DNA from: a virus
Direction: 5' to 3' (one strand)
DNA: 62,485 bases
Virus record (IMG/VR): IMGVR_UViG_3300047157_000104
Span: 1 to 62,485 of that record
Both the position numbers and the translations under genes were made by a program. A model generated the notes under the pieces. The model had not been told where the DNA came from. It ran no database searches and worked only from the letters and a program-made list of their open reading frames with translations. This document shows positions 1 to 62,485 of the stretch, piece by piece. Every line of letters starts with the position of its first letter. The first letter of the stretch is position 1.

Positions 1-1578
1 TATTTCTTTTTTTATTATCTTGCTAACAACTTTTATTATGTCTTGTTCTTCGTTTTTAACATTGACATCCCAGGTTCTCCAGCCAAGCGCTAGAGCTAGT
101 CTTTGGTATGATGTATTTCTGCTATCAAAGGCTTCGTTGATAGATTTAACCTCTGACAGCAGTCTATCTAAAGGTAAGTTAGCCGCTGCTGAAGATATAT
201 TAGCTATTATTTCATAGTTTGGTGAAGGGTTAAATTTTCCATCTATAGTTAAACCATAACCCATTTCGTCTATAGCAGCTTGATTAAACTTCTTAGTTTG
301 TATTGCTGAATAAACTTTTCTAAGTTTAGATCCTATTGGTGGAGATATATTAGCTAGTTCAAGCATAGTATAGGTTTGATCACCTCCTCCATATCTTTCT
401 TGTGCTTTTTTATCCTCTTTTTGATAACGCATAATAGCGTTTTTCAATGTAGATACAACTGCACCTGCAAGACCACTGCCTCTTAATATTGTATCAACCA
501 TGCTATTAGCGGTTCTTATTGCTTTATCTTCAAGCTTAGCATCATCTTCTTCTTCGTCATCAAAACCAGGTATCAATGCAAACAATGCTGACTGTAAAGA
601 AGAGAATATTAAGTTCTGTACAAAGCCATAGTAAGCTATTTTACTTAAGTTCTCTACGTCGCTACCTCTTCTGTTTATTATATCTTTACCAGCTTTTTTC
701 ATTAACCTTGTGTACTGCATAGGTGTGTTTTGGAAAGCTAATATTAAACGACCTAAGTGACTAGACTGTTGTTGAGATATAAGCATTGGATCACCAGACT
801 GCTGCGTCTCGTCTGATATTCTACCGAAGTCTTCAAATGCTTTTGCTTCAGCTTCTTTCTTTGAAAGACCCTGCTTTTCGTATTTCTTAGTTCTGTTTAT
901 TAAGAATGTAGCACCACCAGTCGCAATAGCAAAACTATCCGCTATTTGTGTTGGTGTAAAACCTATTTTAAGTAAGTACGAAACTACTGCAGACGCCTTG
1001 TCTTTAGAGTTTCTAGCTTGGTTAGCGATCTCAGACTCTTGTATATCTGATTTTAAACCACCACGTCTTTCTTTTAACTTATCAGAGTTAAATATCTCAG
1101 TCCATTTTTTCCAATATAAAGGCTGATTAGCAAACGCAGCAGCTGCCTTAGCAGGGTTATTGTCACTCCAATTTATAAAGTTAGTGAATGATAACATCTG
1201 AAGCAACGCTGATCTTCTATTAAAGAACATTATTGTGCCTACAGAATTGTTAACCCAGTTTAACCATTTTTGTTCTATCTTACCAGCTGATCTTGGCGTG
1301 TTGCTACCAGACTTCATTCTACGTATTGAATCTTGTAAAGCGTCTACATAATTAGTGCCGTATATTGCCTCTAACTTGTTTAATGTTGTTTCGTTGAACA
1401 TTTCATCAACGTTCTCAATGAACTCAGCTAGATACTCTTTTCTGTTAACGTTATCTGTTATGTCATTAAGATCTTTTAGTATACTACCAACATCCCCAAT
1501 GCTCTTTTGGATTAACCCAATTATCTTTTTTAGATTACAGCCATTAAACCTTCTGCAAAACCTACTAGGTCTGGATCT
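1..1578 (-). CDS. C-terminal part of giant internal virion protein (frame-broken, runs off left edge)
   Basis: The minus strand is open and protein-like from about 1,540 to the window edge, ending in a Lys-rich stretch (KVVSKIIKKEI). It holds Lys/Glu-rich helical segments and hydrophobic stretches such as GRLILAFQNTPMQYTRLMK, resembling the C-terminal portions of phage large polyvalent or ejected proteins. It is out of frame with the preceding piece over about 1,540-1,600, where a short shifted segment reads LVAKDPDLVGFAEGLMA. I read it as the continuation of the 2,022-residue protein upstream. No stop is reached inside the window; the likely end lies at the right edge (62,442). Confidence 0.7.
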
Positions 1579-1866
1579 TTAGCGACTAGCTTGCTTTAGT
1601 TTGTTTTGATCTCTCTTGGATATGTTGGGTATATCAAAACCTTGCTGATCCCATAAATAAACTCTTACAGCTTGGTCAGTGGTAAAGTCTGTGTCACCTA
1701 TTTTTTTAGGTAATTGTTTTTTAAGACCAAACATATCCAGCAAGTTTTTGTAGTCGTTTTTCAATGCTTGAGTAGCACCTTCCATGGCGGCAATACCTCT
1801 AGTGTAAGGTAGTATTAAGTTTTGGTCGAACAGTCTTTGATCAGCCTCACCTTGCTTACCTTTTCC
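1579..1866 (-). CDS. Middle fragment of giant internal virion protein (frame-broken)
   Basis: The open segment starts at GKGKQGEADQRLFDQN and ends at KLKQASR before a TAA. An ATG exists at 1,785, but the coding signal begins upstream of it, so this is not an independent gene. It is joined to its neighbours by indels: a short A/G-rich run near 1,860 and a slip near 1,600. It is best treated as part of one long gene spanning 8,295 to the left edge. Confidence 0.6.
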   Translation of the reverse strand, partial: GKGKQGEADQRLFDQNLILPYTRGIAAMEGATQALKNDYKNLLDMFGLKKQLPKKIGDTDFTTDQAVRVYLWDQQGFDIPNISKRDQNKLKQASR

Positions 1867-2226
1867 TTGCTAACGTGTAAGATGTTAAACCTTTAAAGTC
1901 TTCAGCCGAGTATGGAACAAAGAACTTAAACTTACCTTTCTTAGCACCTTTCTTTCTAGCTAATACTTTAGAGTAAGTAGTTTCAGCTCTAACACCTTTG
2001 TTGCGCTCAATCATTTTGTTTAGATCAGAAGACATGCTACGCTTACGATTAGCTATAGCTTGTTGAACTTTACTATTAACATCGAAAGTCTCTAAAACAT
2101 CTTTAACCGCTTGAACATTTTTAATTGCATCATCAACAAAGTAAAAGTCGTTAAAACCTTCAGCAACTTTACCAACCATCCAATCAGCTTTCGCTTGCGC
2201 AGTGCTGTTTGCTAGCCCCTGTAATA
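1856..2226 (-). CDS. HAD-domain second half of giant internal virion protein (frame-broken)
   Basis: The segment reads LANSTAQAKADWM, then FNDFYFVDDAIKNVQAV. These are the lysine and acidic C-terminal motifs of a HAD-like phosphatase fold whose first motifs (VYDFDDTLAF and FILTARP) end the upstream 2,022-residue frame. One domain is therefore split by a reading-frame break at 2,190-2,240, in a CG dinucleotide run and a G run. An isolated 107-residue gene starting at 2,179 is unlikely. Confidence 0.65.
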
Positions 2227-5200
2227 TTAGGCGCGCGGAATATCTATACCCAAACCTTTCATAAACGCGTGTATAGCACTTTCCGAAGCGACTGGTCTAG
2301 CGGTTAGAATAAATATATTGTTATTACCAAATTTATCTATTGCTTTTTGTATTCTTGGAATTAGTGGTCCGGGCTGACCTTTAACCACTTTGTTAAATTC
2401 ACTAAAATCAAACTCAGCTCCTTCAGCTAATAATGTTTCACCTTGTTTAGCGAACTGCGCTGCATTTATTTTAAATGTTTTATCATCTTTTTTGACTATG
2501 ATCTGGCTCTTACTAAACGCTAACGTGTCGTCAAAGTCATATACGCTTATGCCCTTTGGATTTTCAGAGTAAGATCTTTTGCGTGCGTTATTTAAAGCTT
2601 TCTGTTGAATCTTATTTTTATTAGCTTTTGCTATTGCTCCTACTTGCAAATTAGAATTAAACTTAACCCAGCCTTCACCAAATATTTCGCCAACATTTTC
2701 ACCGCCAAGTTTTTCTAAAGCAAATATGTTTTTTCCACCTAGTGTTCCTTTGTTATAATACCTGTAAGTTTGGTGGAGCTGACCTAATATGTAATTTATA
2801 GGCATAGTAGACTTAAACTGAACATTTATATTCTTGTCCATAATCTTAGGTACGATGCCTACGGTGTAAGATTCCTTTAATGCATCTAAGTCTACTTTTT
2901 TGTTCCAAAAATGATTAGTAAGTTCAATCATCATATGGTTAGTTGGCACCATATGCTCGTAGACTAGCTCTCCTTTGTAATCTCCTACAAAATAATACTC
3001 TACATTAGCTGCAGCTTTTAGCATGGTTTTCATATTGCTATCTAAGCTTTTCATAGTAGAGACCCAAAGCAGAGGATCATTTTTGCTTTTAATAAAAGTC
3101 AAGTAATCTATCATGAAATCAAAAGCTGCGTCTGCTTCTTTTTTTCTATAATCAAAATCTTCTATAAATTCTGCCTTAGTGCCTTTAACAGTTTGACTCG
3201 GCTGTTTAACTTTTTCATTAAAACTTTCAATAGCTTTTCCATTATATTTAACGCTTGTTATTTTTAATTTACCACCCTCCGGTATTGTATATGTTATTTC
3301 TATATTAGAGTGTGTGTTGAAAACGTTGTCTATAAGATCCTTTAGACCAGAAAAATATTGCGCTCTTTTTCCACCAACAACATAAGCGGTTGCGGTGTGA
3401 CCTTTCATAAACTTAAATGCGTTTATAAAACCAGACTCACCTCCTTCATCTATTAATTTATGAGTATACTCTTGCGTTGTAGCTCTATTGGCTTCTTGCA
3501 CACCACGATCATCAGATATATTAACAAATTTTCCATCAAAAACTTCATCGAAAGTTTCAGCGAAGCCGGTTATGTTTGCAATATTTTTTTCTCCAGAAGC
3601 TTTTATTTCCTTCTGGTCTATGTGGTTTTTAATGAATCTTGTTAAATCTAGTTGCGTACCAATAGTTTCCCTACTGTCAACGTACTTTTTTAATGAAGCA
3701 GCGTATTCTTTTGCAATTTCTTTTAATTTAGATTCTTCAATACCTTTGTCTTTATAGCCATTTATTATGATTTTTTTAGCACTAGCTTCTGTGAATTTCA
3801 AACCCATCTCTAGCGCTCTAATCTCTTTCATTATTGGACCAACATTTTTACTGTCCACTAATACACTTCGCTCAGCTGCATTAAGAGATATAGATCTTTT
3901 AACGCTACCTCGCTCTGCTTGCTTGCTGAACTCTTGAATATAGTTGTCGAAAAGCTGAGCTCCTAATCTACTTTGATTATCTTTAAAAGCTTCAACTATT
4001 TCACTATTAGGATTTTTAAACTCTTCATTATACACGTCAAAAGCATACTCTTCAGCTAGCGCTTTAGCTAACGCTTCTTTCCTGCCTCTAATAACCTCAT
4101 CGCCTTTAAACATGTAAGTTAAAAACTGCTCATCAGTAATTTTATTAGCAGCGTTAGGTAATCTTCTAACTAGCTGTGCACCTGAAGTTCTACCTGCTTT
4201 GTCAGTACCAACGCTTTCGCGATCTATTTTCTTACCTTCCCAATCAGAAGTGAACTTACCATCAACAGACTTTTGAATAGCAAAAGGCATACCTTGCATA
4301 AGCCAAGTTGTAGTCATGTTTTCAAGTATAGGTTTCTTAAGCTTTAAGAAGTTGTTTCTAAGTTCACCACCACGTTTAGCTCCTAGCATTTTCTTAAACT
4401 CAATATCCGCTTGCTTACCTATTTCTTTTTTAATCTCAGACATTAAAGGCGTAACAGTCTTGTTTATAGACGTTGCAGCGTCGATGCGAGATTTAAGTGT
4501 TTTAGTTATGAGTAGTATCTTGTCTTGTACTTTCGCAACCATTTCGTTTGGTAACACTCTGCTTTCAACTAAGTTCTTATATTCAACCCTTGGAGCTTCT
4601 GTGGTTGTAGTTTCAGCTGCGGGCTCTGCGACTTGTCTAGCTTCTTCTGTGTCTAAGCTTTCAGCTTGTCTTTCAGATTCTATAGCTAATCTTTTCTTAG
4701 CATCTAGCTTACTAAATCTAGCGTTAGCAAACAAAAACTCACCAAAAGTTATAGGATCTCCACTAGCAGTTTTTCTAATAGCTGCTGGATCAAAGTTAAT
4801 TAATCTATCAACAACTCCTTCTAGCGTTATTTCTGCTTCCTCTTTAGACAGTGCTCTAGAGTTAACGTAGTTGTATATAGCTCCGCCTGGTTGAGTTGCG
4901 TTAAATATAGGGTTAAATACTTCTCTACTTTGAAACTCTTCTTTAGTACTAACATTTTTAGGCACTAAGTTGTTTATGTTTTCTAGCAGACTTAAAGATC
5001 TTTTTTCACTTTTATCCTTTTTAAAATCTTTTAAACCTCTTCTTGCTTTCGCAGTTAACTTACCTTTACTTATAGCTTTTTCGTAATCTAATACAAAATC
5101 AAATACTTCTTGGCCAGAGTTAAATTTAAGTTTATCTGCATTAACACCTAGTTTTACAGCTAGTGTTTCAAGAATTTCTTTACCTATCTGAAGCCAAGTT

Positions 5201-8200
5201 TTTTCACCAAGTTCGTCGAACTTTATTTCTCCTTCTGATACCAAAGAGAAAAATTGCGTTATCCATTCGTCTGAATCAACGTTATCTATATCTAAGCCTC
5301 CAAATTCTTTTATTTTAACTTGTATTTCAGCCTCTGAAAGTCCTTCATCTTGCCCTTCTCTTCTTATTTCATCAGCTTTATCCCGGTAAACTTTCATCCT
5401 ATCGTCGACTTTGCTAAAAACTCCTTTATTTTTAAGCACTTGTTTAAAGTCGTCGACAACTTTTTTAACGCGTGGGTCTAGTTCTCCGTCTTTACTAGTG
5501 AACTCTTGAGATATTATTTGGTGTAAAAGCTCGTGCGAAGGTGCAGATATGTCAAAATTAGCAACTGCTGCGCTTAAGTTTACGTATATTTTACCTTCTT
5601 TAGATTTAAATAAAGCGTTGCCTATGTCTTCTTTAGTTACGTTATTATTTTTAAAATCTTGATCGTTTCTTAGTACAATTGTTTCACCTATGCCTAGCTT
5701 TTTTTGTATTTTACCTACTGTACTAGCATCTTTTTCAATACGTTCGACAGCTACTTCTTCCCTAGCTCTTTCTACTATATCTTTAAGTTCTAAGTTTATT
5801 TTTGCTATCTTATCTAAATCATGACCACTCTCGTGTAACTCTTCTTTCTTTTTTAATTCTTGCTGAAGTTCTGAGTATTTTTGAGACCACTCGATCATTA
5901 GATCTGGAGTTAAACCCATAAACGAAGGTGCTTTTTTCAAGCCTAGCCCTACAGCTGTAGCTTGTTCCATAATATCATCTGCAACTTCTTGAGATATTGT
6001 TCCTTTGCTAACGGCAACAGCTAGCATTCTTTTAGACTTTTCTGGATTTAACGAAACTTCATATAAATTTCTAAGTCTAGCATGAGGATCTGATTTAAAT
6101 CCAGGTATTCTAAGACCACCACTAGTTAAAGATCCTATAGAAAAAGAAAGCACACTTGTTCCAATGAAGTCATCAACAGAATAATCTGCTTTTAGAAGCT
6201 CCATACCTGCTTCATTATTTATGCTTCTATTGATAACAAAGTTTTCTGCTCTTTGTTGTATATCTTCTTGACCAAACTCTTTAAATCCTTCGTTAAAAAC
6301 TCTTATTGCAGATCTTTTGGTAGGTATTAGTTTTTTTATAGAGTTACCTAAAGATTCATTAAAAACTTTTTTTGATCCAGTTTTTACATAACTTTTTAAA
6401 GCATCATTAATAACACTTTTTCCTAACAACCAATCGTCTAGTTTGTTAATCATAGGAAGTTTAGGATTTATTGGGCCAGTAAGCGTATATAATACACCTA
6501 GCTGAAGCGACGCGCTATTAGCTAGCTTTTCAGCTTCCGAATCAGTTAGACCTGCTCTTTTAGCCTCTAAAAGTGTGCTATTATAACCTTTAAATGCTCC
6601 CTGAATACCTTGAGCAAACGCAGCATCTATGTATCTAGCGTCCATAGGTAGCTTTACTCCAAATGTCCCCGCGTTTTTAACTTTAGGCATATAAGCTAAT
6701 TTTTGAAAGTTTTTAAATTGAGCTACGTTTTTAAACCCATTAGCCTTAGCCAAAGCTTTTGTAGATGCGGCAAGCCTTGCGCCAGTAACACCTTTTGTTC
6801 CTAGTATTTGAAAAGCTACATCACCTAACACGGCGCCTGCAAAGTTAGAAAAACCTCTCAAACTAAAGTCAAAATCATCTACGCCTTCTTTATCTATTTT
6901 ATCTAATATTTTTTGCTTTTCTTCGTCGCTTATAGATTCGCCTATAGTTAAACCAGTAGTAGTATTGTAAAGTGTTCCATTGTCATCTTTCAAATAATTT
7001 ACACCATTATAGTCTACAGATTTGCCGCTAACATTCATGTATTGTAGTTTATTCTTAGCATCTTTATATTGCTCCGCCATCTGTATTAGACGTTTTTGCT
7101 CGTTTACTTTTGTACTTATAGGCGTTGGAAAAATGTCATTCAACCACATTGTAAGCTCTTTTGCGCCAGATACAAACATTGCTCCACCTTCATATGCAGT
7201 TTCGCCTAAGCCTCTAATAGCTCCTTCAGCATTACTCTGCTTGCTTCTTTTGTCCATTAATAAAGCTTGGTCTTTATCAAGTTGACTTGCTGCCTTGCTA
7301 AGATTAGGTAAAGCTTTTGTTTGATATTCAGTGTAAGCATCTAAGTTAAAAGTCGTAAATTTTCCACCTTTTTCTTTTATAAAACTACTATATGCTTCAT
7401 CAAAAGTTTCAAAGTCTTTATATTTATTTTTGTTATAATTGTATTCTTCTATAAAAGCTTTTTTGTTAGCTTTTTCATCTATGTCATTTAAATATATATC
7501 TAAATACGTAGACAAAAGCATTTCTTTACTTAATAGTAAGTTTTCTCTTTTTCCTTGCTCTACAGACTTTTCATCAAAAGTACCTCTATTTATTTTTTTA
7601 CTAAAATCTTCTGTTAGTCCTTTTTTGTTTAATAACCCTTGAAAATCGTCTATATTGACATTCATTTTCTCAAGCAGTTCTGCATCATAATGTGTGTCTA
7701 CAAAAGATGTATTTTTTTGAGGATTATAATATATATTTGTTTTATCTAAATCTATATTTAAATCGTTTAGCTCGTATTGTTTTTCAATTTGAAAATCTAA
7801 ATCTAGCTCGTCGTAGGTTTCTATTCTACCAGATTCAACCCACTTTTGGTAGTCTTTCCAAGTTTCATCATTATCAAATTTATCTTTACTAGCTTCGCCA
7901 ATAACATAGCCATCTTGAGTAGGTATTACATTTGAATCTCTACTAGCATAAAACTCAGCTTGTCTAAACTCATTTATTCTCTTATCTCTATCTTCTTCAT
8001 AAATTTCTTCAAACTCTTCCAACTCTATAGACTTAGGTTTTGTAGTTCTTATTTCAGCGACTCTAACGTCTTCTCTTATTTTAGCCATGTCTACGTCGGA
8101 CTTTAGCTTTATTTCTTCAACATCTGATCCGAACTGCATGTCAGAAGGTTTTGCAGCAGTAGGATTTTCTCTTGCAACTATTTTAAGATCTTCTTCTTTA

Positions 8201-8295
8201 ACTAGCTTTGCATTAGGATATCTTTCAAAAAAAACAATTTGGTCTTCTAAACTTAGAGAGTCTACATTAACTATTCCGTCTTCTGTTTCAAACAT
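2227..8295 (-). CDS. Giant internal virion (ejection/polyvalent) protein, main frame
   Basis: This is a 2,022-residue continuous frame, Lys/Glu-rich and mostly helical. Around residue 920 it has a zinc-metallopeptidase-like HExxH motif (SHELLHQ). Near residue 1,920 it has the DFDDTL motif of a HAD-like domain followed by FILTARP. Proteins of this size at the end of a podovirus structural operon are usually carried in the capsid and injected with the DNA, and several carry peptidase or other toxin-like domains. The frame ends prematurely inside the HAD domain, and three further fragments continue it to the window edge (total above 2,700 residues). It overlaps nothing and follows an internal virion gene by 2 bp. 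The injected role is inferred from size, position and domain style. Confidence 0.8.
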   Translation of the reverse strand: MFETEDGIVNVDSLSLEDQIVFFERYPNAKLVKEEDLKIVARENPTAAKPSDMQFGSDVEEIKLKSDVDMAKIREDVRVAEIRTTKPKSIELEEFEEIYEEDRDKRINEFRQAEFYASRDSNVIPTQDGYVIGEASKDKFDNDETWKDYQKWVESGRIETYDELDLDFQIEKQYELNDLNIDLDKTNIYYNPQKNTSFVDTHYDAELLEKMNVNIDDFQGLLNKKGLTEDFSKKINRGTFDEKSVEQGKRENLLLSKEMLLSTYLDIYLNDIDEKANKKAFIEEYNYNKNKYKDFETFDEAYSSFIKEKGGKFTTFNLDAYTEYQTKALPNLSKAASQLDKDQALLMDKRSKQSNAEGAIRGLGETAYEGGAMFVSGAKELTMWLNDIFPTPISTKVNEQKRLIQMAEQYKDAKNKLQYMNVSGKSVDYNGVNYLKDDNGTLYNTTTGLTIGESISDEEKQKILDKIDKEGVDDFDFSLRGFSNFAGAVLGDVAFQILGTKGVTGARLAASTKALAKANGFKNVAQFKNFQKLAYMPKVKNAGTFGVKLPMDARYIDAAFAQGIQGAFKGYNSTLLEAKRAGLTDSEAEKLANSASLQLGVLYTLTGPINPKLPMINKLDDWLLGKSVINDALKSYVKTGSKKVFNESLGNSIKKLIPTKRSAIRVFNEGFKEFGQEDIQQRAENFVINRSINNEAGMELLKADYSVDDFIGTSVLSFSIGSLTSGGLRIPGFKSDPHARLRNLYEVSLNPEKSKRMLAVAVSKGTISQEVADDIMEQATAVGLGLKKAPSFMGLTPDLMIEWSQKYSELQQELKKKEELHESGHDLDKIAKINLELKDIVERAREEVAVERIEKDASTVGKIQKKLGIGETIVLRNDQDFKNNNVTKEDIGNALFKSKEGKIYVNLSAAVANFDISAPSHELLHQIISQEFTSKDGELDPRVKKVVDDFKQVLKNKGVFSKVDDRMKVYRDKADEIRREGQDEGLSEAEIQVKIKEFGGLDIDNVDSDEWITQFFSLVSEGEIKFDELGEKTWLQIGKEILETLAVKLGVNADKLKFNSGQEVFDFVLDYEKAISKGKLTAKARRGLKDFKKDKSEKRSLSLLENINNLVPKNVSTKEEFQSREVFNPIFNATQPGGAIYNYVNSRALSKEEAEITLEGVVDRLINFDPAAIRKTASGDPITFGEFLFANARFSKLDAKKRLAIESERQAESLDTEEARQVAEPAAETTTTEAPRVEYKNLVESRVLPNEMVAKVQDKILLITKTLKSRIDAATSINKTVTPLMSEIKKEIGKQADIEFKKMLGAKRGGELRNNFLKLKKPILENMTTTWLMQGMPFAIQKSVDGKFTSDWEGKKIDRESVGTDKAGRTSGAQLVRRLPNAANKITDEQFLTYMFKGDEVIRGRKEALAKALAEEYAFDVYNEEFKNPNSEIVEAFKDNQSRLGAQLFDNYIQEFSKQAERGSVKRSISLNAAERSVLVDSKNVGPIMKEIRALEMGLKFTEASAKKIIINGYKDKGIEESKLKEIAKEYAASLKKYVDSRETIGTQLDLTRFIKNHIDQKEIKASGEKNIANITGFAETFDEVFDGKFVNISDDRGVQEANRATTQEYTHKLIDEGGESGFINAFKFMKGHTATAYVVGGKRAQYFSGLKDLIDNVFNTHSNIEITYTIPEGGKLKITSVKYNGKAIESFNEKVKQPSQTVKGTKAEFIEDFDYRKKEADAAFDFMIDYLTFIKSKNDPLLWVSTMKSLDSNMKTMLKAAANVEYYFVGDYKGELVYEHMVPTNHMMIELTNHFWNKKVDLDALKESYTVGIVPKIMDKNINVQFKSTMPINYILGQLHQTYRYYNKGTLGGKNIFALEKLGGENVGEIFGEGWVKFNSNLQVGAIAKANKNKIQQKALNNARKRSYSENPKGISVYDFDDTLAFSKSQIIVKKDDKTFKINAAQFAKQGETLLAEGAEFDFSEFNKVVKGQPGPLIPRIQKAIDKFGNNNIFILTARPVASESAIHAFMKGLGIDIPRA

Positions 8296-8297
8296 AT

Positions 8298-9542
8298 TTA
8301 TTGATTTATGTATATTTCGTATGTCTTTGTTGAGGATAAATTAGGGTTTTCTTTTCTAATTTGAGCCATAGTCTTTTTTACTTTTTTGACTCCACTCATT
8401 TCTTCGGTAGCTTCATCTAAAGTCATTGCATTACCAACATCAATTATTGTTTTTGGATCAAGTCCTTCATATTGTTTGCCTTCAGGTACGATCATAGTGG
8501 CTTCATCCATAGATAGTTTATTTCCACCTTGTTCAATTATTCTTCCTGTAGTTCTATCTATATAACTTATCTCTCCCGTCTTAATGTTTTCTCTTCTTAG
8601 CACTGTACCATCTTTCTTTTCACTTACTAAGAAATCGCCTCTAAATTCTCCTCTGTAATAACCACTTCCTACGTCTCCTGTTGGCGGCTGTATTCTTGAG
8701 GCAGCAACTTGCTTTGCTTTGTAACCAGTGTTACTATTTCTAACGACAACGTCCATGTAGTTATCTACAACTACATCTCTAAGTGCTTCAAAATTAATCG
8801 CACCACTTTCATATGCCTTAACGTTTTCAGCTATATAAGGATCGCTAATCATCTTAGTTTTTCCTACTAAACCATCGTGTATTAAAGACATTAAAGAAGC
8901 TTTACCACCTTGATCAATAGCACTTGTAATATCATTCTTGTATTTAGTATACATTATACCTCCTTTAAGCATTTTTTTGCCAGAGGTGTATGCTTTAACA
9001 CTCATATTTGTTATAGCTTCTGATAGCTTGTATTCTTTAGTGTTATAACTTGGTATATCTTCATACTTTAACACTTTGTCGTCACCTATGAAACTTATTC
9101 TGCCAAACTCATCTATAGATATTGGATATTCTTCGCTAAAAATATTTGAAAGAAGATTTACATTCGCTTGATTCTCTCCGTACAAAGAAGTTGTCTTTTT
9201 TTTGATGTTATTCATCAACTCAACTTTTTTCTCTGAGTAGTTTGCAAGCTGACTGTTAAGGTTCTTAAATGAGTTAGATATGTTATTCATTTGACCTTGT
9301 AAGTCTATATATCTATTACTACCTACTTCATATTGGCTTAATTCTCTAGATAGTTTAACATAGTTTTGTTTCTGACCCATTAAAAACTTCTGCACATCAT
9401 TCCTGTAAGCGTCTGGTACTTTAGTTAAATCGGCACCTTGAGGAAGTTTGTTTAAATAATTTTCAATTTTAGATTCGTAATTATTTTTAACAGCTCCAAC
9501 AGGATTGTTAGTAGAAATAGTTCCACCTCTAGTAGCCATCAT
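8298..9542 (-). CDS. Probable internal virion protein
   Basis: A 414-residue hydrophilic protein with predicted coiled-coil in its first half (LSRELSQYEVGSNRYIDL region) and no cysteine-rich or catalytic motif that I recognise. The C-terminus ends TYEIYINQ, 2 bp before the giant protein gene, so the two are surely co-transcribed and probably co-packaged. Start: two ATGs in tandem (MMATRGG); either could be used. The function is inferred only from its place between tail genes and the giant ejection protein. Confidence 0.7.
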   Translation of the reverse strand: MMATRGGTISTNNPVGAVKNNYESKIENYLNKLPQGADLTKVPDAYRNDVQKFLMGQKQNYVKLSRELSQYEVGSNRYIDLQGQMNNISNSFKNLNSQLANYSEKKVELMNNIKKKTTSLYGENQANVNLLSNIFSEEYPISIDEFGRISFIGDDKVLKYEDIPSYNTKEYKLSEAITNMSVKAYTSGKKMLKGGIMYTKYKNDITSAIDQGGKASLMSLIHDGLVGKTKMISDPYIAENVKAYESGAINFEALRDVVVDNYMDVVVRNSNTGYKAKQVAASRIQPPTGDVGSGYYRGEFRGDFLVSEKKDGTVLRRENIKTGEISYIDRTTGRIIEQGGNKLSMDEATMIVPEGKQYEGLDPKTIIDVGNAMTLDEATEEMSGVKKVKKTMAQIRKENPNLSSTKTYEIYINQ

Positions 9543-9622
9543 TAGCCTTCATTAAAAGCAGCTCCTACGTCTAAAAATTTATTGTATACTTCTGATATCT
9601 TATACTATTAATTTGTCTCATA
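9543..9622 (-). other. Short gap with possible frame-broken micro-ORF
   Basis: This 80-bp gap between two virion genes holds an ATG-led reading, MRQINSI, that after a one-base slip continues ISEVYNKFLDVGAAFNEG and stops right before the next gene. It may be a 26-residue peptide gene with a lost base in an A run, or the damaged end of the preceding protein. Too short to decide. Confidence 0.25.
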
Positions 9623-9950
9623 TTACGGTAATTGGTTTTTTTCTTGTGCCTCAGGAACTAACGGGCCTAGTTTAGCAACTCCTCCTGCTAATTGACCTAT
9701 GCCAGACATTATAGCTTTATTTCTTGCTTGAATATTCTGTCTAGACGCTGCAAGTTGGTCTCCAGCTAGACCTAAAAGTCCAACTGTTTTTTGGCGCTCC
9801 ATGTTTCTAGACATAACATCCCCTTGTCTTTCCATTTGCTGCAATTGACCAGCCGCTGATCTTTCTGCCATTTGGTTAGATCTTTCTTGTGACCTATGTC
9901 TACAGATGCTTTTTGAGCATTAGCAGATTGCTGCTGCGCCATGGCTTGCG
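9623..9950 (-). CDS. C-terminal half of a small Ala/Gln-rich virion protein (frame-broken)
   Basis: The reading continues the neighbour at 9,951-10,271. LAQAMAQQQSANAQKASVDI is found in one frame just after that protein's stop, then RSQERSNQMAERSAAGQLQQ in the next, leading into the 82-residue ORF that starts at 9,871. The joined product would be about 215 residues, Ala/Gln-rich and helical with a Gly-rich C-terminus (IGQLAGGVAKLG). This is typical of small internal or head-tail proteins just upstream of ejection genes in Bacteroidota phages. Two single-base losses (a GG run near 9,957 and a site near 9,890) would explain the break. Confidence 0.6.
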
Positions 9951-10271
9951 CTAGAGCGCAATACCGCTACCACCTGCGGCTCCTTTGAATTGGTCCATAG
10001 TGTTAGCCATTCCTTGAGCCTGTTGTTGAGCCGTAAAGTCAGCTGCTTGAGTGTTCACTGTTAGATCTTCATATACGTTCTCCATGTCCGCGTACGGATT
10101 AGATGTATCGAGTTCAGAAAATCTTGCTATGTTTGTATCATAGTTTCTTTTATCCGCAGCTAATTGAGACATGGCGTCTTTTCTACCTATTAGCCCTCCT
10201 GCTATGCTTGCTAGGCCTCCTACTCCTTGGGCTATAGCCATAGGGTTTAATTTTAATGGTGATTCTTTCAT
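9951..10271 (-). CDS. N-terminal half of small virion protein with SPLK motif
   Basis: The protein starts MKESPLKLNPMAIAQG, followed by a Gly/Ala-rich hydrophobic segment (VGGLASIAGGLIG) that could insert in a membrane, then a helical Gln-rich part ending GGSGIAL. The stop is probably artificial because the protein sense continues in another frame downstream (see 9,623-9,950). The SPLK tetrapeptide at residues 4-7 recurs in several other leftward genes. Likely a virion-internal or membrane-interacting component; function unknown. Confidence 0.65.
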   Translation of the reverse strand: MKESPLKLNPMAIAQGVGGLASIAGGLIGRKDAMSQLAADKRNYDTNIARFSELDTSNPYADMENVYEDLTVNTQAADFTAQQQAQGMANTMDQFKGAAGGSGIAL

Positions 10272-10293
10272 TTTATATCTATATAGTTACACA

Positions 10294-10665
10294 TTATTTA
10301 CTACTTTCAAATATCTCAGACCCCATAGCAAAAAGCTCTGCTTTTTCTGTAGAATTATTTTTTACTTCAACCTCAGCATAGTAGCCAAGTAAGCTCGTCA
10401 TATTTGCTCTATTATCTTTGCTAAAAAACAAAAAGTCATTAGATGCTGGCAGTATCGTATTATCAGCAACGTCGCACGTTATTTGCTTAGTTGCATAATT
10501 TACAGCCGTTATAGCACCTAATCTAACAAAAGTGTCGGCAAAGTCTACCGTAGTTGAGTTAGAGAAAGTGTAAGTGCTGGTGTCAGCGTAGTATGCTACG
10601 TCAGTAGTTCCTTGCTGTATCGCTTGATTTAGTGGGTGAGTTAATGTAAATGTTATACTTGGCAT
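10294..10665 (-). CDS. Small structural protein, unknown
   Basis: A 123-residue, Thr/Asn/Ala-rich, beta-prone protein (ITFTLTHPLNQAIQQG) with no membrane segment. It lies 9 bp downstream of the 147-residue gene and 22 bp upstream of the next. The context is minor tail or decoration proteins. I do not recognise a family. Confidence 0.65.
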   Translation of the reverse strand: MPSITFTLTHPLNQAIQQGTTDVAYYADTSTYTFSNSTTVDFADTFVRLGAITAVNYATKQITCDVADNTILPASNDFLFFSKDNRANMTSLLGYYAEVEVKNNSTEKAELFAMGSEIFESSK

Positions 10666-10674
10666 GTCTTTTTG

Positions 10675-11118
10675 TTAGTATGATGCTAGTCCTGATCCGC
10701 CAGCTGTTAAAGTGTAGTCGTCTTCCATGTCTTTTATAGACTTATATTGGTTGCTTAGCCTATGCACTACATTTAAATCTATATAGTAGCTTGTAGAAGC
10801 ACTTAGCGAGCTCAATGCTCCTGCACCAAAATCTAATATTACAGAAAATATTTTAGGATCTCCGGCGCCTACAGCTAGCTCTCTATTAATGGCTGTGCCA
10901 TTACTAAGCGCGACTGCTACCGGTGAGTTTTCAACAGACAATGTTGCACCTGCAAGTTCCGTGCTGCAATCTCCTTTTTGAAACAGCAACGAGTAGTTTC
11001 CAGTAGAAAAATTTAAAGGAAGCCCGTCTTGCGCGTCTAAAACTGCACCTGTTATAGTAAATTTAACAGCTCTAGTGGCCGTTGTTATATTACCAAACAC
11101 TATACGAAGTTGCATCAT
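10675..11118 (-). CDS. Beta-rich structural protein, unknown
   Basis: A 147-residue, beta-rich protein (QLRIVFGNITTATRAVKFT) overlapping the end of the upstream 692-residue gene by 29 bp, which suggests translational coupling. Two ATGs in tandem at the start. Probably a tail accessory or decoration protein, judged by neighbours only. Confidence 0.65.
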   Translation of the reverse strand: MMQLRIVFGNITTATRAVKFTITGAVLDAQDGLPLNFSTGNYSLLFQKGDCSTELAGATLSVENSPVAVALSNGTAINRELAVGAGDPKIFSVILDFGAGALSSLSASTSYYIDLNVVHRLSNQYKSIKDMEDDYTLTAGGSGLASY

Positions 11119-13168
11119 TAGATACTTGCTTAGATATAGAGAACGAGCTGCTATTTGTATATCCTGCTATGGTTAAAAGATCGTTTACAAACTTTTGTAC
11201 ATTTTGAGATATGTTTAAAGATATTTGTAAAGTTGTTACAGAGGCTTGTGCTGCATTAAATGCAAAAGTATTTAAATTGTGAGTAACGCTCATAGCACTT
11301 GTACCCCATTTTAGTACGCTTAAACTTCTTCCGCTTAAGTATAAAAACTCCCTGTTTACAGTTGGAGAAGATATAGAGGTAGTATTCTGTTGCTCGCTTC
11401 CTCCTGCAACATCACCATCGCTATCTATAAGTATAGTTTGACTTTTGTATACAGGTGTGGCGTCAGTTGTAAAAAACTTTATTTTAAAATGGCCATCATC
11501 TCCTGCCACAGTATAAGCGTCACTAAAACTAAAAGCATTAAAGCTAGACTTACTAGTTAAGGCTTGCCTTTGAGCTAGTGTTAATACTATTGGTGATACC
11601 ACATCGTTACCGTTTGCTGCTGTATGGTTTGGAGATTCAGCTGCGTTTATTTCTGCCGCATTAAAACCATTAGCATTTGCTCTTAGTTCTGCCAATATTG
11701 TAGGTTCTTCTATTATACCATCGTTAAGCGTAGTAGTATAATTCAAATCGCTTAACAAATAAGAGTTTGATTGATTTGGCAAATGGAAATCTACAGACTG
11801 ATCTCTTATAACTAAGTCGTAATCATAAGTGTTTAAAGGCTCATTTGGTTGAGTTTCTTTTTTACCTGTAGGCTTTGTAACTCCTATAGATTGACCTAAG
11901 TGGTTGAAATATTCTATTGTGCTAGTAACTGTTCTTGAAAATGCATTGTTTGGAACAGTATGATTAGATGCAGCTTCTATAGTCACAAAGTCTCTTCTTG
12001 TTATATCAAAAGTTATAACATCTGGGTTAGTACTGGTATCTATGTCTGGAGCATTTAAATCTACTGTTGTTCCAGTTTCTGGTGTAATTGTAAACCTATA
12101 CACTTTGCTTTCGGCGTCCGCAGGTATTACTATATTTTTAAAAAACACTCCTGAAGCATCAACTGTCACTGGATTCGTTTCTGGATCGTAACTTCCGTCG
12201 CTTACTATTTTAGATGGATAAGTTGTAGTAGATGTTGCCGCTTCGAATATACCAGCTATAGTAGTCTTAGAGTTGTCAAACACATATACACCATCATTAG
12301 TATCAGTGGTAAATGTTGAGCCTGATATAGTGCCTCTTTGCATTTTTATTCTAAACTTAGCGCCTGCGTCAGCAAATATTCGTAAATCCCTATTTATTAT
12401 AAATAAATTGGCTGGCCTAGTGTCCATTATATAGCCATATATTTTATTTTCAATTCCTGGTATATCTTCACCTACAGCTGCAAACGTTATAACGTCTCCA
12501 GTTCTATCTACTTTAGGAACAGTTAGCTTTACAGTATAAACTACTTGCGTTAGCCTGCTTGATGAGTCTCTTGTTTCTACTCTTTCTACGTTATAGTCTT
12601 GGCTAGCCGTCGCTTCACTAGAGTTAGTTATAGCTATCGTAGGGCTTATATCTATGAAATCACCAGAAGTAGCAGCTATAGTCATTACCATAATAGTAAC
12701 TATGTCACCTGGATTATCATACGCATAAAAGTCAGTTGATGATCCAGACGATGCAAAATCTAAAACACTTGACGGAGTAAAAGTAACTTTACTAGGAGAG
12801 CCTGGTACTACAAAAGTTCCTTGAATTTTAATAGGTACTAAATGTTTTTCAGTAGCAGCTCCGCTAGGATTTATATCGAAAGTTATGCTTTCGCTGAATG
12901 CATGACTATTGACAAAATCTACAGTAACTTTTACTTTATTACCTACTGTGTAGCTACCATCGTTTTGTGGACCTCCAGAAGTAGCAGTATCAGATAAAGT
13001 TATACTTTGTATTTTAGCCGCATCAGGGTTAGCTCCTGCAGAAAAGTCTCTAGCAGCAATTACAAAACCTGCATCAGGAATTATTTCTAAGTCTATGCTA
13101 GTTGCATTACTTGATCCAGACGTCAATACAGCCGTCTTTTTTTCCATGCTACAATTTATCAATGCCAT
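11090..13168 (-). CDS. Large beta-rich tail or adhesin-like protein
   Basis: 692 residues rich in Thr, Ser, Asp and Val, with repeated beta-sandwich-like stretches (for example VTVDFVNSHAFSESITFDI and YNVERVETRDSSSRLTQ). The composition is that of extracellular or virion-surface proteins. No peptidase or glycosidase motif seen. The gene starts 1 bp after the long tail protein, so the two form a unit. Likely part of the tail or a host-contact structure; the exact role is not shown by the sequence. Confidence 0.7.
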   Translation of the reverse strand: MALINCSMEKKTAVLTSGSSNATSIDLEIIPDAGFVIAARDFSAGANPDAAKIQSITLSDTATSGGPQNDGSYTVGNKVKVTVDFVNSHAFSESITFDINPSGAATEKHLVPIKIQGTFVVPGSPSKVTFTPSSVLDFASSGSSTDFYAYDNPGDIVTIMVMTIAATSGDFIDISPTIAITNSSEATASQDYNVERVETRDSSSRLTQVVYTVKLTVPKVDRTGDVITFAAVGEDIPGIENKIYGYIMDTRPANLFIINRDLRIFADAGAKFRIKMQRGTISGSTFTTDTNDGVYVFDNSKTTIAGIFEAATSTTTYPSKIVSDGSYDPETNPVTVDASGVFFKNIVIPADAESKVYRFTITPETGTTVDLNAPDIDTSTNPDVITFDITRRDFVTIEAASNHTVPNNAFSRTVTSTIEYFNHLGQSIGVTKPTGKKETQPNEPLNTYDYDLVIRDQSVDFHLPNQSNSYLLSDLNYTTTLNDGIIEEPTILAELRANANGFNAAEINAAESPNHTAANGNDVVSPIVLTLAQRQALTSKSSFNAFSFSDAYTVAGDDGHFKIKFFTTDATPVYKSQTILIDSDGDVAGGSEQQNTTSISSPTVNREFLYLSGRSLSVLKWGTSAMSVTHNLNTFAFNAAQASVTTLQISLNISQNVQKFVNDLLTIAGYTNSSSFSISKQVSNDATSYSVW

Positions 13169-13169
13169 A

Positions 13170-16100
13170 TTATTCTATTATTATTTCTATTTGGTTACCT
13201 GCAGCTCCTGTTATTGCACTTATATATCCTAAGCCTTGAACTGAGTATTCTTTAGTGTCTAAATTTGCAGAAGTAGTTTCAGTTCCTAGTATATTATAAA
13301 ACCACTTACCTTCTTTATTTTTAAATGTTTTTATCTGTCCACTCTGAAGATCAGATTCTATTGAATCAACCCACCATCCACTTTTAGCTAATCTATTTTC
13401 AAACTTATTGTCTGTGTCTGGGTTGTTGCTTGCGTCTGGATTATCTAAAAATACCCTAGCTTGAGATCCTTCATAGTTTAACGTTTTAAACGATTTAACA
13501 CTACCAGGCGCATCGTTAAATATGAACTTAACAGAAGACTCATATTGAGCTCCGTAAAAGTTATTTCTAGTTTCATTGGTGTGAGACCATATCTCACCGT
13601 TTTTAAAAGTGTAATATGTATTGTTTAACGACAAGCCGTTTTCTTGTATATAGCTTTTTCTTGAGTTCCAACCGTTTACATCTTCTTTGAAAGTAACAGT
13701 ATCGTCGTACGTACTTCTTTTAGTAGAATTTGTAAATGTTAAAGCATATTCTTTTTTATTCTCATCGTAACTACCTATAGCTTGTTCTGCGTCTGCTAGT
13801 TTGTCTCTAAAATAATCTTCTAACCCATACCTTGATATTGGCTCTAATCCATTACCAGAAAGCCTTAATATTACACCTCTGTTTTTATCAGAAAAATAAG
13901 CTCTGTTTCCGTACCTGGCGTACGACTCTGGATTAGTGCTTATACCAAAGTCTCCAGCGTAAGGCTGTGCAGATCCCAACACATTAGTGCTTGAAACTAC
14001 GTTTTTACTACCGTCTGCGTTAAACAATGCGTCCTTGTTAGATAATATACTAATTATATTATCTTCTAAGTAAACATCTAGCTTACCTAATCTAAACTGC
14101 ATAAGCTGTATAGATCCGTAGGCTGGATTTATGGCTTTTGTTATTTGCTCTGCTTGTATAAACTGATTTAATCTATTAATACTAGAAGTCGAATTATATA
14201 TACCAGAAAATATTATGTCAGACTTCTTACGAACTTCTTTGTATTGTTCTTCAAGAACTGTTGACGCTCTGACACCCTTACCTATTGTAGGAGCATTGAA
14301 ATCATCTCTTATTCTGTCTGACTCAACACCGTTGCCAAAGCTATAGCAATTACTATAGAATAATCTTTGAGTAGATCCGTGCGCAGCTTTTTCGTATGCA
14401 TCGCTAGCTTCATAATATATATCTAGCTCTGCCACTTCTTTTGGTTCTGTTTCAAAAACAGCTGGGTTTTCAGAGGTGAACCCTTCATCTTCAAAAAAAG
14501 TTTGTAGTATTTCAAGACCAGAAACAAGTTGGGTTTCCACTTCAGTTTGCCCAAGGATATTTCTATATATCTTTGTGTTGTCTTTTGGAGACCAAACAAT
14601 AGGTTTGTCTAGTTTTAGAGTCCATCTTATAACTCTTTCAGTTGCCCATATTCCTCTTTTATCGCGATCTCTTTTACCATTAAACTTCTTTTTACCATTG
14701 TTATATGCTATAGCATGTGTTCTAGCAAAAGACTTTATTGTGTACACGTTTTCGTCTTTACTAGGATCATCTGTAAATCTAAATTTTGTACCAATTGTTT
14801 CTAGGCTTCTAACAAATCCCCTAAATTCAGTATTTATATTGCCTCGTCCAAAGTTGCTCCAGTTGTCCAACCCTTCTTTAAAATTATCTGCACCAGAACC
14901 AAAGTTATTAAATGCAATTTCTATAATATCCCCACCTGAATCAATACCCCACCCTGGAGAGTTTTGCCTTAATCCACCAGGAAAAGATTGAGTTCTTTCA
15001 CCAACAAGCGGTCCATACGATGCAAGGTGCTCGTCGTACCAATGATAATCCCAATACCATCTTGACTTAAAACCTGTCCAAAAATGGCCATCTTTTCTCT
15101 TTAAATCTCCTGCAGCAATAGTAGGTATATTTTGTGTTATTCTAAGCTCACTGTCTGACTGTGCTAATAAAATAGCTTCGTCCAGTATAGAGTCTCTTTG
15201 TATTTTAGCGAAAAATCTGCCTTGAAACTCTGGCTTTGCTTTAGTAACTTTTTGAAAAATTTCTATAAAAAGCTTTTCCTCTGAAGCACTGTAAGGCTCT
15301 ATAAACGCAACATCTTCAGAATCTAACCTTTTTTCTAGATTTACTCTGTACGCTTGCTCTGGTACTTCTGAAAGATACTGTATATTTGCAATTTCGTATT
15401 TTTTAGTTTTATTGTTCTCATCAGATATAACCAATACTAAATCATTTAATTGATGCACAGGTGTAGCTGATAATATTTCACTACCAGTTCCTCCATATAT
15501 CCTAACCCAGTCTCCGTACTTTATATCTATATAGCTGCCAGACGAAAGAGGATATCCACTTAAAGAGTGAAATATACTACCGGAACCAGCCCCTACCAGA
15601 GACCTTTTTAATGTACCTTTGGAAACTAATTCTTGTTTTATAAAATCAGGAGCTTCGTTGTCTATAGCTAAAACTTTGTATTTTGCTTCATTAGAAACAA
15701 ATTTATCAGTGTCGTGCTCTTTTTTTAATGTTATAAAAGAGTCATCTTGCAGCTTGTTTCTTTCTGATGAAGGAAACGCTATCCAAGTGTTGCCATCTTC
15801 AGCCGGATAATGTCTATCCATAGCCAAATTATAGTATGGCTGAGACACTTCTCTTATATAGTACTTAAATGTATCTACCCAATCTGGAATTGGGCTAGTA
15901 ATCCTAACTCTAAAATGATTTCTACTTACAGCGTAGCCTTTATTAAGAGCCATTGATCCAGTGGTGTCTGTTAACACAGGTGTCTCTCTGCCGTACTTGT
16001 CTCTATATACTACGCCTACTTGATATGTTCTTTGTGATTTTACAGAAGGTATCGCGTTAGTAGTAGAGTACTCGGCACTAGTAGTAGTAAACGCAAACTT

Positions 16101-16841
16101 TACTGTTATTTCTTTACCTTCGCTAGATATGTCGTAATTCTCTACATAGTTACCAAACATCAACCTATTACCAGAGACAGACAGTGCTTTTGCTCTTTTA
16201 GGAACGTTGTCATATGGCCTAAGTATTTGGTTAGATGGTAGTACTTTGTATATTAATTCAGAATCTATGTTAATTCTGCCTGTGTACGGATCTATAAAGG
16301 CTCCGGAGTCTGTAAACTCATCATCAGTTGTCTTTATGCTTTTTACCACATATATGTTATTAGAAACAGAATCTTTATAAAGTATGTCTACTTCTACTAC
16401 GTTGTACGGTACGTTGGCTGCCCAGTCTCTAATCTCTAGTTTTCTTAGCTGATTAACCATGCCTAGGTTATAACCTTTTTTAGGGTTATAGTCAAATTCA
16501 TCTCCTATAAACGCAACCTGGCTAAAAGGCGATATAGTAGAATATTCGCCGTCTTTATACTTATATCTATAAGCAAATCTGACAAATTTTGTTTCAAAAA
16601 GAGCTGGCTTTTGTATTAATTCAACTTTCCAGTTTCTTACATTTTCTTGAATGTTAGAATCTACAGCGTCTATACTTATTTTAAATATTTTTGGATAAGC
16701 TTTAAAAGCTTGCTCTACCGATGCCACAACAAAAACATCATCATTAGCCTCTTCTCCTTGGTCATCAAGTAGAGTTATTTTAAGTTTATCTCCTTCTTTA
16801 AAGTCTGGTATAGAACCAGAAAATATAACTTCGCTATTCAC
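13170..16841 (-). CDS. Tail tube/stabilisation-type structural protein, main frame
   Basis: A 1,223-residue frame, beta-rich with many Tyr/Trp/Asn residues (RWYWDYHWYDEHLASYG, GNRAYFSDKNRGVILR). This resembles the long tail-hub or stabilisation proteins of Bacteroidota podoviruses that follow the ring proteins. The apparent start at 16,841 is a GTG inside continuing coding sequence. The real N-terminus lies at about 17,572 in frames broken by indels, giving a full protein near 1,460 residues. It ends 1 bp before the next tail gene. Assignment rests on size, position and composition. Confidence 0.7.
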   Translation of the reverse strand: MNSEVIFSGSIPDFKEGDKLKITLLDDQGEEANDDVFVVASVEQAFKAYPKIFKISIDAVDSNIQENVRNWKVELIQKPALFETKFVRFAYRYKYKDGEYSTISPFSQVAFIGDEFDYNPKKGYNLGMVNQLRKLEIRDWAANVPYNVVEVDILYKDSVSNNIYVVKSIKTTDDEFTDSGAFIDPYTGRINIDSELIYKVLPSNQILRPYDNVPKRAKALSVSGNRLMFGNYVENYDISSEGKEITVKFAFTTTSAEYSTTNAIPSVKSQRTYQVGVVYRDKYGRETPVLTDTTGSMALNKGYAVSRNHFRVRITSPIPDWVDTFKYYIREVSQPYYNLAMDRHYPAEDGNTWIAFPSSERNKLQDDSFITLKKEHDTDKFVSNEAKYKVLAIDNEAPDFIKQELVSKGTLKRSLVGAGSGSIFHSLSGYPLSSGSYIDIKYGDWVRIYGGTGSEILSATPVHQLNDLVLVISDENNKTKKYEIANIQYLSEVPEQAYRVNLEKRLDSEDVAFIEPYSASEEKLFIEIFQKVTKAKPEFQGRFFAKIQRDSILDEAILLAQSDSELRITQNIPTIAAGDLKRKDGHFWTGFKSRWYWDYHWYDEHLASYGPLVGERTQSFPGGLRQNSPGWGIDSGGDIIEIAFNNFGSGADNFKEGLDNWSNFGRGNINTEFRGFVRSLETIGTKFRFTDDPSKDENVYTIKSFARTHAIAYNNGKKKFNGKRDRDKRGIWATERVIRWTLKLDKPIVWSPKDNTKIYRNILGQTEVETQLVSGLEILQTFFEDEGFTSENPAVFETEPKEVAELDIYYEASDAYEKAAHGSTQRLFYSNCYSFGNGVESDRIRDDFNAPTIGKGVRASTVLEEQYKEVRKKSDIIFSGIYNSTSSINRLNQFIQAEQITKAINPAYGSIQLMQFRLGKLDVYLEDNIISILSNKDALFNADGSKNVVSSTNVLGSAQPYAGDFGISTNPESYARYGNRAYFSDKNRGVILRLSGNGLEPISRYGLEDYFRDKLADAEQAIGSYDENKKEYALTFTNSTKRSTYDDTVTFKEDVNGWNSRKSYIQENGLSLNNTYYTFKNGEIWSHTNETRNNFYGAQYESSVKFIFNDAPGSVKSFKTLNYEGSQARVFLDNPDASNNPDTDNKFENRLAKSGWWVDSIESDLQSGQIKTFKNKEGKWFYNILGTETTSANLDTKEYSVQGLGYISAITGAAGNQIEIIIE

Positions 16842-17572
16842 AGGATTAGCTAAAGGTCTATTTAAAGCAGAGTCTGCAACATTGTCACCGTTTTGATTAG
16901 TATATGCTCCAACAGGTACAGCTTCAAAATCACCATCGTCATTTTGAAACGTAAATGACTTACCAATTGAAGTAGTTAGATATAGGACCTTCTCTAGTTG
17001 TTTTACTCATTTTTAACGTAGGAGCTACTTTTGGTCCTTCTTTTATAACAGTACAATGCTTTTCTTCAAAGTTCAGCCACCAACTTGCGTGTGCGTCCAT
17101 GCATTGTTAGTGTACCTTTCCAATCAGTTATTTTTATAATTTTTGGCTCTGATTTGTCGTCAGTCCAAATTAAAAAATCATCTAATATTTCTACGCCAGT
17201 TATTAAGTTCTTTCTACTAAAATTAAAACTCTTTTAGTGTCTACTAATATTGGAGTTGCAGTGTTAGTTGCAATTGATTATATTCTATTACTAAGCTTTT
17301 AGTTTGACTAACAGCAAACCAATATATACATTCAGTTTCATCTCTTCTTATAGATCCTATACAAATAGCATTAATACCTAAATTAGAAGCTATACTAGCA
17401 GCATATGGTAGCTTATTACCTAGTATATTTTGTAAAGCACCTACATCAGCACCTTCAGATGTAGACACTTGAACGTTTAGTGCGTCTCTATATTGACCGT
17501 TAGGTAACTAAGTCTCTCATCGAGGTCTTTGTTCATAGCTCCTTTGCTAAACGTTCTTTTCAATTCTGCCAT
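16842..17572 (-). CDS. Frame-broken N-terminal part of the tail stabilisation-type protein
   Basis: The ATG at 17,572 opens MAELKRTFSKGAMNKDLDER, the usual N-terminal style of this tail protein family. The sense then jumps frame to PNGQYRDALNVQVSTSEGAD (74-residue open piece at 17,244-17,468), then IATNTATPILVDTKRVL, then SRKNLITGVEILDDFLIW, then DAHASWWLNFEEKHCTV, then TSIGKSFTFQNDDGDF into the main frame. At least five frame changes lie within about 520 bp, several at short A or T runs. The stretch is coding throughout; no separate genes are needed. Confidence 0.7.
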
Positions 17573-17574
17573 GC

Positions 17575-18657
17575 TTAGTGCTTAATTATTTTAGATTTGT
17601 TTTTCATTACAAGATTTATCTCTTCTATTTTTAGGTTAGATAATCTTAATTTAGCTTGTCTAATAGCGGCTCTTCTTTCTTTTTTAAATCTTGCCACTAC
17701 ATATTCTGGAGTATTTACTCTAGATGCTAATATTGCGTGTGCTATGTATTTGTATATAGCTTCTTCAGCGAACTTATGAACTCGCATTTCGTCTTCAGTT
17801 CCAAGGCCATCACTTATGTATTTTATAGTTATTACTTTGCCGTTAAGATCTGAACTAAAAAATACATACCCTCTAGAATTATCTATAAAAAACAATCCGT
17901 TAAACTGTGCATGCTCAGGTGTTAATCCATATCTTCTGCCTTCAGCTAAAGTAGCATCAGTGTCTGGTCCACTTACGTTTTCTACTGTGTTATCATTGTC
18001 AGAGTTAGCTTTAAATGTTTTCCAAGTTTCTGAATCTTCTAACGTAAGTAGCTTATTATCATCACCAAAAACATAATTATAATTACCATCTTGTAGTATC
18101 GCCATAGGATTACTAGTTTTCCTCACTGGATATATTATTCTCTCTACACCTGCGTTGTCTTTCCAGGAAAACTGAACATAATTAACATAATCATGAGGTA
18201 GCTTCATTTTCAAAGAAGGTGGTAGCTCTATCTCTTGAGACTTTTCAGATTTTAAAGTATCATAACTAAATTCTTGCATTGCTCTTTGAGCATGGAAGTT
18301 TATATCAGGTATTTTAACTTTAGATATTATCTTACCTTCGCCAACGTACGCAACTCTAAAGTTATTTGTTATATCTTGCAAAGTTATATATTGGTAATTA
18401 CCAAGCTGATCATCTACGTTTATTTCTCTTACTAATATTAAAGCTCCACTCGCGGGCGCTGATGAAAATGTTAGTGTTCCTGAGTTATATACATAATCTC
18501 CATTGTCTATTTCTGTGCCATCAACGAAAACGTCTATATCAGACTCTAATAATGGCGCAGGACTAAAACCTAAAACAAAAGCTGTAGTTGATCCATTGCC
18601 TGTAAATGTCTTACTATTGTCGTAGTATTGTTGTTGTGTTCCCTTAAATAATGCCAT
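17575..18657 (-). CDS. Tail/adaptor protein with T7 fibre-like N-terminal domain
   Basis: 360 residues. The first ~100 (TGNGSTTAFVLGFSP, DVFVDGTEIDNGDYVYNSG, LTFSSAPASGALILVRE) match the N-terminal virion-attachment domain seen in T7-type tail fibres. The rest is a helix-rich structural domain ending in a basic tail (NLVMKNKSKIIKH). It sits between the connector-like gene and the long tail protein, so it is probably a head-tail or tail-tube adaptor rather than the receptor-binding fibre. Confidence 0.65.
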   Translation of the reverse strand: MALFKGTQQQYYDNSKTFTGNGSTTAFVLGFSPAPLLESDIDVFVDGTEIDNGDYVYNSGTLTFSSAPASGALILVREINVDDQLGNYQYITLQDITNNFRVAYVGEGKIISKVKIPDINFHAQRAMQEFSYDTLKSEKSQEIELPPSLKMKLPHDYVNYVQFSWKDNAGVERIIYPVRKTSNPMAILQDGNYNYVFGDDNKLLTLEDSETWKTFKANSDNDNTVENVSGPDTDATLAEGRRYGLTPEHAQFNGLFFIDNSRGYVFFSSDLNGKVITIKYISDGLGTEDEMRVHKFAEEAIYKYIAHAILASRVNTPEYVVARFKKERRAAIRQAKLRLSNLKIEEINLVMKNKSKIIKH

Positions 18658-18660
18658 TTC

Positions 18661-19359
18661 TTATTGTTTTTCTTGTTGAATACTTTTAGCGTCTTCTGTA
18701 GCAGCTATTTGATACAGTTGTGGATCTCGTATTACTACACCAGCAAGCGATAATATTTTTAAAACTAATTCAGTTTCTTCTGAAGCATGAAGCTCAAAGT
18801 TTGTTGATGTTGCTGGATTGTATAGTGCTTCTCCGTTAATTATATTGTATCCCCAGTATACATCTACAGGTTTTTTTATATAATTAATATTTGTGCCGTC
18901 AACTGCAACTCCGTGCATTACTATAGAATTATTATCTATAGTATACATAGGTCTAGTTTTAGCTGGAGCAGTTAATGGCGAACTTAGATATTGCCTTAAC
19001 TCACTGTGACTCATGTGTTGTGCTTCTATTATTTGAGTAGCACCATTTATAGAAACTCTAGCAAAAACAGCTCCAAGTCTGTAAACTTGAAGTATGTCTA
19101 AGTTAGCGTTTGTTGCAGGTGCGTTAAATATAGAAAACTTTTCTATTTTTTCTTCGAGCATATCGACAGGATCAGCATGAATTGTATCATTGCCTGGTAA
19201 TCTTAAAAACTGATTAAGATCATAAAAATACTGCTCGAATATATCTAACTGAGCTTGATTAGCAAGCGTATTAAATTCTTGCGGAGTTATATAGCCTCTT
19301 TGCTCTTTGTTGGCTATAGCTAAAACTCTTAGATAAACTGTATTTATATTTACTGCCAT
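18661..19359 (-). CDS. Connector/ring-type structural protein
   Basis: 232 residues starting MAVNINTVYLRVLAIANKEQ and YITPQEFNTLANQAQLDIFE, an N-terminal pattern I associate with head-tail ring proteins of crAss-like and related Bacteroidota podoviruses. The C-terminus ends in KSIQQEKQ. The gene is 1-3 bp from the downstream gene. Function inferred from family style and its place after the capsid gene. Confidence 0.6.
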   Translation of the reverse strand: MAVNINTVYLRVLAIANKEQRGYITPQEFNTLANQAQLDIFEQYFYDLNQFLRLPGNDTIHADPVDMLEEKIEKFSIFNAPATNANLDILQVYRLGAVFARVSINGATQIIEAQHMSHSELRQYLSSPLTAPAKTRPMYTIDNNSIVMHGVAVDGTNINYIKKPVDVYWGYNIINGEALYNPATSTNFELHASEETELVLKILSLAGVVIRDPQLYQIAATEDAKSIQQEKQ

Positions 19360-19419
19360 AATTTCTTTTTATATAGTTTGTGGCCACCTACACAGATGAC
19401 CACATCCTATAAGTGACTA
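19360..19419 (-). other. Intergenic stem-loop, no T tract
   Basis: TGTGG at 19,379 and CCACA ending at 19,404 form an interrupted stem in the leftward transcript. No U run follows, so it is not a standard terminator; RNA processing or chance are both possible. Confidence 0.25.
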
Positions 19420-20175
19420 TTAATTTAGTTTCTTTTCAATAGCATTGAATACTTCAACACCTTCGTCTGTCTTAAACCATGCGGCTAATGCAGAATAGGG
19501 TTGTTCTTCAAATGGTACGGTAAATAATTTTCTACCGTTACTAGCCCACTTAAACACTCTGTTGTTGTCAGCTAGTTTTATAATGTTTGCCTCAACGGCT
19601 TTGACTCCAATGTTTCTCAGTTGAACATTGTCATCTTCTGCTAATTCTATGAAGGCTTGAGGATTGTTTCTAGCATACACTAGTAGATCTCTTTTAATCT
19701 CCTTAGAACTCATCTTAGATACTTTAGAGCCTTGCTCTACTCTAAGTATAGCTTCTGCTGCATCTATATCTAAACTTTGCGCTAAGTTTAACGCCTCTAT
19801 CTCTAACTCTATCCAATCTACTTGGTTATCAGCTATAACTTGAGGTTCAAACTCTGAGTACGTTATATTACGCTTTGGGTGATATAATGAAAGCATTAAT
19901 TGCAATGCTTGATTTTCTTTAGGCACGTTAAGTTGTCCATTTCTAAACACAATATGGCCTAAAGTGGCTTGCCCTCTCTGTTCGTCTACTATAGGCGAGT
20001 TTTGATTCGTAGCGTATCTTAGTTCTCTTTGTACTCCAGTTTCTTCGTCGAACCATAGCATAGGTTTTCTTCTACTATGTTTAGATGATATTACTAAAGC
20101 CACAGGTGCAGCTTCGTTGTTGAGTACGTAAACTCGATCTTTGATTTCCCAATTTTTGGGCTTTGTTATTTTCAT
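19420..20175 (-). CDS. Conserved-style head protein, unknown
   Basis: 251 residues, soluble and mixed alpha/beta, beginning MKITKPKNWEIKDRVYVL. It contains a helical middle (LNLAQSLDIDAAEAILRVE) and ends FNAIEKKLN. It lies directly downstream of the capsid gene's hairpin and upstream of the ring protein. Possibly a head completion or capsid accessory protein; I do not recognise a catalytic motif. Confidence 0.6.
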   Translation of the reverse strand: MKITKPKNWEIKDRVYVLNNEAAPVALVISSKHSRRKPMLWFDEETGVQRELRYATNQNSPIVDEQRGQATLGHIVFRNGQLNVPKENQALQLMLSLYHPKRNITYSEFEPQVIADNQVDWIELEIEALNLAQSLDIDAAEAILRVEQGSKVSKMSSKEIKRDLLVYARNNPQAFIELAEDDNVQLRNIGVKAVEANIIKLADNNRVFKWASNGRKLFTVPFEEQPYSALAAWFKTDEGVEVFNAIEKKLN

Positions 20176-20209
20176 GATATAATATAATTTAAAAATTTAA
20201 AAGGTAAAT

Positions 20210-20238
20210 ATTACCCCCGTTATTTAAACGAGGGTAAT
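20210..20238 (-). terminator. Hairpin downstream of the major capsid gene
   Basis: In the leftward transcript, ATTACCC and GGGTAAT close a stem around a short A/T loop, 20 bp after the capsid stop. A T-rich stretch follows (CCTTTTAAATTTTT). This looks like a partial intrinsic terminator or 3' end protector that would raise capsid mRNA relative to downstream genes. Confidence 0.6.
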
Positions 20239-20257
20239 TATTTACATTAATTGCTGT

Positions 20258-21733
20258 TTATGCTTTAAGCAATACGAAGTTATTCGCTGCTTGTACACAT
20301 AGACATCTTTCTGACAAGAAGTTTACTACCATTTCGTCTGCATCAGATGTATAGTTTCCACCTACAGATCCAGTGATCCAAGATTTCATTTTTCTGTCAT
20401 CAGCTTCAGAAGCTCGGTAACGTACGTGTAAGAAAGGTCTAGATATGTTTTTACCTAAAGACTGATCGTAAACGGTAGAAGTACCAGCAGGTACCATCAA
20501 ACCTTCAATGTCTCCGATTAATCCTCTAGTAGTAGAATCATTTAAGTATTTCCAGTCAGACTTGTAGAAGTCATAAGAACCTCGTCTGAATCCAGAGAAA
20601 CCTAAATTTAAAGCCATATCTTCAGAGTTGTTGAATACTCCATAAGAAGTACCACCAACTTGGTATGCGTTTTGAGAAGCTAACATTTTGTCAATTTCTA
20701 GAGTTGTAGCTCTGTCTAAGAACATCATGTTTTCTTCAATAGCACCTTGTTTGTCTAACTCTTGTAGTATAGTATCAAAAGTGTCAAGGCCTGTGTGGCT
20801 GAACTGTACACCTGTAGCATCTGAAGCTCCAGTTCTATATGTATCAAAATCAGTACCGCTATAAACAACACCTCTTGATTCTACGGCAGCAAATAAACCT
20901 TCAGTTCCTTGAACATTTAAGAAATTAGTTCCCATTGTTTGAGCAGCTTTTTCGCCTTCAACCATCATCATTTCGATTTGGTCTTCAAAACGTAAACGAG
21001 CTTCGTGCTCAGACTTTAAGTACCATAGGTAGCCAGAGGCACCATTCTCAGTAGTTACTTCAACCCAACCGATTTGAGCAGTGTCAGAACCATTAACTTG
21101 GTATCTGTCACGCATGATAACTGGTCGATTTGAGAACTGTTGAAAAGAAGCATCTATAGAACCAGTGATCCCAGAAGATCCTTTAGTATACTCAGTACCG
21201 TATACGAAAAGCTTAATGTCTTCGCCACCAACGAAAGCAGCGCTACCAGAAGTAGCTAGCGTAGCTTGAGTGTAAGGCTTTACAGTTATACCTGTGTTTG
21301 TAACTGCTGTAACAAGACATTTAAGTACTTTTGTGCTACCAGCGTTAGACACGATAATTGTGTCATGAATTTTAACTAAGTGGCTAGCTGGAAGAGTAAT
21401 AGTATTACCAGACGCGCTGTTAACTTGAACTGTATCAGCTCCAGATTCAGCAGCATCATACGCTACGTGTAGTCTTCCTTGCTCTGACCAAATAACTTGA
21501 TCTGAAGCCAAAGGCATCTCAGCTCCAACCATTCTTAAGAATCCGTTGATTGTACGTTTTCCGTATCTTTCAACTTCTTTCTCATAGATTTCTGGTAAGA
21601 ATTGAGCTGCAAATGAGTTAGTGTCTCCTGCTCCGCTACCTCCGTTGAAAGACAAATAATTGTCTCCAAAAAGGTCTTTAGTAGGTCTTGGGGTTACGTG
21701 TTTTAAAACAGCACCCGTTTGTGAAATTGCCAT
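20258..21733 (-). CDS. Major capsid protein
   Basis: 491 residues, mixed alpha/beta, with an N-terminal arm (AISQTGAVLKHVTPRPTKD), long helices (KEVERYGKRTINGFLRM) and a C-terminal domain rich in hydrophobic strands. Length, position just downstream of an acidic scaffold-like gene and the portal, and the strong hairpin after it all point to the main HK97-fold capsid subunit. An alternative label of other head protein is unlikely because no better candidate exists between portal and connector genes. Confidence 0.8.
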   Translation of the reverse strand: MAISQTGAVLKHVTPRPTKDLFGDNYLSFNGGSGAGDTNSFAAQFLPEIYEKEVERYGKRTINGFLRMVGAEMPLASDQVIWSEQGRLHVAYDAAESGADTVQVNSASGNTITLPASHLVKIHDTIIVSNAGSTKVLKCLVTAVTNTGITVKPYTQATLATSGSAAFVGGEDIKLFVYGTEYTKGSSGITGSIDASFQQFSNRPVIMRDRYQVNGSDTAQIGWVEVTTENGASGYLWYLKSEHEARLRFEDQIEMMMVEGEKAAQTMGTNFLNVQGTEGLFAAVESRGVVYSGTDFDTYRTGASDATGVQFSHTGLDTFDTILQELDKQGAIEENMMFLDRATTLEIDKMLASQNAYQVGGTSYGVFNNSEDMALNLGFSGFRRGSYDFYKSDWKYLNDSTTRGLIGDIEGLMVPAGTSTVYDQSLGKNISRPFLHVRYRASEADDRKMKSWITGSVGGNYTSDADEMVVNFLSERCLCVQAANNFVLLKA

Positions 21734-21759
21734 AATTTTGTTTTTTTATTTTTTAATGT

Positions 21760-22971
21760 TTAAGTAATTCTGTTTGTTGATCTGTTTTGACCAATCTTAA
21801 TTTTAAAATCAGAAGATGACTCTCCAGACGGCACAGCTCTAACTTTCATACCACCAGGAATGTTTTCGTTTGCTAAAGTACCTCTAGGTGACATGTCGAC
21901 ATTTTTTGCCTTAGACATACTTTCTTTTAAAGCATCCGCTTTTCCTTGCTGGTAGAAATGATTAGCTACTACATCAGGGTTCATTGCAGTAAATAAAGAC
22001 TTGTGATAACCTTTAGCATCTTCAATTTTACTAGTTTCCTTGTTAAGGAACTTGTTTACAAAATTTCCAATGTCCATTTGGTTTTCTTTAACACTGTCTG
22101 TATCTTTAACATTCAATCTAAATCTCTTGTCTCCTATGCTGTATTCAAAACCTTTGAATCCATCAGAGAAAACTTCATTAGTCTTACGTTTAAAAAACTT
22201 AGCGTTGTCTTCAGCTACTGTCTGATTTTTGTTGTAACGGTTGAAGAAATCCATAGCTTTTTGTTGTTCCGGGTTCAACCTAGAGCCAGCTTTGATTTCA
22301 TCGTAATATTTAGACTTTAACCCGTCTAGGTGGTTTTTAGCATTTGCAACTTGCTCTTTTAATGCCAATTTCTTTCTTTTTATATCTCGCTCTTCATCGA
22401 GTTCTTCATCGTAGGAATAAAGGTCTTCCATTACAAAAGATCTTTCTTCGTCAGTTAGGTGAGGTTTAGTTTGTTTAAAGTACTCGTTCAATAAATCATT
22501 ATCACTCATTTTTGAGTAATCTTTATTTAATTCAACATAATCTTCTAAAGTTCCTCCAGTTTCGTCCATAAAGTCAACCACCTTCTGAATGTTTTCAGGA
22601 AGTTTAGTACCTTCTTCTTCAGCTTTTTCTATAGCTTCTTCTATGTCCTCTTCTAGTTTTTCAACAACCTCTTCTTCTGTTACTTCCTCTAAGGCTATCA
22701 TATCCTCTACAGGTTCTTCAGCCACAGGTTCTTCAGTAATCTCTTCTGTAGGTTCTTCTGCAGTAGTAGATGGTATCTCTACTTTCACAACGTCATCATT
22801 CGCTTCTTTGTCAACATTTTCGTTTTGCCTTAGATCTACCTTAATAGTACCGTCTTCAAGAACTTCGTTTTTAACTTTAGGTTCTTCTGCTTGAGGAGTT
22901 TCTTCAACAACCTCTTCTTGTTTTACGTCAACGATCTCTTCGACCGCTTCGACTTTCTTTTTTTTAGCCAT
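21760..22971 (-). CDS. Scaffold-like acidic protein
   Basis: 403 residues. The first ~130 are extremely acidic and low-complexity (Glu/Val/Ala repeats such as EEPTEEITEEPVAEEP). The rest is charged and helical, and the C-terminus is basic and Ser-rich (KIKIGQNRSTNRIT). It lies between portal and capsid genes, the usual place of a head scaffolding protein. The start MAKKKKVEAVEE gives a basic tip. Inferred role: internal scaffold that directs capsid assembly and is later lost or cleaved. Confidence 0.7.
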   Translation of the reverse strand: MAKKKKVEAVEEIVDVKQEEVVEETPQAEEPKVKNEVLEDGTIKVDLRQNENVDKEANDDVVKVEIPSTTAEEPTEEITEEPVAEEPVEDMIALEEVTEEEVVEKLEEDIEEAIEKAEEEGTKLPENIQKVVDFMDETGGTLEDYVELNKDYSKMSDNDLLNEYFKQTKPHLTDEERSFVMEDLYSYDEELDEERDIKRKKLALKEQVANAKNHLDGLKSKYYDEIKAGSRLNPEQQKAMDFFNRYNKNQTVAEDNAKFFKRKTNEVFSDGFKGFEYSIGDKRFRLNVKDTDSVKENQMDIGNFVNKFLNKETSKIEDAKGYHKSLFTAMNPDVVANHFYQQGKADALKESMSKAKNVDMSPRGTLANENIPGGMKVRAVPSGESSSDFKIKIGQNRSTNRIT

Positions 22972-23003
22972 AATAAAATATTATAAAATTGTATAGTTTT
23001 GTA

Positions 23004-25430
23004 TTATCTTGGATCAAAAGCATTTAATCCAAAACCGCCACCCATTATATCATTACCCGATGACTCGAAGTTTTTAGGTGGACTTTCTTTTTTTCTTTGA
23101 TCTATTAATTCAGACTGTTGTGAAGCTTGAATTTTAGTTCTTTCATCTTTACGATCTTCTTTCTGTGATTCTCGTTCTTTTAATATTTCAGTCTCCATTT
23201 GCTTAATTTGCATGTTTAACTGAAACTCGTGATTCATTAGCTCTTTCTTAAGCATAGCTTCTTGCTGCATTTTTTGCATCTCCATTTGCATCATGCTTTG
23301 CTCTACTTGTATCTTGCCTTGAGATAACGCTTGATTTTTCTGAACTTCAGCTTGAGCAGCTACTTGCTGCGCTTGTGCGTTTGCTTGTGCTTGAGCTTGG
23401 ATGTTCTGCTGCTGCATAAGTTGGTCTTGCTGAGCTTTCTTTTTTCTTCGTATTTTTAATACTTGATTAGCAAGCTTTATGTTTTTAATTTCTCTAACAT
23501 CTATAGCATCTTCTAGCTCTATACCATTTTTAGACAATGCTATTTGAATATTGTTCTCAAGCATCTGTTTCTGCTCATCATCTGGCGTTAATTCTATGAA
23601 TATACCAAAGTCATATAAATGTAAACTACCCATCTCAGCTAATGTAGCTACGTTGTGACCACCTATTTTTTGTATAAAAGCATCTCTTGTTGGTGAGTAC
23701 TCTATTATATCAGATATCCTTAGAGATACACACTCCGCAAGTTCAGCTGTTAAAAATAAACCACTTTGTAGTATATGTCTAGTGGCAGTGTTTGAGTTTG
23801 CTGCCGCCATTTTTTGTATACCTACTAAAGCGTTTTTATCAGGTGTACTACCATCACGCGCCTCGTTCAATCCGGTGACATCTCTGATCATTTGAAGGTA
23901 GTAGTTGTATGTTTGTATCAGTGAAGCTAATTTAGCTCCTCCTGAGCCGCTCTGTATCTCCTGAATAGGTACTTTACCTGGATTCATGTCTCCATCAGCA
24001 GTCATTGATCTACCAATTATACTACCTGTTTGGAAGAACATGTTTAAAGCTTCTTGTGGATTATAGTTTGTTCCATTACCTAAATCTATTTCAGCTAAGC
24101 CATCAGCATCTAAGTATATACCATCAGGTATCATGCGCGACATTACTTGTTGCAACTTTAAATGCGTAAGTTGTATCATGTCAGCAAAACTAGTTGTTCT
24201 ACTTACTAAAGATTCAATTTTACCTTTATACATTCTAGGAGCTACAACTGAGTAGTTCATTTTGACCTTAGTGTAGTCACTCTTAGGTCTCATCATATTT
24301 TTAGCTAACTCCCACTTTAATAGCTGACTAGTACCTAAAACTAAAGCTCCTTCGTATAAAACCTCTATTTGCTTAGACATTTTACCAAACCTTTCCTCCA
24401 GTACTTCGTTAGGTGGATTAAATTGATCGTCTTTAACTATCACCTTGCTAGCTCCGGTAGCGGTTTCTTTTACTTTATATACTTCGTTTGCATAAGTCTT
24501 AAAATTAAAATACAACACTTGAACTTGATTTCTATCTAAGTTGGTAGACTCAGCTAGACTTCTATTATAAAAACCAGTAGACTGATAACCTTGCTTACTC
24601 ATTTTTTCCAAATCATCATTAGTTAGATCTGGAAACTCTTTTTTAAGCTCATTTATTGGTACTGTTTTTATTTCACCTATATAGTATATATCGTCAAAAT
24701 AAGGAGACTCAGTGTATGAGTAAACTATATTTGCTGGATCAACGTATTCTACTTTTACTCCTTCAGATTTTGTAAATGTGTTTTTTATAGCCCCAATTCC
24801 TATAACTGTTAAATCATAATTAACTCTCTTCTTTATCAGCTCATACCTATTGCCTTCTAATATAGTGTTGATAGCTTGTTCTTCAGCTATCTCTACGGCT
24901 TGCTTGTAATTTAGCTGCATATGCAACTGTAGTTCTTCTTCGCTGTCAGGAAGCTGCTCAGGAGGTGTACTAGCTATAGTAACACCAAAAGCTTCTTGAG
25001 CAAACTCATTAAGATCCCTAGTTTTCATATCCGCAATTATATCTTCCATGTACTTGGTTCTTTTAGAAACTCCATATGGATCTTGCGAATATGCTTTTAT
25101 ATCAAATGTTCTCTCTGATATTCCGTTGACTACTATGTCAACAAATTTAGGTATAATAGGAATAGGTTTCCAGTCTAAGTTTAAGTAACTTAAATCGCCA
25201 TTAATCGACAACTCATCTTTATATTTTTGTATTGATTGTTCTCCTCTAGCATACAAACGTAGTTTGTGAAAGTTGTTTTGATTACTAGCAAATCTATTTG
25301 TACCAGTGTCTCTTTTGAACCACTCATACTCTATAGCCTTACCAACTTTAAGTCCATACTCTTTCGAGACTTTCTCTATGTCACTAACAACTTGACTAGG
25401 AAAATAATGTGATGTAACTGACTCAGCCAT
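23004..25430 (-). CDS. Portal protein
   Basis: 808 residues, of podovirus portal size. The helical/beta body includes WKPIPIIPKFVDIVVNGISE and RDVTGLNEARDGSTPDKNAL. The ~130-residue C-terminus is a Gln/Ala/Met-rich coiled coil (QQQNIQAQAQANAQAQQVAA), like the barrel extension of long portals. It forms the dodecameric DNA channel at the capsid vertex. It starts 1 bp after the terminase stop and precedes scaffold and capsid genes. Confidence 0.85.
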   Translation of the reverse strand: MAESVTSHYFPSQVVSDIEKVSKEYGLKVGKAIEYEWFKRDTGTNRFASNQNNFHKLRLYARGEQSIQKYKDELSINGDLSYLNLDWKPIPIIPKFVDIVVNGISERTFDIKAYSQDPYGVSKRTKYMEDIIADMKTRDLNEFAQEAFGVTIASTPPEQLPDSEEELQLHMQLNYKQAVEIAEEQAINTILEGNRYELIKKRVNYDLTVIGIGAIKNTFTKSEGVKVEYVDPANIVYSYTESPYFDDIYYIGEIKTVPINELKKEFPDLTNDDLEKMSKQGYQSTGFYNRSLAESTNLDRNQVQVLYFNFKTYANEVYKVKETATGASKVIVKDDQFNPPNEVLEERFGKMSKQIEVLYEGALVLGTSQLLKWELAKNMMRPKSDYTKVKMNYSVVAPRMYKGKIESLVSRTTSFADMIQLTHLKLQQVMSRMIPDGIYLDADGLAEIDLGNGTNYNPQEALNMFFQTGSIIGRSMTADGDMNPGKVPIQEIQSGSGGAKLASLIQTYNYYLQMIRDVTGLNEARDGSTPDKNALVGIQKMAAANSNTATRHILQSGLFLTAELAECVSLRISDIIEYSPTRDAFIQKIGGHNVATLAEMGSLHLYDFGIFIELTPDDEQKQMLENNIQIALSKNGIELEDAIDVREIKNIKLANQVLKIRRKKKAQQDQLMQQQNIQAQAQANAQAQQVAAQAEVQKNQALSQGKIQVEQSMMQMEMQKMQQEAMLKKELMNHEFQLNMQIKQMETEILKERESQKEDRKDERTKIQASQQSELIDQRKKESPPKNFESSGNDIMGGGFGLNAFDPR

Positions 25431-25431
25431 A

Positions 25432-27639
25432 TTATCTTTCTATTATTTTTGAATTTAAGCCTTTATTTTTATACTTGGCTATCGTTAAGTTTAATTTTTT
25501 TCTCTCTGTATTTTGCTTTGGCGAATATAGATGTCTGTTACAAGCCATGATCGCTAAACCAGAACTAATTGCAGCATCAAATTTTGTTCTTCTAGTTATG
25601 TCGAATTTTGCCCAATCATTTAGTGTATCGTTAAAAGGCATTGAACCAAAGTCTTCGTTGCTTTCTCCTACGTGATCATTTATATACATTTCTATAGCTG
25701 CTGCGTGCGCTTGCTTTATGTCTTCACTTGAGTTTGGCATACCACCAATCTCTCTTTCTGTTACAGATAATTTGTTCCACACTTTGTCTGGCCTGTTCAT
25801 AGAAAATCCTCTGTATCCTCTTCTTTTTAAATAGTACAACAATCTTGGTTTATTGTTCTCTGCTAGTATTGGCATGCCGTAAAAAATAAGCGCCATTAAT
25901 ACGTCTTCAAAAAATATTTCAGCAGTTTGAGGTCTAGCTATGTATTCTAAAAAGAACTCATTAGCTGGTGCGTCTTCCATGCTAAACTTTGTAAGCCCAT
26001 GCAAAGATCCTTTAGAACCTCTACCGTCTACAGTACCAGATATGTCATAAGAATCACATCCAAAAGCTCCTATATGCTCGTTGCCAGGATGTTTCGTTCC
26101 ATTTTTTATAATTATTTTGTTTTGTAATGCTAGCGGAGGCACCCAGTTGACTTTAAATCTACCTTTTTGATTAGGTAAAAACATTACCTTAGTATCTTTT
26201 ACTCCATTTAGCCACTGAAAATTACCAACGTTTAAATCAACAGTTTCTTCGTTATAATCTATTTGCTCGTATATCTTAGTTAAATTAAATATACTATTTT
26301 TAGTTTCGTCTCTGAAAGCGTGTTCTTCAGTTCTAGGAAACTGTCTATAAAATTCGTTTAAAGCGTCTTGATCTGACTTTAGACCTTCTGCTTCATTCTG
26401 CCAATGACTAAGTACACCTACATCGATTATATCTCCATGTGGGTCAACAACCTCTCGTTCAGGTGTTTCGAACACAGGTAGTCCATTAGAATCAATGAAT
26501 CCCTCGTAGTTCCATTCCATAGGTATGAACAAAGAATAGAGGCCCGAATTTGTCTGTCCGTTTCTGTTTCGTTTTGTAACATCTGAATCATAGTAGAGTT
26601 TTTTAAATTCGTTACCACCTTTGTCTAAAGCATTACTGGTTGAACCCATCATGCATTTACCGATAACTCTACTACCTAACCTAAGACAAGTCTTTGTAAC
26701 TCGCCAGTTATTAAGTATGTTATTTGGTTTGTCCCATTTACCGCTCTCATCGTGCACTAGTAGTCTTAATTTTTCACCATCATAACTGTTGTCACCAGTG
26801 TTCTTCCAGTCTATGGTTGTATCCAGTCCATCGAGTTCCTCAGGTTTGTCGGTGCTAGTAATGTTCCGTCTTGTAAGTTTAGAAGCGGGGACTCTGTACG
26901 CAAGCTCGGTCTTTGGTCTGTCCATTCCGTCCTGTATTGGTTTAAAAAAGAATGGATAATTAACTGATATTGGTACAACTTTATCTGTGAACATTTTCTT
27001 GGCGTCTGGTCCAGATTTGGACAATATTCCGAATCGTGCATCTGAACTAATAGTTGCTTGATTAACAGTTTCTCCTGACGCCATAAATGAGAATCCTGAT
27101 CTACGATTTTTAAGATAGCACATTCCATAAGACCTTTTGTCTGCTTTGCATGCTTCCCAGAATATGTAGAACAACCTATTGGCTTCCCTAAAGTCTGGGT
27201 TACCAACATCAATTTTTGACCACTGAAGGTACATATAATGAGTACCAGTAATATAAGTAGGTTTACCGTTATTGTAAAACCAAAAACCTTCTTCTCTTTT
27301 CTTAAATTCGCTTTCAATATAATCTATGTATTCGTTTTTAAATTCATTTGGAAGTCCTTTCCAGTCGAATATTGTTTTAACTCTATTAAGTTCCTTAGGA
27401 TAAGGAGTCACCTCCCATTTATCGCTTTTAAACTTATGAGCATTATTTATTGGTGGTAAAGCTATTTTTAAGTTCTGTATTTCGTATATATCACCTATCT
27501 TACCAGTCTTACTTATTACAACAATATCATGTTCTTTGTTGTAGCCATATTCCCAGCGTTTAGCTTTATTTAATCTTTTTATTGAATTAATAGGTACGTG
27601 ATCGTCAACTATTTTATATAAACTCTGCTGGTACATCAC
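25432..27639 (-). CDS. terL: Terminase large subunit (packaging ATPase-nuclease)
   Basis: 735 residues. A variant Walker A lies near residue 180 (LKNRRSGFSFMASGE), with a Walker B-type LRLLVHDESG near 291-300. Near residue 530 the motif FGCDSYDISG gives an acidic residue expected for the RNase H-like nuclease domain. Terminases couple ATP hydrolysis to DNA translocation into the prohead and cut concatemers. The length is above the usual 450-600, as in Bacteroidota phages. The first codons overlap the small gene upstream by 4 bp, and two tandem ATGs begin it. Confidence 0.88.
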   Translation of the reverse strand: MMYQQSLYKIVDDHVPINSIKRLNKAKRWEYGYNKEHDIVVISKTGKIGDIYEIQNLKIALPPINNAHKFKSDKWEVTPYPKELNRVKTIFDWKGLPNEFKNEYIDYIESEFKKREEGFWFYNNGKPTYITGTHYMYLQWSKIDVGNPDFREANRLFYIFWEACKADKRSYGMCYLKNRRSGFSFMASGETVNQATISSDARFGILSKSGPDAKKMFTDKVVPISVNYPFFFKPIQDGMDRPKTELAYRVPASKLTRRNITSTDKPEELDGLDTTIDWKNTGDNSYDGEKLRLLVHDESGKWDKPNNILNNWRVTKTCLRLGSRVIGKCMMGSTSNALDKGGNEFKKLYYDSDVTKRNRNGQTNSGLYSLFIPMEWNYEGFIDSNGLPVFETPEREVVDPHGDIIDVGVLSHWQNEAEGLKSDQDALNEFYRQFPRTEEHAFRDETKNSIFNLTKIYEQIDYNEETVDLNVGNFQWLNGVKDTKVMFLPNQKGRFKVNWVPPLALQNKIIIKNGTKHPGNEHIGAFGCDSYDISGTVDGRGSKGSLHGLTKFSMEDAPANEFFLEYIARPQTAEIFFEDVLMALIFYGMPILAENNKPRLLYYLKRRGYRGFSMNRPDKVWNKLSVTEREIGGMPNSSEDIKQAHAAAIEMYINDHVGESNEDFGSMPFNDTLNDWAKFDITRRTKFDAAISSGLAIMACNRHLYSPKQNTERKKLNLTIAKYKNKGLNSKIIER

Positions 27640-27911
27640 TTGCTCCTCCTTTCAGCAAAGCCACTAAATGCAGCTTCTTTTTCTTTAACAGGTTTATTTT
27701 CTAGTACAGCTTTTTCATTTTCGATACGTGTAAGTATTTCAAAGGCATCGAATATAGCTAGCTTTTTTGTAGCAGCAGCGTTTTTAAGTCTATCAGCTGA
27801 AACATCATCTTCAGTATTTGTAATGATCTTTTCTTGTGCTACCTTAATTAGCTCTTCGACTGCTTTATACCCAGCTTGGATTATACTCTCTTTCTTCTCC
27901 TTCGTGTTCAT
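27636..27911 (-). CDS. Small helical protein, possible terminase small subunit
   Basis: 91 residues, all helical and charged (KEKKESIIQAGYKAVEELI, SADRLKNAAATKKLAIFDAF). It overlaps terL by 4 bp, the standard place of a small terminase subunit. No clear HTH is visible, so the assignment comes from position and size only. Confidence 0.5.
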   Translation of the reverse strand: MNTKEKKESIIQAGYKAVEELIKVAQEKIITNTEDDVSADRLKNAAATKKLAIFDAFEILTRIENEKAVLENKPVKEKEAAFSGFAERRSK

Positions 27912-28461
27912 ATTTAATTGTAATTACTTTTGTTCTTACTCTATAAACACGCTCGCCATCTATAATAAACTCAAACTCGCTATTAGGTATAAACCCTACT
28001 TTATCTCCTACTTCTATACCTCTACTTCTTAAAATATCATTAGAGTATTTAACTATACCAACTAATGGTTTTTCTTTTTCTAAAGAAAACATATCATCGT
28101 TAGCTATAGGTTTTACAAAGCAATAGTCATCTAGTGATTTCCATTCTTCGTTGTGTTTATATATGTATAACTGATCGTCGCTAACAAAGTATTTGTCTTC
28201 AGTAAAAAAGCTTCTACTGTTCTGTTCTTTGCCCCTGACGTCATGCCATCTTCTAAATACATTATGGTGTATGATAACCTCATCACCAACTTGTATATCA
28301 GTTTTTTTATTCTTTGGCAAACCAACAACTATAGCGTTATTGCTTACGTTCTTATGAGTAAATATCTCAGTGTTTAATATAAGATCTACGTCACCAACCT
28401 TTTTAGTGTTGTCGTATCTTGATCTAATGGGTGACACTATAAAACTATCCCAACCGTGCAT
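27865..28461 (-). CDS. Two-lobed GroES-like (cpn10-fold) protein, tentative
   Basis: 198 residues with two similar halves. Each has an IxVGDxV turn (TDIQVGDEVIIHHN and RGIEVGDKVGFIPN) followed by a strand pattern ending in a hydrophobic IxY (DQLYIYK and VITIKYE). This is the layout of the cpn10 beta barrel, twice. It overlaps the small gene downstream by 47 bp and sits just before terminase. If right, it could be a head-assembly co-chaperonin in the sense of T4 gp31. A separate, clearer GroES is at 38,777. The call rests on motif spacing, not on an alignment. Confidence 0.4.
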   Translation of the reverse strand: MHGWDSFIVSPIRSRYDNTKKVGDVDLILNTEIFTHKNVSNNAIVVGLPKNKKTDIQVGDEVIIHHNVFRRWHDVRGKEQNSRSFFTEDKYFVSDDQLYIYKHNEEWKSLDDYCFVKPIANDDMFSLEKEKPLVGIVKYSNDILRSRGIEVGDKVGFIPNSEFEFIIDGERVYRVRTKVITIKYEHEGEEREYNPSWV

Positions 28462-28679
28462 TAATATTCTAAATTATATTCAACTGCAATGGCCATGTTC
28501 TTGTTAAAGTCTTTCCATGGCAAAACCTCATTATTTTTAGTAATGTAAATCCTATACTTTTCATCTTCTTCAAGTATCGAATCTATTATATGTCCTCCGT
28601 AAACCTCTTGGCCTACGGAGTAATGCATTGCTTCGTTTTTATAATCTTTACCTATACTAATCTTTCTTATCAGCTCCAT
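28461..28679 (-). CDS. Small unknown protein
   Basis: 72 residues from an ATG at 28,679 (MELIRKISIGKDYKN). A longer reading from 28,742 only reuses the preceding gene's end. It contains VGQEVYGGHIIDSILEEDEK, a small beta-barrel-like pattern. Stop and start overlap by one base with the next gene. Function unknown. Confidence 0.6.
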   Translation of the reverse strand: MELIRKISIGKDYKNEAMHYSVGQEVYGGHIIDSILEEDEKYRIYITKNNEVLPWKDFNKNMAIAVEYNLEY

Positions 28680-28905
28680 CTTCTTCTTGCTTGATTGTTC
28701 CGTCATGTACGTTAATAGTAACCTTGCCGTATTCTTCTTCAAGCTCTTTTTGAAAAACTTCTAAGTCTTTTCTAAAAGCAGGGATAGCTGCTATTAAGTC
28801 AAATTTTCTAGATTCAACTTGGCCAAGCTCCATTTGCGTTTGGCTAATTTGATTTACTAAAGCTTGTAGCTTTGTTAATTGTTCGTCTTTAATTTTTAAG
28901 TCCAT
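28657..28905 (-). CDS. Coiled-coil small protein
   Basis: 82 residues of heptad-like helix (QLTKLQALVNQISQTQMELG) followed by a short polar tail ending GADKKD. Small coiled-coil proteins like this are common upstream of terminase in Bacteroidota phages. Function unknown. It overlaps the next gene by 23 bp. Confidence 0.65.
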   Translation of the reverse strand: MDLKIKDEQLTKLQALVNQISQTQMELGQVESRKFDLIAAIPAFRKDLEVFQKELEEEYGKVTINVHDGTIKQEEDGADKKD

Positions 28906-28965
28906 AATAAAATTTAATTTGTTTACTTCTGTATTATTACGCTATTTTCACGTTTTTTACTAATA

Positions 28966-29286
28966 TTAGTCTTCTATTGTCATAGTTACAGACGTAGGGT
29001 TTTCTTTTTCTGCGATATTTGCAGCTAAACCAGCTTCTATAGCATCTACTTCATCTTCACCCATAGCTTCTTTAACCCATCCAACTACTGTTGCGTTTGT
29101 TAAATTGTCAAAGTCTACAAAGTCTACATCTTCGTCTACTTCTACTTGCTTAGTACCTATAGATGTTGTACTAATGTCACCTTTTGAAGCCTCAACTATC
29201 CAATGCACATTGTACACTACGTTGCTTAAGTCTCCTTCTGTAGGTTTTACGTCTACTGTTTTACAGTTCCAATTGTAATTAATCAT
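28966..29286 (-). CDS. Conserved-style small acidic protein
   Basis: 106 residues, acidic and beta-rich at the start (NYNWNCKTVDVKPTEGD, VVYNVHWIVEASKGD), then an Asp/Glu-rich helical part. Proteins of this pattern are widespread in marine phages without known role. The ATG overlaps the 41-residue gene upstream. Confidence 0.65.
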   Translation of the reverse strand: MINYNWNCKTVDVKPTEGDLSNVVYNVHWIVEASKGDISTTSIGTKQVEVDEDVDFVDFDNLTNATVVGWVKEAMGEDEVDAIEAGLAANIAEKENPTSVTMTIED

Positions 29287-29404
29287 TTTTTTTGTTTTTA
29301 TTTGTTAATTTTTTAGCTTTGCTAAGTTGTTCCAAAGTTATAGGTATTAGTTTTTTACCTTGATCTTCTATTTTTTTCTTTAATTCAGATGTTAGCTTTA
29401 TCAT
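29279..29404 (-). CDS. 41-residue Lys-rich peptide
   Basis: The ATG overlaps the TGA of the large tail-fibre gene (ATGA), and the end overlaps the next start. The product is helical and basic (KLTSELKKKIEDQGKKLIP), ending NKNKKND. Perfect overlaps on both sides and a complete frame argue for a real gene. Function unknown. Confidence 0.55.
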   Translation of the reverse strand: MIKLTSELKKKIEDQGKKLIPITLEQLSKAKKLTNKNKKND

Positions 29405-32400
29405 GCCTCGTATGCTGGTATCACGTAGTCTGTTCCACTTATATTAACTACTAACCACTCATCAGGTTCTGATAAATATATACTTGTATTTCCACCTGAC
29501 ATGGATATAGCTTCAGAAGGACTTTGAAAAGGCTGAGGTCCAGGTGAATTACCTCCACCTGAATCTATTCTAGGGGCTGCTGTAACGTGAAGTCCTGATG
29601 ATTTAACTGTTCCGTTAACTTCAAGCTTTTGACCTGGACTAGTAGTTCCTATACCAATGTTACCCGAGGAGTTTGCGCGTAAAGCTTCTGATCCATTTCC
29701 AGACTGCAAAACTAGTTGACCTGAACCAGTAGTAGTACCTATCTTCATTAAAGCGCCAGAGGCGTTAAACGATATTTCACTACCTGTTGCGTCATCCGGT
29801 GAAGCAAATATAACTCTACCAGTATTAGCCGCCGCGGTTGCAATAGTTATCCCACCGTTAGCGTTAGATTCTACAATTAGATCGTCAGCAGTTGTTTCGT
29901 ATGTAAAACTACCTGCAAAAGCAGACCTAACGTGCAGCTTAGCTGAAGGACTAGTAGTTCCAATACCAACGTTGCCGGAGAAGCTTGAGGTTCCGCCACC
30001 TGACTGGGTTAACGTATCATCTATTGTAACAGCTCCGTTAAAATAAGCTGTTAGCTGATTGTAAAACGCAAATGATGGGTGAGCCGCAGAAGACCCTACC
30101 GCTAGCTTACCTGTAATATTAGAGTCACCTGAAACTGTTAACTTCTCTGCGGGACTAGTCGTACCAATCCCTACGTTGCCAGAAGTGTCTACTAATAATC
30201 TTGTACTAGAGCCGCTGAATGATGTTCCATAACCTAGCGACCAGTTCGCGGATTGGTTTAAGCCTTCCCACCAATAATTAGAACCTGTTGAAAAGTTGTT
30301 ATATTTAACAGCAACTTCTTCTGGGGTGTCTGTACTGGTTGACTCTAAAGTAAGGTAAATATCTGAAGCATCAGCTAAGTGCAGTTTTGTAGCCGGTGAA
30401 GGTGTTCCAATACCTACTTTACCTGAACTATCTATTGTCATTGCAACAACTCCTGTCGTACCGTCGCCTCCTGCTTCAAAAGTCATTGCTCTACCTTCTG
30501 TTCCGTAAATAGCACCTAATAAGCTTTGATTTACATTTTTAAATGTAAGTGCAGGTCTTGAAGCACCAGCACCTTTTAATGTCAACCCTGTGTAGTTAGT
30601 AAGCCCTGCAACTTCTAATTTATCACCTGGACTAGTTGTTCCGATCCCGACGTTGCCTGCAAAAGTTGCTCCGCCTGTAACACTGACTCCTGTGCTTGTA
30701 GTTTCAAGTTTTTTAGCGTTGTTGTGGTATAACTCAACCCCTCCATCTCCTCTTGCTATAATAGCGTCTTCACCACCTTGTGTATATATAAACACGTCAT
30801 CAGCAGCTTGTAAAACTAAATCATCTACAGGCGCTACAACATAACCATCTGTTCCGTTTGAATATAATTTTAAATCAGTTCCTGCTCCTAATCTTATTTC
30901 TTTACCATCTGCTAAAGCTACATTACCTGCAAAAGTTGCATTACCATTACCTGAAAAAGTTGTAGAAGACCCACCTGCGCTTAGTGTTATAGTATCATCT
31001 GAAAAATTCAAAAAAGTATCACTATCTCCAGTATGCTCTAACTTTGAAGGTATATAAACATCCCCTGCAAAAGTTGCGTTTCCAGCAGTATTTATATTTA
31101 ATACTTCTGTTCCTGTAATTGAATCATTTAATATTCTTACAGAAAATTCAGGATTATTGTTGGAACTTGTATCGCCAGTTCCTGCTCTTCGACCACCAAT
31201 AGCAACCCCAAAATTATTAGCAGTGCTAGTTCCAAAAATCATATTAGTATATCCACCTGAATTCGTAGTTGCTGATGGGTGTAACCTTAAGAAAGAATCT
31301 CTATCAAATTGAGTTGTATTTTGTGCTTTTTCAATTTTACTTGTATTACCTACGTTGATACTACCTGCAAAAGTTGCAGAACCTACATTTGCTAAATTAT
31401 ATACAACCTCACTACCGCTTGTATCTCTATCAGCTAAAGTTATGTAAGCAGTTTGCGCTTTGTTTAGTATGTTTAAATCACTTTGTAATTGTATAAGAGG
31501 AGTAGTTACAGATGATGCACTTAAACCAGCTAAAGTTGTTGATCCTGTAACACCAAGTGTACCTGCAACCTCTAGCTTCTGACTTGGACTAGTAGTACCA
31601 ATACCTACATTGCCTGGATTTGAGAAGTAAGCGTGAGTACTAGAGCCTTCTAAGGTTAAGTATGCGGTAGTGCCTCCAGATCCGTCATCTGTGTGAAATT
31701 GAAAGTTTTTATCGTTTGCTCTATTATAAAAAATCGCATGACCAGTGTCGTTAAAAAACGAAAACTGAGCGCCTGTGTGTTTTATAAAAGAGTCACCATC
31801 AGTTCCCATTACAAAACCTTTATTGTCGATCATTCTGATGTCGCGACTGGCTATTGTAATTCCCTCACCACCATCTAATCTAAAATATTCTGTGACGCCC
31901 CCTGAACCGTTATCAGATTGAAAAATTATATCTTGGTCATCTGCATTATTTTTAATATATAAAGGACCTGTATTGTTTTCAATAAATATTGTCTGTGTTT
32001 GGCCACCATCTAATCTAAAATATTCAGTTACACCACCAGATCCATCATCATTTCTAAAGTAAATATCTCCATCATCTACATACTGTGTAAAGTAAAGATT
32101 ACCTCCATTATTTTCTATATTATTATTACCTGTAGTTCCATTGTGGTATATCTGAAGGTCAGAACTTGCACCTAATCTAATTTCTTTACTGTCTGCTAAA
32201 GCTATGTGACCTGCAAAAGTTGCATTACCAGATGTGTGGTCAAGTGTAACAGCATCTACAACACCCTCTTGTGTAATAAAGAATTTACCATTTGATGCTG
32301 AACTAAACCTCCAAGTTTTACCAGTTGTAGATGTTGTATTAGCGAGATATAACAAAGGGCCAGCGCTTGATAACGTAACGCTACCTGCAAAAGTTGCGTT

Positions 32401-33684
32401 ACTACCAGACGTAGTCATTAGATTAGCGCTGTTTTGCCGTAATATTAAATTGCCAGAAGCGTCACTACCAACACCAGCACCTGTTCCGGCTACGTAATAA
32501 TATTTCTCAGCACTAATAAGAGTGTGACCGTCTACATGAAGTTTCTGACTTGGACTAGTAGTACCTATACCAAGACCGGTAGAAGTCATTCTCATTATCT
32601 CTGTAGAAGCAGACAGGAAAGATATTTGACCCCCCGTAGTATAACCTCCTTTTAAAGACATTCTATTGCTTAATGCTTGAATGTTAGCAGTACTATTAGT
32701 ACCGTATGCTAAATTTAAATTTCCTACAGGGAAAGACTCTGAGTTGCTATTGTATATTTTTGCATACGTTATAGGCTGTGAAGTCTCTAAGTATACTCCA
32801 TCAGAAGTAGTGCTTGTTCTTACTGTTAGCTTTTTACTAGGACTTGTTGTACCTATACCGACGTTGCCGTTATCGTGGATACGCATTACCTCAGCGTAAG
32901 ACCCACCACCGATAAACTTTAACGCTCCTGAGTAACTACCACCAATATTTAGATCATTAGAAGAATCTAATTCTATAATAGTTCTTTGAGTTCCTCCTGA
33001 GTCTTTTTGTCTTATTTCATTATTGTTTTCTAATAATAAATTTCCGCTTATATGTAGCTTTTGAGCAGGACTAGTGGTTCCTATACCTACGTTGCCTGCA
33101 CCTGTGATTCTAAGTGCTTCTAACGGGGTTCCCGCAGTTTTAGCTCTGAATATAGTATCTCCTTGATCTGAGTTATACCTATTGTCAATGTAAGAATCTC
33201 CTGTTGAAGCATTATGCCATAAATCTAATCCCGAAGAATTATCTGAACTTCTAAGTAAAACAGCAGTATCACCTGTACTTCCACTTACACCTGTTAATTG
33301 TAAAGTCTTAGTAGCAGTTTCCGAGTCCGTTGGCAAAGTAGATCCAGGACTAGTGGTTCCAATACCGACATTGCCATCATGAGAGATACGCATCTTTTCT
33401 GTAGTACCACCTACATTAGTAGAAAAAGTTATAGGTTTTGAACCACCAGTAGCTTGAAGTTGTAAACCTAGTGTCGAGGTACTAACTACTTTTCCTTCAT
33501 TACCTACAGAAAATAAGTTTCCAAAAAAGTCATTTCCTTTTACAGCTCCACTAACATGAAGCTTGTAGCTTGGACTAGCAGTGCCAATACCAACGTTAGC
33601 GTTGGCTATAAGATTACCTTCTATTGTTACGCCTGACGAAGTATCGTCGAAATCTACCGGTGAGTAAAATTTAATATCTCCCAT
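29401..33684 (-). CDS. Long tail fibre with repeated GIGTTSP units
   Basis: 1,427 residues. About eleven copies of a unit N-V-G-I-G-T-T-S-P-x-x-K-L-x-V-x-G are spaced through the protein, with many NATFAG and EIRLGAGTDL-type strands between them, a pattern of trimeric beta-solenoid fibres. It begins MGDIKFYSPVDFDD and ends with a small C-terminal cap (NISGTDYVIPAYEA). I see no intramolecular chaperone peptidase (S74) signature. It follows two other fibre-type genes and is probably the receptor-contacting fibre; repeats make it prone to recombination. Confidence 0.8.
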   Translation of the reverse strand: MGDIKFYSPVDFDDTSSGVTIEGNLIANANVGIGTASPSYKLHVSGAVKGNDFFGNLFSVGNEGKVVSTSTLGLQLQATGGSKPITFSTNVGGTTEKMRISHDGNVGIGTTSPGSTLPTDSETATKTLQLTGVSGSTGDTAVLLRSSDNSSGLDLWHNASTGDSYIDNRYNSDQGDTIFRAKTAGTPLEALRITGAGNVGIGTTSPAQKLHISGNLLLENNNEIRQKDSGGTQRTIIELDSSNDLNIGGSYSGALKFIGGGSYAEVMRIHDNGNVGIGTTSPSKKLTVRTSTTSDGVYLETSQPITYAKIYNSNSESFPVGNLNLAYGTNSTANIQALSNRMSLKGGYTTGGQISFLSASTEIMRMTSTGLGIGTTSPSQKLHVDGHTLISAEKYYYVAGTGAGVGSDASGNLILRQNSANLMTTSGSNATFAGSVTLSSAGPLLYLANTTSTTGKTWRFSSASNGKFFITQEGVVDAVTLDHTSGNATFAGHIALADSKEIRLGASSDLQIYHNGTTGNNNIENNGGNLYFTQYVDDGDIYFRNDDGSGGVTEYFRLDGGQTQTIFIENNTGPLYIKNNADDQDIIFQSDNGSGGVTEYFRLDGGEGITIASRDIRMIDNKGFVMGTDGDSFIKHTGAQFSFFNDTGHAIFYNRANDKNFQFHTDDGSGGTTAYLTLEGSSTHAYFSNPGNVGIGTTSPSQKLEVAGTLGVTGSTTLAGLSASSVTTPLIQLQSDLNILNKAQTAYITLADRDTSGSEVVYNLANVGSATFAGSINVGNTSKIEKAQNTTQFDRDSFLRLHPSATTNSGGYTNMIFGTSTANNFGVAIGGRRAGTGDTSSNNNPEFSVRILNDSITGTEVLNINTAGNATFAGDVYIPSKLEHTGDSDTFLNFSDDTITLSAGGSSTTFSGNGNATFAGNVALADGKEIRLGAGTDLKLYSNGTDGYVVAPVDDLVLQAADDVFIYTQGGEDAIIARGDGGVELYHNNAKKLETTSTGVSVTGGATFAGNVGIGTTSPGDKLEVAGLTNYTGLTLKGAGASRPALTFKNVNQSLLGAIYGTEGRAMTFEAGGDGTTGVVAMTIDSSGKVGIGTPSPATKLHLADASDIYLTLESTSTDTPEEVAVKYNNFSTGSNYWWEGLNQSANWSLGYGTSFSGSSTRLLVDTSGNVGIGTTSPAEKLTVSGDSNITGKLAVGSSAAHPSFAFYNQLTAYFNGAVTIDDTLTQSGGGTSSFSGNVGIGTTSPSAKLHVRSAFAGSFTYETTADDLIVESNANGGITIATAAANTGRVIFASPDDATGSEISFNASGALMKIGTTTGSGQLVLQSGNGSEALRANSSGNIGIGTTSPGQKLEVNGTVKSSGLHVTAAPRIDSGGGNSPGPQPFQSPSEAISMSGGNTSIYLSEPDEWLVVNISGTDYVIPAYEA

Positions 33685-33700
33685 TAATTGTATTTAATTG

Positions 33701-34921
33701 TTATGCGTACGCTACCGTACCAGCTGAAGCTCCTTTAACTGAAGTAATAATAACATCAACATCGTTGCTTGGAACAACACCGAAAGATATTTTTACTTTG
33801 CTAGTAGAAGCAGAGTCAGCCTTATCTGTTCTAGCTACATCAGCATAAACTGTTTGTTTTGTTGTTGCATCAAATAACTGAACTAATACATCTTCTGTAC
33901 CTAAGCCGTGAGTTATCTCAGCATATTTATTTGAAATAAAGTTTGATTGGCTTACGTCTATCTGAGCAGTTACAGATTTAGCAGCAAGAGTATCAGGTGT
34001 AACAGCTCTAGCAGCATCAGTACCAGTTTGTACTTCAGCGCTTGTAGCTATTTCTATAATACCTTTTGTAGTGGTACTAGCATCAGGCTCATCACCAGTG
34101 TTAGATCCACTTAATGTTGTAATACCATCTAGCAAGTTTAATTCAGCTGGAGTAGCTGTTATCGTTGCAGTAGGCACCGCTGCAAATACAGCTACGTGTC
34201 CTGTTAAGTCTGCTAAAGTTACAGTTCTATCACCTGTTAAAGATCCAGCTAGTAATGTTAATTCGTTAGCGTCAGCTACAGATCCTTCAAATACTATACC
34301 ATTAGATGTAGATATAGTTTCTACGTTATTAGTAGTTATTGTTCCTGTAACTTGAAGATCACCAGGTATTACTATGCTAGTACTAGAAGCACCAATTGTT
34401 AAAGTATTAGCTCCAATGCCATCAAGTATCGTTTTATCACCTGATGTTAAATCTATATCTGTTAAACCGGTTAGACTGGTATCTGTACCGCCTAAAGCTA
34501 TAGTACTATTACCAATAGTAATACTAGAGTTGGCAAGTTTGCCGTTGGCAATTGATCCAGCGAGTTGATCGTTACTTACGCCACCCGTCTTAATGCTTAC
34601 AGCTCCTGAGCTTACAGCAAAATCAGCAGTAGCAAACGACGCAATACCTTTGTTTGACGTAGTAGCGTCTTCACCTGATATAGTTATAGTATCGCCAGAC
34701 GTACCAACATCTATACCTTCACCAGCTGCAAAGCTTTGTGCCTCTCCGATAGCAACCCATGCTGAGCCATTATATAAGTATATTTTTTTGTCTCCAACTG
34801 TAGAGTCATAATATATCTGACCTTCTACCGGTGAAGATGGTGCAGAGCCTAAAGGATGCACTACTGCGTTTTGTAGTTCGTTCTTGTTGAGATCAATACT
34901 AGCGTAATATTCTAATGCCAT
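33701..34921 (-). CDS. Tail fibre / fibre-attachment protein
   Basis: 406 residues starting MALEYYASIDLNKNELQNAV, then SPVEGQIYYDSTVGDKKIYLY, an N-terminal layout common in marine-phage fibre adaptor proteins. The middle is Thr/Ser/Gly repeat sequence (SNDQLAGSIANGKLANSSIT), and the C-terminus carries a beta domain (ITHGLGTEDVLVQLFD). It is 16 bp upstream of the long fibre gene, so the two probably assemble together. Confidence 0.75.
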   Translation of the reverse strand: MALEYYASIDLNKNELQNAVVHPLGSAPSSPVEGQIYYDSTVGDKKIYLYNGSAWVAIGEAQSFAAGEGIDVGTSGDTITISGEDATTSNKGIASFATADFAVSSGAVSIKTGGVSNDQLAGSIANGKLANSSITIGNSTIALGGTDTSLTGLTDIDLTSGDKTILDGIGANTLTIGASSTSIVIPGDLQVTGTITTNNVETISTSNGIVFEGSVADANELTLLAGSLTGDRTVTLADLTGHVAVFAAVPTATITATPAELNLLDGITTLSGSNTGDEPDASTTTKGIIEIATSAEVQTGTDAARAVTPDTLAAKSVTAQIDVSQSNFISNKYAEITHGLGTEDVLVQLFDATTKQTVYADVARTDKADSASTSKVKISFGVVPSNDVDVIITSVKGASAGTVAYA

Positions 34922-34936
34922 AATTTTTTTTTATTT

Positions 34937-35644
34937 TTAGTTTACATATGCAGTTCCGCTAAATGAAGCGGAAAAAGTTATTGTCAGTTGGTTTTTGCTA
35001 TTGAACACTATAGAGCCAATAGCTTGACTACCTGCTGAGTCAAAAGCCGTTACATTTGGGTATTTGTTTAAGTTATGATTTATAACCCAAGTAGAACTTG
35101 CTGAAGTTTGGTTGTGCCTGTGATCTTTGTCTTGGGCACCAGAATATAATAATATTGAATAAAATTCGTTTGCTTGTAAGCTGCCGTTACCATTTTTATA
35201 TGTTAACGTTAAGTCGTAAAAGTTTGTTTCTGAAGAATCCTGCGTGACAGCAGTACAAGTGTATACGCCAAAATGGTTATGGTTATCATTACGCGCTATT
35301 ATAATGCCTTTATCTAAAAAGCTCTCAATTACTGAAACTATTTCAGAAGTATTACCATATGGAAACTTACTAACCTTAACCGTAGTTATAGCGCTAAAGC
35401 TAGTTGACGCATTGCTTGTGTTTGTAGTTAATGATCCTGATTGCCTAGAAGAGTTGCCTCCAAAACTATTGTTATGATATACATAAGGAATTTGACCTAC
35501 TATACCTGTAGCGTTTGTATTAGCTTGAAACGTACTTATGTCCTCTATACTAAAGTTTCTTGTAGCTCCACCTGCGTTAGAGCCCAGCAATTTATCATCT
35601 TTCTGTACAGTAGTATCTGTAGAGTACGTATTTATTCTAGCCAT
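34937..35644 (-). CDS. Tail-associated beta-rich protein
   Basis: 235 residues, Asn/Ser/Thr-rich beta protein (MARINTYSTDTTVQKDDKLL, TSASSTWVINHNLNKYPNV). Its C-terminal domain is like the last part of the 406-residue neighbour (strand pattern before FSASFSGTAYVN), suggesting duplicated tip modules. Probably a short fibre or fibre-tip component. Confidence 0.65.
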   Translation of the reverse strand: MARINTYSTDTTVQKDDKLLGSNAGGATRNFSIEDISTFQANTNATGIVGQIPYVYHNNSFGGNSSRQSGSLTTNTSNASTSFSAITTVKVSKFPYGNTSEIVSVIESFLDKGIIIARNDNHNHFGVYTCTAVTQDSSETNFYDLTLTYKNGNGSLQANEFYSILLYSGAQDKDHRHNQTSASSTWVINHNLNKYPNVTAFDSAGSQAIGSIVFNSKNQLTITFSASFSGTAYVN

Positions 35645-36101
35645 TCTTACTTATTGATTTATATTTTTCTGCTCCTCTAGAACCGAAGTAAGCAACATAC
35701 ACGGTTATAAGAAGAGACTTTAAAAGATCAACCCAGCCTTTATCCACTGAGAAGTTTATTTCAAAGCTGTCTAGAAGTATTAATATTATCATAGATATAG
35801 TTAAGAATATTAAAGTCATCGGCCTAGTGTTCTTAGACAACCACGAATCTGATTGCATATCACTAACCCAACGCTTAGATACTTCTTGCATTTCCACCAT
35901 ATCTTGTTCTAGTAGCTTTAGCGCAGTCTCTTTATCTTGAGGTGGTAAAACTACCGGATCTTCTTTTTCTATTAGCTTTTTAACTAAACCTAGTACACCA
36001 GCATCAGGTAGCACGTCGCCCACTGCTTCTACTATACTAGGTCCTTTTTGAGATAGAAACTTACCGACCTTAGTGTCTTTAAATTTCTTTTTATTACTCA
36101 T
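35637..36101 (-). CDS. Holin-like membrane protein (GTA-type 3TM holin style)
   Basis: 154 residues. A charged N-terminal half is followed by hydrophobic segments near residues 95-113 (TLIFLTISMIILILLD) and 127-142 (LLKSLLITVYVAYFGSRG). The motif SWLSKNTRPMTLIFL and the end GSRGAEKYKS are characteristic of the phage 3TM holin family. Its role would be timed pore formation in the inner membrane so that murein enzymes act. It overlaps the next gene by 8 bp. The amidase lies in another leftward block, so the lysis genes are split. Confidence 0.7.
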   Translation of the reverse strand: MSNKKKFKDTKVGKFLSQKGPSIVEAVGDVLPDAGVLGLVKKLIEKEDPVVLPPQDKETALKLLEQDMVEMQEVSKRWVSDMQSDSWLSKNTRPMTLIFLTISMIILILLDSFEINFSVDKGWVDLLKSLLITVYVAYFGSRGAEKYKSISKNG

Positions 36102-36103
36102 AG

Positions 36104-36715
36104 TTATTTTTTGTACCTAGCAGACAAACAAGATTGTCCAGATCTTTTTCTTTGTTGCTTCTTAGCTTGTCTTTTAGCTTTTCTTATTTGTCCTTTTCCT
36201 CCGCCTAATTCCATTTTAGCTGGAGATTTTTTAGTTTTTACTATTCTAGGCATATTAGTACCTACGTCGTACTTCTTAGTTGTAACACCAGTCTTAGGAT
36301 CTGTCTTCTCGCTTATTAGCTTTGCTTTCTTACCATTGTCTTTCATAGCGGCTGGGCTTTTCTTTTCTGCCTTGCTAGCATGAACTGCTTTTCTTTGAGC
36401 ATCGCTTGCGTATTTTTTAGCTGGAGAAGCTTTTTCAGCTGCTTTTTTAGCTATCATTTTTTTAGCTGCACCTACTAATAGTTTTTTACCTACAGCTGCT
36501 ACAACTGGAGCCAACTTAGCCGGAGAAGATTCTACTGCATCTTTGAACTTGGGATTGTTGTCTAGCTTACCGTCTGCTGCAGCTTTCTTTAAACCTGCAT
36601 TAAATTTGTAAGGAGATTTTTTTAAAGGAGATCCTACGCCTGGTAGTTGAGGTTTAGTACCATCAGTACCATATCCTTTAGTTTTTAACGTTTGATAAAT
36701 GTTTGTTGCTTTCAT
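36104..36715 (-). CDS. Highly basic protein with repeated SPxK motifs
   Basis: 203 residues, with Lys and Ala dominating. SP[LAY]K occurs several times (GSPLKKSPYK, SSPAKL, ASPAKK, KKSPAKM), and the C-terminus is strongly basic (KAKRQAKKQQRKRSGQ). It may bind DNA or RNA or the capsid interior, judged by charge alone. It is 2 bp from each neighbour. No known family recognised. Confidence 0.65.
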   Translation of the reverse strand: MKATNIYQTLKTKGYGTDGTKPQLPGVGSPLKKSPYKFNAGLKKAAADGKLDNNPKFKDAVESSPAKLAPVVAAVGKKLLVGAAKKMIAKKAAEKASPAKKYASDAQRKAVHASKAEKKSPAAMKDNGKKAKLISEKTDPKTGVTTKKYDVGTNMPRIVKTKKSPAKMELGGGKGQIRKAKRQAKKQQRKRSGQSCLSARYKK

Positions 36716-36717
36716 TT

Positions 36718-38337
36718 TTAGTTGTTTTTATTTTTTGACCCAAAACCACCCATTTTAAAAGGTGTTTTGTCTTTGTTTGAATTCATTCCAAATGCTGAGT
36801 TACCACTAAGACCTGTTATTTGTTTGCCTTGATTTAAGCTGCTTCCTTCGCTCAACTTAACATCTTTCTGGTTAGAAGTGTTTTTTATTTTAGCTAAGTT
36901 TGTCTTTGAGTCTACAACAGGAGTTCCATCAGGAGCATCATCAGCCGTAGCTCCTCTAGTAGTATCTGTAGTACCAGTAGTGGCACCATAGTTTTTACCA
37001 GCTTTAGCTTGCATATTAGATCTAGCTTTTGCTCTAAACTCCATAAGCTCTTTAACGTTAGCAAAAGGTAGGCCAGTGTCTGGATTTATTTTTTCTCTAT
37101 CTTTTCTTTTAGTTTTTTTTCCTTCGTCTACTGCTAACTGCTTATAATAGTCTCTTGTACCTTGCCTTATATCTCTATTTTGCGTTTGACGTTTTTGCTT
37201 AGCTGCTAGGTTTAGGTTTCTAGCTTCGTAAAAAGGCATATTATACGTACCTGGAGTTCCCTTCGTACCTTTTACAACAATAGTATCCTGCTTGAATGTT
37301 GACGAAGAAATATCTGAGCTGCCACTATCACCAGTGCCACTTACGTTAGGATATTTTTTATCATAAGCAGATCCTCCTGTATTACTTAACCAATTTTTTT
37401 CTGCTAGTTCAGAACCTGTTGCATTAGGAAATTTCTCTCTAAGAGTTTTCATGTATTCAGCAGGATTTTGAGCCATCTTAGTTCCTATAGGTGCTTGCGT
37501 TACATTTGAAGAACCTCTTGAAGACCCTTTTGAACTTGAGTTTTTAGTAGTTAAAGTACCATACTTGCCGTCTCTTATTACTTTTCTTGACTCTTCAGTA
37601 TATTCTTTACTAGCTGTAGTTTCGTTATCTTTTAATGGAGAGTTATAATTTAATGGAGAATTATAATCTCTTCTAGACTTCATTGTTATAGGTGTTGCTT
37701 TCATTGTTATTGGGGTTACTGGGATCATATCCATAAGCGTAGGCACAATAGGTCCAGGAAGATCTACGTCTATGCCTTTTGATTTTAAAGTATTTGACGC
37801 TAATTCTTCTTTATGTTTTTTTACTTTTTGTTTCTGTAGTTGTCTCTCTATAACAGAAAGCTCGTCATTGTCTACATTTCCGCCTCCATCTTCAGCTGAA
37901 CTTGTAGGCTTACCTTTTAATACGTCGCCATAGTTTGTAAACTTTTTATGCGTCTGCTTATTATTTGCAACTAGGTCTGTGTCTGACATTTTAGTCGGTG
38001 AACTTTTCTTTTTATTTTTCATATGCTTAGTTTTATCATACGCTTCCTTTTCCCAAGGTAGGTTTTTAGCACCTTCATTCATAGATGATCTAGGATATGC
38101 TTTACCTTTCCAGTAAACGTTATTGTCGTCATAGTTTAAATCGCCACGATTCATTTGGTTTAAATGAACTTTTTCGTGTGCAATAGCTTCTTTTTCAAGA
38201 GGTGAACCTTTTTTAACGCTTTTGTCTACATATATAGACCCATCGTTATTTGCTTCTGCAATTACACCTCCGTCTAGATCTTTTCTAATTACAGGTGTTT
38301 TGCTGTTTTTTACTCTGTTTGTGATTGGTTTTGCCAT
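36718..38337 (-). CDS. Virion-associated protein with HEKVH metallopeptidase motif
   Basis: 539 residues. Near residues 50-60 the sequence AIAHEKVHLNQM has the HExxH zinc-peptidase signature. The remainder is low-complexity and Lys/Ser/Asn-rich, with SPLK-type motifs (NSPLNYNSPLKD, KKSSPTKM). The fold around HExxH looks small, and whether it is catalytic is unknown. It overlaps the winged-helix gene upstream by one base. Possibly a maturation or cell-entry protease, or a degenerate one used as structure. Confidence 0.55.
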   Translation of the reverse strand: MAKPITNRVKNSKTPVIRKDLDGGVIAEANNDGSIYVDKSVKKGSPLEKEAIAHEKVHLNQMNRGDLNYDDNNVYWKGKAYPRSSMNEGAKNLPWEKEAYDKTKHMKNKKKSSPTKMSDTDLVANNKQTHKKFTNYGDVLKGKPTSSAEDGGGNVDNDELSVIERQLQKQKVKKHKEELASNTLKSKGIDVDLPGPIVPTLMDMIPVTPITMKATPITMKSRRDYNSPLNYNSPLKDNETTASKEYTEESRKVIRDGKYGTLTTKNSSSKGSSRGSSNVTQAPIGTKMAQNPAEYMKTLREKFPNATGSELAEKNWLSNTGGSAYDKKYPNVSGTGDSGSSDISSSTFKQDTIVVKGTKGTPGTYNMPFYEARNLNLAAKQKRQTQNRDIRQGTRDYYKQLAVDEGKKTKRKDREKINPDTGLPFANVKELMEFRAKARSNMQAKAGKNYGATTGTTDTTRGATADDAPDGTPVVDSKTNLAKIKNTSNQKDVKLSEGSSLNQGKQITGLSGNSAFGMNSNKDKTPFKMGGFGSKNKNN

Positions 38338-38777
38338 TATCGTGTTTTGTCGTTGATCATTTTATCAATGGCTGAGTTGAATACCTTGTCTGTGTAAGAT
38401 TTGTTTTTAAAAAAAACACTACGTTCAGAAGTAGGTAAGTCTTCTTCAGCCAGCAATATTCTGTATATTCTGCTTATTAGCTGTTGGCATTTAAATGATG
38501 TCTTAAAAATGCTGTATTTGATTGTAGTGCGGTTACGGTGCCTCCATGTCTCTATCCACCCTTCTTGCCTAAGCTTATCCCACCGTTGTTTGTTCCAAGA
38601 CATAGTATATGTCCCTTCTATAAATTCTTGTCTAGTAAATCTGCCAATGCAGTCTAAAGCTATCAATAGCTCTAACTCGGCATCGGTTAGATTATAAGTT
38701 TTACAGGCCCATTTTCTAACGAGCCTGTAATACTTAAATAATTGCATTTGTTTTAAATCAGATGCAGTAACCCTCAT
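38337..38777 (-). CDS. Winged-helix (MarR-like) DNA-binding protein
   Basis: 146 residues. The N-terminal 90 residues show an HTH/wing pattern (FTRQEFIEGTYTMSWNKQRW, DKLRQEGWIETWRHRNRTT). Such proteins are common regulators in Bacteroidota phages. It lies directly downstream of groES and overlaps both neighbours by one base, so it may regulate the leftward block; the target is unknown. Confidence 0.6.
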   Translation of the reverse strand: MRVTASDLKQMQLFKYYRLVRKWACKTYNLTDAELELLIALDCIGRFTRQEFIEGTYTMSWNKQRWDKLRQEGWIETWRHRNRTTIKYSIFKTSFKCQQLISRIYRILLAEEDLPTSERSVFFKNKSYTDKVFNSAIDKMINDKTR

Positions 38778-39034
38778 TATTCTACGATTACTACGTCTTG
38801 TATTTGAATAACTTGATATATAGTGTCGTTTTTAGTTATACTGTGCCCAGCGTGCCTATCATAGTATACTATGTCTCCTTCGCTTAGCGTATCAGGTATA
38901 AGATCACCATTACTAATGATCTCTCCTTTTAAGTACCTATTTTCACTATCGATGCTGTCTGTAATATCTAACCCAGCGATTTGTTTCTTTTCTTTGATAG
39001 TCTTAACTATCATGTAATAACTAACTGCTCGCAT
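38777..39034 (-). CDS. groES: Phage co-chaperonin GroES (cpn10)
   Basis: 85 residues. The order matches GroES: a first strand like the VIVK of the family (YYMIVKTIKEKK), a mobile-loop segment (QIAGLDITDS, cf. the SAGGIVL loop), then GEIISNGD, LSEGDIVYYDRHAG and a terminal strand IQIQDVVIVE. It overlaps the 3' end of groEL by 14 bp, so the pair is coupled. It would cap the chaperonin ring. The usual bacterial order is groES-groEL, and here the order is reversed. Confidence 0.75.
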   Translation of the reverse strand: MRAVSYYMIVKTIKEKKQIAGLDITDSIDSENRYLKGEIISNGDLIPDTLSEGDIVYYDRHAGHSITKNDTIYQVIQIQDVVIVE

Positions 39035-40613
39035 TTGGTATTCTTATATTAGATATTACACAATCTGCAGAAATTATAGTAGAAACAACACTCACTGCAT
39101 TTTTAAGCGCTGTCTTAGTAACTAGTAATGGATCTACAATGCCATTATCAATCATATTAACATTTTCACCAGTTATTACGTTACAACCAATACCTTTGTC
39201 ACCTTTTATTTCGTAAGCTATACCAGCATTATCTAATATAGTCTTATATGGTGCTCTTATTGCGTTGCAAAATATTTCTAAACCTGCGTTATCACTCATC
39301 TCTAAGTTTGCATGAATATTTTCAAGCTCAGAAGCCGCGTCCATTAGAGCTACACCTCCGCCAGGTACTATACCTTCTTGCAGAGCCGCCTTGACTGCAT
39401 ATATTGCATCCTCCACCCTGTCTTTTTTCTCTTTCAACTCAACTTTTGAGTTTGCTCCTACGCGCACAACACCGACAGAACCTGATAGCATAGCTAGTCT
39501 TTGCTCTAGTTTGCGCTTTATGTAGCCATTTTTCTCAGCTTTAATCTGATCTTTAACTTCTTTTATTCTACCAGCTAAGCTTTCGTCAATTGGTAGCGTA
39601 GTTATAACAGTATTTTTACTGTCTGTAACCACAAACTTGGCTTGACCAAGCGAATCTGGCTGTATTAGGTCTAAATCATCACCTAATTCTTCATTTATAA
39701 CCTCTGCACCTGTTAAAATGGCTAAATCATCTATAGTTTCTTTGCGCGTTGGCCCAAAACCTGGAGGATCTATGATATTTACGTTAATATTACCTTTTAC
39801 TTTATTCATTAAAAGTGCTGATTTGACCTGTTGCTCAACTTCAGCTACTAAAAGTAGTGGTTTTTTGTTCTTTATAACGTATTCAAGTACACTTTGTATC
39901 TTTCTAAGGTTAGGTATCTTGCTTGAAACGATCAATATAACCGGATTTTCAAGTTCACACCTGTTCTTTTCAGTATTAGTAGCAAAGTATGGTGATGTAA
40001 GCCCAGATTCTATTTGTACACCGTCAACTACATCAACGTATGTTTCATCTGTTTGTGACTCTTCCATCAAAACCACACCATTTTTGCCAACTTTTTTATA
40101 AGCCTTGGCTATTATGCTGCCAAGTTGGTTGTCATTGTTACAGCTAATAGAACTAACGTGATCTAGTGTAGAGTTTTTAACCTTAACACTCATGTTTTCT
40201 AATATTGCCGTAGCTTGAGCAAGGCCTGTGTCGATGCCATTTTTAATCTCTCGCACCGAACATGCTTTGTATTGCTCTTTATTGACCTCTTTAATAAGTG
40301 ATTCAGCAAGGACGATAGCCGTAGTGGTACCGTCACCTGCTTCTTTCACTGTATTTTTAGAGGCTTCCTTAATAAGTGTGGCACCTATGTTTTCAACCGG
40401 GTCGTGTAAGACTACGCTATCCGCAACGGTTACACCATCTTTTGTGATCACCGGTTTTCCCATGCCATCTTCATAGATGACACATTTTCCTGAAGCGCCT
40501 AAGGTTGATTTAACTGCTTTCGCTAGCTTCTCAACGCCACTTATAACTTTCGTTTTTGCATCAGTGCCAAAATCTAAATTCTTGACAATCTGACTTGGTA
40601 AATTATATTCCAT
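39021..40613 (-). CDS. groEL: Phage chaperonin GroEL (cpn60)
   Basis: 530 residues of GroEL size. It carries the nucleotide motifs TKDGVTVAD near residue 58 and GDGTTTA near 93, the VED acidic motif before a GGGVAL turn (EGIVPGGGVALMDA), and a full apical domain. The C-terminus ends NIRIPNASS and lacks the Gly-Gly-Met tail of bacterial GroEL. ATP-driven folding chamber, here probably for phage virion or replication proteins. First clear large gene of the leftward operon after two small genes. Phage-encoded GroEL is uncommon; divergence from host type is suggested by the missing tail. Confidence 0.9.
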   Translation of the reverse strand: MEYNLPSQIVKNLDFGTDAKTKVISGVEKLAKAVKSTLGASGKCVIYEDGMGKPVITKDGVTVADSVVLHDPVENIGATLIKEASKNTVKEAGDGTTTAIVLAESLIKEVNKEQYKACSVREIKNGIDTGLAQATAILENMSVKVKNSTLDHVSSISCNNDNQLGSIIAKAYKKVGKNGVVLMEESQTDETYVDVVDGVQIESGLTSPYFATNTEKNRCELENPVILIVSSKIPNLRKIQSVLEYVIKNKKPLLLVAEVEQQVKSALLMNKVKGNINVNIIDPPGFGPTRKETIDDLAILTGAEVINEELGDDLDLIQPDSLGQAKFVVTDSKNTVITTLPIDESLAGRIKEVKDQIKAEKNGYIKRKLEQRLAMLSGSVGVVRVGANSKVELKEKKDRVEDAIYAVKAALQEGIVPGGGVALMDAASELENIHANLEMSDNAGLEIFCNAIRAPYKTILDNAGIAYEIKGDKGIGCNVITGENVNMIDNGIVDPLLVTKTALKNAVSVVSTIISADCVISNIRIPNASS

Positions 40614-40637
40614 TAAATTAAATTGTTTTGTTATTAA

Positions 40638-40931
40638 TTACTTATCAAATGTTTTAACTACTTTCGGTCCTTCTAGATAATCTAGTTTCTTAGTGTAGTG
40701 TTCGATGCTAGCATCAATTGCTGCCTCAGCAGACTCGATGGTCTCTCGGCGTGTTACGTCGCACCAACTATTGTCGATGTGTTTGTACTCTGTTTGGTAG
40801 TACCCATTTGGTAATTGAACTATCCTCCAGTTTGCTTTGTTAGATAGGTGTTTCCAGAAGCTAATTGTGTCTTCTGATACTTGTGGTTGACCACTCCACG
40901 TATTGTTGGTCCTGTAATAAAGATACGTCAT
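40638..40931 (-). CDS. Small unknown protein
   Basis: 97 residues, Trp/Tyr-rich (YYRTNNTWSGQPQVS, FWKHLSNKANWRIVQLPNG), with a helical C-terminal half. It lies 24 bp upstream of groEL. I recognise no family; it looks like a soluble single-domain protein. Confidence 0.6.
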   Translation of the reverse strand: MTYLYYRTNNTWSGQPQVSEDTISFWKHLSNKANWRIVQLPNGYYQTEYKHIDNSWCDVTRRETIESAEAAIDASIEHYTKKLDYLEGPKVVKTFDK

Positions 40932-40985
40932 TGTATATTAGGTTGGTTGGTTTGTCTAGGGTGCATTTGGTTCCACGGACCCTAG

Positions 40986-41228
40986 TTACGCGGATTTGTT
41001 AACTTCTCCTCTGGTGTGAGTAGCTCGGTTATAGGCTATAGAGGTTCTTCGCAATACTCCGTTTGGTTCATGGTGGATGTCGGAATCTGACCTTTGGCCG
41101 TATGCTTGGTTCTCGGCTTTTCGCTTACGTCTCTTAGGCGTCATTGCTGCTGCCTTGTCTCTAGCACGTTTACGTCGTAGCGCAACTGGTGATAGACCTT
41201 GTGAGTTACCTGCTCGTTTTATTGCCAT
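40986..41228 (-). CDS. Small basic protein, unknown
   Basis: 80 residues from an ATG at 41,228 (MAIKRAGNSQGLSPVALRRK). A reading from 41,255 is possible but less likely. It is Arg/Lys-rich, with a late SDIHHEPNGVLRRTS segment reminiscent of the His-His-Asn pattern of small HNH or nucleic-acid-binding proteins. First gene of the leftward operon, next to the divergent control region. No Shine-Dalgarno sequence. Confidence 0.6.
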   Translation of the reverse strand: MAIKRAGNSQGLSPVALRRKRARDKAAAMTPKRRKRKAENQAYGQRSDSDIHHEPNGVLRRTSIAYNRATHTRGEVNKSA

Positions 41229-41267
41229 GTTAGGATAATCACATGTAAAGGTCACTATTTAAAAAGG

Positions 41268-41312
41268 GTGACAAAAGCCTGTTACTTATATACTCTTATA
41301 GGCTAATGTCAC
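41268..41312. promoter_or_regulatory. 45-bp imperfect dyad, copy A (candidate operator)
   Basis: Half sites GTGAC...GCCT and AGGC...GTCAC flank an A/T centre. Its reverse complement matches the sequence at 49,719-49,763 at 35 of 45 positions without gaps (my count). That second copy covers the start of an HTH protein gene, so both are candidate operators for that protein. Confidence 0.65.
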
Positions 41313-41540
41313 TATTTTTGGCACGTTAGATATATAGGGGTTTTGTGTTACTACTATACACCTCGCCGCCCACTTATAAAAGTAAAATGCTATTTTTATC
41401 ACCAGCCCCACCCTATTTAGATCCGTTCCAGATAATTTTATGGCGTTTTCCTGGGCGATTACCTACGATCTTACCTCAGCTATAATTATATTTCCTTAGA
41501 TTATTTCACATATTACTACAGACATTCTATGTATAGCACC

Positions 41541-41573
41541 TTACAATCTTAATACGAGAGTATCTAGATAATA
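41541..41573 (+). promoter_or_regulatory. Promoter-like element, copy 1
   Basis: TTACAATCTTAATACGA, nine bases, GATAATA. First copy, in the divergent region ahead of the first rightward gene; the ATG of a five-codon reading is only 4 bases further on. Confidence 0.7.
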
Positions 41574-41593
41574 TATATGAATAACAACTACAA

Positions 41594-41833
41594 ATGAATA
41601 ACAAACAAACATTAACTTACGACGAGTACTTAGAAACACTAACAGATTATGCAGCAGATTTATTCTACGAACATGCACCGTCTCCAGCTGACGGATCAGT
41701 CGATCCATTCATAGAAAAGTACATACAAAATGCTTTCAACAATGGAGTAACATATCAACTACTAACAATAGATCTTACACTATTACTCCAACAAAGAACT
41801 AACTACTTAAATAAATTATTCTTAAATCAATAA
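41594..41833 (+). CDS. Early small protein, unknown
   Basis: 79 residues, acidic and Tyr/Asn-rich (TLTYDEYLETLTDYAADLFY). First rightward gene. Its ATG overlaps the TGA of a five-codon leader reading (MNNYK) that begins with the same bases ATGAATAACAA, a local duplication. No recognised domain. Confidence 0.65.
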   Translation: MNNKQTLTYDEYLETLTDYAADLFYEHAPSPADGSVDPFIEKYIQNAFNNGVTYQLLTIDLTLLLQQRTNYLNKLFLNQ

Positions 41834-41867
41834 CTTACAAAATTAATACGAACTAATAAAGATAATA
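41834..41867 (+). promoter_or_regulatory. Promoter-like element, copy 2
   Basis: CTTACAAAATTAATACGA, nine bases, GATAATA; the start codon follows after 7 bases. Confidence 0.7.
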
Positions 41868-41874
41868 CTAACAT

Positions 41875-42126
41875 ATGATATTAACACACAAACACTTTCG
41901 AAACTTACAAACTCTATCTGAAGAGATCGATCTACTCATCGACAACGAAGAATACGTAGAACATCTACAACTGGAAAATCCAGAAGATTACCTAGTCTGC
42001 TACTCTTACATACATGATATATTCAAACTCGCTAAATACTTAATAACTTATGGAATAGAGTTTCAACACTTAAACTGTCCACTATCAGATGAATCATTTC
42101 TACTAATAAACTTTAAACAGAAGTAG
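41875..42126 (+). CDS. Early small protein, unknown
   Basis: 83 residues, acidic and helical (LQTLSEEIDLLIDNEEYVEH), Tyr/His-containing, with no known motif. Directly behind copy 2 of the repeated element, so probably its own transcription start. Confidence 0.65.
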   Translation: MILTHKHFRNLQTLSEEIDLLIDNEEYVEHLQLENPEDYLVCYSYIHDIFKLAKYLITYGIEFQHLNCPLSDESFLLINFKQK

Positions 42127-42181
42127 AAAGAGTGTGAGCAATACTACTAACAACAAAACAATAACAAAACAAAGTATATAC

Positions 42182-42216
42182 TTTTACAAACTAAATACGA
42201 TGTAAACTGGATAATA
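42182..42216 (+). promoter_or_regulatory. Promoter-like element, copy 3
   Basis: TTTTACAAACTAAATACGA, nine bases, GATAATA. Here the next ATG is 48 bases away, leaving an A/T-rich leader. Confidence 0.7.
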
Positions 42217-42264
42217 CTAATACAAACAAACAAATAATAATTAACTAATAAATAATAATAACTT

Positions 42265-42501
42265 ATGTCAAATCAAAATTCAATCACAAGCAAACGTTTC
42301 GTAATCAGAAAATCACTAATCGGTAAAAACACTGTAATCAAAGTCGAGTTCAAAAATGGTAAAACATTTGAGTACAATCACGACAAAGCGTTCGAAGTAA
42401 TGAAAGATAAACTCGAAGCGATGAACTGCTGGGAAAAGTACAAATCATACACTTCCAGTACAAGTGTTCCAACTCCACTACGTAACGCAGAAGTTGTGTA
42501 G
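42265..42501 (+). CDS. Early small basic protein, unknown
   Basis: 78 residues, Lys-rich (SKRFVIRKSLIGKNTVIKVE, KNGKTFEYNHDKAF), a small beta/helix pattern possibly for nucleic acid binding. The 3' end may overlap the tRNA-like RNA that follows. No family recognised. Confidence 0.6.
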   Translation: MSNQNSITSKRFVIRKSLIGKNTVIKVEFKNGKTFEYNHDKAFEVMKDKLEAMNCWEKYKSYTSSTSVPTPLRNAEVV

Positions 42502-42569
42502 TGTACACTGGAAACTCTAAATCAAGTTATGTTGGCACTTAAATGTGAGTTCGATTCTCACCATAACTA
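42492..42569 (+). tRNA. Degenerate tRNA-like sequence, possibly tRNA-Asn(GUU)
   Basis: A perfect T arm is present (GTGAG, TTCGATT, CTCAC at 42,545-42,561), followed by acceptor strand CATAACT and A. AGTTGTG at 42,492 pairs with it through one G-U. A 17-base arm at 42,524-42,540 offers anticodon GUU with four of five stem pairs. No normal D stem is seen and no CCA is encoded. Alternatively AGTTATG at 42,525 pairs perfectly with the acceptor strand, giving a minihelix without D and anticodon arms. Confidence 0.4.
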
Positions 42570-42571
42570 CT

Positions 42572-42700
42572 ATGCAAGTAATATTAAACAACTCAAAAGA
42601 AACGATCGACTTCACTCAAGTAATACTAAAACAAATGGCTGGTGAACTAACTCGCGAGCAAGTACAAGAACTAATAAATAAAGCAAGAAATGAAAAATAA
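42572..42700 (+). CDS. 42-residue early peptide
   Basis: A complete small frame (MQVILNNSKETIDFTQVILK), with helical second half ending LINKARNEK. It starts 2 bases after the tRNA-like sequence and stops one base before the next ATG, so it fits the tight micro-gene array. Function unknown. Confidence 0.55.
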   Translation: MQVILNNSKETIDFTQVILKQMAGELTREQVQELINKARNEK

Positions 42701-42701
42701 T

Positions 42702-42836
42702 ATGAATAAAGAATTTGAAACAATACTACGCTGGAATGACAGCACAGAAACATTAGATAGACTATATCGCTACGCAGATGGAACAGAAGTTGTATTCTCT
42801 CGTGGAGTTGATAGAAGAAACGAAAATACAAAATAA
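42702..42836 (+). CDS. 44-residue early peptide
   Basis: A complete frame (MNKEFETILRWNDSTETLDR), ending VDRRNENTK; the last codons and stop are built from copy 4 of the repeated element (ACA AAA TAA). Function unknown. Confidence 0.55.
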   Translation: MNKEFETILRWNDSTETLDRLYRYADGTEVVFSRGVDRRNENTK

Positions 42837-42858
42837 ATACGAATAAAGTAAGATAATA
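42826..42858 (+). promoter_or_regulatory. Promoter-like element, copy 4
   Basis: AATACAAAATAAATACGA, nine bases, GATAATA; the start codon is 10 bases downstream. Its left half overlaps the end of the upstream gene. Confidence 0.7.
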
Positions 42859-42868
42859 TATATACAAT

Positions 42869-43021
42869 ATGAATAGAAGAATACCACACTGGAACAAAGT
42901 AGCTCACCCGTACAAACTAATGTACAAACGTAATCAAGAAACTGGTGCACTTGATATAATCAAAGCATACAACAACGATAAAGGTGAAATCACATCAATC
43001 AAAACAGTAGGTAAAGGATAA
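42869..43021 (+). CDS. 50-residue early basic peptide
   Basis: A complete frame (MNRRIPHWNKVAHPYKLMYK), basic, ending IKTVGKG. Behind copy 4 of the element. No known motif. Confidence 0.55.
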   Translation: MNRRIPHWNKVAHPYKLMYKRNQETGALDIIKAYNNDKGEITSIKTVGKG

Positions 43022-43023
43022 TT

Positions 43024-43140
43024 ATGCAGAAACATTCACACACAAAATTAAGTAAAGCAATGCTATACACGCAAATAGTGGCAGTATTGTCAGTAGTAAC
43101 AGCAATGGCGTTCGCCATGTACACAATAATAGTAAGATAA
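43024..43140 (+). CDS. 38-residue single-pass membrane peptide
   Basis: A charged N-terminus (MQKHSHTKLSKA), then one hydrophobic segment (YTQIVAVLSVVTAMAFAMYT) and a short end (IIVR). Starts 2 bases after the upstream stop. Probably inserted in the host membrane; role unknown (superinfection exclusion and lysis control are possible guesses). Confidence 0.5.
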   Translation: MQKHSHTKLSKAMLYTQIVAVLSVVTAMAFAMYTIIVR

Positions 43141-43142
43141 CC

Positions 43143-43322
43143 ATGAAGAAATCAATATTAAAAGTATTAGCAATAGTAGGATCGATCGAGTCAGTAGGTT
43201 GCTTCTTAGTAGAAGAACCAGCGATGGGTTATATCTTTGCGGTGATCGCAATACCATCAATCCTAGAATTAACTAACATGCACATTAAAGAACAAGAACA
43301 AAATGAAGATAGTAGTAAGTAA
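43143..43322 (+). CDS. 59-residue early membrane-associated peptide
   Basis: Hydrophobic stretches (SILKVLAIVGSIESVGCFLV and GYIFAVIAIPSILELTN) separated by an acidic turn, then a charged tail. Two short membrane passes are plausible. It overlaps the next gene by 20 bases. Forms a pair with the preceding membrane peptide. Confidence 0.5.
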   Translation: MKKSILKVLAIVGSIESVGCFLVEEPAMGYIFAVIAIPSILELTNMHIKEQEQNEDSSK

Positions 43323-43566
43323 ACAATCAATAGAAAAAGCAATGCTAACAAAAGTAAATGCAGCTATAAATGTAGCAAAAGACTGCGCTAAGAGAGGTAT
43401 AACAAGTTTTAACATAGCTGTACCTGAAGGTGCTGGCTACACTCAGTATGACTTCATAAATGAAGTAGAACACTTGACAGAACATACAGTATATGCAGGT
43501 CATAGAGCAGTGTCAGGCGAGTCAATTAAGTTTTCAATAGCAGAAGAAGATAGAATATATGGATAA
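43303..43566 (+). CDS. Early small protein, unknown
   Basis: 87 residues (MKIVVSKQSIEKAMLTKVNA). A mixed alpha/beta single domain with one Cys and an acidic end (SIAEEDRIYG). It overlaps both neighbours. No family recognised. Confidence 0.6.
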   Translation: MKIVVSKQSIEKAMLTKVNAAINVAKDCAKRGITSFNIAVPEGAGYTQYDFINEVEHLTEHTVYAGHRAVSGESIKFSIAEEDRIYG

Positions 43567-43693
43567 AACACTAATTATATGGGCGCTTGAAACGCTAAGA
43601 GAGCAAGCACTCGACGCAGAAGAAATACAACTCGTAGCAAGAATAACAAAAGAAATTAATAAAGTAAAAGTAAATTATGCAGAAGAACATTAA
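43559..43693 (+). CDS. 44-residue early peptide
   Basis: A helical, acidic peptide (MDKTLIIWALETLREQALDA) overlapping the upstream stop by 8 bases and the downstream start by 17. Function unknown. Confidence 0.5.
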   Translation: MDKTLIIWALETLREQALDAEEIQLVARITKEINKVKVNYAEEH

Positions 43694-43862
43694 AAAAGCA
43701 ACACCAGAATTTTTCCACGCCTCAATATTTGACATAGTACACGTAAAAGAAACAGGTCAATCGATCGTGGTAAAAGAAGAAGAGTACTTAAAATTCTATG
43801 ATGATCGTGTAGAGATCGCGTCATCAAGTGAAATACCATCGTGGATAAGAGAAATGTATTAG
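43677..43862 (+). CDS. Early small protein, unknown
   Basis: 61 residues (MQKNIKKATPEFFHASIFDI), mixed charge, with a beta stretch around TGQSIVVKEEEYLKF. No known motif. The stop lies just ahead of copy 5 of the element. Confidence 0.55.
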   Translation: MQKNIKKATPEFFHASIFDIVHVKETGQSIVVKEEEYLKFYDDRVEIASSSEIPSWIREMY

Positions 43863-43864
43863 AA

Positions 43865-43898
43865 TTTACAATACAAATACGAACACTATAAGATAATA
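43865..43898 (+). promoter_or_regulatory. Promoter-like element, copy 5
   Basis: TTTACAATACAAATACGA, nine bases, GATAATA; start codon after 5 bases (AATAACATG-type junction shared with copies 7 and 9). Confidence 0.75.
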
Positions 43899-43903
43899 AT
43901 AAC

Positions 43904-44122
43904 ATGAATATACAAATTTGCAAATGCGGCGGGCCAATACACCCAGTAAGAATAAAACTATCATACAAAACTTGTGTCAAGTGTAGTACAACTGAACCTT
44001 ATGGCGCAGTACCTATCACTAACCACAAAACAGGTAATAACTTTCAGTTTATGCCAAAGTCACAAGCAGATAGTATTAATAAAGCCGCAAGGCGCAAAGG
44101 TTATGGAACATGCTTAAGATAA
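43904..44122 (+). CDS. Small zinc-finger-like protein
   Basis: 72 residues. CKCGGPIHPVR and YKTCVKCSTTEPYG give a CxC...CxxC set able to bind one zinc ion, in the style of DksA/TraR-like small phage proteins. The basic C-terminus (KAARRKGYGTCLR) may contact nucleic acid. Possibly binds RNA polymerase or DNA; not proven. Own promoter-like element upstream. Confidence 0.6.
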   Translation: MNIQICKCGGPIHPVRIKLSYKTCVKCSTTEPYGAVPITNHKTGNNFQFMPKSQADSINKAARRKGYGTCLR

Positions 44123-44135
44123 TAAAATACACTAT

Positions 44136-44315
44136 ATGAATAAAATTAAAACATTAGAATTAAACGACTTCGGAGTACCAAGTAAAATACAAATTACTTA
44201 CACCGATCAAGAACCACAAGTGCTAAATAAAGTAAACACAACTTACTTTTATGCAGACAAGAAGTATAACTCGTACTCTCAATGGTACACAATAAACGGT
44301 AACACTTATGTATAA
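44136..44315 (+). CDS. 59-residue early protein, unknown
   Basis: MNKIKTLELNDFGVPSKIQI, then Tyr/Asn/Thr-rich beta segments (TTYFYADKKYNSYSQWYTIN). It overlaps the next gene by 8 bases. No known domain. Confidence 0.5.
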   Translation: MNKIKTLELNDFGVPSKIQITYTDQEPQVLNKVNTTYFYADKKYNSYSQWYTINGNTYV

Positions 44316-44703
44316 CTACAGTAGCATAAAATTCGAAGATCGCCACAAGGTGGAAGATGCTTTCGCAAAGTCAATGGAAATAATATATGGTATACAAGAA
44401 GTAACTACAACTCGCCAGCGTAGTAATGGTACAAGATCATTTCTTATGCCAACAGGCCAGCGCATCGCTTGCTACAAGTCAGGTTATGTAAGAAAAGTAT
44501 CTCCTACAAGTAGATGGTATCAACTAAACAAGAAGTACCTTAAAGAAACTAGGTGGACCGTAATGAGCAATGACGGTAGTTTATCAACTACAAGATCTAT
44601 GTGTTGGGAGCGTGAGCTAATACTAAGTCCACTTGCACGTATGAAGTATATGCTAGACTTCTACCTTAGAAATTACAAAACAAATACGAATAGTAATCGA
44701 TAA
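44308..44703 (+). CDS. Early basic protein, unknown
   Basis: 131 residues, basic and Arg/Ser/Tyr-rich (MYNYSSIKFEDRHKVEDAFA, TTRQRSNGTRSFLMPTGQRI). The last residues (YKTNTNSNR) and the TAA are encoded by copy 7 of the repeated element. Perhaps nucleic-acid binding by charge. No family recognised. Confidence 0.55.
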   Translation: MYNYSSIKFEDRHKVEDAFAKSMEIIYGIQEVTTTRQRSNGTRSFLMPTGQRIACYKSGYVRKVSPTSRWYQLNKKYLKETRWTVMSNDGSLSTTRSMCWERELILSPLARMKYMLDFYLRNYKTNTNSNR

Positions 44704-44705
44704 TA
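44673..44705 (+). promoter_or_regulatory. Promoter-like element, copy 7
   Basis: TTACAAAACAAATACGA, nine bases, GATAATA. It contains the end and stop of the upstream gene; next ATG 5 bases downstream. Numbering leaves out a partial AAGATAATA-like remnant at about 44,117. Confidence 0.75.
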
Positions 44706-44710
44706 ATAAC

Positions 44711-44902
44711 ATGGAAAATATATTTAACGAACAAACATATCTCTTTGTACTAGACTTTGACGATGGCAAGTGCTATAGATATAGATACAACACGTCAATG
44801 GGTAAGATAGAAGACTTTATAGAGCAAGCAGGTCATAGATTAATGTTTGTAGAGTATATGTTAACAGAAAAACCAATAGTAATGTATGTAAATTATGAGT
44901 AG
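44711..44902 (+). CDS. Early small protein, unknown
   Basis: 63 residues (MENIFNEQTYLFVLDFDDGK), a small acidic protein with a Tyr-rich beta hairpin (CYRYRYNTSMGKIEDFIEQ). It overlaps the next gene by 8 bases. No known domain. Confidence 0.55.
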   Translation: MENIFNEQTYLFVLDFDDGKCYRYRYNTSMGKIEDFIEQAGHRLMFVEYMLTEKPIVMYVNYE

Positions 44903-45035
44903 AATTATATCACCGTGGGAATTAGCCTACACAAAGTTAAAAGAACACTACAGCAAAGATCAAATAGACGATATGCTATGGTGTGAAGTTGAAGAATTAT
45001 TAATCAGAGAAGAAAGAGATGCAGAAGAAAATTGA
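44895..45035 (+). CDS. 46-residue early peptide
   Basis: MSRIISPWELAYTKLKEHYS followed by an acidic helix (QIDDMLWCEVEELLIREERD). Complete frame overlapping both neighbours. Function unknown. Confidence 0.5.
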   Translation: MSRIISPWELAYTKLKEHYSKDQIDDMLWCEVEELLIREERDAEEN

Positions 45036-45177
45036 AGACATTGCTAGCGGTGTTGCTATACACATGCAAGAGCTGCTACTAGACACGGTGGATTGGCAGA
45101 TAGACGATCTACCACACGAAAAAAGACAAGAGCTAATTAAGCTATCTGTAGAAAAACTACAAAGCTTAATAAGCTAA
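45019..45177 (+). CDS. 52-residue early peptide
   Basis: MQKKIEDIASGVAIHMQELL, an amphipathic helix with DTVDWQIDDLPHEKRQELIK. Last gene before the structured RNA region. Function unknown. Confidence 0.5.
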   Translation: MQKKIEDIASGVAIHMQELLLDTVDWQIDDLPHEKRQELIKLSVEKLQSLIS

Positions 45178-45183
45178 AGACAC

Positions 45184-45285
45184 ACCCAGCGAATAAATAA
45201 CAAACCTCGGTAAATTGAATCAAATCAAGGCAAGCGTTCCTTCCTCCGGAATTGTTTCATGAGCAAAGGTAGCAAATGACTGGGT
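45184..45285 (+). ncRNA. Possible structured RNA leader/domain
   Basis: ACCCAG (45,184-45,189) pairs with CTGGGT (45,280-45,285) and encloses further short hairpins (UUCC-UCC-GGAA and AAGG...CCUU). No ORF is supported here. It abuts the tmRNA-like RNA by 4 bases and may be its precursor leader or a separate RNA. Confidence 0.35.
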
Positions 45286-45289
45286 ATAT

Positions 45290-45466
45290 GGGCATAAATG
45301 GATTTTAAATAGCGATTAAAGGCGTAATCCTGACGAGGTGTAATAAGCGGCTCGATGAAGGTTTACTTATCCGTCATAGTGATGACACCCGACCAGGAGG
45401 CAATGAAGCTATGTAGGTAAGTAATAAAGCTATGGTAGGCAGGTTCGATTCCTGCCATGTCCACCA
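45290..45466 (+). ncRNA. tmRNA-like RNA with encoded CCA and G3-U70 pair
   Basis: The 3' end is a textbook tRNA half: GCAGG-TTCGATT-CCTGC T arm, CATGTCC acceptor strand, A73 and CCA. GGGCAT at 45,290 pairs with it as six base pairs, with G3 opposite U70, the alanine-charging signature used by tmRNA. ATAGC (45,309) pairs with GCTAT (45,429) where tmRNA has helix P2, and the D region contains TGGATT without a D stem, as in tmRNA. AAGCTATGTAGGTA before the T arm resembles the conserved tmRNA 3' segment. The insert can form a pseudoknot (TGACG/CGTCA with GGTGT/ACACC). Against it: about 177 nt is short, no tag ending in LAA is visible, and the seventh acceptor pair is A-C. Confidence 0.5.
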
Positions 45467-45500
45467 TTTACAATATAAATACGATGACAGTAGGATATTA
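45467..45500 (+). promoter_or_regulatory. Promoter-like element, copy 8
   Basis: TTTACAATATAAATACGA, nine bases, GATATTA (one base off consensus). It begins directly after the CCA of the tmRNA-like RNA; next ATG 23 bases on. Confidence 0.65.
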
Positions 45501-45523
45501 AGTATAAAATTAAATAAAAATAT

Positions 45524-45787
45524 ATGAAAAGAATTACATTATTACACAGGCTAAAGCCAGAAGTTAAAGCAGCATTAGAAAAAAACAAACTAGATTACGA
45601 TTTCTCTATCGACCTTATCTACAAAGAGTTAGATGAAGTTGTAGTGTACCAAGATCTTAAAATGTCTACTATATACTCTATATACTTATTTAGTAGCATA
45701 GATATGTATGAAGCTGATGTGTATGACATCAGGTGGGGCGGTAATTTATTCTTAGAAGATAACGATTTAACAATAGAAACATTATGA
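45524..45787 (+). CDS. Early small protein, unknown
   Basis: 87 residues (MKRITLLHRLKPEVKAALEK), with an acidic alpha/beta C-terminal half (SSIDMYEADVYDIRWGGN). It overlaps the next gene by 4 bases. No known domain. Confidence 0.6.
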   Translation: MKRITLLHRLKPEVKAALEKNKLDYDFSIDLIYKELDEVVVYQDLKMSTIYSIYLFSSIDMYEADVYDIRWGGNLFLEDNDLTIETL

Positions 45788-46014
45788 GCAAAACAAAAGA
45801 ATTACCAGAGTGGTTTGATGGTATCAAATACTCTGAAGGCGAAACGATCACTAACCCGTTTTCAGGCGATAGCTATGACTGTAGCGCAGATGAAGCAGCT
45901 ATGTACGACCTAATTATGGGTGCAAACATGACTAAAAACTGGACAATAGTACAAAAAGGTTGTGACTGGTTTAGAAAAGCAAACCCTGAAGCATATATGG
46001 TGCTACTAGATTAA
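45784..46014 (+). CDS. Early small protein, unknown
   Basis: 76 residues (MSKTKELPEWFDGIKYSEGE), with NPFSGDSYDCSADEAAMYDL as its most distinctive stretch, a pattern seen in uncharacterised phage proteins. Soluble and acidic; no catalytic motif. Confidence 0.6.
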   Translation: MSKTKELPEWFDGIKYSEGETITNPFSGDSYDCSADEAAMYDLIMGANMTKNWTIVQKGCDWFRKANPEAYMVLLD

Positions 46015-46048
46015 TTTACAAATACAATACGAAACAAGTAAGATAATA
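46015..46048 (+). promoter_or_regulatory. Promoter-like element, copy 9
   Basis: TTTACAAATACAATACGA, nine bases, GATAATA; ATG 5 bases downstream. Confidence 0.75.
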
Positions 46049-46053
46049 ATAAT

Positions 46054-46260
46054 ATGAATAAATTAACTGGATTTGAAAGGTTCTGCATAAGTTCTGCATT
46101 AGATATGTGGATCAAAGAACAAGAACAACACATCGTAAAAGCTGAAGCAGCTGGTAAACGAACAATAATAGCACAAGGCTATTGGAAAATGGTCGGTGAA
46201 GACCTAGAGCGTAAAATAACTAAATTAACATATAAAAAACACTTAGAAGATGTCAGATAA
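46054..46260 (+). CDS. Early small helical protein
   Basis: 68 residues (MNKLTGFERFCISSALDMWI), helical, Lys/Glu-rich, ending KKHLEDVR. It overlaps the next start by 11 bases. Unknown. Confidence 0.55.
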   Translation: MNKLTGFERFCISSALDMWIKEQEQHIVKAEAAGKRTIIAQGYWKMVGEDLERKITKLTYKKHLEDVR

Positions 46261-46714
46261 AATTATAATAGAAGAAGTATTATGGGAAAAGCTTGAAGAA
46301 AAAGGTATTAAGCAACCATACGACACAGATCATGAAGAACAATTAGAAAAAGTATTAGATCATTGGGATGCTAGCATAACGGGCGACTGGGATGACAGCT
46401 GCAATAGATGGTTTTATATGGAATCAACAGCCGACAGCTATGAATTATACGTAGCTACATATGGTAAACCTAATGATATTAGTATAGGTGAAAATGTATA
46501 CTACTACGAAAACGGTTGGCTAGAAGAGCTACCTAACTGCATAAAAGACGGTGCTAATATATTTTTCTCAGAGCTAGAAACTGGTAACTACGAGTTTATA
46601 GATGCTATTAACGAAACGTATGAGCATTACTTCGAAGACAAAGTAGAAGAAATGCAAGATGAACTACTAGATCAAGGTTGGATACTTCAAAACGACATGG
46701 TGATCGATGCCTAA
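46250..46714 (+). CDS. Acidic protein, unknown
   Basis: 154 residues, strongly acidic with many Trp/Tyr (VLDHWDASITGDWDDSCNRW, GENVYYYENGWLEELPN). The charge and aromatic pattern could fit a DNA-mimic type inhibitor, but nothing proves it. It overlaps the dCMP deaminase gene by 8 bases. Confidence 0.55.
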   Translation: MSDKIIIEEVLWEKLEEKGIKQPYDTDHEEQLEKVLDHWDASITGDWDDSCNRWFYMESTADSYELYVATYGKPNDISIGENVYYYENGWLEELPNCIKDGANIFFSELETGNYEFIDAINETYEHYFEDKVEEMQDELLDQGWILQNDMVIDA

Positions 46715-47117
46715 TATTAAAGAACTTGACATAGTGTATATGAACATAGCTGGTGAAATTAGCCAGCTAAGTAAATGCAAAAGAAAGAAGGTCGGTGCTA
46801 TTATAGTTAAAGATAACAATATATTATCCTTTGGTTATAACGGTACGCCTTCTGGCTTCTGCAACACTTGCGAGGAAGACGACAGGACAAAATGGTCTGT
46901 ACTACACGCAGAGTCTAACGCTATAGTTAAAGTAGCTAAATCTACCAACAGTTCAAGTGGATCTACGCTGTACTGTACGTTGTCTCCCTGTAGAGATTGC
47001 AGTAAGTTGATAATACAAGCAGGTATAATTAAGGTAGTATACAAAGAAGTTTATGAAGGATCAACCGAAGGGCTTGATCTTATGGAAGAATCAGGAATAA
47101 AAATAATAAAAATATAA
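46707..47117 (+). CDS. dCMP deaminase
   Basis: 136 residues of the zinc cytidine/deoxycytidylate deaminase family. His67 and Glu69 are in LHAESNAIV, and Cys95 and Cys98 are in SPCRDCSKL; an extra Cys cluster (GFCNTCEED) is near residue 52. The enzyme makes dUMP from dCMP, feeding thymidylate synthesis. It forms part of a nucleotide-pool set with the TS-family protein (55,049) and RNR (57,623-60,286). Start MPNIKELDIVYMN. No signal peptide. Confidence 0.85.
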   Translation: MPNIKELDIVYMNIAGEISQLSKCKRKKVGAIIVKDNNILSFGYNGTPSGFCNTCEEDDRTKWSVLHAESNAIVKVAKSTNSSSGSTLYCTLSPCRDCSKLIIQAGIIKVVYKEVYEGSTEGLDLMEESGIKIIKI

Positions 47118-47581
47118 TGGGTACAAGAAGTTTAACAAGAATAATACCAAGACAAGAAGGTTTGTCTTACAGTGAAGGTCATACTAGAGCTGAGTTAGCG
47201 CTAGTAAACATATATCAACAGTACGATGGTTATCCAGAGTATATGGCTGTTGAGTATGCAGAGTGGTTGAAAGATATAAAGATCATTAATGGCTTAGGCG
47301 GTAACAAAAATCTTAATGAGATAGCTAATGGAGCAGGTTGCTTTGCAGCTCAGTTCATAGCTAAATTCAAAGATCGAGCTGGTCAAATGTATCTACAAGC
47401 AATAGACAACGAGATCGGTTGGGCTGAGTATATATATACTTTATACCCTAAAGCAGATCACGACACTTATATGTCTATATATAAAGTTTCTACTAGAACT
47501 GTTATATTTGTAGGTAAGCCAGAAAAAGCTCTACAACGGTACGATGAAAATTACAAAACAAATACGAAACAAGAAGGATAA
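47117..47581 (+). CDS. Conserved-style phage protein, unknown
   Basis: 154 residues. MGTRSLTRIIPRQEGLSYSE, then IYQQYDGYPEYMAVEYAEWL and NGAGCFAAQFIAKFKDRAG, a pattern I know from many uncharacterised phage proteins. The last residues (YKTNTKQEG) and the stop are made by copy 10 of the repeated element. It overlaps the deaminase stop by one base. Confidence 0.6.
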   Translation: MGTRSLTRIIPRQEGLSYSEGHTRAELALVNIYQQYDGYPEYMAVEYAEWLKDIKIINGLGGNKNLNEIANGAGCFAAQFIAKFKDRAGQMYLQAIDNEIGWAEYIYTLYPKADHDTYMSIYKVSTRTVIFVGKPEKALQRYDENYKTNTKQEG

Positions 47582-47583
47582 TA
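47551..47583 (+). promoter_or_regulatory. Promoter-like element, copy 10
   Basis: TTACAAAACAAATACGA, nine bases, GATAATA; supplies the upstream gene's stop codon. ATG of the ligase is 18 bases downstream. Confidence 0.75.
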
Positions 47584-47601
47584 ATATAAAAAATATACAA
47601 A

Positions 47602-48438
47602 ATGAAAAAAGCCATGTTAGCACACAAGTTCGATCAATCACGTATCGACTTCAAAAGACCAATTTACATTCAAGCAAAGCTTGACGGCGTTCGCTGCTTA
47701 TTCACGAAAGACGGTGCATTCTCACGCAACGGCAAGCAGTTCATGAACGTACGTCACATTGAAATGGCACTCAAGCCTTTCTTTGCTGAACAACCAGATG
47801 TAGTACTCGATGGCGAGCTTTACAATCACAAGCTAAAGCGCGACTTCGAAAAGATCATATCACTAGTACGTAAGCAAAAGCCTACAGATGAAGACAGGCT
47901 CGATGCTCAGCATCTAGTACAGTTTCACGTATATGATTACTTCGATGGTGTGATGTATGACAACTATCAAGCGCGTATGCAGTTACTTGTAAACGCAGGT
48001 TTCTACGATGCACAGATCAAGCACGTTCCTGCATTACTAGTTGATAGCTACAATTACGCTAGAGTTCAGCACGAAGAGTTTTTATCACTCGGTTACGAAG
48101 GCTCAATTATAAGAAATGGCGATGGTATATACAAGCACGGTAGATCTTACGATCTAATGAAGTTCAAAGACTTCAGCGACACCGAAGCTACTATCATCGA
48201 TTATGTTACTGGTAAAGGTAAACGGACTGGCACGCTTGGCAAGTTCATTATGCAAGATGACGACGGTGTAGTGTTCGGTTGTCCTCCGGGCAAGGGCTAC
48301 TCGTACAAGGATCTTAAAACAATGCTCAAGAACGTAGATTCTTTTATTGGCAAGCGCGCTACCTTTACTTATTTTCAAAGAACTAAAGCTAACAGCTACA
48401 GACACCCACTATTTAAATGTATTAGAAATTATGAATAA
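47602..48438 (+). CDS. ATP-dependent DNA ligase
   Basis: 278 residues, a compact ligase. Motif I IQAKLDGVR gives the adenylated Lys26. Motif III is VLDGELYNH, motif IV is EGSIIRNGDGIY, and motif V is DLMKFKDFS. A short C-terminal OB-like domain ends FKCIRNYE. It seals nicks in replication and recombination. GC and codon choice look slightly higher than in the neighbouring genes, which may mean later acquisition (impression, not computed). It overlaps the next gene by 8 bases. Confidence 0.88.
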   Translation: MKKAMLAHKFDQSRIDFKRPIYIQAKLDGVRCLFTKDGAFSRNGKQFMNVRHIEMALKPFFAEQPDVVLDGELYNHKLKRDFEKIISLVRKQKPTDEDRLDAQHLVQFHVYDYFDGVMYDNYQARMQLLVNAGFYDAQIKHVPALLVDSYNYARVQHEEFLSLGYEGSIIRNGDGIYKHGRSYDLMKFKDFSDTEATIIDYVTGKGKRTGTLGKFIMQDDDGVVFGCPPGKGYSYKDLKTMLKNVDSFIGKRATFTYFQRTKANSYRHPLFKCIRNYE

Positions 48439-48610
48439 TATAACAGATTACAGAGCAGTTGGCCTTGCTGAAGGATTTGAAGAAGGCACTGAAGAAGAAA
48501 TAATTGAAGCTTGGCAACATCTACATGATACTGGCTTAGCTTACACACTACAAGGCTGGTTCGGAAGAGCAGCATCAAACTTAATAGAACAAGGAATTAT
48601 AAATGAATAA
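48431..48610 (+). CDS. 59-residue acidic protein, unknown
   Basis: Real start at 48,431 (MNNITDYRAVGLAEGFEEGT), overlapping the ligase stop; an earlier in-frame start only lies inside the ligase gene. Acidic, helical (EEEIIEAWQHLHDTGLAYTL). Function unknown. Confidence 0.6.
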   Translation: MNNITDYRAVGLAEGFEEGTEEEIIEAWQHLHDTGLAYTLQGWFGRAASNLIEQGIINE

Positions 48611-49115
48611 ATTATTAATAGCAACTATAGCAGTGAGCTTAGCGATGCCAAAAAGCAACGTGAGTAATGCTATACACAAGTCCGCTCCGGCAGACGAGCA
48701 AGTAAAAGTAACGATCGAGCCATCATGGGAAGATTTAATCGATGCGATAATCTACGTAGAAAGTAGAGGTAACGACTCTGCTATTGGCGATCGAGGTAAA
48801 GCTGTAGGCTGTTTACAAATACAACCTATATGCGTAAGAGAAGTTAATAGAATACTGCGTAAGCATAAGTCAAACGTAAGATACTCATTACAAGATCGTT
48901 ACAGTAGAGAAAGATCCATACAAATGTTTAACATTGTTGCAGAGCAGTATGCATGTTGTGAGTATGTTACATTTATGGAGTATGCAGAGATCGTATCTAG
49001 AAGATGGAATGGCGGTCCTCGCGGAGATAAAAAGAAAGCAACAATTAAATATTGGTACAAAGTTAAACCACATTTACAAAACAAATACGAAGAACATAAG
49101 ATAACAAACACATGA
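48603..49115 (+). CDS. Exported lytic transglycosylase-like protein
   Basis: 170 residues. The N-terminus (MNKLLIATIAVSLAMPKSNV) looks like a signal peptide. The catalytic pattern IIYVESRGNDSAIGD (Glu53) is followed by AVGCLQIQP, matching the Glu and GxxQIxP motifs of the SLT (goose-lysozyme-like) family, which cleaves the peptidoglycan glycan chain. It lies in the early rightward block, not near holin or amidase. Its C-terminus runs into copy 11 of the element. It could be an early endolysin or a wall-remodelling enzyme rather than a virion lysin. Confidence 0.65.
   Translation: MNKLLIATIAVSLAMPKSNVSNAIHKSAPADEQVKVTIEPSWEDLIDAIIYVESRGNDSAIGDRGKAVGCLQIQPICVREVNRILRKHKSNVRYSLQDRYSRERSIQMFNIVAEQYACCEYVTFMEYAEIVSRRWNGGPRGDKKKATIKYWYKVKPHLQNKYEEHKITNT
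49073..49106 (+). promoter_or_regulatory. Promoter-like element, copy 11
   Basis: TTTACAAAACAAATACGA, nine bases, GATAACA; ATG 5 bases downstream. Lies inside the coding end of the transglycosylase gene. Confidence 0.7.
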
Positions 49116-49591
49116 ACATATTTTATTTAGACGCAGATCCAGATACGGCTGCTAGGTTACAATACAATAAACACGTTGTAAAAATGGTTCTTGAGTCAGC
49201 TCAAATGCTATGCTCGGCGCATCATTTTCATGGCAATGGTGACAACGTTCCATACAAAGTAAGCCACATTAACCATCCAAGCACCATCTGGACTCGTTCT
49301 AATACTAAGCATTACAATTGGTTATACCAACATATGATGTCTTTAGGAGATGAATATACGTTCAGATATGGCAAAACACATTTGACAATTACTAAATGCA
49401 GAGATGCTCTTAAATGGCCTCCTATGGGCATGACTACGTCAGATTTTAAGCAACCTCCACAAGCAATGCCAGATGAATACAAAAGCGCATGTAGTATAAA
49501 GGCCTACTGGAGATACTATATTGCTGAGAAACACACAGTAGCAAACAAAAATGAGAAAATTTATGAAGGAGATTATAATAAAATTATTTAA
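49112..49591 (+). CDS. Conserved-style phage protein, unknown
   Basis: 159 residues starting MNIFYLDADPDTAARLQYNK, then HVVKMVLESAQMLCSAHHFH, with several His/Trp residues (HYNWLYQHMM). I know this N-terminus from uncharacterised proteins of many phages. His residues could bind metal. No function known. Behind copy 11 of the element; overlaps the next gene by 29 bases. Confidence 0.6.
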   Translation: MNIFYLDADPDTAARLQYNKHVVKMVLESAQMLCSAHHFHGNGDNVPYKVSHINHPSTIWTRSNTKHYNWLYQHMMSLGDEYTFRYGKTHLTITKCRDALKWPPMGMTTSDFKQPPQAMPDEYKSACSIKAYWRYYIAEKHTVANKNEKIYEGDYNKII

Positions 49592-49700
49592 AAGAATAAG
49601 TAATTTTTTTAATGGATTAGTTGCCGCATTAGAAGATGCCGCATATGTAAATGAAGTTAAAAAAGTAACTAAAACAAAGAAAAAGAAAACAAAAAAATAA
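49563..49700 (+). CDS. 45-residue basic peptide
   Basis: MKEIIIKLFKRISNFFNGLV, an amphipathic N-terminal helix, then an acidic patch and a Lys-rich end (KVTKTKKKKTKK). Could associate with membranes or nucleic acid; unknown. Confidence 0.5.
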   Translation: MKEIIIKLFKRISNFFNGLVAALEDAAYVNEVKKVTKTKKKKTKK

Positions 49701-49718
49701 AGTAAATATAACATGGCT

Positions 49719-49763
49719 ATGACAATAGCCTATAAGGATTAATAAGTAACTAGCTAATGTCAC
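49719..49763. promoter_or_regulatory. 45-bp imperfect dyad, copy B over a start codon
   Basis: ATGACAATAG...GTCAC, matching the reverse complement of 41,268-41,312 at 35 of 45 bases. The start codon of the HTH gene (49,757) is inside the right half site, so a protein bound here would block initiation. The local hairpin GGCTAT/ATAGCC may also form in RNA. Confidence 0.65.
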
Positions 49764-50374
49764 ATGATAGAAATATAAAATGGCTGCATGATAAACGTGT
49801 TATTACACGGTGTTGGCCATGGGAGGATTTACCTAGCAACGAGACTAATCTGTACATGTATTATCAAGAAGGTACATTTCAATGTTATACATTGTTTGCA
49901 AGTAAAGCTAAAATTACTACATACAAATCTTTAAAATGGCATTTTTTAGTTTTAATGTTTTTAAACGAAGACGAAACAGCAGAGTTTATGGAATCTATAT
50001 TTAGATTTATAGCTGATAAAGAAAATGGTTTTGTAACTTTTTTTATAAAACAAACAGTATTAAATAGCATGATAGAAAATGTACTTATGTCACATGGTAA
50101 CCCACCTGTAAATAAAATGCGTAAAGTTATATTTAAACCTGCGGCTTGGCATCTAACATTAAGTGAAAAGCTTAGTATTGTTGGCAAACTTATAGGTAGA
50201 AATAAATTAAACAAAGAAATGCTTTATCAAAGCATGTTAGATATAAACGACGAAGGACAAAGCATAACAACTAAAAAACTAGCAAACCTGCTAAATGTAA
50301 CACAGAGAACAATATATCGCCACATGTGCGATACGCTAAGAACAGAAAAACAAATATTAAATGAAGAGCTATAA
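49757..50374 (+). CDS. HTH protein, candidate master regulator
   Basis: 205 residues. The N-terminal three quarters have no known domain (YQEGTFQCYTLFASKAKITT, then helices). The C-terminus has a helix-turn-helix (ITTKKLANLLNVTQRTIYRH). Its start codon lies in dyad B and the second dyad is in the divergent control region, so autorepression and control of the operon switch are plausible. Overlaps the sigma factor gene by 14 bases. No recognised family beyond the HTH. Confidence 0.65.
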   Translation: MSHDRNIKWLHDKRVITRCWPWEDLPSNETNLYMYYQEGTFQCYTLFASKAKITTYKSLKWHFLVLMFLNEDETAEFMESIFRFIADKENGFVTFFIKQTVLNSMIENVLMSHGNPPVNKMRKVIFKPAAWHLTLSEKLSIVGKLIGRNKLNKEMLYQSMLDINDEGQSITTKKLANLLNVTQRTIYRHMCDTLRTEKQILNEEL

Positions 50375-51116
50375 CGTAAGTAATTACATAAAATATAAAA
50401 CCGATCTTAACAGATCAATGCCTGACGAAGAAAAAGACTATGCTACTCTCACTAGAGACGAACTTATAGTTAGGTTTCTACCTTTAGTAGAGAACTTAGC
50501 ACGTAAATTTTCTACGTCTCAACAAGCATCTGGTGTATTAAGCATCAATGATCTTATACAAGAAGGATCTGTAGGCTTAATAGCTGCGGTTGATAGAATC
50601 GACTGGGTAAAGCTATGCGAATCAGATGACATAGAAAAAACTATAAAGTCTTTTTTAAGCAAAAGAATAAAGGGTGCAATACGAAGAGCTGTCGATATAA
50701 ACAGAGGAAACATACGTATACCTGAGCACAAGCTTAATGAGATAAGAAAAGACTTTGGTAAAAACAGACAAATGGTTGAAATGTTTTTTAACAGTATATT
50801 TTTAAGTATTGATGCAAAGCCTAATCAAGATGAGAATATGGCATATCAAATTGCAGATACATCAGAGCCATACAATAAAGAATTACTTAATTTGTATTTA
50901 AAAGGCTTACTCAAGAAACATCTCAACGACAAAGAATACAACGTACTTAGGTTAAGCTACGGTTTAGATTGTGACAAGCATAGCGCAAAACAAATAGCAG
51001 AACAGTTAGATATAAAAGGTACGTCAGCTTATGTTAGAGTTTCACAACTAAAAAAGCAAGCCGTAGAAAAACTTATTGATAACGTAGATCACTCTCAAGT
51101 GCTTGATTATCTTTGA
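50361..51116 (+). CDS. RNA polymerase sigma-70 family factor
   Basis: 251 residues. A region 2-like part (ELIVRFLPLVENLARKFS, INDLIQEGSVGLIAAVDRID) is followed by a region 3-like helix set with a basic stretch (IKGAIRRAVDINRGNIRIPE) and a region 4 HTH (LRLSYGLDCDKHSAKQIAEQ, SQLKKQAVEKL). It would direct host RNA polymerase to phage promoters, perhaps the repeated 34-bp elements. Gene partner: the HTH protein just upstream, whose end it overlaps. Confidence 0.8.
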   Translation: MKSYNVSNYIKYKTDLNRSMPDEEKDYATLTRDELIVRFLPLVENLARKFSTSQQASGVLSINDLIQEGSVGLIAAVDRIDWVKLCESDDIEKTIKSFLSKRIKGAIRRAVDINRGNIRIPEHKLNEIRKDFGKNRQMVEMFFNSIFLSIDAKPNQDENMAYQIADTSEPYNKELLNLYLKGLLKKHLNDKEYNVLRLSYGLDCDKHSAKQIAEQLDIKGTSAYVRVSQLKKQAVEKLIDNVDHSQVLDYL

Positions 51117-51175
51117 GTTAAACGTTAAAAACTAAAATAAATGTGTAATTATAATAATATCAAACCAACATACCT

Positions 51176-51712
51176 ATGACGTTAAACGACAAATTAACAG
51201 AAATCCAAACTAGATTTAAATCAAAAAAATCTAGGTTCAACTCATTCGGCAAATACCACTTTCGCAGTGCCGAAGACATTCTCGAAGCAACAAAACCCTT
51301 TTTAAAGGAGCTAGGCGTAACAGTTACAATTAATGAAGAATTAATAGCTGATAGCCCTATGCCTGTAATAAAGACTACAGCATCAGTAAACGACGGCAAA
51401 AGTGCTATACACGCAGCTGCCATTGTAGGTGTTGATCTTAATCAAAAAGGTATGCAAACTCCTCAACAGTTTGGATCTGCCTCGAGTTATGCTAAAAAAT
51501 ATGCGTTAGGTAACTTATTTTTAATTGATGACACTCAAGACAGTGACGCTGCCAATACACACGGCAAAGGCTCTGCAAGTACGCTAACGTCTGTAAAAGA
51601 TCCTGCGTTTGCAAAAGCTAAAGCTTATGTTAAAAACGGCGGCAAGCTTGATGCTATCAAGGCAAAATACAAATTAAGTGCTGAAGTTGAGAAAGCACTA
51701 ACAACATTATAA
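51176..51712 (+). CDS. ERF-family single-strand annealing protein
   Basis: 178 residues. The ERF signature FGSASSYAKKYALGNLFLID is present, with a helical N-terminus (LTEIQTRFKSKKSRFNSFG). It anneals complementary strands during recombination-dependent replication, working with the exonuclease immediately downstream. The C-terminal tail has a Lys-rich helix (AKAYVKNGGKLDAIKAKY). Confidence 0.85.
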   Translation: MTLNDKLTEIQTRFKSKKSRFNSFGKYHFRSAEDILEATKPFLKELGVTVTINEELIADSPMPVIKTTASVNDGKSAIHAAAIVGVDLNQKGMQTPQQFGSASSYAKKYALGNLFLIDDTQDSDAANTHGKGSASTLTSVKDPAFAKAKAYVKNGGKLDAIKAKYKLSAEVEKALTTL

Positions 51713-52444
51713 ATGGATAAAAAACAAATAATAGAAAAGCTACGTGACGATGAAAGCTATTACGGTAAGTTTGGTAAACAGTACTTAAGTAATAGCGACA
51801 TTAGCACATTATTAAAAAATCCTTTAGCGCTAGGTACACCTAGTAAACCTTCAGCTGCCTTTTTAGTAGGTGGTTACTTTCATACTGCAATACTTGAGCC
51901 ACATAAGCTTAAGAAGTATAAAGTTATCGAAGCGTCTACTAGGAATACTAAAGCGTATAAAGAGATGTCAGGTGGTGAGTTATGTTTGTTGCAACAAGAG
52001 GTTGACAATATAGAGTTATTGACAGATAAGATCATGTCTAACGATATATGCAGAGATCTTATACGCAAAGGAGAAATAACTTACGAAGAACCTGGCATTA
52101 CGGAGATAAATGATCATATGTGGAAAGGTAAGGCTGATATAGTTAATCACAGCGAAAAGCTAGTGGTTGATCTTAAAACCACCAACGACATAAGCAAGTT
52201 TAGATCTTCAGCTTGGAAATACAATTATGATAGCCAAGCATATATTTATAGCAAGATATTTGGTTATGAGTTAATATTTATAGCAATAGATAAAAACACA
52301 CACCAAATAGGTTTATTTGACTGCTCTACTGAATTTATAGAGCGTGGCATTGAAAAGGTTAGCAAAGCCACAGAAGCATATGAGTTGTTCTACAATACAG
52401 AAAACTTTGACGCTGAACAATACTTTATTAACAAAACTTTATAG
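51713..52444 (+). CDS. PD-(D/E)XK exonuclease (RecE/YqaJ-like)
   Basis: 243 residues. Catalytic region WKGKADIVNHSEKLVVDLKT (D...D-x-K form), preceded by ITYEEPGITEIN and followed by SQAYIYSKIFGYELI, as in phage RecE-type nucleases. It starts one base after the ERF stop, the usual annealase-exonuclease pair of recombination. Digests one strand to make single-stranded ends for annealing. Confidence 0.8.
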   Translation: MDKKQIIEKLRDDESYYGKFGKQYLSNSDISTLLKNPLALGTPSKPSAAFLVGGYFHTAILEPHKLKKYKVIEASTRNTKAYKEMSGGELCLLQQEVDNIELLTDKIMSNDICRDLIRKGEITYEEPGITEINDHMWKGKADIVNHSEKLVVDLKTTNDISKFRSSAWKYNYDSQAYIYSKIFGYELIFIAIDKNTHQIGLFDCSTEFIERGIEKVSKATEAYELFYNTENFDAEQYFINKTL

Positions 52445-52479
52445 TTTTACAAAATAAATACGATAACCTCAAGATAATA
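52445..52479 (+). promoter_or_regulatory. Promoter-like element, copy 12 (last)
   Basis: TTTTACAAAATAAATACGA, nine bases, GATAATA; ATG 23 bases on. No further copy seen to the right, although replication and RNR genes follow. Confidence 0.75.
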
Positions 52480-52502
52480 ATTAAAAATAAAAATTAAAAT
52501 TT

Positions 52503-52679
52503 ATGGCAAGAACCAGAAAAAACCCAACAAGACTATGCACAGTAACTGGCGTGAAGACCAGCGAAAGCAATTTTTACAAAAACCAAAACCACGTTAAAGC
52601 TGTGGATAACATCAGGCGTAATACCGGTGCTACAAAAGATCAGCTTAGACGTATGTTTAATCAATTAAAAACTTATTAA
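52503..52679 (+). CDS. 58-residue basic protein
   Basis: MARTRKNPTRLCTVTGVKTS, then FYKNQNHVKAVDNIRRNTGA, basic with a small N-terminal CxxxG turn. Similar to small phage nucleic-acid-binding proteins by charge only. It precedes the SSB gene by 2 bases. Confidence 0.55.
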   Translation: MARTRKNPTRLCTVTGVKTSESNFYKNQNHVKAVDNIRRNTGATKDQLRRMFNQLKTY

Positions 52680-52681
52680 TT

Positions 52682-52993
52682 ATGGCAAGTATTATAGCAA
52701 CAAGCATTGATCTTACTAAGATACCCAAAGATAAGATCATAAACGGAAAAAAGGGTAAGTATATACCAATAACTATAACGTTGAACGACGAAGTAGATCA
52801 GTTTGGTAATCAAGGTCCAGTGTCTGTTCAGCAGACTAAAGAAGAACGAGAAGCAAAAACTGAAAAGGTTTACCTAGGCAATGTTAAAGTTGTCTGGTCT
52901 AACGGAGATAACGTAGCACCAGCGCCTAGAGACGGTATGGCAGCTCAAGGTAACGTAGTTACTAAACAAGTAGAAGAAGACCTACCATTCTAG
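52682..52993 (+). CDS. SSB-like single-strand DNA-binding protein
   Basis: 103 residues. A beta-rich OB-like body (ASIIATSIDLTKIPKDKII, VYLGNVKVVWSN) with an acidic C-terminal tip (QVEEDLPF) like bacterial and phage SSB tails that bind replication partners. Small size and place between ERF/exonuclease and primase-helicase agree. The fold is inferred from pattern, not aligned. Confidence 0.6.
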   Translation: MASIIATSIDLTKIPKDKIINGKKGKYIPITITLNDEVDQFGNQGPVSVQQTKEEREAKTEKVYLGNVKVVWSNGDNVAPAPRDGMAAQGNVVTKQVEEDLPF

Positions 52994-52994
52994 C

Positions 52995-53087
52995 ATGGAG
53001 CTATGTGAAATGTGCGGGCAAGAAATGTCACGGGAGGAACATGCCTTCTGTGACATATGCCCAGATTGTAGAGAAATAGAATACTAA
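52995..53087 (+). CDS. 30-residue zinc-ribbon micro-protein
   Basis: Four to five cysteines (LCEMCGQEMSREEHAFC, DICPDC) in 30 residues would bind one zinc ion. One base after the SSB gene. Complete frame and motif support a real gene; function unknown. Confidence 0.5.
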   Translation: MELCEMCGQEMSREEHAFCDICPDCREIEY

Positions 53088-53104
53088 CAATTTAATTAAA
53101 TAAA

Positions 53105-54808
53105 ATGCAAACAACAGAGATCAACGGGTTTACTATTGACCAGTTCAATCAGTACAGTCTAGAAAGCGGCAAGACTCAGGGCGTATGTCCTCTTTGCTCC
53201 CATACTAGAAAACCTGAGAATAAGAAAGCAAAATGTGCTTCATATGATTGGGATCGTGGTCTCGGCACTTGCCACAATTGTAACACATCTTTTCAGTTAC
53301 ACACGTATCAAAGAAAAGGTGCTAGTGAGCGTGTTTATGTTAGACCTGAGGTTACTAAGTATTTACCAGTTAAAGACAAAGTAACTGAATGGTTTGAAAC
53401 AAGAGGTATATCTCAAAAAACCTTAGATGATGTACAAGTCGGACAAGGTTCTGAGTATATGCCACAAACTGGTAAAACAGAAAACACGATACAGTTTAAT
53501 TATATCATGGGTGACCAATTAATTAATGTTAAATATAGAGATGGTCGAAAGAATTTTAAACTGTATAAAGGTGCTGAAAAAGTATTTTACAATATCAATA
53601 GCATAATAGGTTATGATAGTTGTGTTATAACAGAGGGCGAAATGGATGTGTTAGCATTTCATGAAGCTGGTGTTAAAAACGTAGTGTCAGTACCGAATGG
53701 TGCAACGCTAACTAATAATAACCTAGATTACTTAGATAATTGTATAGATTACTTTGAAGATAAAGAAAGAATACTATTAGCAATAGATAAAGACGAACCA
53801 GGCCAAATGCTTCAAGCTGAGCTTGTGCGTAGGCTAGGTGCTGAAACTTGTTTCATAGTAGACTTCGACGATTGCAAAGATGCTAATGAATATTTACTAA
53901 AGCACGGTAAAGATAAGCTAGCTGAATCAATAACAAAGGCCAGGCCTTATCCTCTTGAAAACGTAACTACGTTTAAAGATATAGAGAATGAGATAACAGA
54001 CTTTGTTAAAAATGGTTTTAAACCAGGCTTCCAAGTTGGTCTACCTAATTTTGACGAAATATTTTCTACGTATACTAAACAGTTTATAACTGTAACAGGT
54101 ATACCTAGTTCAGGTAAGTCAGATTTTGTAGATCAAATGGTAGTAGGTTATAACCAACAATATGGTTGGAAGACTGCTTTTGCAAGTCCTGAAAATCAAC
54201 CAACATACCTACACGCACATAAGCTTATGCGTAAAGTGTGGGGCGACATGCCCAATGTAGGAGATATTGGTGGTGCTAAATGGAACGAAGTTGCAGAGCA
54301 CGTCAACGATCATTTCTATTTCATAGACATGGATAAATACGATCTTGATTCTGTATTACGAAAAGGTGCAGAGCTTGTAAAAAGAAAAGGTATCAAATGC
54401 TTAGTTATCGATCCTTATAATAAGGTTAGAGATATAAATGCAAAGACTGATGATGTAAACCGTTATACAATGGATTACTTAATGAAGATCGAAACATTTG
54501 CTAAGAAGTATGATTGCTTAGTTTTTATAGTTGCGCACCCTACTAAAATGATGAGGGGTCAAGATGGTAAAATCCAAGAACCTACAATGTACAATATAAA
54601 AGGCGGTGGTGAATGGTATGATGCCAGTTACCACGGCCTTCTTGTACACAGAGATTACGAAGCTGGTACCACTAAAGTCAAAGTGCTTAAAGTTAAGTTT
54701 CAAAATCTTGGTGAGAACGGAGCTGAGGCACATTTTACTTGGGACAGAGCTTCAGGTAGATTTGTACCTGAAATGTCTATAAAACAAGATGATTTACCTT
54801 GGGAGTAA
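53105..54808 (+). CDS. Primase-helicase (T7 gp4-like)
   Basis: 567 residues. A zinc ribbon (VCPLCSHTRKPENKKAKC, GTCHNCNTSF) lies near residues 25-65, TOPRIM (VITEGEMDVLAFHEAG) near 178, and a RecA-like helicase Walker A (VTGIPSSGKSDF) near 330, followed by GIKCLVIDPYNKV and IVAHPTKMM. It primes and unwinds DNA in one chain. No DNA polymerase is encoded in the window, so a host polymerase would have to extend. It follows the zinc micro-protein by 17 bases. Confidence 0.9.
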   Translation: MQTTEINGFTIDQFNQYSLESGKTQGVCPLCSHTRKPENKKAKCASYDWDRGLGTCHNCNTSFQLHTYQRKGASERVYVRPEVTKYLPVKDKVTEWFETRGISQKTLDDVQVGQGSEYMPQTGKTENTIQFNYIMGDQLINVKYRDGRKNFKLYKGAEKVFYNINSIIGYDSCVITEGEMDVLAFHEAGVKNVVSVPNGATLTNNNLDYLDNCIDYFEDKERILLAIDKDEPGQMLQAELVRRLGAETCFIVDFDDCKDANEYLLKHGKDKLAESITKARPYPLENVTTFKDIENEITDFVKNGFKPGFQVGLPNFDEIFSTYTKQFITVTGIPSSGKSDFVDQMVVGYNQQYGWKTAFASPENQPTYLHAHKLMRKVWGDMPNVGDIGGAKWNEVAEHVNDHFYFIDMDKYDLDSVLRKGAELVKRKGIKCLVIDPYNKVRDINAKTDDVNRYTMDYLMKIETFAKKYDCLVFIVAHPTKMMRGQDGKIQEPTMYNIKGGGEWYDASYHGLLVHRDYEAGTTKVKVLKVKFQNLGENGAEAHFTWDRASGRFVPEMSIKQDDLPWE

Positions 54809-54831
54809 AAAAGAAAGTTGAAAATTATTCA

Positions 54832-55065
54832 ATGACAGAAAATGAAATGCAAGCTTTTAAATGGTGTGTAAGAAACGGTATATGTATAAAACCTAGAGAA
54901 GTAGCTTGGAGAACTAGAAAATACTGTGTCGATATAGAAACAGGTAGGTATCCAAATAGAAAACTAATTGCTACTACACCAGAACACTATTCTTACTTAG
55001 CCGCACAAAAAAAAGCTGCTGAATATAGAACATATTATTACAAAAAGAATGCGGACAAAGTTTAA
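54832..55065 (+). CDS. Small basic protein, unknown
   Basis: 77 residues from ATG at 54,832 (MTENEMQAFKWCVRNGICIK); a TTG at 54,799 would overlap the helicase end and is less likely. Basic and Tyr-rich (YLAAQKKAAEYRTYYYKKNA). It overlaps the TS-family gene by 17 bases. Unknown. Confidence 0.55.
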   Translation: MTENEMQAFKWCVRNGICIKPREVAWRTRKYCVDIETGRYPNRKLIATTPEHYSYLAAQKKAAEYRTYYYKKNADKV

Positions 55066-55690
55066 AAATGCAAGCGAAGCCTTCGATTACTTCTACATAA
55101 AAATAAAAGACAAAGGTGTTGATTTTGATAGCACTAAAGCATTATTTAATGTAGGGTTTTATATAGCTGACCCTGTTAATAACAAAATAAAATCTGGCTT
55201 CAGAGGCTGGAGTAAAGAGTATGCCAATGCCGAATGGCAATGGTACTTATCTGGTGATCCAAATATAAAAAAGCTAGGATCATTATACGGTAAGATTCCA
55301 AGTATATGGAAAAAAATGGCTGACAGACACGGCAATGTTAATAGCAACTACGGCTATCAATGGAAACGTAATAGCCAATTACAATATGTAATAAACAAAC
55401 TAAAGAACGATCATAATACTAGACACGCAGCAATAAGCATATATGATGGAAAAGAATGGGAACATTATAAAAATGATACTCCTTGCACATATGCAGTTCA
55501 GTTTAGTATAATAGATGGCAAATTAAATATGTCAGTATATATGAGATCTAATGATCTATGGTACGGCTTTTGCAATGATCAATACCAATTTAGTATGCTA
55601 CAGAAAACGGTAGCAGGAGAATTAAATATACCGGTCGGTTGGTATTACCACCACGCACATAACTTACACTTATATAACGATAAAACTTAA
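55049..55690 (+). CDS. Thymidylate-synthase-family enzyme, possible nucleotide hydroxymethylase
   Basis: 213 residues. Catalytic Cys146 is in NDTPCTYAVQFS. RSNDLWYGFCNDQYQFSML gives Arg166, Asp169 and, aligned without gaps to the enzyme of E. coli, Asp177 where true thymidylate synthases have Asn. His207 and Tyr209 are kept (HNLHLYND). Asp at this place favours dCMP over dUMP as substrate, as in dCMP hydroxymethylases. The chain stops about 50 residues early, lacking the usual C-terminal segment. Overlaps the MazG gene by one base. Substrate is undecided. Confidence 0.7.
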   Translation: MRTKFKNASEAFDYFYIKIKDKGVDFDSTKALFNVGFYIADPVNNKIKSGFRGWSKEYANAEWQWYLSGDPNIKKLGSLYGKIPSIWKKMADRHGNVNSNYGYQWKRNSQLQYVINKLKNDHNTRHAAISIYDGKEWEHYKNDTPCTYAVQFSIIDGKLNMSVYMRSNDLWYGFCNDQYQFSMLQKTVAGELNIPVGWYYHHAHNLHLYNDKT

Positions 55691-56493
55691 TGTACTATTT
55701 ATACCACATTCCTGGTAAAAAGATTGGCGTAACACGTGATCTTGATACCAGAGTTACCCTTGTGCAAGGCTACAAGGAGGGAGAGTACGAAGTTCTAGAC
55801 CAGTCAGAAGATATAGATTACATATCAGACTTGGAGTTAGAACTTCAACAGTCTTATGGCTATCGCAAAGACATACAACCTTATAAACAACTATTTAATA
55901 AAATGAAGATAAACGCAACAGAACAAACCTCAACGTTCCCCGTGCCTATAAATAAATTAAAAGGTAGGCTAATGGATAATATAGGTAAGAATTGGCAGAC
56001 AGAGTTTGGCCAGTTTGAGATAAACGAACAAACAATACCATGGATAGTAGATAACGCAAAGACGTCCATGTTTAATACAGAAAGATGCTACATATATAAT
56101 AAAGCATATTGGAATATGTTTCAGAACAAAGACCCTAAATCAGGATGGGTTCCTAGCTCAAGCAATGGTACTTACGTAGTACAAGAGCCTGACAAAGACA
56201 AATATTACTTTGGTTTAATAAGACAATGGGCGCAAGACAAAGGCATATACGATAAAGGCGACACAAAAACGCAGTACATAAAACTTGCTGAAGAGTTTGG
56301 TGAGCTTGGTAAAGCATTGCTAAATGATGATCAACCAGAAGTAATAGATGCTGTTGGCGATATGGTAGTTGTATTGACTAACCTAGCACATCAAAGAGGA
56401 GTTACTATAGAGTCATGCATTAAGTCAGCATACGGCGTGATAAGTAAACGAACAGGTAAAATGATTAACGGAACATTTGTAAAAGATAACTAA
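55690..56493 (+). CDS. GIY-YIG-like / MazG-like fusion protein
   Basis: 267 residues. The N-terminal start MYYLYHIPGKKIGVTRDLDT with a later Arg resembles the GIY-YIG nuclease core (YYL...KIGVTRDL..R). After an unknown middle (NWQTEFGQFEINEQ), the last 80 residues are a MazG-like helix set (LAEEFGELGKALLNDDQ, EVIDAVGDMVVVLTNLA) with the EEFGE and EVxDxxGD metal motifs of nucleotide pyrophosphohydrolases. A clean fusion frame with no stop. The GIY-YIG assignment is weaker than MazG. Confidence 0.65.
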   Translation: MYYLYHIPGKKIGVTRDLDTRVTLVQGYKEGEYEVLDQSEDIDYISDLELELQQSYGYRKDIQPYKQLFNKMKINATEQTSTFPVPINKLKGRLMDNIGKNWQTEFGQFEINEQTIPWIVDNAKTSMFNTERCYIYNKAYWNMFQNKDPKSGWVPSSSNGTYVVQEPDKDKYYFGLIRQWAQDKGIYDKGDTKTQYIKLAEEFGELGKALLNDDQPEVIDAVGDMVVVLTNLAHQRGVTIESCIKSAYGVISKRTGKMINGTFVKDN

Positions 56494-56494
56494 T

Positions 56495-56773
56495 ATGAAA
56501 GATTATAGAATAAAAACTGAAGACCCTATCGTACAGAAAATAATTAAAAAGATCGACGAACGCAGTGAGTTTGGTATGAAAAAGTATGGCCAATCTATGA
56601 TGCAAGAAGTCGTAAACAGAGAAAAAGATCTTGGTGCATTTATTGTCGACGTACAAGAAGAATTAATGGATGCAATATTATATTTAGAGTCAGCAAGGCA
56701 TTGTCTGCAAGATGAGATCGAAGATGCTATGCTATCAAGACTTACTGAAGATAAAAATGAAGAAGTCTTATAA
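56495..56773 (+). CDS. Second MazG-like nucleotide pyrophosphohydrolase-type protein
   Basis: 92 residues (RSEFGMKKYGQSMMQEVVNR, VDVQEELMDAILYLESARH), with the EELMDA helix typical of small phage MazG-like dNTP hydrolases. Shorter than usual. Directly behind the larger MazG fusion, overlaps the next gene. It may remove non-standard dNTPs. Confidence 0.6.
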   Translation: MKDYRIKTEDPIVQKIIKKIDERSEFGMKKYGQSMMQEVVNREKDLGAFIVDVQEELMDAILYLESARHCLQDEIEDAMLSRLTEDKNEEVL

Positions 56774-57212
56774 AAGAAAAAGTAAAGGTCCTGTCAGAGC
56801 TAAAAAGACTAGCTATGACGGGATAACCTTTGCATCTGGTTTAGAGAAGTATATGTATAAAGCTTTAAAAGAAGCTAACATACACGCTCTATATGAGGGA
56901 GAAACGTTTGAACTTGTTGAAGCTTTTGATTTTCCTTTTGAATGCTACGAAAGGTGTGGCAATGGAAAAGGAGAATATAAAAACAGAGGCAATAAAAAGG
57001 TTTTAAACATTAAGTATACTCCAGATTTTATAGGTAAAGGCTTTATAATAGAATGCAAAGGTAGAGCAAATGAATCTTTTCCACTTAGATGGAAAATGTT
57101 TAAGAGCTTAATAGCAAGCAGCAAGATAGGACCTTGCACACTATATAAACCTCAAAATCAAAAAGAATGCGACGAAACAATAAACTTAATACTGAGCAGC
57201 AAAAACAGCTAG
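56757..57212 (+). CDS. DUF1064-like nuclease (Holliday-junction-resolvase style)
   Basis: 151 residues from ATG at 56,757 (MKKSYKRKSKGPVRAKKTSY). Motifs FASGLEKYMYKALKEAN and KYTPDFIGKGFIIECKGRAN follow the PD-(D/E)XK pattern of DUF1064/endonuclease-I-like phage proteins. It could cut branched recombination products. Overlaps both neighbours. Confidence 0.65.
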   Translation: MKKSYKRKSKGPVRAKKTSYDGITFASGLEKYMYKALKEANIHALYEGETFELVEAFDFPFECYERCGNGKGEYKNRGNKKVLNIKYTPDFIGKGFIIECKGRANESFPLRWKMFKSLIASSKIGPCTLYKPQNQKECDETINLILSSKNS

Positions 57213-57328
57213 CTAGAGAGAAATATGCAGAGCGTCAGTTTGATAGATGGGTTAAGTGGAAATGGGATACTCACGGCTGCATTAGATACAAAGAATTAAT
57301 ACAACAATTAGAAAAATACAATTTATGA
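57167..57328 (+). CDS. 53-residue basic peptide
   Basis: MRRNNKLNTEQQKQLAREKY, then RWVKWKWDTHGCIRYKELIQ. Helical and basic; overlaps the nuclease gene by 46 bases in another frame, and the next gene by 4. Function unknown. Confidence 0.5.
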   Translation: MRRNNKLNTEQQKQLAREKYAERQFDRWVKWKWDTHGCIRYKELIQQLEKYNL

Positions 57329-57489
57329 CCAAAGAAAAAGAAAAAAAAGCATGGGCGCTGAGCGTTGGCTTGTACCCAGGGATATTAATAGGATTTAGAT
57401 CTTATGAAGATGATGATAAAACTACTCATGTAGCTTATATACCATTTGTCGATCTTGCTTTAGAAGTGTTTAAAAATACAGAAAAATAA
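57325..57489 (+). CDS. 54-residue small protein
   Basis: MTKEKEKKAWALSVGLYPGI, then IGFRSYEDDDKTTHVAYIPF. A one-domain acidic/basic peptide overlapping the preceding stop. Unknown. Confidence 0.5.
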   Translation: MTKEKEKKAWALSVGLYPGILIGFRSYEDDDKTTHVAYIPFVDLALEVFKNTEK

Positions 57490-57491
57490 TA

Positions 57492-57626
57492 ATGGCAAAG
57501 CTTTTAATATCTTCTTATTTAAAGAAGAATAAAACAAAAAGACCAGGCGTACACGCTAAAAGTAAAACGTCAAGAAATAAAAACAGTAAAAATTACGTTA
57601 AGAAATATATAGGACAAGGTAGATGA
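57492..57626 (+). CDS. 44-residue Lys-rich peptide before RNR
   Basis: MAKLLISSYLKKNKTKRPGV, then SKTSRNKNSKNYVKKYIGQG, a peptide type I know from several Bacteroidota phages. Overlaps nrdB by 4 bases (ATGA-type), so it is translated with RNR. Could bind RNA or ribosomes; unknown. Confidence 0.55.
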   Translation: MAKLLISSYLKKNKTKRPGVHAKSKTSRNKNSKNYVKKYIGQGR

Positions 57627-58582
57627 GTTTATTTAAAGAAAGAATAGCATACAAACCTTTTGAGTACCCTGAGTATTATACTGAGGGTTGGTTGAAACAA
57701 GCTCAAGCATTTTGGTTACATACAGAAATACCAATGTCAGGTGACGTAAAAGACTGGAACGAAAAGCTAACTGATGAAGAGAAAAACCTAGTAGGAAATA
57801 TCCTGCTAGGCTTTGCTCAGACCGAGTGTGCTGTTTCTGATTATTGGACGCAGAAAGTTGTTGGTTGGTTTCCTAAACATGAAATACAACAAATGGCTAT
57901 GATGTTTGGTTCTCAAGAAACAATACACGCTGTAGCTTATAGCTATCTAAATGAAACTCTAGGACTTGAAGACTTTGAAGCATTTTTGCATGAGTCAGCA
58001 ACAGCTGAACGATTTGATAACTTAGTAGCATACGAAGGAAATGATCCTGTAGGCATAGGTAAGTCGTTAGCTATATTTAGCGCATTTGCTGAAGGTGTTT
58101 CATTGTACTCTGCTTTCGCAGTGCTATACAGCTTTCAACTTCGCAACCTGCTAAAAGGTATTGGCCAGCAGATGAAATGGTCTGTAAGAGATGAAAGTTT
58201 ACATTCGCGCATGGGTTGTAAGTTATTTAATCAAATGTGCGATGAAATACCTACTCTTAGAGATGAGTGCCAAGATGATATACATAAGGCGGCGGAAACA
58301 ATGGTTGAGCTTGAAGAGAAATATATAGATAAAATGTTTGAGATGGGCGACATTGAGAACTTAAAGTCATACGATCTAAAGCAGTTTGTTAGAAAAAGAG
58401 CTAACGAAAAACTACAAGAACTAGGTTACGTGGGATTATTTACTTATTCGCAAGAAGCTGCAGACAACCTTGATTGGTTCTACCACTTAACAGGCGGTGT
58501 CACTCATACAGACTTTTTTGCTATGAGACCTACAGATTATTCTAAAGCAAACGAAGGTGAAGATTTTGAAGATATATGGTAA
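57623..58582 (+). CDS. nrdB: Ribonucleotide reductase class I small subunit
   Basis: 319 residues. Metal and radical sites: Glu68 (AQTECAVSDY), Glu99/His102 (SQETIHAVAYSYL) with Tyr106 in the radical position, then the EGVSLYS and RDESLHSRMG ligands. The first ligand appears to be Glu where class Ia has Asp. The protein forms the cofactor subunit that makes deoxynucleotides with NrdA. 6 bases separate it from nrdA. Confidence 0.85.
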   Translation: MSLFKERIAYKPFEYPEYYTEGWLKQAQAFWLHTEIPMSGDVKDWNEKLTDEEKNLVGNILLGFAQTECAVSDYWTQKVVGWFPKHEIQQMAMMFGSQETIHAVAYSYLNETLGLEDFEAFLHESATAERFDNLVAYEGNDPVGIGKSLAIFSAFAEGVSLYSAFAVLYSFQLRNLLKGIGQQMKWSVRDESLHSRMGCKLFNQMCDEIPTLRDECQDDIHKAAETMVELEEKYIDKMFEMGDIENLKSYDLKQFVRKRANEKLQELGYVGLFTYSQEAADNLDWFYHLTGGVTHTDFFAMRPTDYSKANEGEDFEDIW

Positions 58583-58588
58583 TTAATT

Positions 58589-60286
58589 ATGTGGAATAAA
58601 GAATGGAAAAAAGGCGTTGATTATCCTGATTGGGGTGATAACGAAGTATATAAGAAAACAATAGGTGGTCAATACTTGCTACCTGGTGAAAGCCCAGCAG
58701 ATGCTTACATGAGAGTTTGTAAGACTGTTGGGATGCGTTTAGGACGTCCAGAACTCACCGAAACATTTTATGAGTATATATGGAAAGGTTGGCTTTGTCT
58801 AGCGTCTCCAGTGTTGTCTAACACGGGCACAGAACGTGGTCTACCGATTAGTTGTTTTGGCATTGATGTTGGTGATAGTATATATGATATAGGAAATAAA
58901 AATTTAGAGATGATGCTACTCGCGAAACACGGCGGCGGAGTTGGTATCGGAGTTAATATGATTAGACCTGCCGGAAGTAAAATAAAACAAAATGGAACAT
59001 CAGACGGAGTTGTCCCTTTCTGCAAGATCTATGATTCTACAATCCTTGCTACAAACCAAGGAGCAGTTCGAAGAGGAGCTGCTTCAGTCAACATTAACAT
59101 TGACCACGCAGATTTTGAAGAGTGGCTTGAGATACGAGAACCTAAAGGGGATGTTAACAGACAAAGCCTTAACTTACATCAATGCGCAGTTGTTGGTGAC
59201 AAGTTTATGCGAAAGCTTGAGCTCGGAGATCCAGAAGCTAGAAATAAGTGGAGTAAACTTATTAGAAAACGAAAAGCAACTGGCGAGCCGTATATCCTCT
59301 TTAAAGGAAATACAAACAAAGCAAATCCAGAAGCATATAAAGAAAACGGATTAAAAGTTCATATGACTAATATATGTAGCGAGATTACGTTGCATACAGA
59401 CGAGTCACATAGCTTCGTGTGCTGTTTATCTTCTTTAAACTTAGCTAAGTATAACGAATGGAAAGATACTAATATAGTATACGATGCTATATGGTTTTTA
59501 GATGGAGTACTTGAAGAGTTTATACAGAAAGCAAAAGGTAAGATCGGTTTTGAAAATGCAGTTAGATCTGCTGAAAAAGGTAGAGCATTAGGATTAGGCG
59601 TTTTAGGTTGGCATACTTATTTACAAGAGAATAACATACCATTTGAAAGCTTGCCTGCACAGTTTGAGACTCGTAGAATATTTTCAACTATGATGGTTGA
59701 GTCTACTAGAGCTAGTATGGATTTAGCAGAGCTATACGGTGAACCACTATGGTGCTCTGGCACTGGACTACGTAATACGCATTTACGCGCTGTAGCTCCA
59801 ACAGTTAGCAACTCTAAGCTATCAGGTAACGTATCACCTGGTATTGAGCCTTGGGCTGCTAATGTATTTACAGAGCAGTCTGCTAAAGGTACTTTCATTA
59901 GAAAGAATCCAACATTAGAAAAGTTATTACGTAAAAAAGGTAAGAATAATAAAGATGTTTGGAATAAGATACTAGAAGATGGTGGTTCTGTACAAGATTT
60001 AGATTTCTTGACAGATGAAGAAAAAGATGTTTATAAAACATTTAAAGAGATCAACCAACTAGAACTAGTAAAACAAGCTGGAATAAGGCAGCAGTTTATA
60101 GATCAAAGTGTTAGTTTGAATTTAGCTTTTCCAAAAGAGGCTACACCAAAATGGATCAACAAGGTACATATGGAAGCTTGGAAACGTGGAATAAAAACTC
60201 TGTATTATATGCGCACTGAATCTGTGCTGCGTGGTGATATAGCTCAGAAAGCACTAAGTGAAGACTGTATGGCTTGCGATGGCTAA
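58589..60286 (+). CDS. nrdA: Ribonucleotide reductase class I large subunit
   Basis: 565 residues, shorter than cellular forms (about 760) and lacking the N-terminal ATP-cone. The active site has TNICSEIT (Asn261, Cys263, Glu265), SCFG (Cys89) and FVCCLSS (Cys278/279), and the C-terminus ends in CMACDG with the redox cysteine pair. It reduces ribonucleotides to deoxyribonucleotides. Ends just ahead of the bidirectional terminator. Confidence 0.9.
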   Translation: MWNKEWKKGVDYPDWGDNEVYKKTIGGQYLLPGESPADAYMRVCKTVGMRLGRPELTETFYEYIWKGWLCLASPVLSNTGTERGLPISCFGIDVGDSIYDIGNKNLEMMLLAKHGGGVGIGVNMIRPAGSKIKQNGTSDGVVPFCKIYDSTILATNQGAVRRGAASVNINIDHADFEEWLEIREPKGDVNRQSLNLHQCAVVGDKFMRKLELGDPEARNKWSKLIRKRKATGEPYILFKGNTNKANPEAYKENGLKVHMTNICSEITLHTDESHSFVCCLSSLNLAKYNEWKDTNIVYDAIWFLDGVLEEFIQKAKGKIGFENAVRSAEKGRALGLGVLGWHTYLQENNIPFESLPAQFETRRIFSTMMVESTRASMDLAELYGEPLWCSGTGLRNTHLRAVAPTVSNSKLSGNVSPGIEPWAANVFTEQSAKGTFIRKNPTLEKLLRKKGKNNKDVWNKILEDGGSVQDLDFLTDEEKDVYKTFKEINQLELVKQAGIRQQFIDQSVSLNLAFPKEATPKWINKVHMEAWKRGIKTLYYMRTESVLRGDIAQKALSEDCMACDG

Positions 60287-60294
60287 AAAAGAAA

Positions 60295-60325
60295 AGAGGG
60301 TAGCTTTTAGTTACCCTCTTTTTTT
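60295..60325. terminator. Bidirectional intrinsic terminator
   Basis: AGAGGGTA and TACCCTCT form an 8-bp stem; TTTTTTT follows on the plus side and a T-rich run on the minus side. It separates the rightward RNR operon from the leftward last block. The leftward gene at 60,307 ends inside it. Confidence 0.85.
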
Positions 60326-60552
60326 CCTTGTAAATATCCTTTTTCATATTCAACCTCTTTCTCTAGGTTAATTATTCTTTTTTCTAAACCATCTATTACA
60401 ATTATTTTTTGATCTAATCTATCTTCTATAGATGATAGTTGAGATTTTATTGCTGTAAACTCAGCGTATATACTACCTGCCGCGAATACCGCAGCAACTA
60501 GCCAAACAACTATAGACCAGTTCTTTTGTAACAAGTTATTGACTTCTGACAT
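60307..60552 (-). CDS. Membrane-anchored coiled-coil protein
   Basis: 81 residues from ATG at 60,552 (MSEVNNLLQKNW). One hydrophobic segment (SIVVWLVAAVFAAGSIYAEF) is followed by a heptad helix (LSSIEDRLDQKIIVIDGLEK). A start at 60,582 is possible. It ends in the terminator hairpin. Spanin-like or holin-accessory layout; not proven. Confidence 0.55.
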   Translation of the reverse strand: MSEVNNLLQKNWSIVVWLVAAVFAAGSIYAEFTAIKSQLSSIEDRLDQKIIVIDGLEKRIINLEKEVEYEKGYLQGKKEGN

Positions 60553-60553
60553 A

Positions 60554-60850
60554 TCATTCTCCACATTTCTTACTTGGATCATCTACTCTTCTCCAGTCCT
60601 CTTTTTCAAACCAATCTCTAAGCGTAGCTCCTTTCTTTCGAGCTCCTTTAACATTAGTTTTAGATGATCTTCTATATTTTCCTTTAGAACCAGCTGACTT
60701 TTTAGCGTTAACTAGCTTTTGTCTCTCTGCCGAGCTCATGCTTTTTATTTTAGAAGCTGGTAAACAGGTCTTAGTAGTGCCTCCACCTTTTTGTTTTTTC
60801 AAAGGTGAGTTATGTCTCATGTCTATAAACCAGTTTACTTTATTATTCAT
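60554..60850 (-). CDS. SPLK-motif basic protein
   Basis: 98 residues. MNNKVNWFIDMRHNSPLKKQ, then KGGGTTKTCLPASKIKSMSS and a conserved-style end TLRDWFEKEDWRRVDDP with late Cys. I have seen the basic-then-RDWFEKE pattern in other marine-phage proteins without known role. It carries the SPLK motif at residues 15-18. Confidence 0.6.
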   Translation of the reverse strand: MNNKVNWFIDMRHNSPLKKQKGGGTTKTCLPASKIKSMSSAERQKLVNAKKSAGSKGKYRRSSKTNVKGARKKGATLRDWFEKEDWRRVDDPSKKCGE

Positions 60851-61161
60851 ACTTTAGCTTTAAGTCTTTTATTTTCTTTTTCAAGAAACTCAACTTTAAT
60901 ACGTAGCGCAGAAACTTCTTCCGTTAGTTCAAGAACTGTCTCTCTCAACTCCTCTTTTTCCTTCGCGTTTCCAGCGAGTAATGACTCTAGGTTTTTTACT
61001 CTATTTTTCAAATCGTCTCTGTATTGCACACCGTCGTTATTTTGTAGTCTAATCTTCTTACTCTCGTATTTAGCTTTTAATCTAGCTTCAAGGAATTTCC
61101 ATATAGATGCTGACCCAAGCACCGTTATTACAGTAATTATTATTTGCGTGACTTCGTTCAT
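60847..61161 (-). CDS. i-spanin-like membrane coiled-coil protein
   Basis: 104 residues. N-terminal hydrophobic helix (VTQIIITVITVLGSASIWKF), then a long charged coiled coil to the end (LESLLAGNAKEKEELRETVL, KVEFLEKENKRLKAKV). This is the shape of inner-membrane spanin subunits or coiled-coil anchors. A lipoprotein partner candidate is at 62,302. Overlaps the next gene by 4 bases. Confidence 0.55.
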   Translation of the reverse strand: MNEVTQIIITVITVLGSASIWKFLEARLKAKYESKKIRLQNNDGVQYRDDLKNRVKNLESLLAGNAKEKEELRETVLELTEEVSALRIKVEFLEKENKRLKAKV

Positions 61162-61164
61162 GGC

Positions 61165-61338
61165 TTAGCTTTTCTTTTTACCCATTTTACCAGGTCCACC
61201 AGCTTTGGTACATCTCACACCCCAACCAGAAGCGTAAGCGCTTGGCCATACATCAAATTTCTTTTTAGCCGCAGTTTTACACGCTGGGCTTATTGCCGCC
61301 AATAGTGGCGACTTAGGTTTCATTTTAAAAGGACTCAT
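61165..61338 (-). CDS. 57-residue SP-motif basic protein
   Basis: MSPFKMKPKSPLLAAISPAC, then KKKFDVWPSAYASGWGVRCT and a Gly/Lys tail (KAGGPGKMGKKKS). The WPSAYAS...V-x-C part is a pattern of small uncharacterised marine-phage proteins. Too short for routine ORF calling but complete. Unknown. Confidence 0.55.
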   Translation of the reverse strand: MSPFKMKPKSPLLAAISPACKTAAKKKFDVWPSAYASGWGVRCTKAGGPGKMGKKKS

Positions 61339-61350
61339 AGTTTTATTTTA

Positions 61351-61761
61351 TTAACAGTTCCATCTGCGTCTAGCTGCTCGACCTCTTTCTCCAGTCCAGC
61401 TTTTTGACCTAGCACAGAATGCTTTTCTTCTTTTAGCAGCTTTGCTACCTTTTTTTAATTTACTTGGTTTAGTAGTAACAGCTGTTTTTAGCTTACTACC
61501 AGGATTATTTCTTTTGTATTCATCTACTCCTTTCTGAGTCATACCACCGCCTGCAGCAGCACCTGTTCCAGTAGGATTAGCTTTGTTAAAGTTTTTACCT
61601 CTACCAATAGTTCTTCTTGGATCAGCTTTCTTTAGTGGCGAACATTTATCGCACATACCACAACTACAGTTGTCTCCACAATTACATTTGCCTATACATC
61701 CGCAAGAGCTTGTAAATGGGTTGCTTGATTGTTTGTATCCAGTTGATCCTTGAAATCTCAT
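61351..61761 (-). CDS. Cys-rich and basic small protein with SPLK motif
   Basis: 136 residues. A first half with clustered Cys (SCGCIGKCNCGDNCSC, GMCDKCSPLKK) that could bind metal, a Lys/Gly linker, and a basic end FCARSKSWTGERGRAARRRW then NC. Two zinc-binding tips with a basic link suggest a nucleic-acid or virion-core binder. Overlaps the amidase by 4 bases. Unknown family. Confidence 0.6.
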   Translation of the reverse strand: MRFQGSTGYKQSSNPFTSSCGCIGKCNCGDNCSCGMCDKCSPLKKADPRRTIGRGKNFNKANPTGTGAAAGGGMTQKGVDEYKRNNPGSKLKTAVTTKPSKLKKGSKAAKRRKAFCARSKSWTGERGRAARRRWNC

Positions 61762-62168
61762 ATGTCTTTGTATTCGGTTGTAGCATCGTAGCTAGGGCAT
61801 GCTTTCGCAGCGAAGTCGCAATGCCCATGAACTACTGCGTTAGAGTTTAACTTCTTTAATACCTTAATTAATTCTAATAAACTTTCTTTTTGTTCAAGCG
61901 TTCTAGTATCCTTTGGTGTCTTGCCATCTGCCTCAACGCCTCCGATATAGCATATACCTATCGAACCTGTATTGTACCCTTTAGTGTGAGCTCCGCGTTT
62001 GTTTACGTCTCTACCATAAGATATACTACCATCTAAGTGAACAATATAATGATAACCTATATCCGACCACCCTCTTGCTAAATGCCATTGTCTTATGGTA
62101 TCAACACTAAATGTTTGGCCTTCTCTAGTTGCAGAGCAATGTATTATTATTTTATTTATATCTCTCAT
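61758..62168 (-). CDS. N-acetylmuramoyl-L-alanine amidase (endolysin)
   Basis: 136 residues of the amidase_2/T7-lysozyme type. IIIHCSATREG gives one zinc His, YHYIVHLDGSI and VNKRGAHTKGYNTGSIGICY another set, and a C-terminal HGHCDFAAKACP the last His and Cys. It cuts the bond between muramic acid and peptide. No signal peptide, so it needs the holin (35,637). 1 bp from the small gene upstream. Confidence 0.88.
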   Translation of the reverse strand: MRDINKIIIHCSATREGQTFSVDTIRQWHLARGWSDIGYHYIVHLDGSISYGRDVNKRGAHTKGYNTGSIGICYIGGVEADGKTPKDTRTLEQKESLLELIKVLKKLNSNAVVHGHCDFAAKACPSYDATTEYKDI

Positions 62169-62291
62169 TTATTTCTTAGGCTTACTATGTGTGTATCCTT
62201 TTTTCTTTAAAGCATTGTGTTGAGCTATAGTTTTAGCAACTTTTTTAATACCGGTTTTACTGTACATGTTGTGTACTTTGAAATTTTTCAT
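62169..62291 (-). CDS. 40-residue basic peptide
   Basis: MKNFKVHNMYSKTGIKKVAK, then HNALKKKGYTHSKPKK. Basic and compact; its stop abuts the amidase ATG. Unknown. Confidence 0.5.
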   Translation of the reverse strand: MKNFKVHNMYSKTGIKKVAKTIAQHNALKKKGYTHSKPKK

Positions 62292-62301
62292 GTTTATATA
62301 A

Positions 62302-62445
62302 TTATAATGTGTCTGTGTTTAGGGTGTCTAAGTAAGAAGAGTCTATATTCTTACTAATACTCCAAGGTTCTACTTGTACCTCTTGTTTTTTGCATGCAAC
62401 TACAAATAATAATATTATAAGTAATGCTAAAATTATTTCTTTCAT
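62302..62445 (-). CDS. Small lipoprotein (possible o-spanin)
   Basis: 47 residues. A hydrophobic signal sequence (MKEIILALLIILLFVVAC) with a lipobox Cys18 is followed by a polar tail (QEVQVEPWSISKNIDSSYLD). Its ATG overlaps the TGA of the gene at the right edge. Size, lipobox and place near amidase and the coiled-coil membrane protein suggest an outer-membrane spanin subunit or other surface lipoprotein. Confidence 0.6.
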   Translation of the reverse strand: MKEIILALLIILLFVVACKKQEVQVEPWSISKNIDSSYLDTLNTDTL

Positions 62446-62485
62446 TTTTTTAAATAGTCTACGTATATAGTAAGATCACTTAAAA
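62442..62485 (-). CDS. C-terminal end of a gene running in from the right edge
   Basis: The minus strand reads LSDLTIYVDYLKK then TGA, which overlaps the next ATG. It is a natural protein end and likely the C-terminus of the giant virion protein if the window is circular (the left edge ends ...SKIIKKEI). A one-base slip in the T run at the junction is needed to keep the frame. Confidence 0.5.
   Translation of the reverse strand, partial: LSDLTIYVDYLKK

Follow-up and report, generated by a model that had tools for sequence, protein, structure and literature searches.

The tmRNA of Mycobacterium phage DS6A is barely more than a tRNA-like domain (TLD) (PMC4131195, PMC11915505), and according to a passage of PMC4131195 that cites Mao 2009, a DS6A-like TLD-only molecule strongly inhibits tmRNA whether or not it is chargeable, perhaps through titration of SmpB. 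Mitochondrial tmRNA apparently lacks a tag frame but is found together with SmpB, and rescue without tagging has been suggested for it (PMC11915505). Among phages, DS6A was the sole case of an encoded TLD-only tmRNA that our literature search found named.

The window analysed here, a virus record of 62,485 bases taken at its full length, contains a tmRNA-like RNA of 177 nt at 45290..45466 (+), located between co-directional genes; we refer to this RNA and its relatives as mini-tmRNA. A reading made from the sequence alone had proposed a stripped or tagless tmRNA at this place, and the T arm, the six acceptor pairs with G3-U70, the P2-like helix (ATAGC/GCTAT) and the stemless D region which it described are all present. 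The parts of the window copy are as follows.

45290..45466, +: TLD-only (tagless) tmRNA-like RNA, 177 nt; end-to-end match to RF00023 and a family conserved among related phages
45290..45296, +: acceptor stem, 5' strand GGGCATA, with G3 opposite U70 and an A7.C66 mismatch; sequence, and three compensatory pairs against the sisters
45297..45308, +: stemless D-like region AATGGATTTTAA, containing GG; sequence
45309..45313, +: P2-like helix, 5' strand ATAGC; pairing with 45429-45433 and family-wide P2 covariation
45314..45428, +: long variable arm, replacing both the mRNA-like domain and the anticodon arm; no conserved reading frame
45315..45358, +: recurrent hairpin module M1 (ATTAAAGGC..GGCTCGATGA); recurs among the examined loci
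45363..45371, +: inner arm helix, 5' strand TTACTTATC; pairing with 45416-45424, U.G changed to U-A in L038 and L003
45416..45424, +: inner arm helix, 3' strand GGTAAGTAA; sister comparison, present also in the minimum-energy fold
45429..45433, +: P2-like helix, 3' strand GCTAT; family comparison
45439..45455, +: T arm GCAGG-TTCGATT-CCTGC; sequence, RF00023 match and alignment covariation
45456..45462, +: acceptor stem, 3' strand CATGTCC (U70); sister comparison
45463..45466, +: discriminator A and encoded CCA (tail ACCA); sequence

Of the features of the tmRNA class, the window copy has those of the TLD (G3:U70, stemless D region with GG, T arm, P2) and has no tag frame; a tRNA-like domain with no coding segment is what describes a TLD-only (CDS-less) tmRNA. 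Neither the D stem nor the anticodon stem-loop of a tRNA (RF00005) was recognised. The acceptor stem holds six pairs, G3:U70 included, plus the A7.C66 mismatch.

Taken by itself, the window copy is ambiguous, with near-equal scores from the tmRNA and tRNA models and unexceptional folding (fold energy 1.5 sd better than shuffles). Covariance models and ARAGORN had been named as checks on the sequence-only reading. The Rfam tmRNA model RF00023 matches 45290-45466 end to end (model positions 1-374; E = 1e-7 for the 601 nt searched, 2.5e-9 for the whole record), but its 23.8 bits lie under the curated gathering score of 47 bits, and the tRNA model RF00005 gives 24.1 bits over 45399-45463, with an alternative 5' end at 45399. 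ARAGORN found nothing in the window copy. No group I intron was matched with Rfam in the region around 45290-45466, and BLAST of the region and of the family consensus against annotated phages returned nothing beyond T-arm or short partial matches.

Comparison with three sister sequences, L039, L038 and L003 (the last two from one contig), separates the two 5' ends. The window copy differs from them on both sides of the acceptor stem at 1:72 (G-C/A-U), 5:68 (A-U/G-C) and 6:67 (U-A/C-G), while the rival 5' strand GGCAATG at 45399 is unchanged across the sisters and does not follow the acceptor changes; the 5' end is therefore 45290, and the tRNA-model start at 45399 is ruled out. Compensatory changes of this kind indicate selection on the RNA. 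The outcome that was to count against a tmRNA, a better fit to an intron-containing tRNA and no tmRNA match, did not arise, as a tmRNA match exists and the sisters leave the tRNA 5' end unsupported. The observation of a tmRNA-like sequence at 45290-45466 is confirmed.

Related viral records were collected through similarity of the DNA ligase gene (n = 47), and 32 of these have tmRNA-model matches, mostly 76-190 nt in length, the weakest spanning the T arm only. Most of the matches sit about 2-2.7 kb upstream of the DNA ligase gene, the same place across records. An exact DNA pattern for the T arm and acceptor identified 93 stretches in viral contigs, which with other copies brings the total to about 100 distinct RNAs; this mini-tmRNA family is previously unannotated. 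Members, many of them just 71-90 nt long, combine an acceptor stem of 7 bp and a T arm with a D region that contains GG but no stem, and with a single hypervariable yet paired hairpin arm, in a constant plan of acceptor GGGCGUG/CACGUCC, AAAUGGUUAG, paired hairpin arm, AAC, T arm and ACUA; neither an anticodon nor a tag is present in the members compared. The GG lies at RNA nt 12-13 in 26 of 31 syntenic copies and at 11-12 in the window clade. The encoded CCA noted in the sequence-only reading is genuine in the window copy but exceptional in the family, since the 3' tail is ACTA in 26 of the 31 syntenic copies; CTA instead of the expected CCA is also the usual tail of other tRNA-like RNAs in these phages. 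Four bacterial genome contigs contain family members, one of which is probably a phage contig, encoding a protein that by eye resembles a neighbour in the window.

In a trimmed alignment of 27 sequences all 17 pairs hold, with a covariation of 0.508 against 0.111 in shuffles, and the P2, acceptor and T stems covary; the P2 score is inflated because sequences were chosen for five P2 bases pairing in one register, although members with other P2 registers pair too. In the members compared, tmRNA-model scores exceed those of the tRNA model by roughly 8 to 28 bits (for example, 42.6 versus 14.5 and 40.2 versus 29.0 bits), and the most tmRNA-like members (L052, L198, L202 and L203) reach 62-66 bits at 81-83 nt, above the RF00023 cut-off. 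The copy in L203, at 3104-3186 (+), is a TLD-only tmRNA of 62.1 bits on a phage contig with ordinary tRNAs, apparently unrelated to the window group. These matches, the family of relatives and the arm with no conserved frame support the idea of a stripped or tagless tmRNA.

The G3:U70 pair is the main identity element of tRNA-Ala. To count it we used the 31 syntenic copies, which were picked independently of the DNA pattern, because counts of G3:U70 among pattern-derived sequences are biased by the pattern itself; the records do not count as independent events. Of these copies, 27 have G.U at 3:70, two have G-C and two A-U, and the acceptor stem has a single other wobble, the remaining positions being almost always Watson-Crick. 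The alanine signature proposed from the sequence thus holds for most of the family but fails in the nearest relatives of the window copy, which have G3-C70; two other records have A3-U70. Judged from these pairs, alanine charging is plausible for most members but is not maintained in the clade to which the window copy belongs, and given the loss of G3:U70 in the closest relatives it is not obligatory. Four loci (L148, L164, L166 and L173) have two mini-tmRNA-like RNAs each, one of which is often G3-C70 or A3-U70.

Arm length ranges from about 23 to 140 nt, and the sequence varies between members while pairing is maintained. In the window arm about 56 nt are present that are missing from L038 and L003, and the segment AAGCTATGTAGGTA, offered earlier as tmRNA-like, is the 3' strand of an arm helix and is altered in the sisters (AAGCTACGCGGATA), so it adds no support; nor does the possible pseudoknot of that reading. 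Recurrent hairpin modules nest within the arms and also stand alone between genes (for example, in L172, L087 and L136); module M1 has 21 distinct copies among the examined loci and none in a reversed-sequence control. Directly upstream of the mini-tmRNA, at 45184-45284 (+), is a hairpin ACCCAG..CTGGGT with a recurrent module (GCGAATAAATAAC..CAAATG), the module's inner part swapped in sister phages. Comparing frames across the window and its sisters revealed no conserved reading frame in the arm: the single long open frame of the window is common to L039, and its stop is lost in L038 and L003, which rules out a hidden tag (open frame ending ...GNEAM*). Members of 71-90 nt are too short for a tag reading frame, and the short members have no segment able to hold the pseudoknots PK1-PK4. 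A further element of the window, at 42525-42572 (+), is a tRNA-like minihelix of 48 nt (AGTTATG-TTGGCACTTAAAT-T arm-CATAACT-ACTA), which L003 and L038 carry unchanged and which overlaps a 30-bit tRNA-model match at 42492-42569; L016 and L021 have 50-nt elements resembling it.

Phages of Flavobacterium, Cellulophaga and Maribacter have the structural proteins nearest to that of the window, whose other genes include those for GroEL, ribonucleotide reductase, DNA ligase and a primase-helicase; from this likeness and gene content, a marine Bacteroidota host is probable. Among isolates, the related Cellulophaga phages phi38:1 and Calle have a full-length tmRNA of 362 nt with the tag AQIEANMEAVNAILNLEVAVGV (ARAGORN), and the shared 5' end sequence retrieves tagged full-length tmRNA in more than 20 viral contigs. 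In Maribacter phage Panino (PP540027.1, 27557-27889) an annotated SsrA overlaps tRNA annotations, and the permuted tmRNA model scores 62.2 bits. Going by shared TLD sequence and ACUA tails, mini-tmRNA most likely derives from a phage-borne full-length tmRNA, and loss of the coding domain within this phage group is the simplest history because full-length tagged tmRNA exists in relatives. No integrase (PF00589) was matched in 48 IMG/VR records, which rules out an integration-site (attP) copy of a host tmRNA or tRNA gene. Genes for SmpB or an RF-1-domain factor were found in none of 53 phage records, so any protein partner would be host-derived.

Given a TLD plan with neither anticodon nor tag, members above the Rfam cut-off and full-length tagged relatives, we interpret mini-tmRNA as a TLD-only tmRNA; that it arose from full-length phage tmRNA and competes with host tmRNA for SmpB we judge to have an even chance of being right. 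From the comparison, the ancestral phage tmRNA would have lost its tag-coding, pseudoknotted part, and a variable hairpin arm would have come to close the molecule. Host RNase P probably trims the transcript, which would also be given a CCA end, as happens with tRNA and tmRNA; the processed RNA is then likely to bind host SmpB, with alanine charging possible in members that keep G3:U70. With no frame to translate, the RNA would compete against host tmRNA, leaving less trans-translation during infection, and may in this way jam or redirect host ribosome rescue. We prefer such a decoy because, in the account given in that passage of PMC4131195, a DS6A-like molecule inhibits irrespective of charging, which fits a G3:U70 that is usual and dispensable. 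The lack of integrase and of SmpB or RF-1-domain genes, in the 48 and 53 records respectively, also counts in its favour; against it stand the window copy, under the Rfam cut-off and tied with the tRNA model at 24.1 bits, and the fact that a pure decoy requires neither the G3:U70 kept in 27 of 31 copies nor diversification of the arm.

That conservation of G3:U70, with other acceptor positions almost always Watson-Crick, would be accounted for if the alanine-charged RNA entered stalled ribosomes with host SmpB, took over the nascent chain and aided recycling without tagging, for which the mitochondrial tmRNA seemingly without a tag frame, co-occurring with SmpB, is a precedent (PMC11915505). 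We think such tagless rescue unlikely, as the pair is replaced by G3-C70 in the window's sisters and A3-U70 in two other records, the phages encode no RF-1-domain factor, and without a resume codon the ribosome would stay blocked. Arm diversification is the strength of another unlikely reading, in which the tRNA-like frame protects and matures an arm that holds the function, such as the binding of some factor from the host or a rival phage: the arms differ yet stay paired on a constant frame, and they are made of nested modules that also occur alone. The same variation could also reflect drift of the arm or a landing site for mobile hairpins, and the frame retains tmRNA-specific features superfluous for a mere scaffold. 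In its stronger form, with the tmRNA-like frame a carrier or RNA display scaffold for swapped, nested modules that perhaps evade or bind host or rival-phage factors, we consider the proposal rather doubtful.

The position between co-directional genes, and the minihelices of 48-50 nt elsewhere in these phages, would suit an acceptor/T minihelix that serves as an RNase P and RNase Z cleavage site between genes and has no role of its own; this seems quite improbable, since it leaves G3:U70, the GG at fixed distance and the paired arm unexplained. An ordinary tRNA, highly diverged or containing an intron, or a decaying pseudogene, is suggested by the tied tRNA score of the window copy and by its A7.C66 mismatch. 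We give this very little credence: neither D stem nor anticodon stem-loop is recognised in the family, members of 71-80 nt are too short for an intron, and the compensatory acceptor changes speak of selection.

Canonical tRNA-Ala (RF00005) shares the acceptor G3:U70 and T arm with mini-tmRNA, whereas the family has no recognised D stem or anticodon stem-loop, and RF00005 scores lower than the tmRNA model for the family members compared, with a tie for the window copy. The full-length tmRNA of phi38:1 and Calle has in common the stemless D region with GG, the T arm, P2 and G3:U70, as well as the ACUA tail of most family members, and differs in its 362 nt and its tag. The CDS-less tmRNA of jakobid mitochondria and Mallomonadaceae plastids has, like mini-tmRNA, kept the TLD and lost the reading frame; it differs in being organellar, with mitochondrial genes usually permuted and SmpB nuclear-encoded (PMC11915505). 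The DS6A tmRNA is TLD-only like mini-tmRNA as far as its published description goes, but is a single known case from an actinobacterial phage, whereas the window family is large, with a long, modular and hypervariable arm. A large TLD-only clade, which ARAGORN overlooked in those copies it was run on and most of which falls under the Rfam cut-off, stands where the literature found had one phage case. It suggests that phages repeatedly convert a host ribosome-rescue RNA into something else, and supplies many natural variants for asking whether alanine charging is needed; its modular, nested arms are unusual in their own right and, if the display reading were true, tmRNA would have been converted into an RNA display scaffold.
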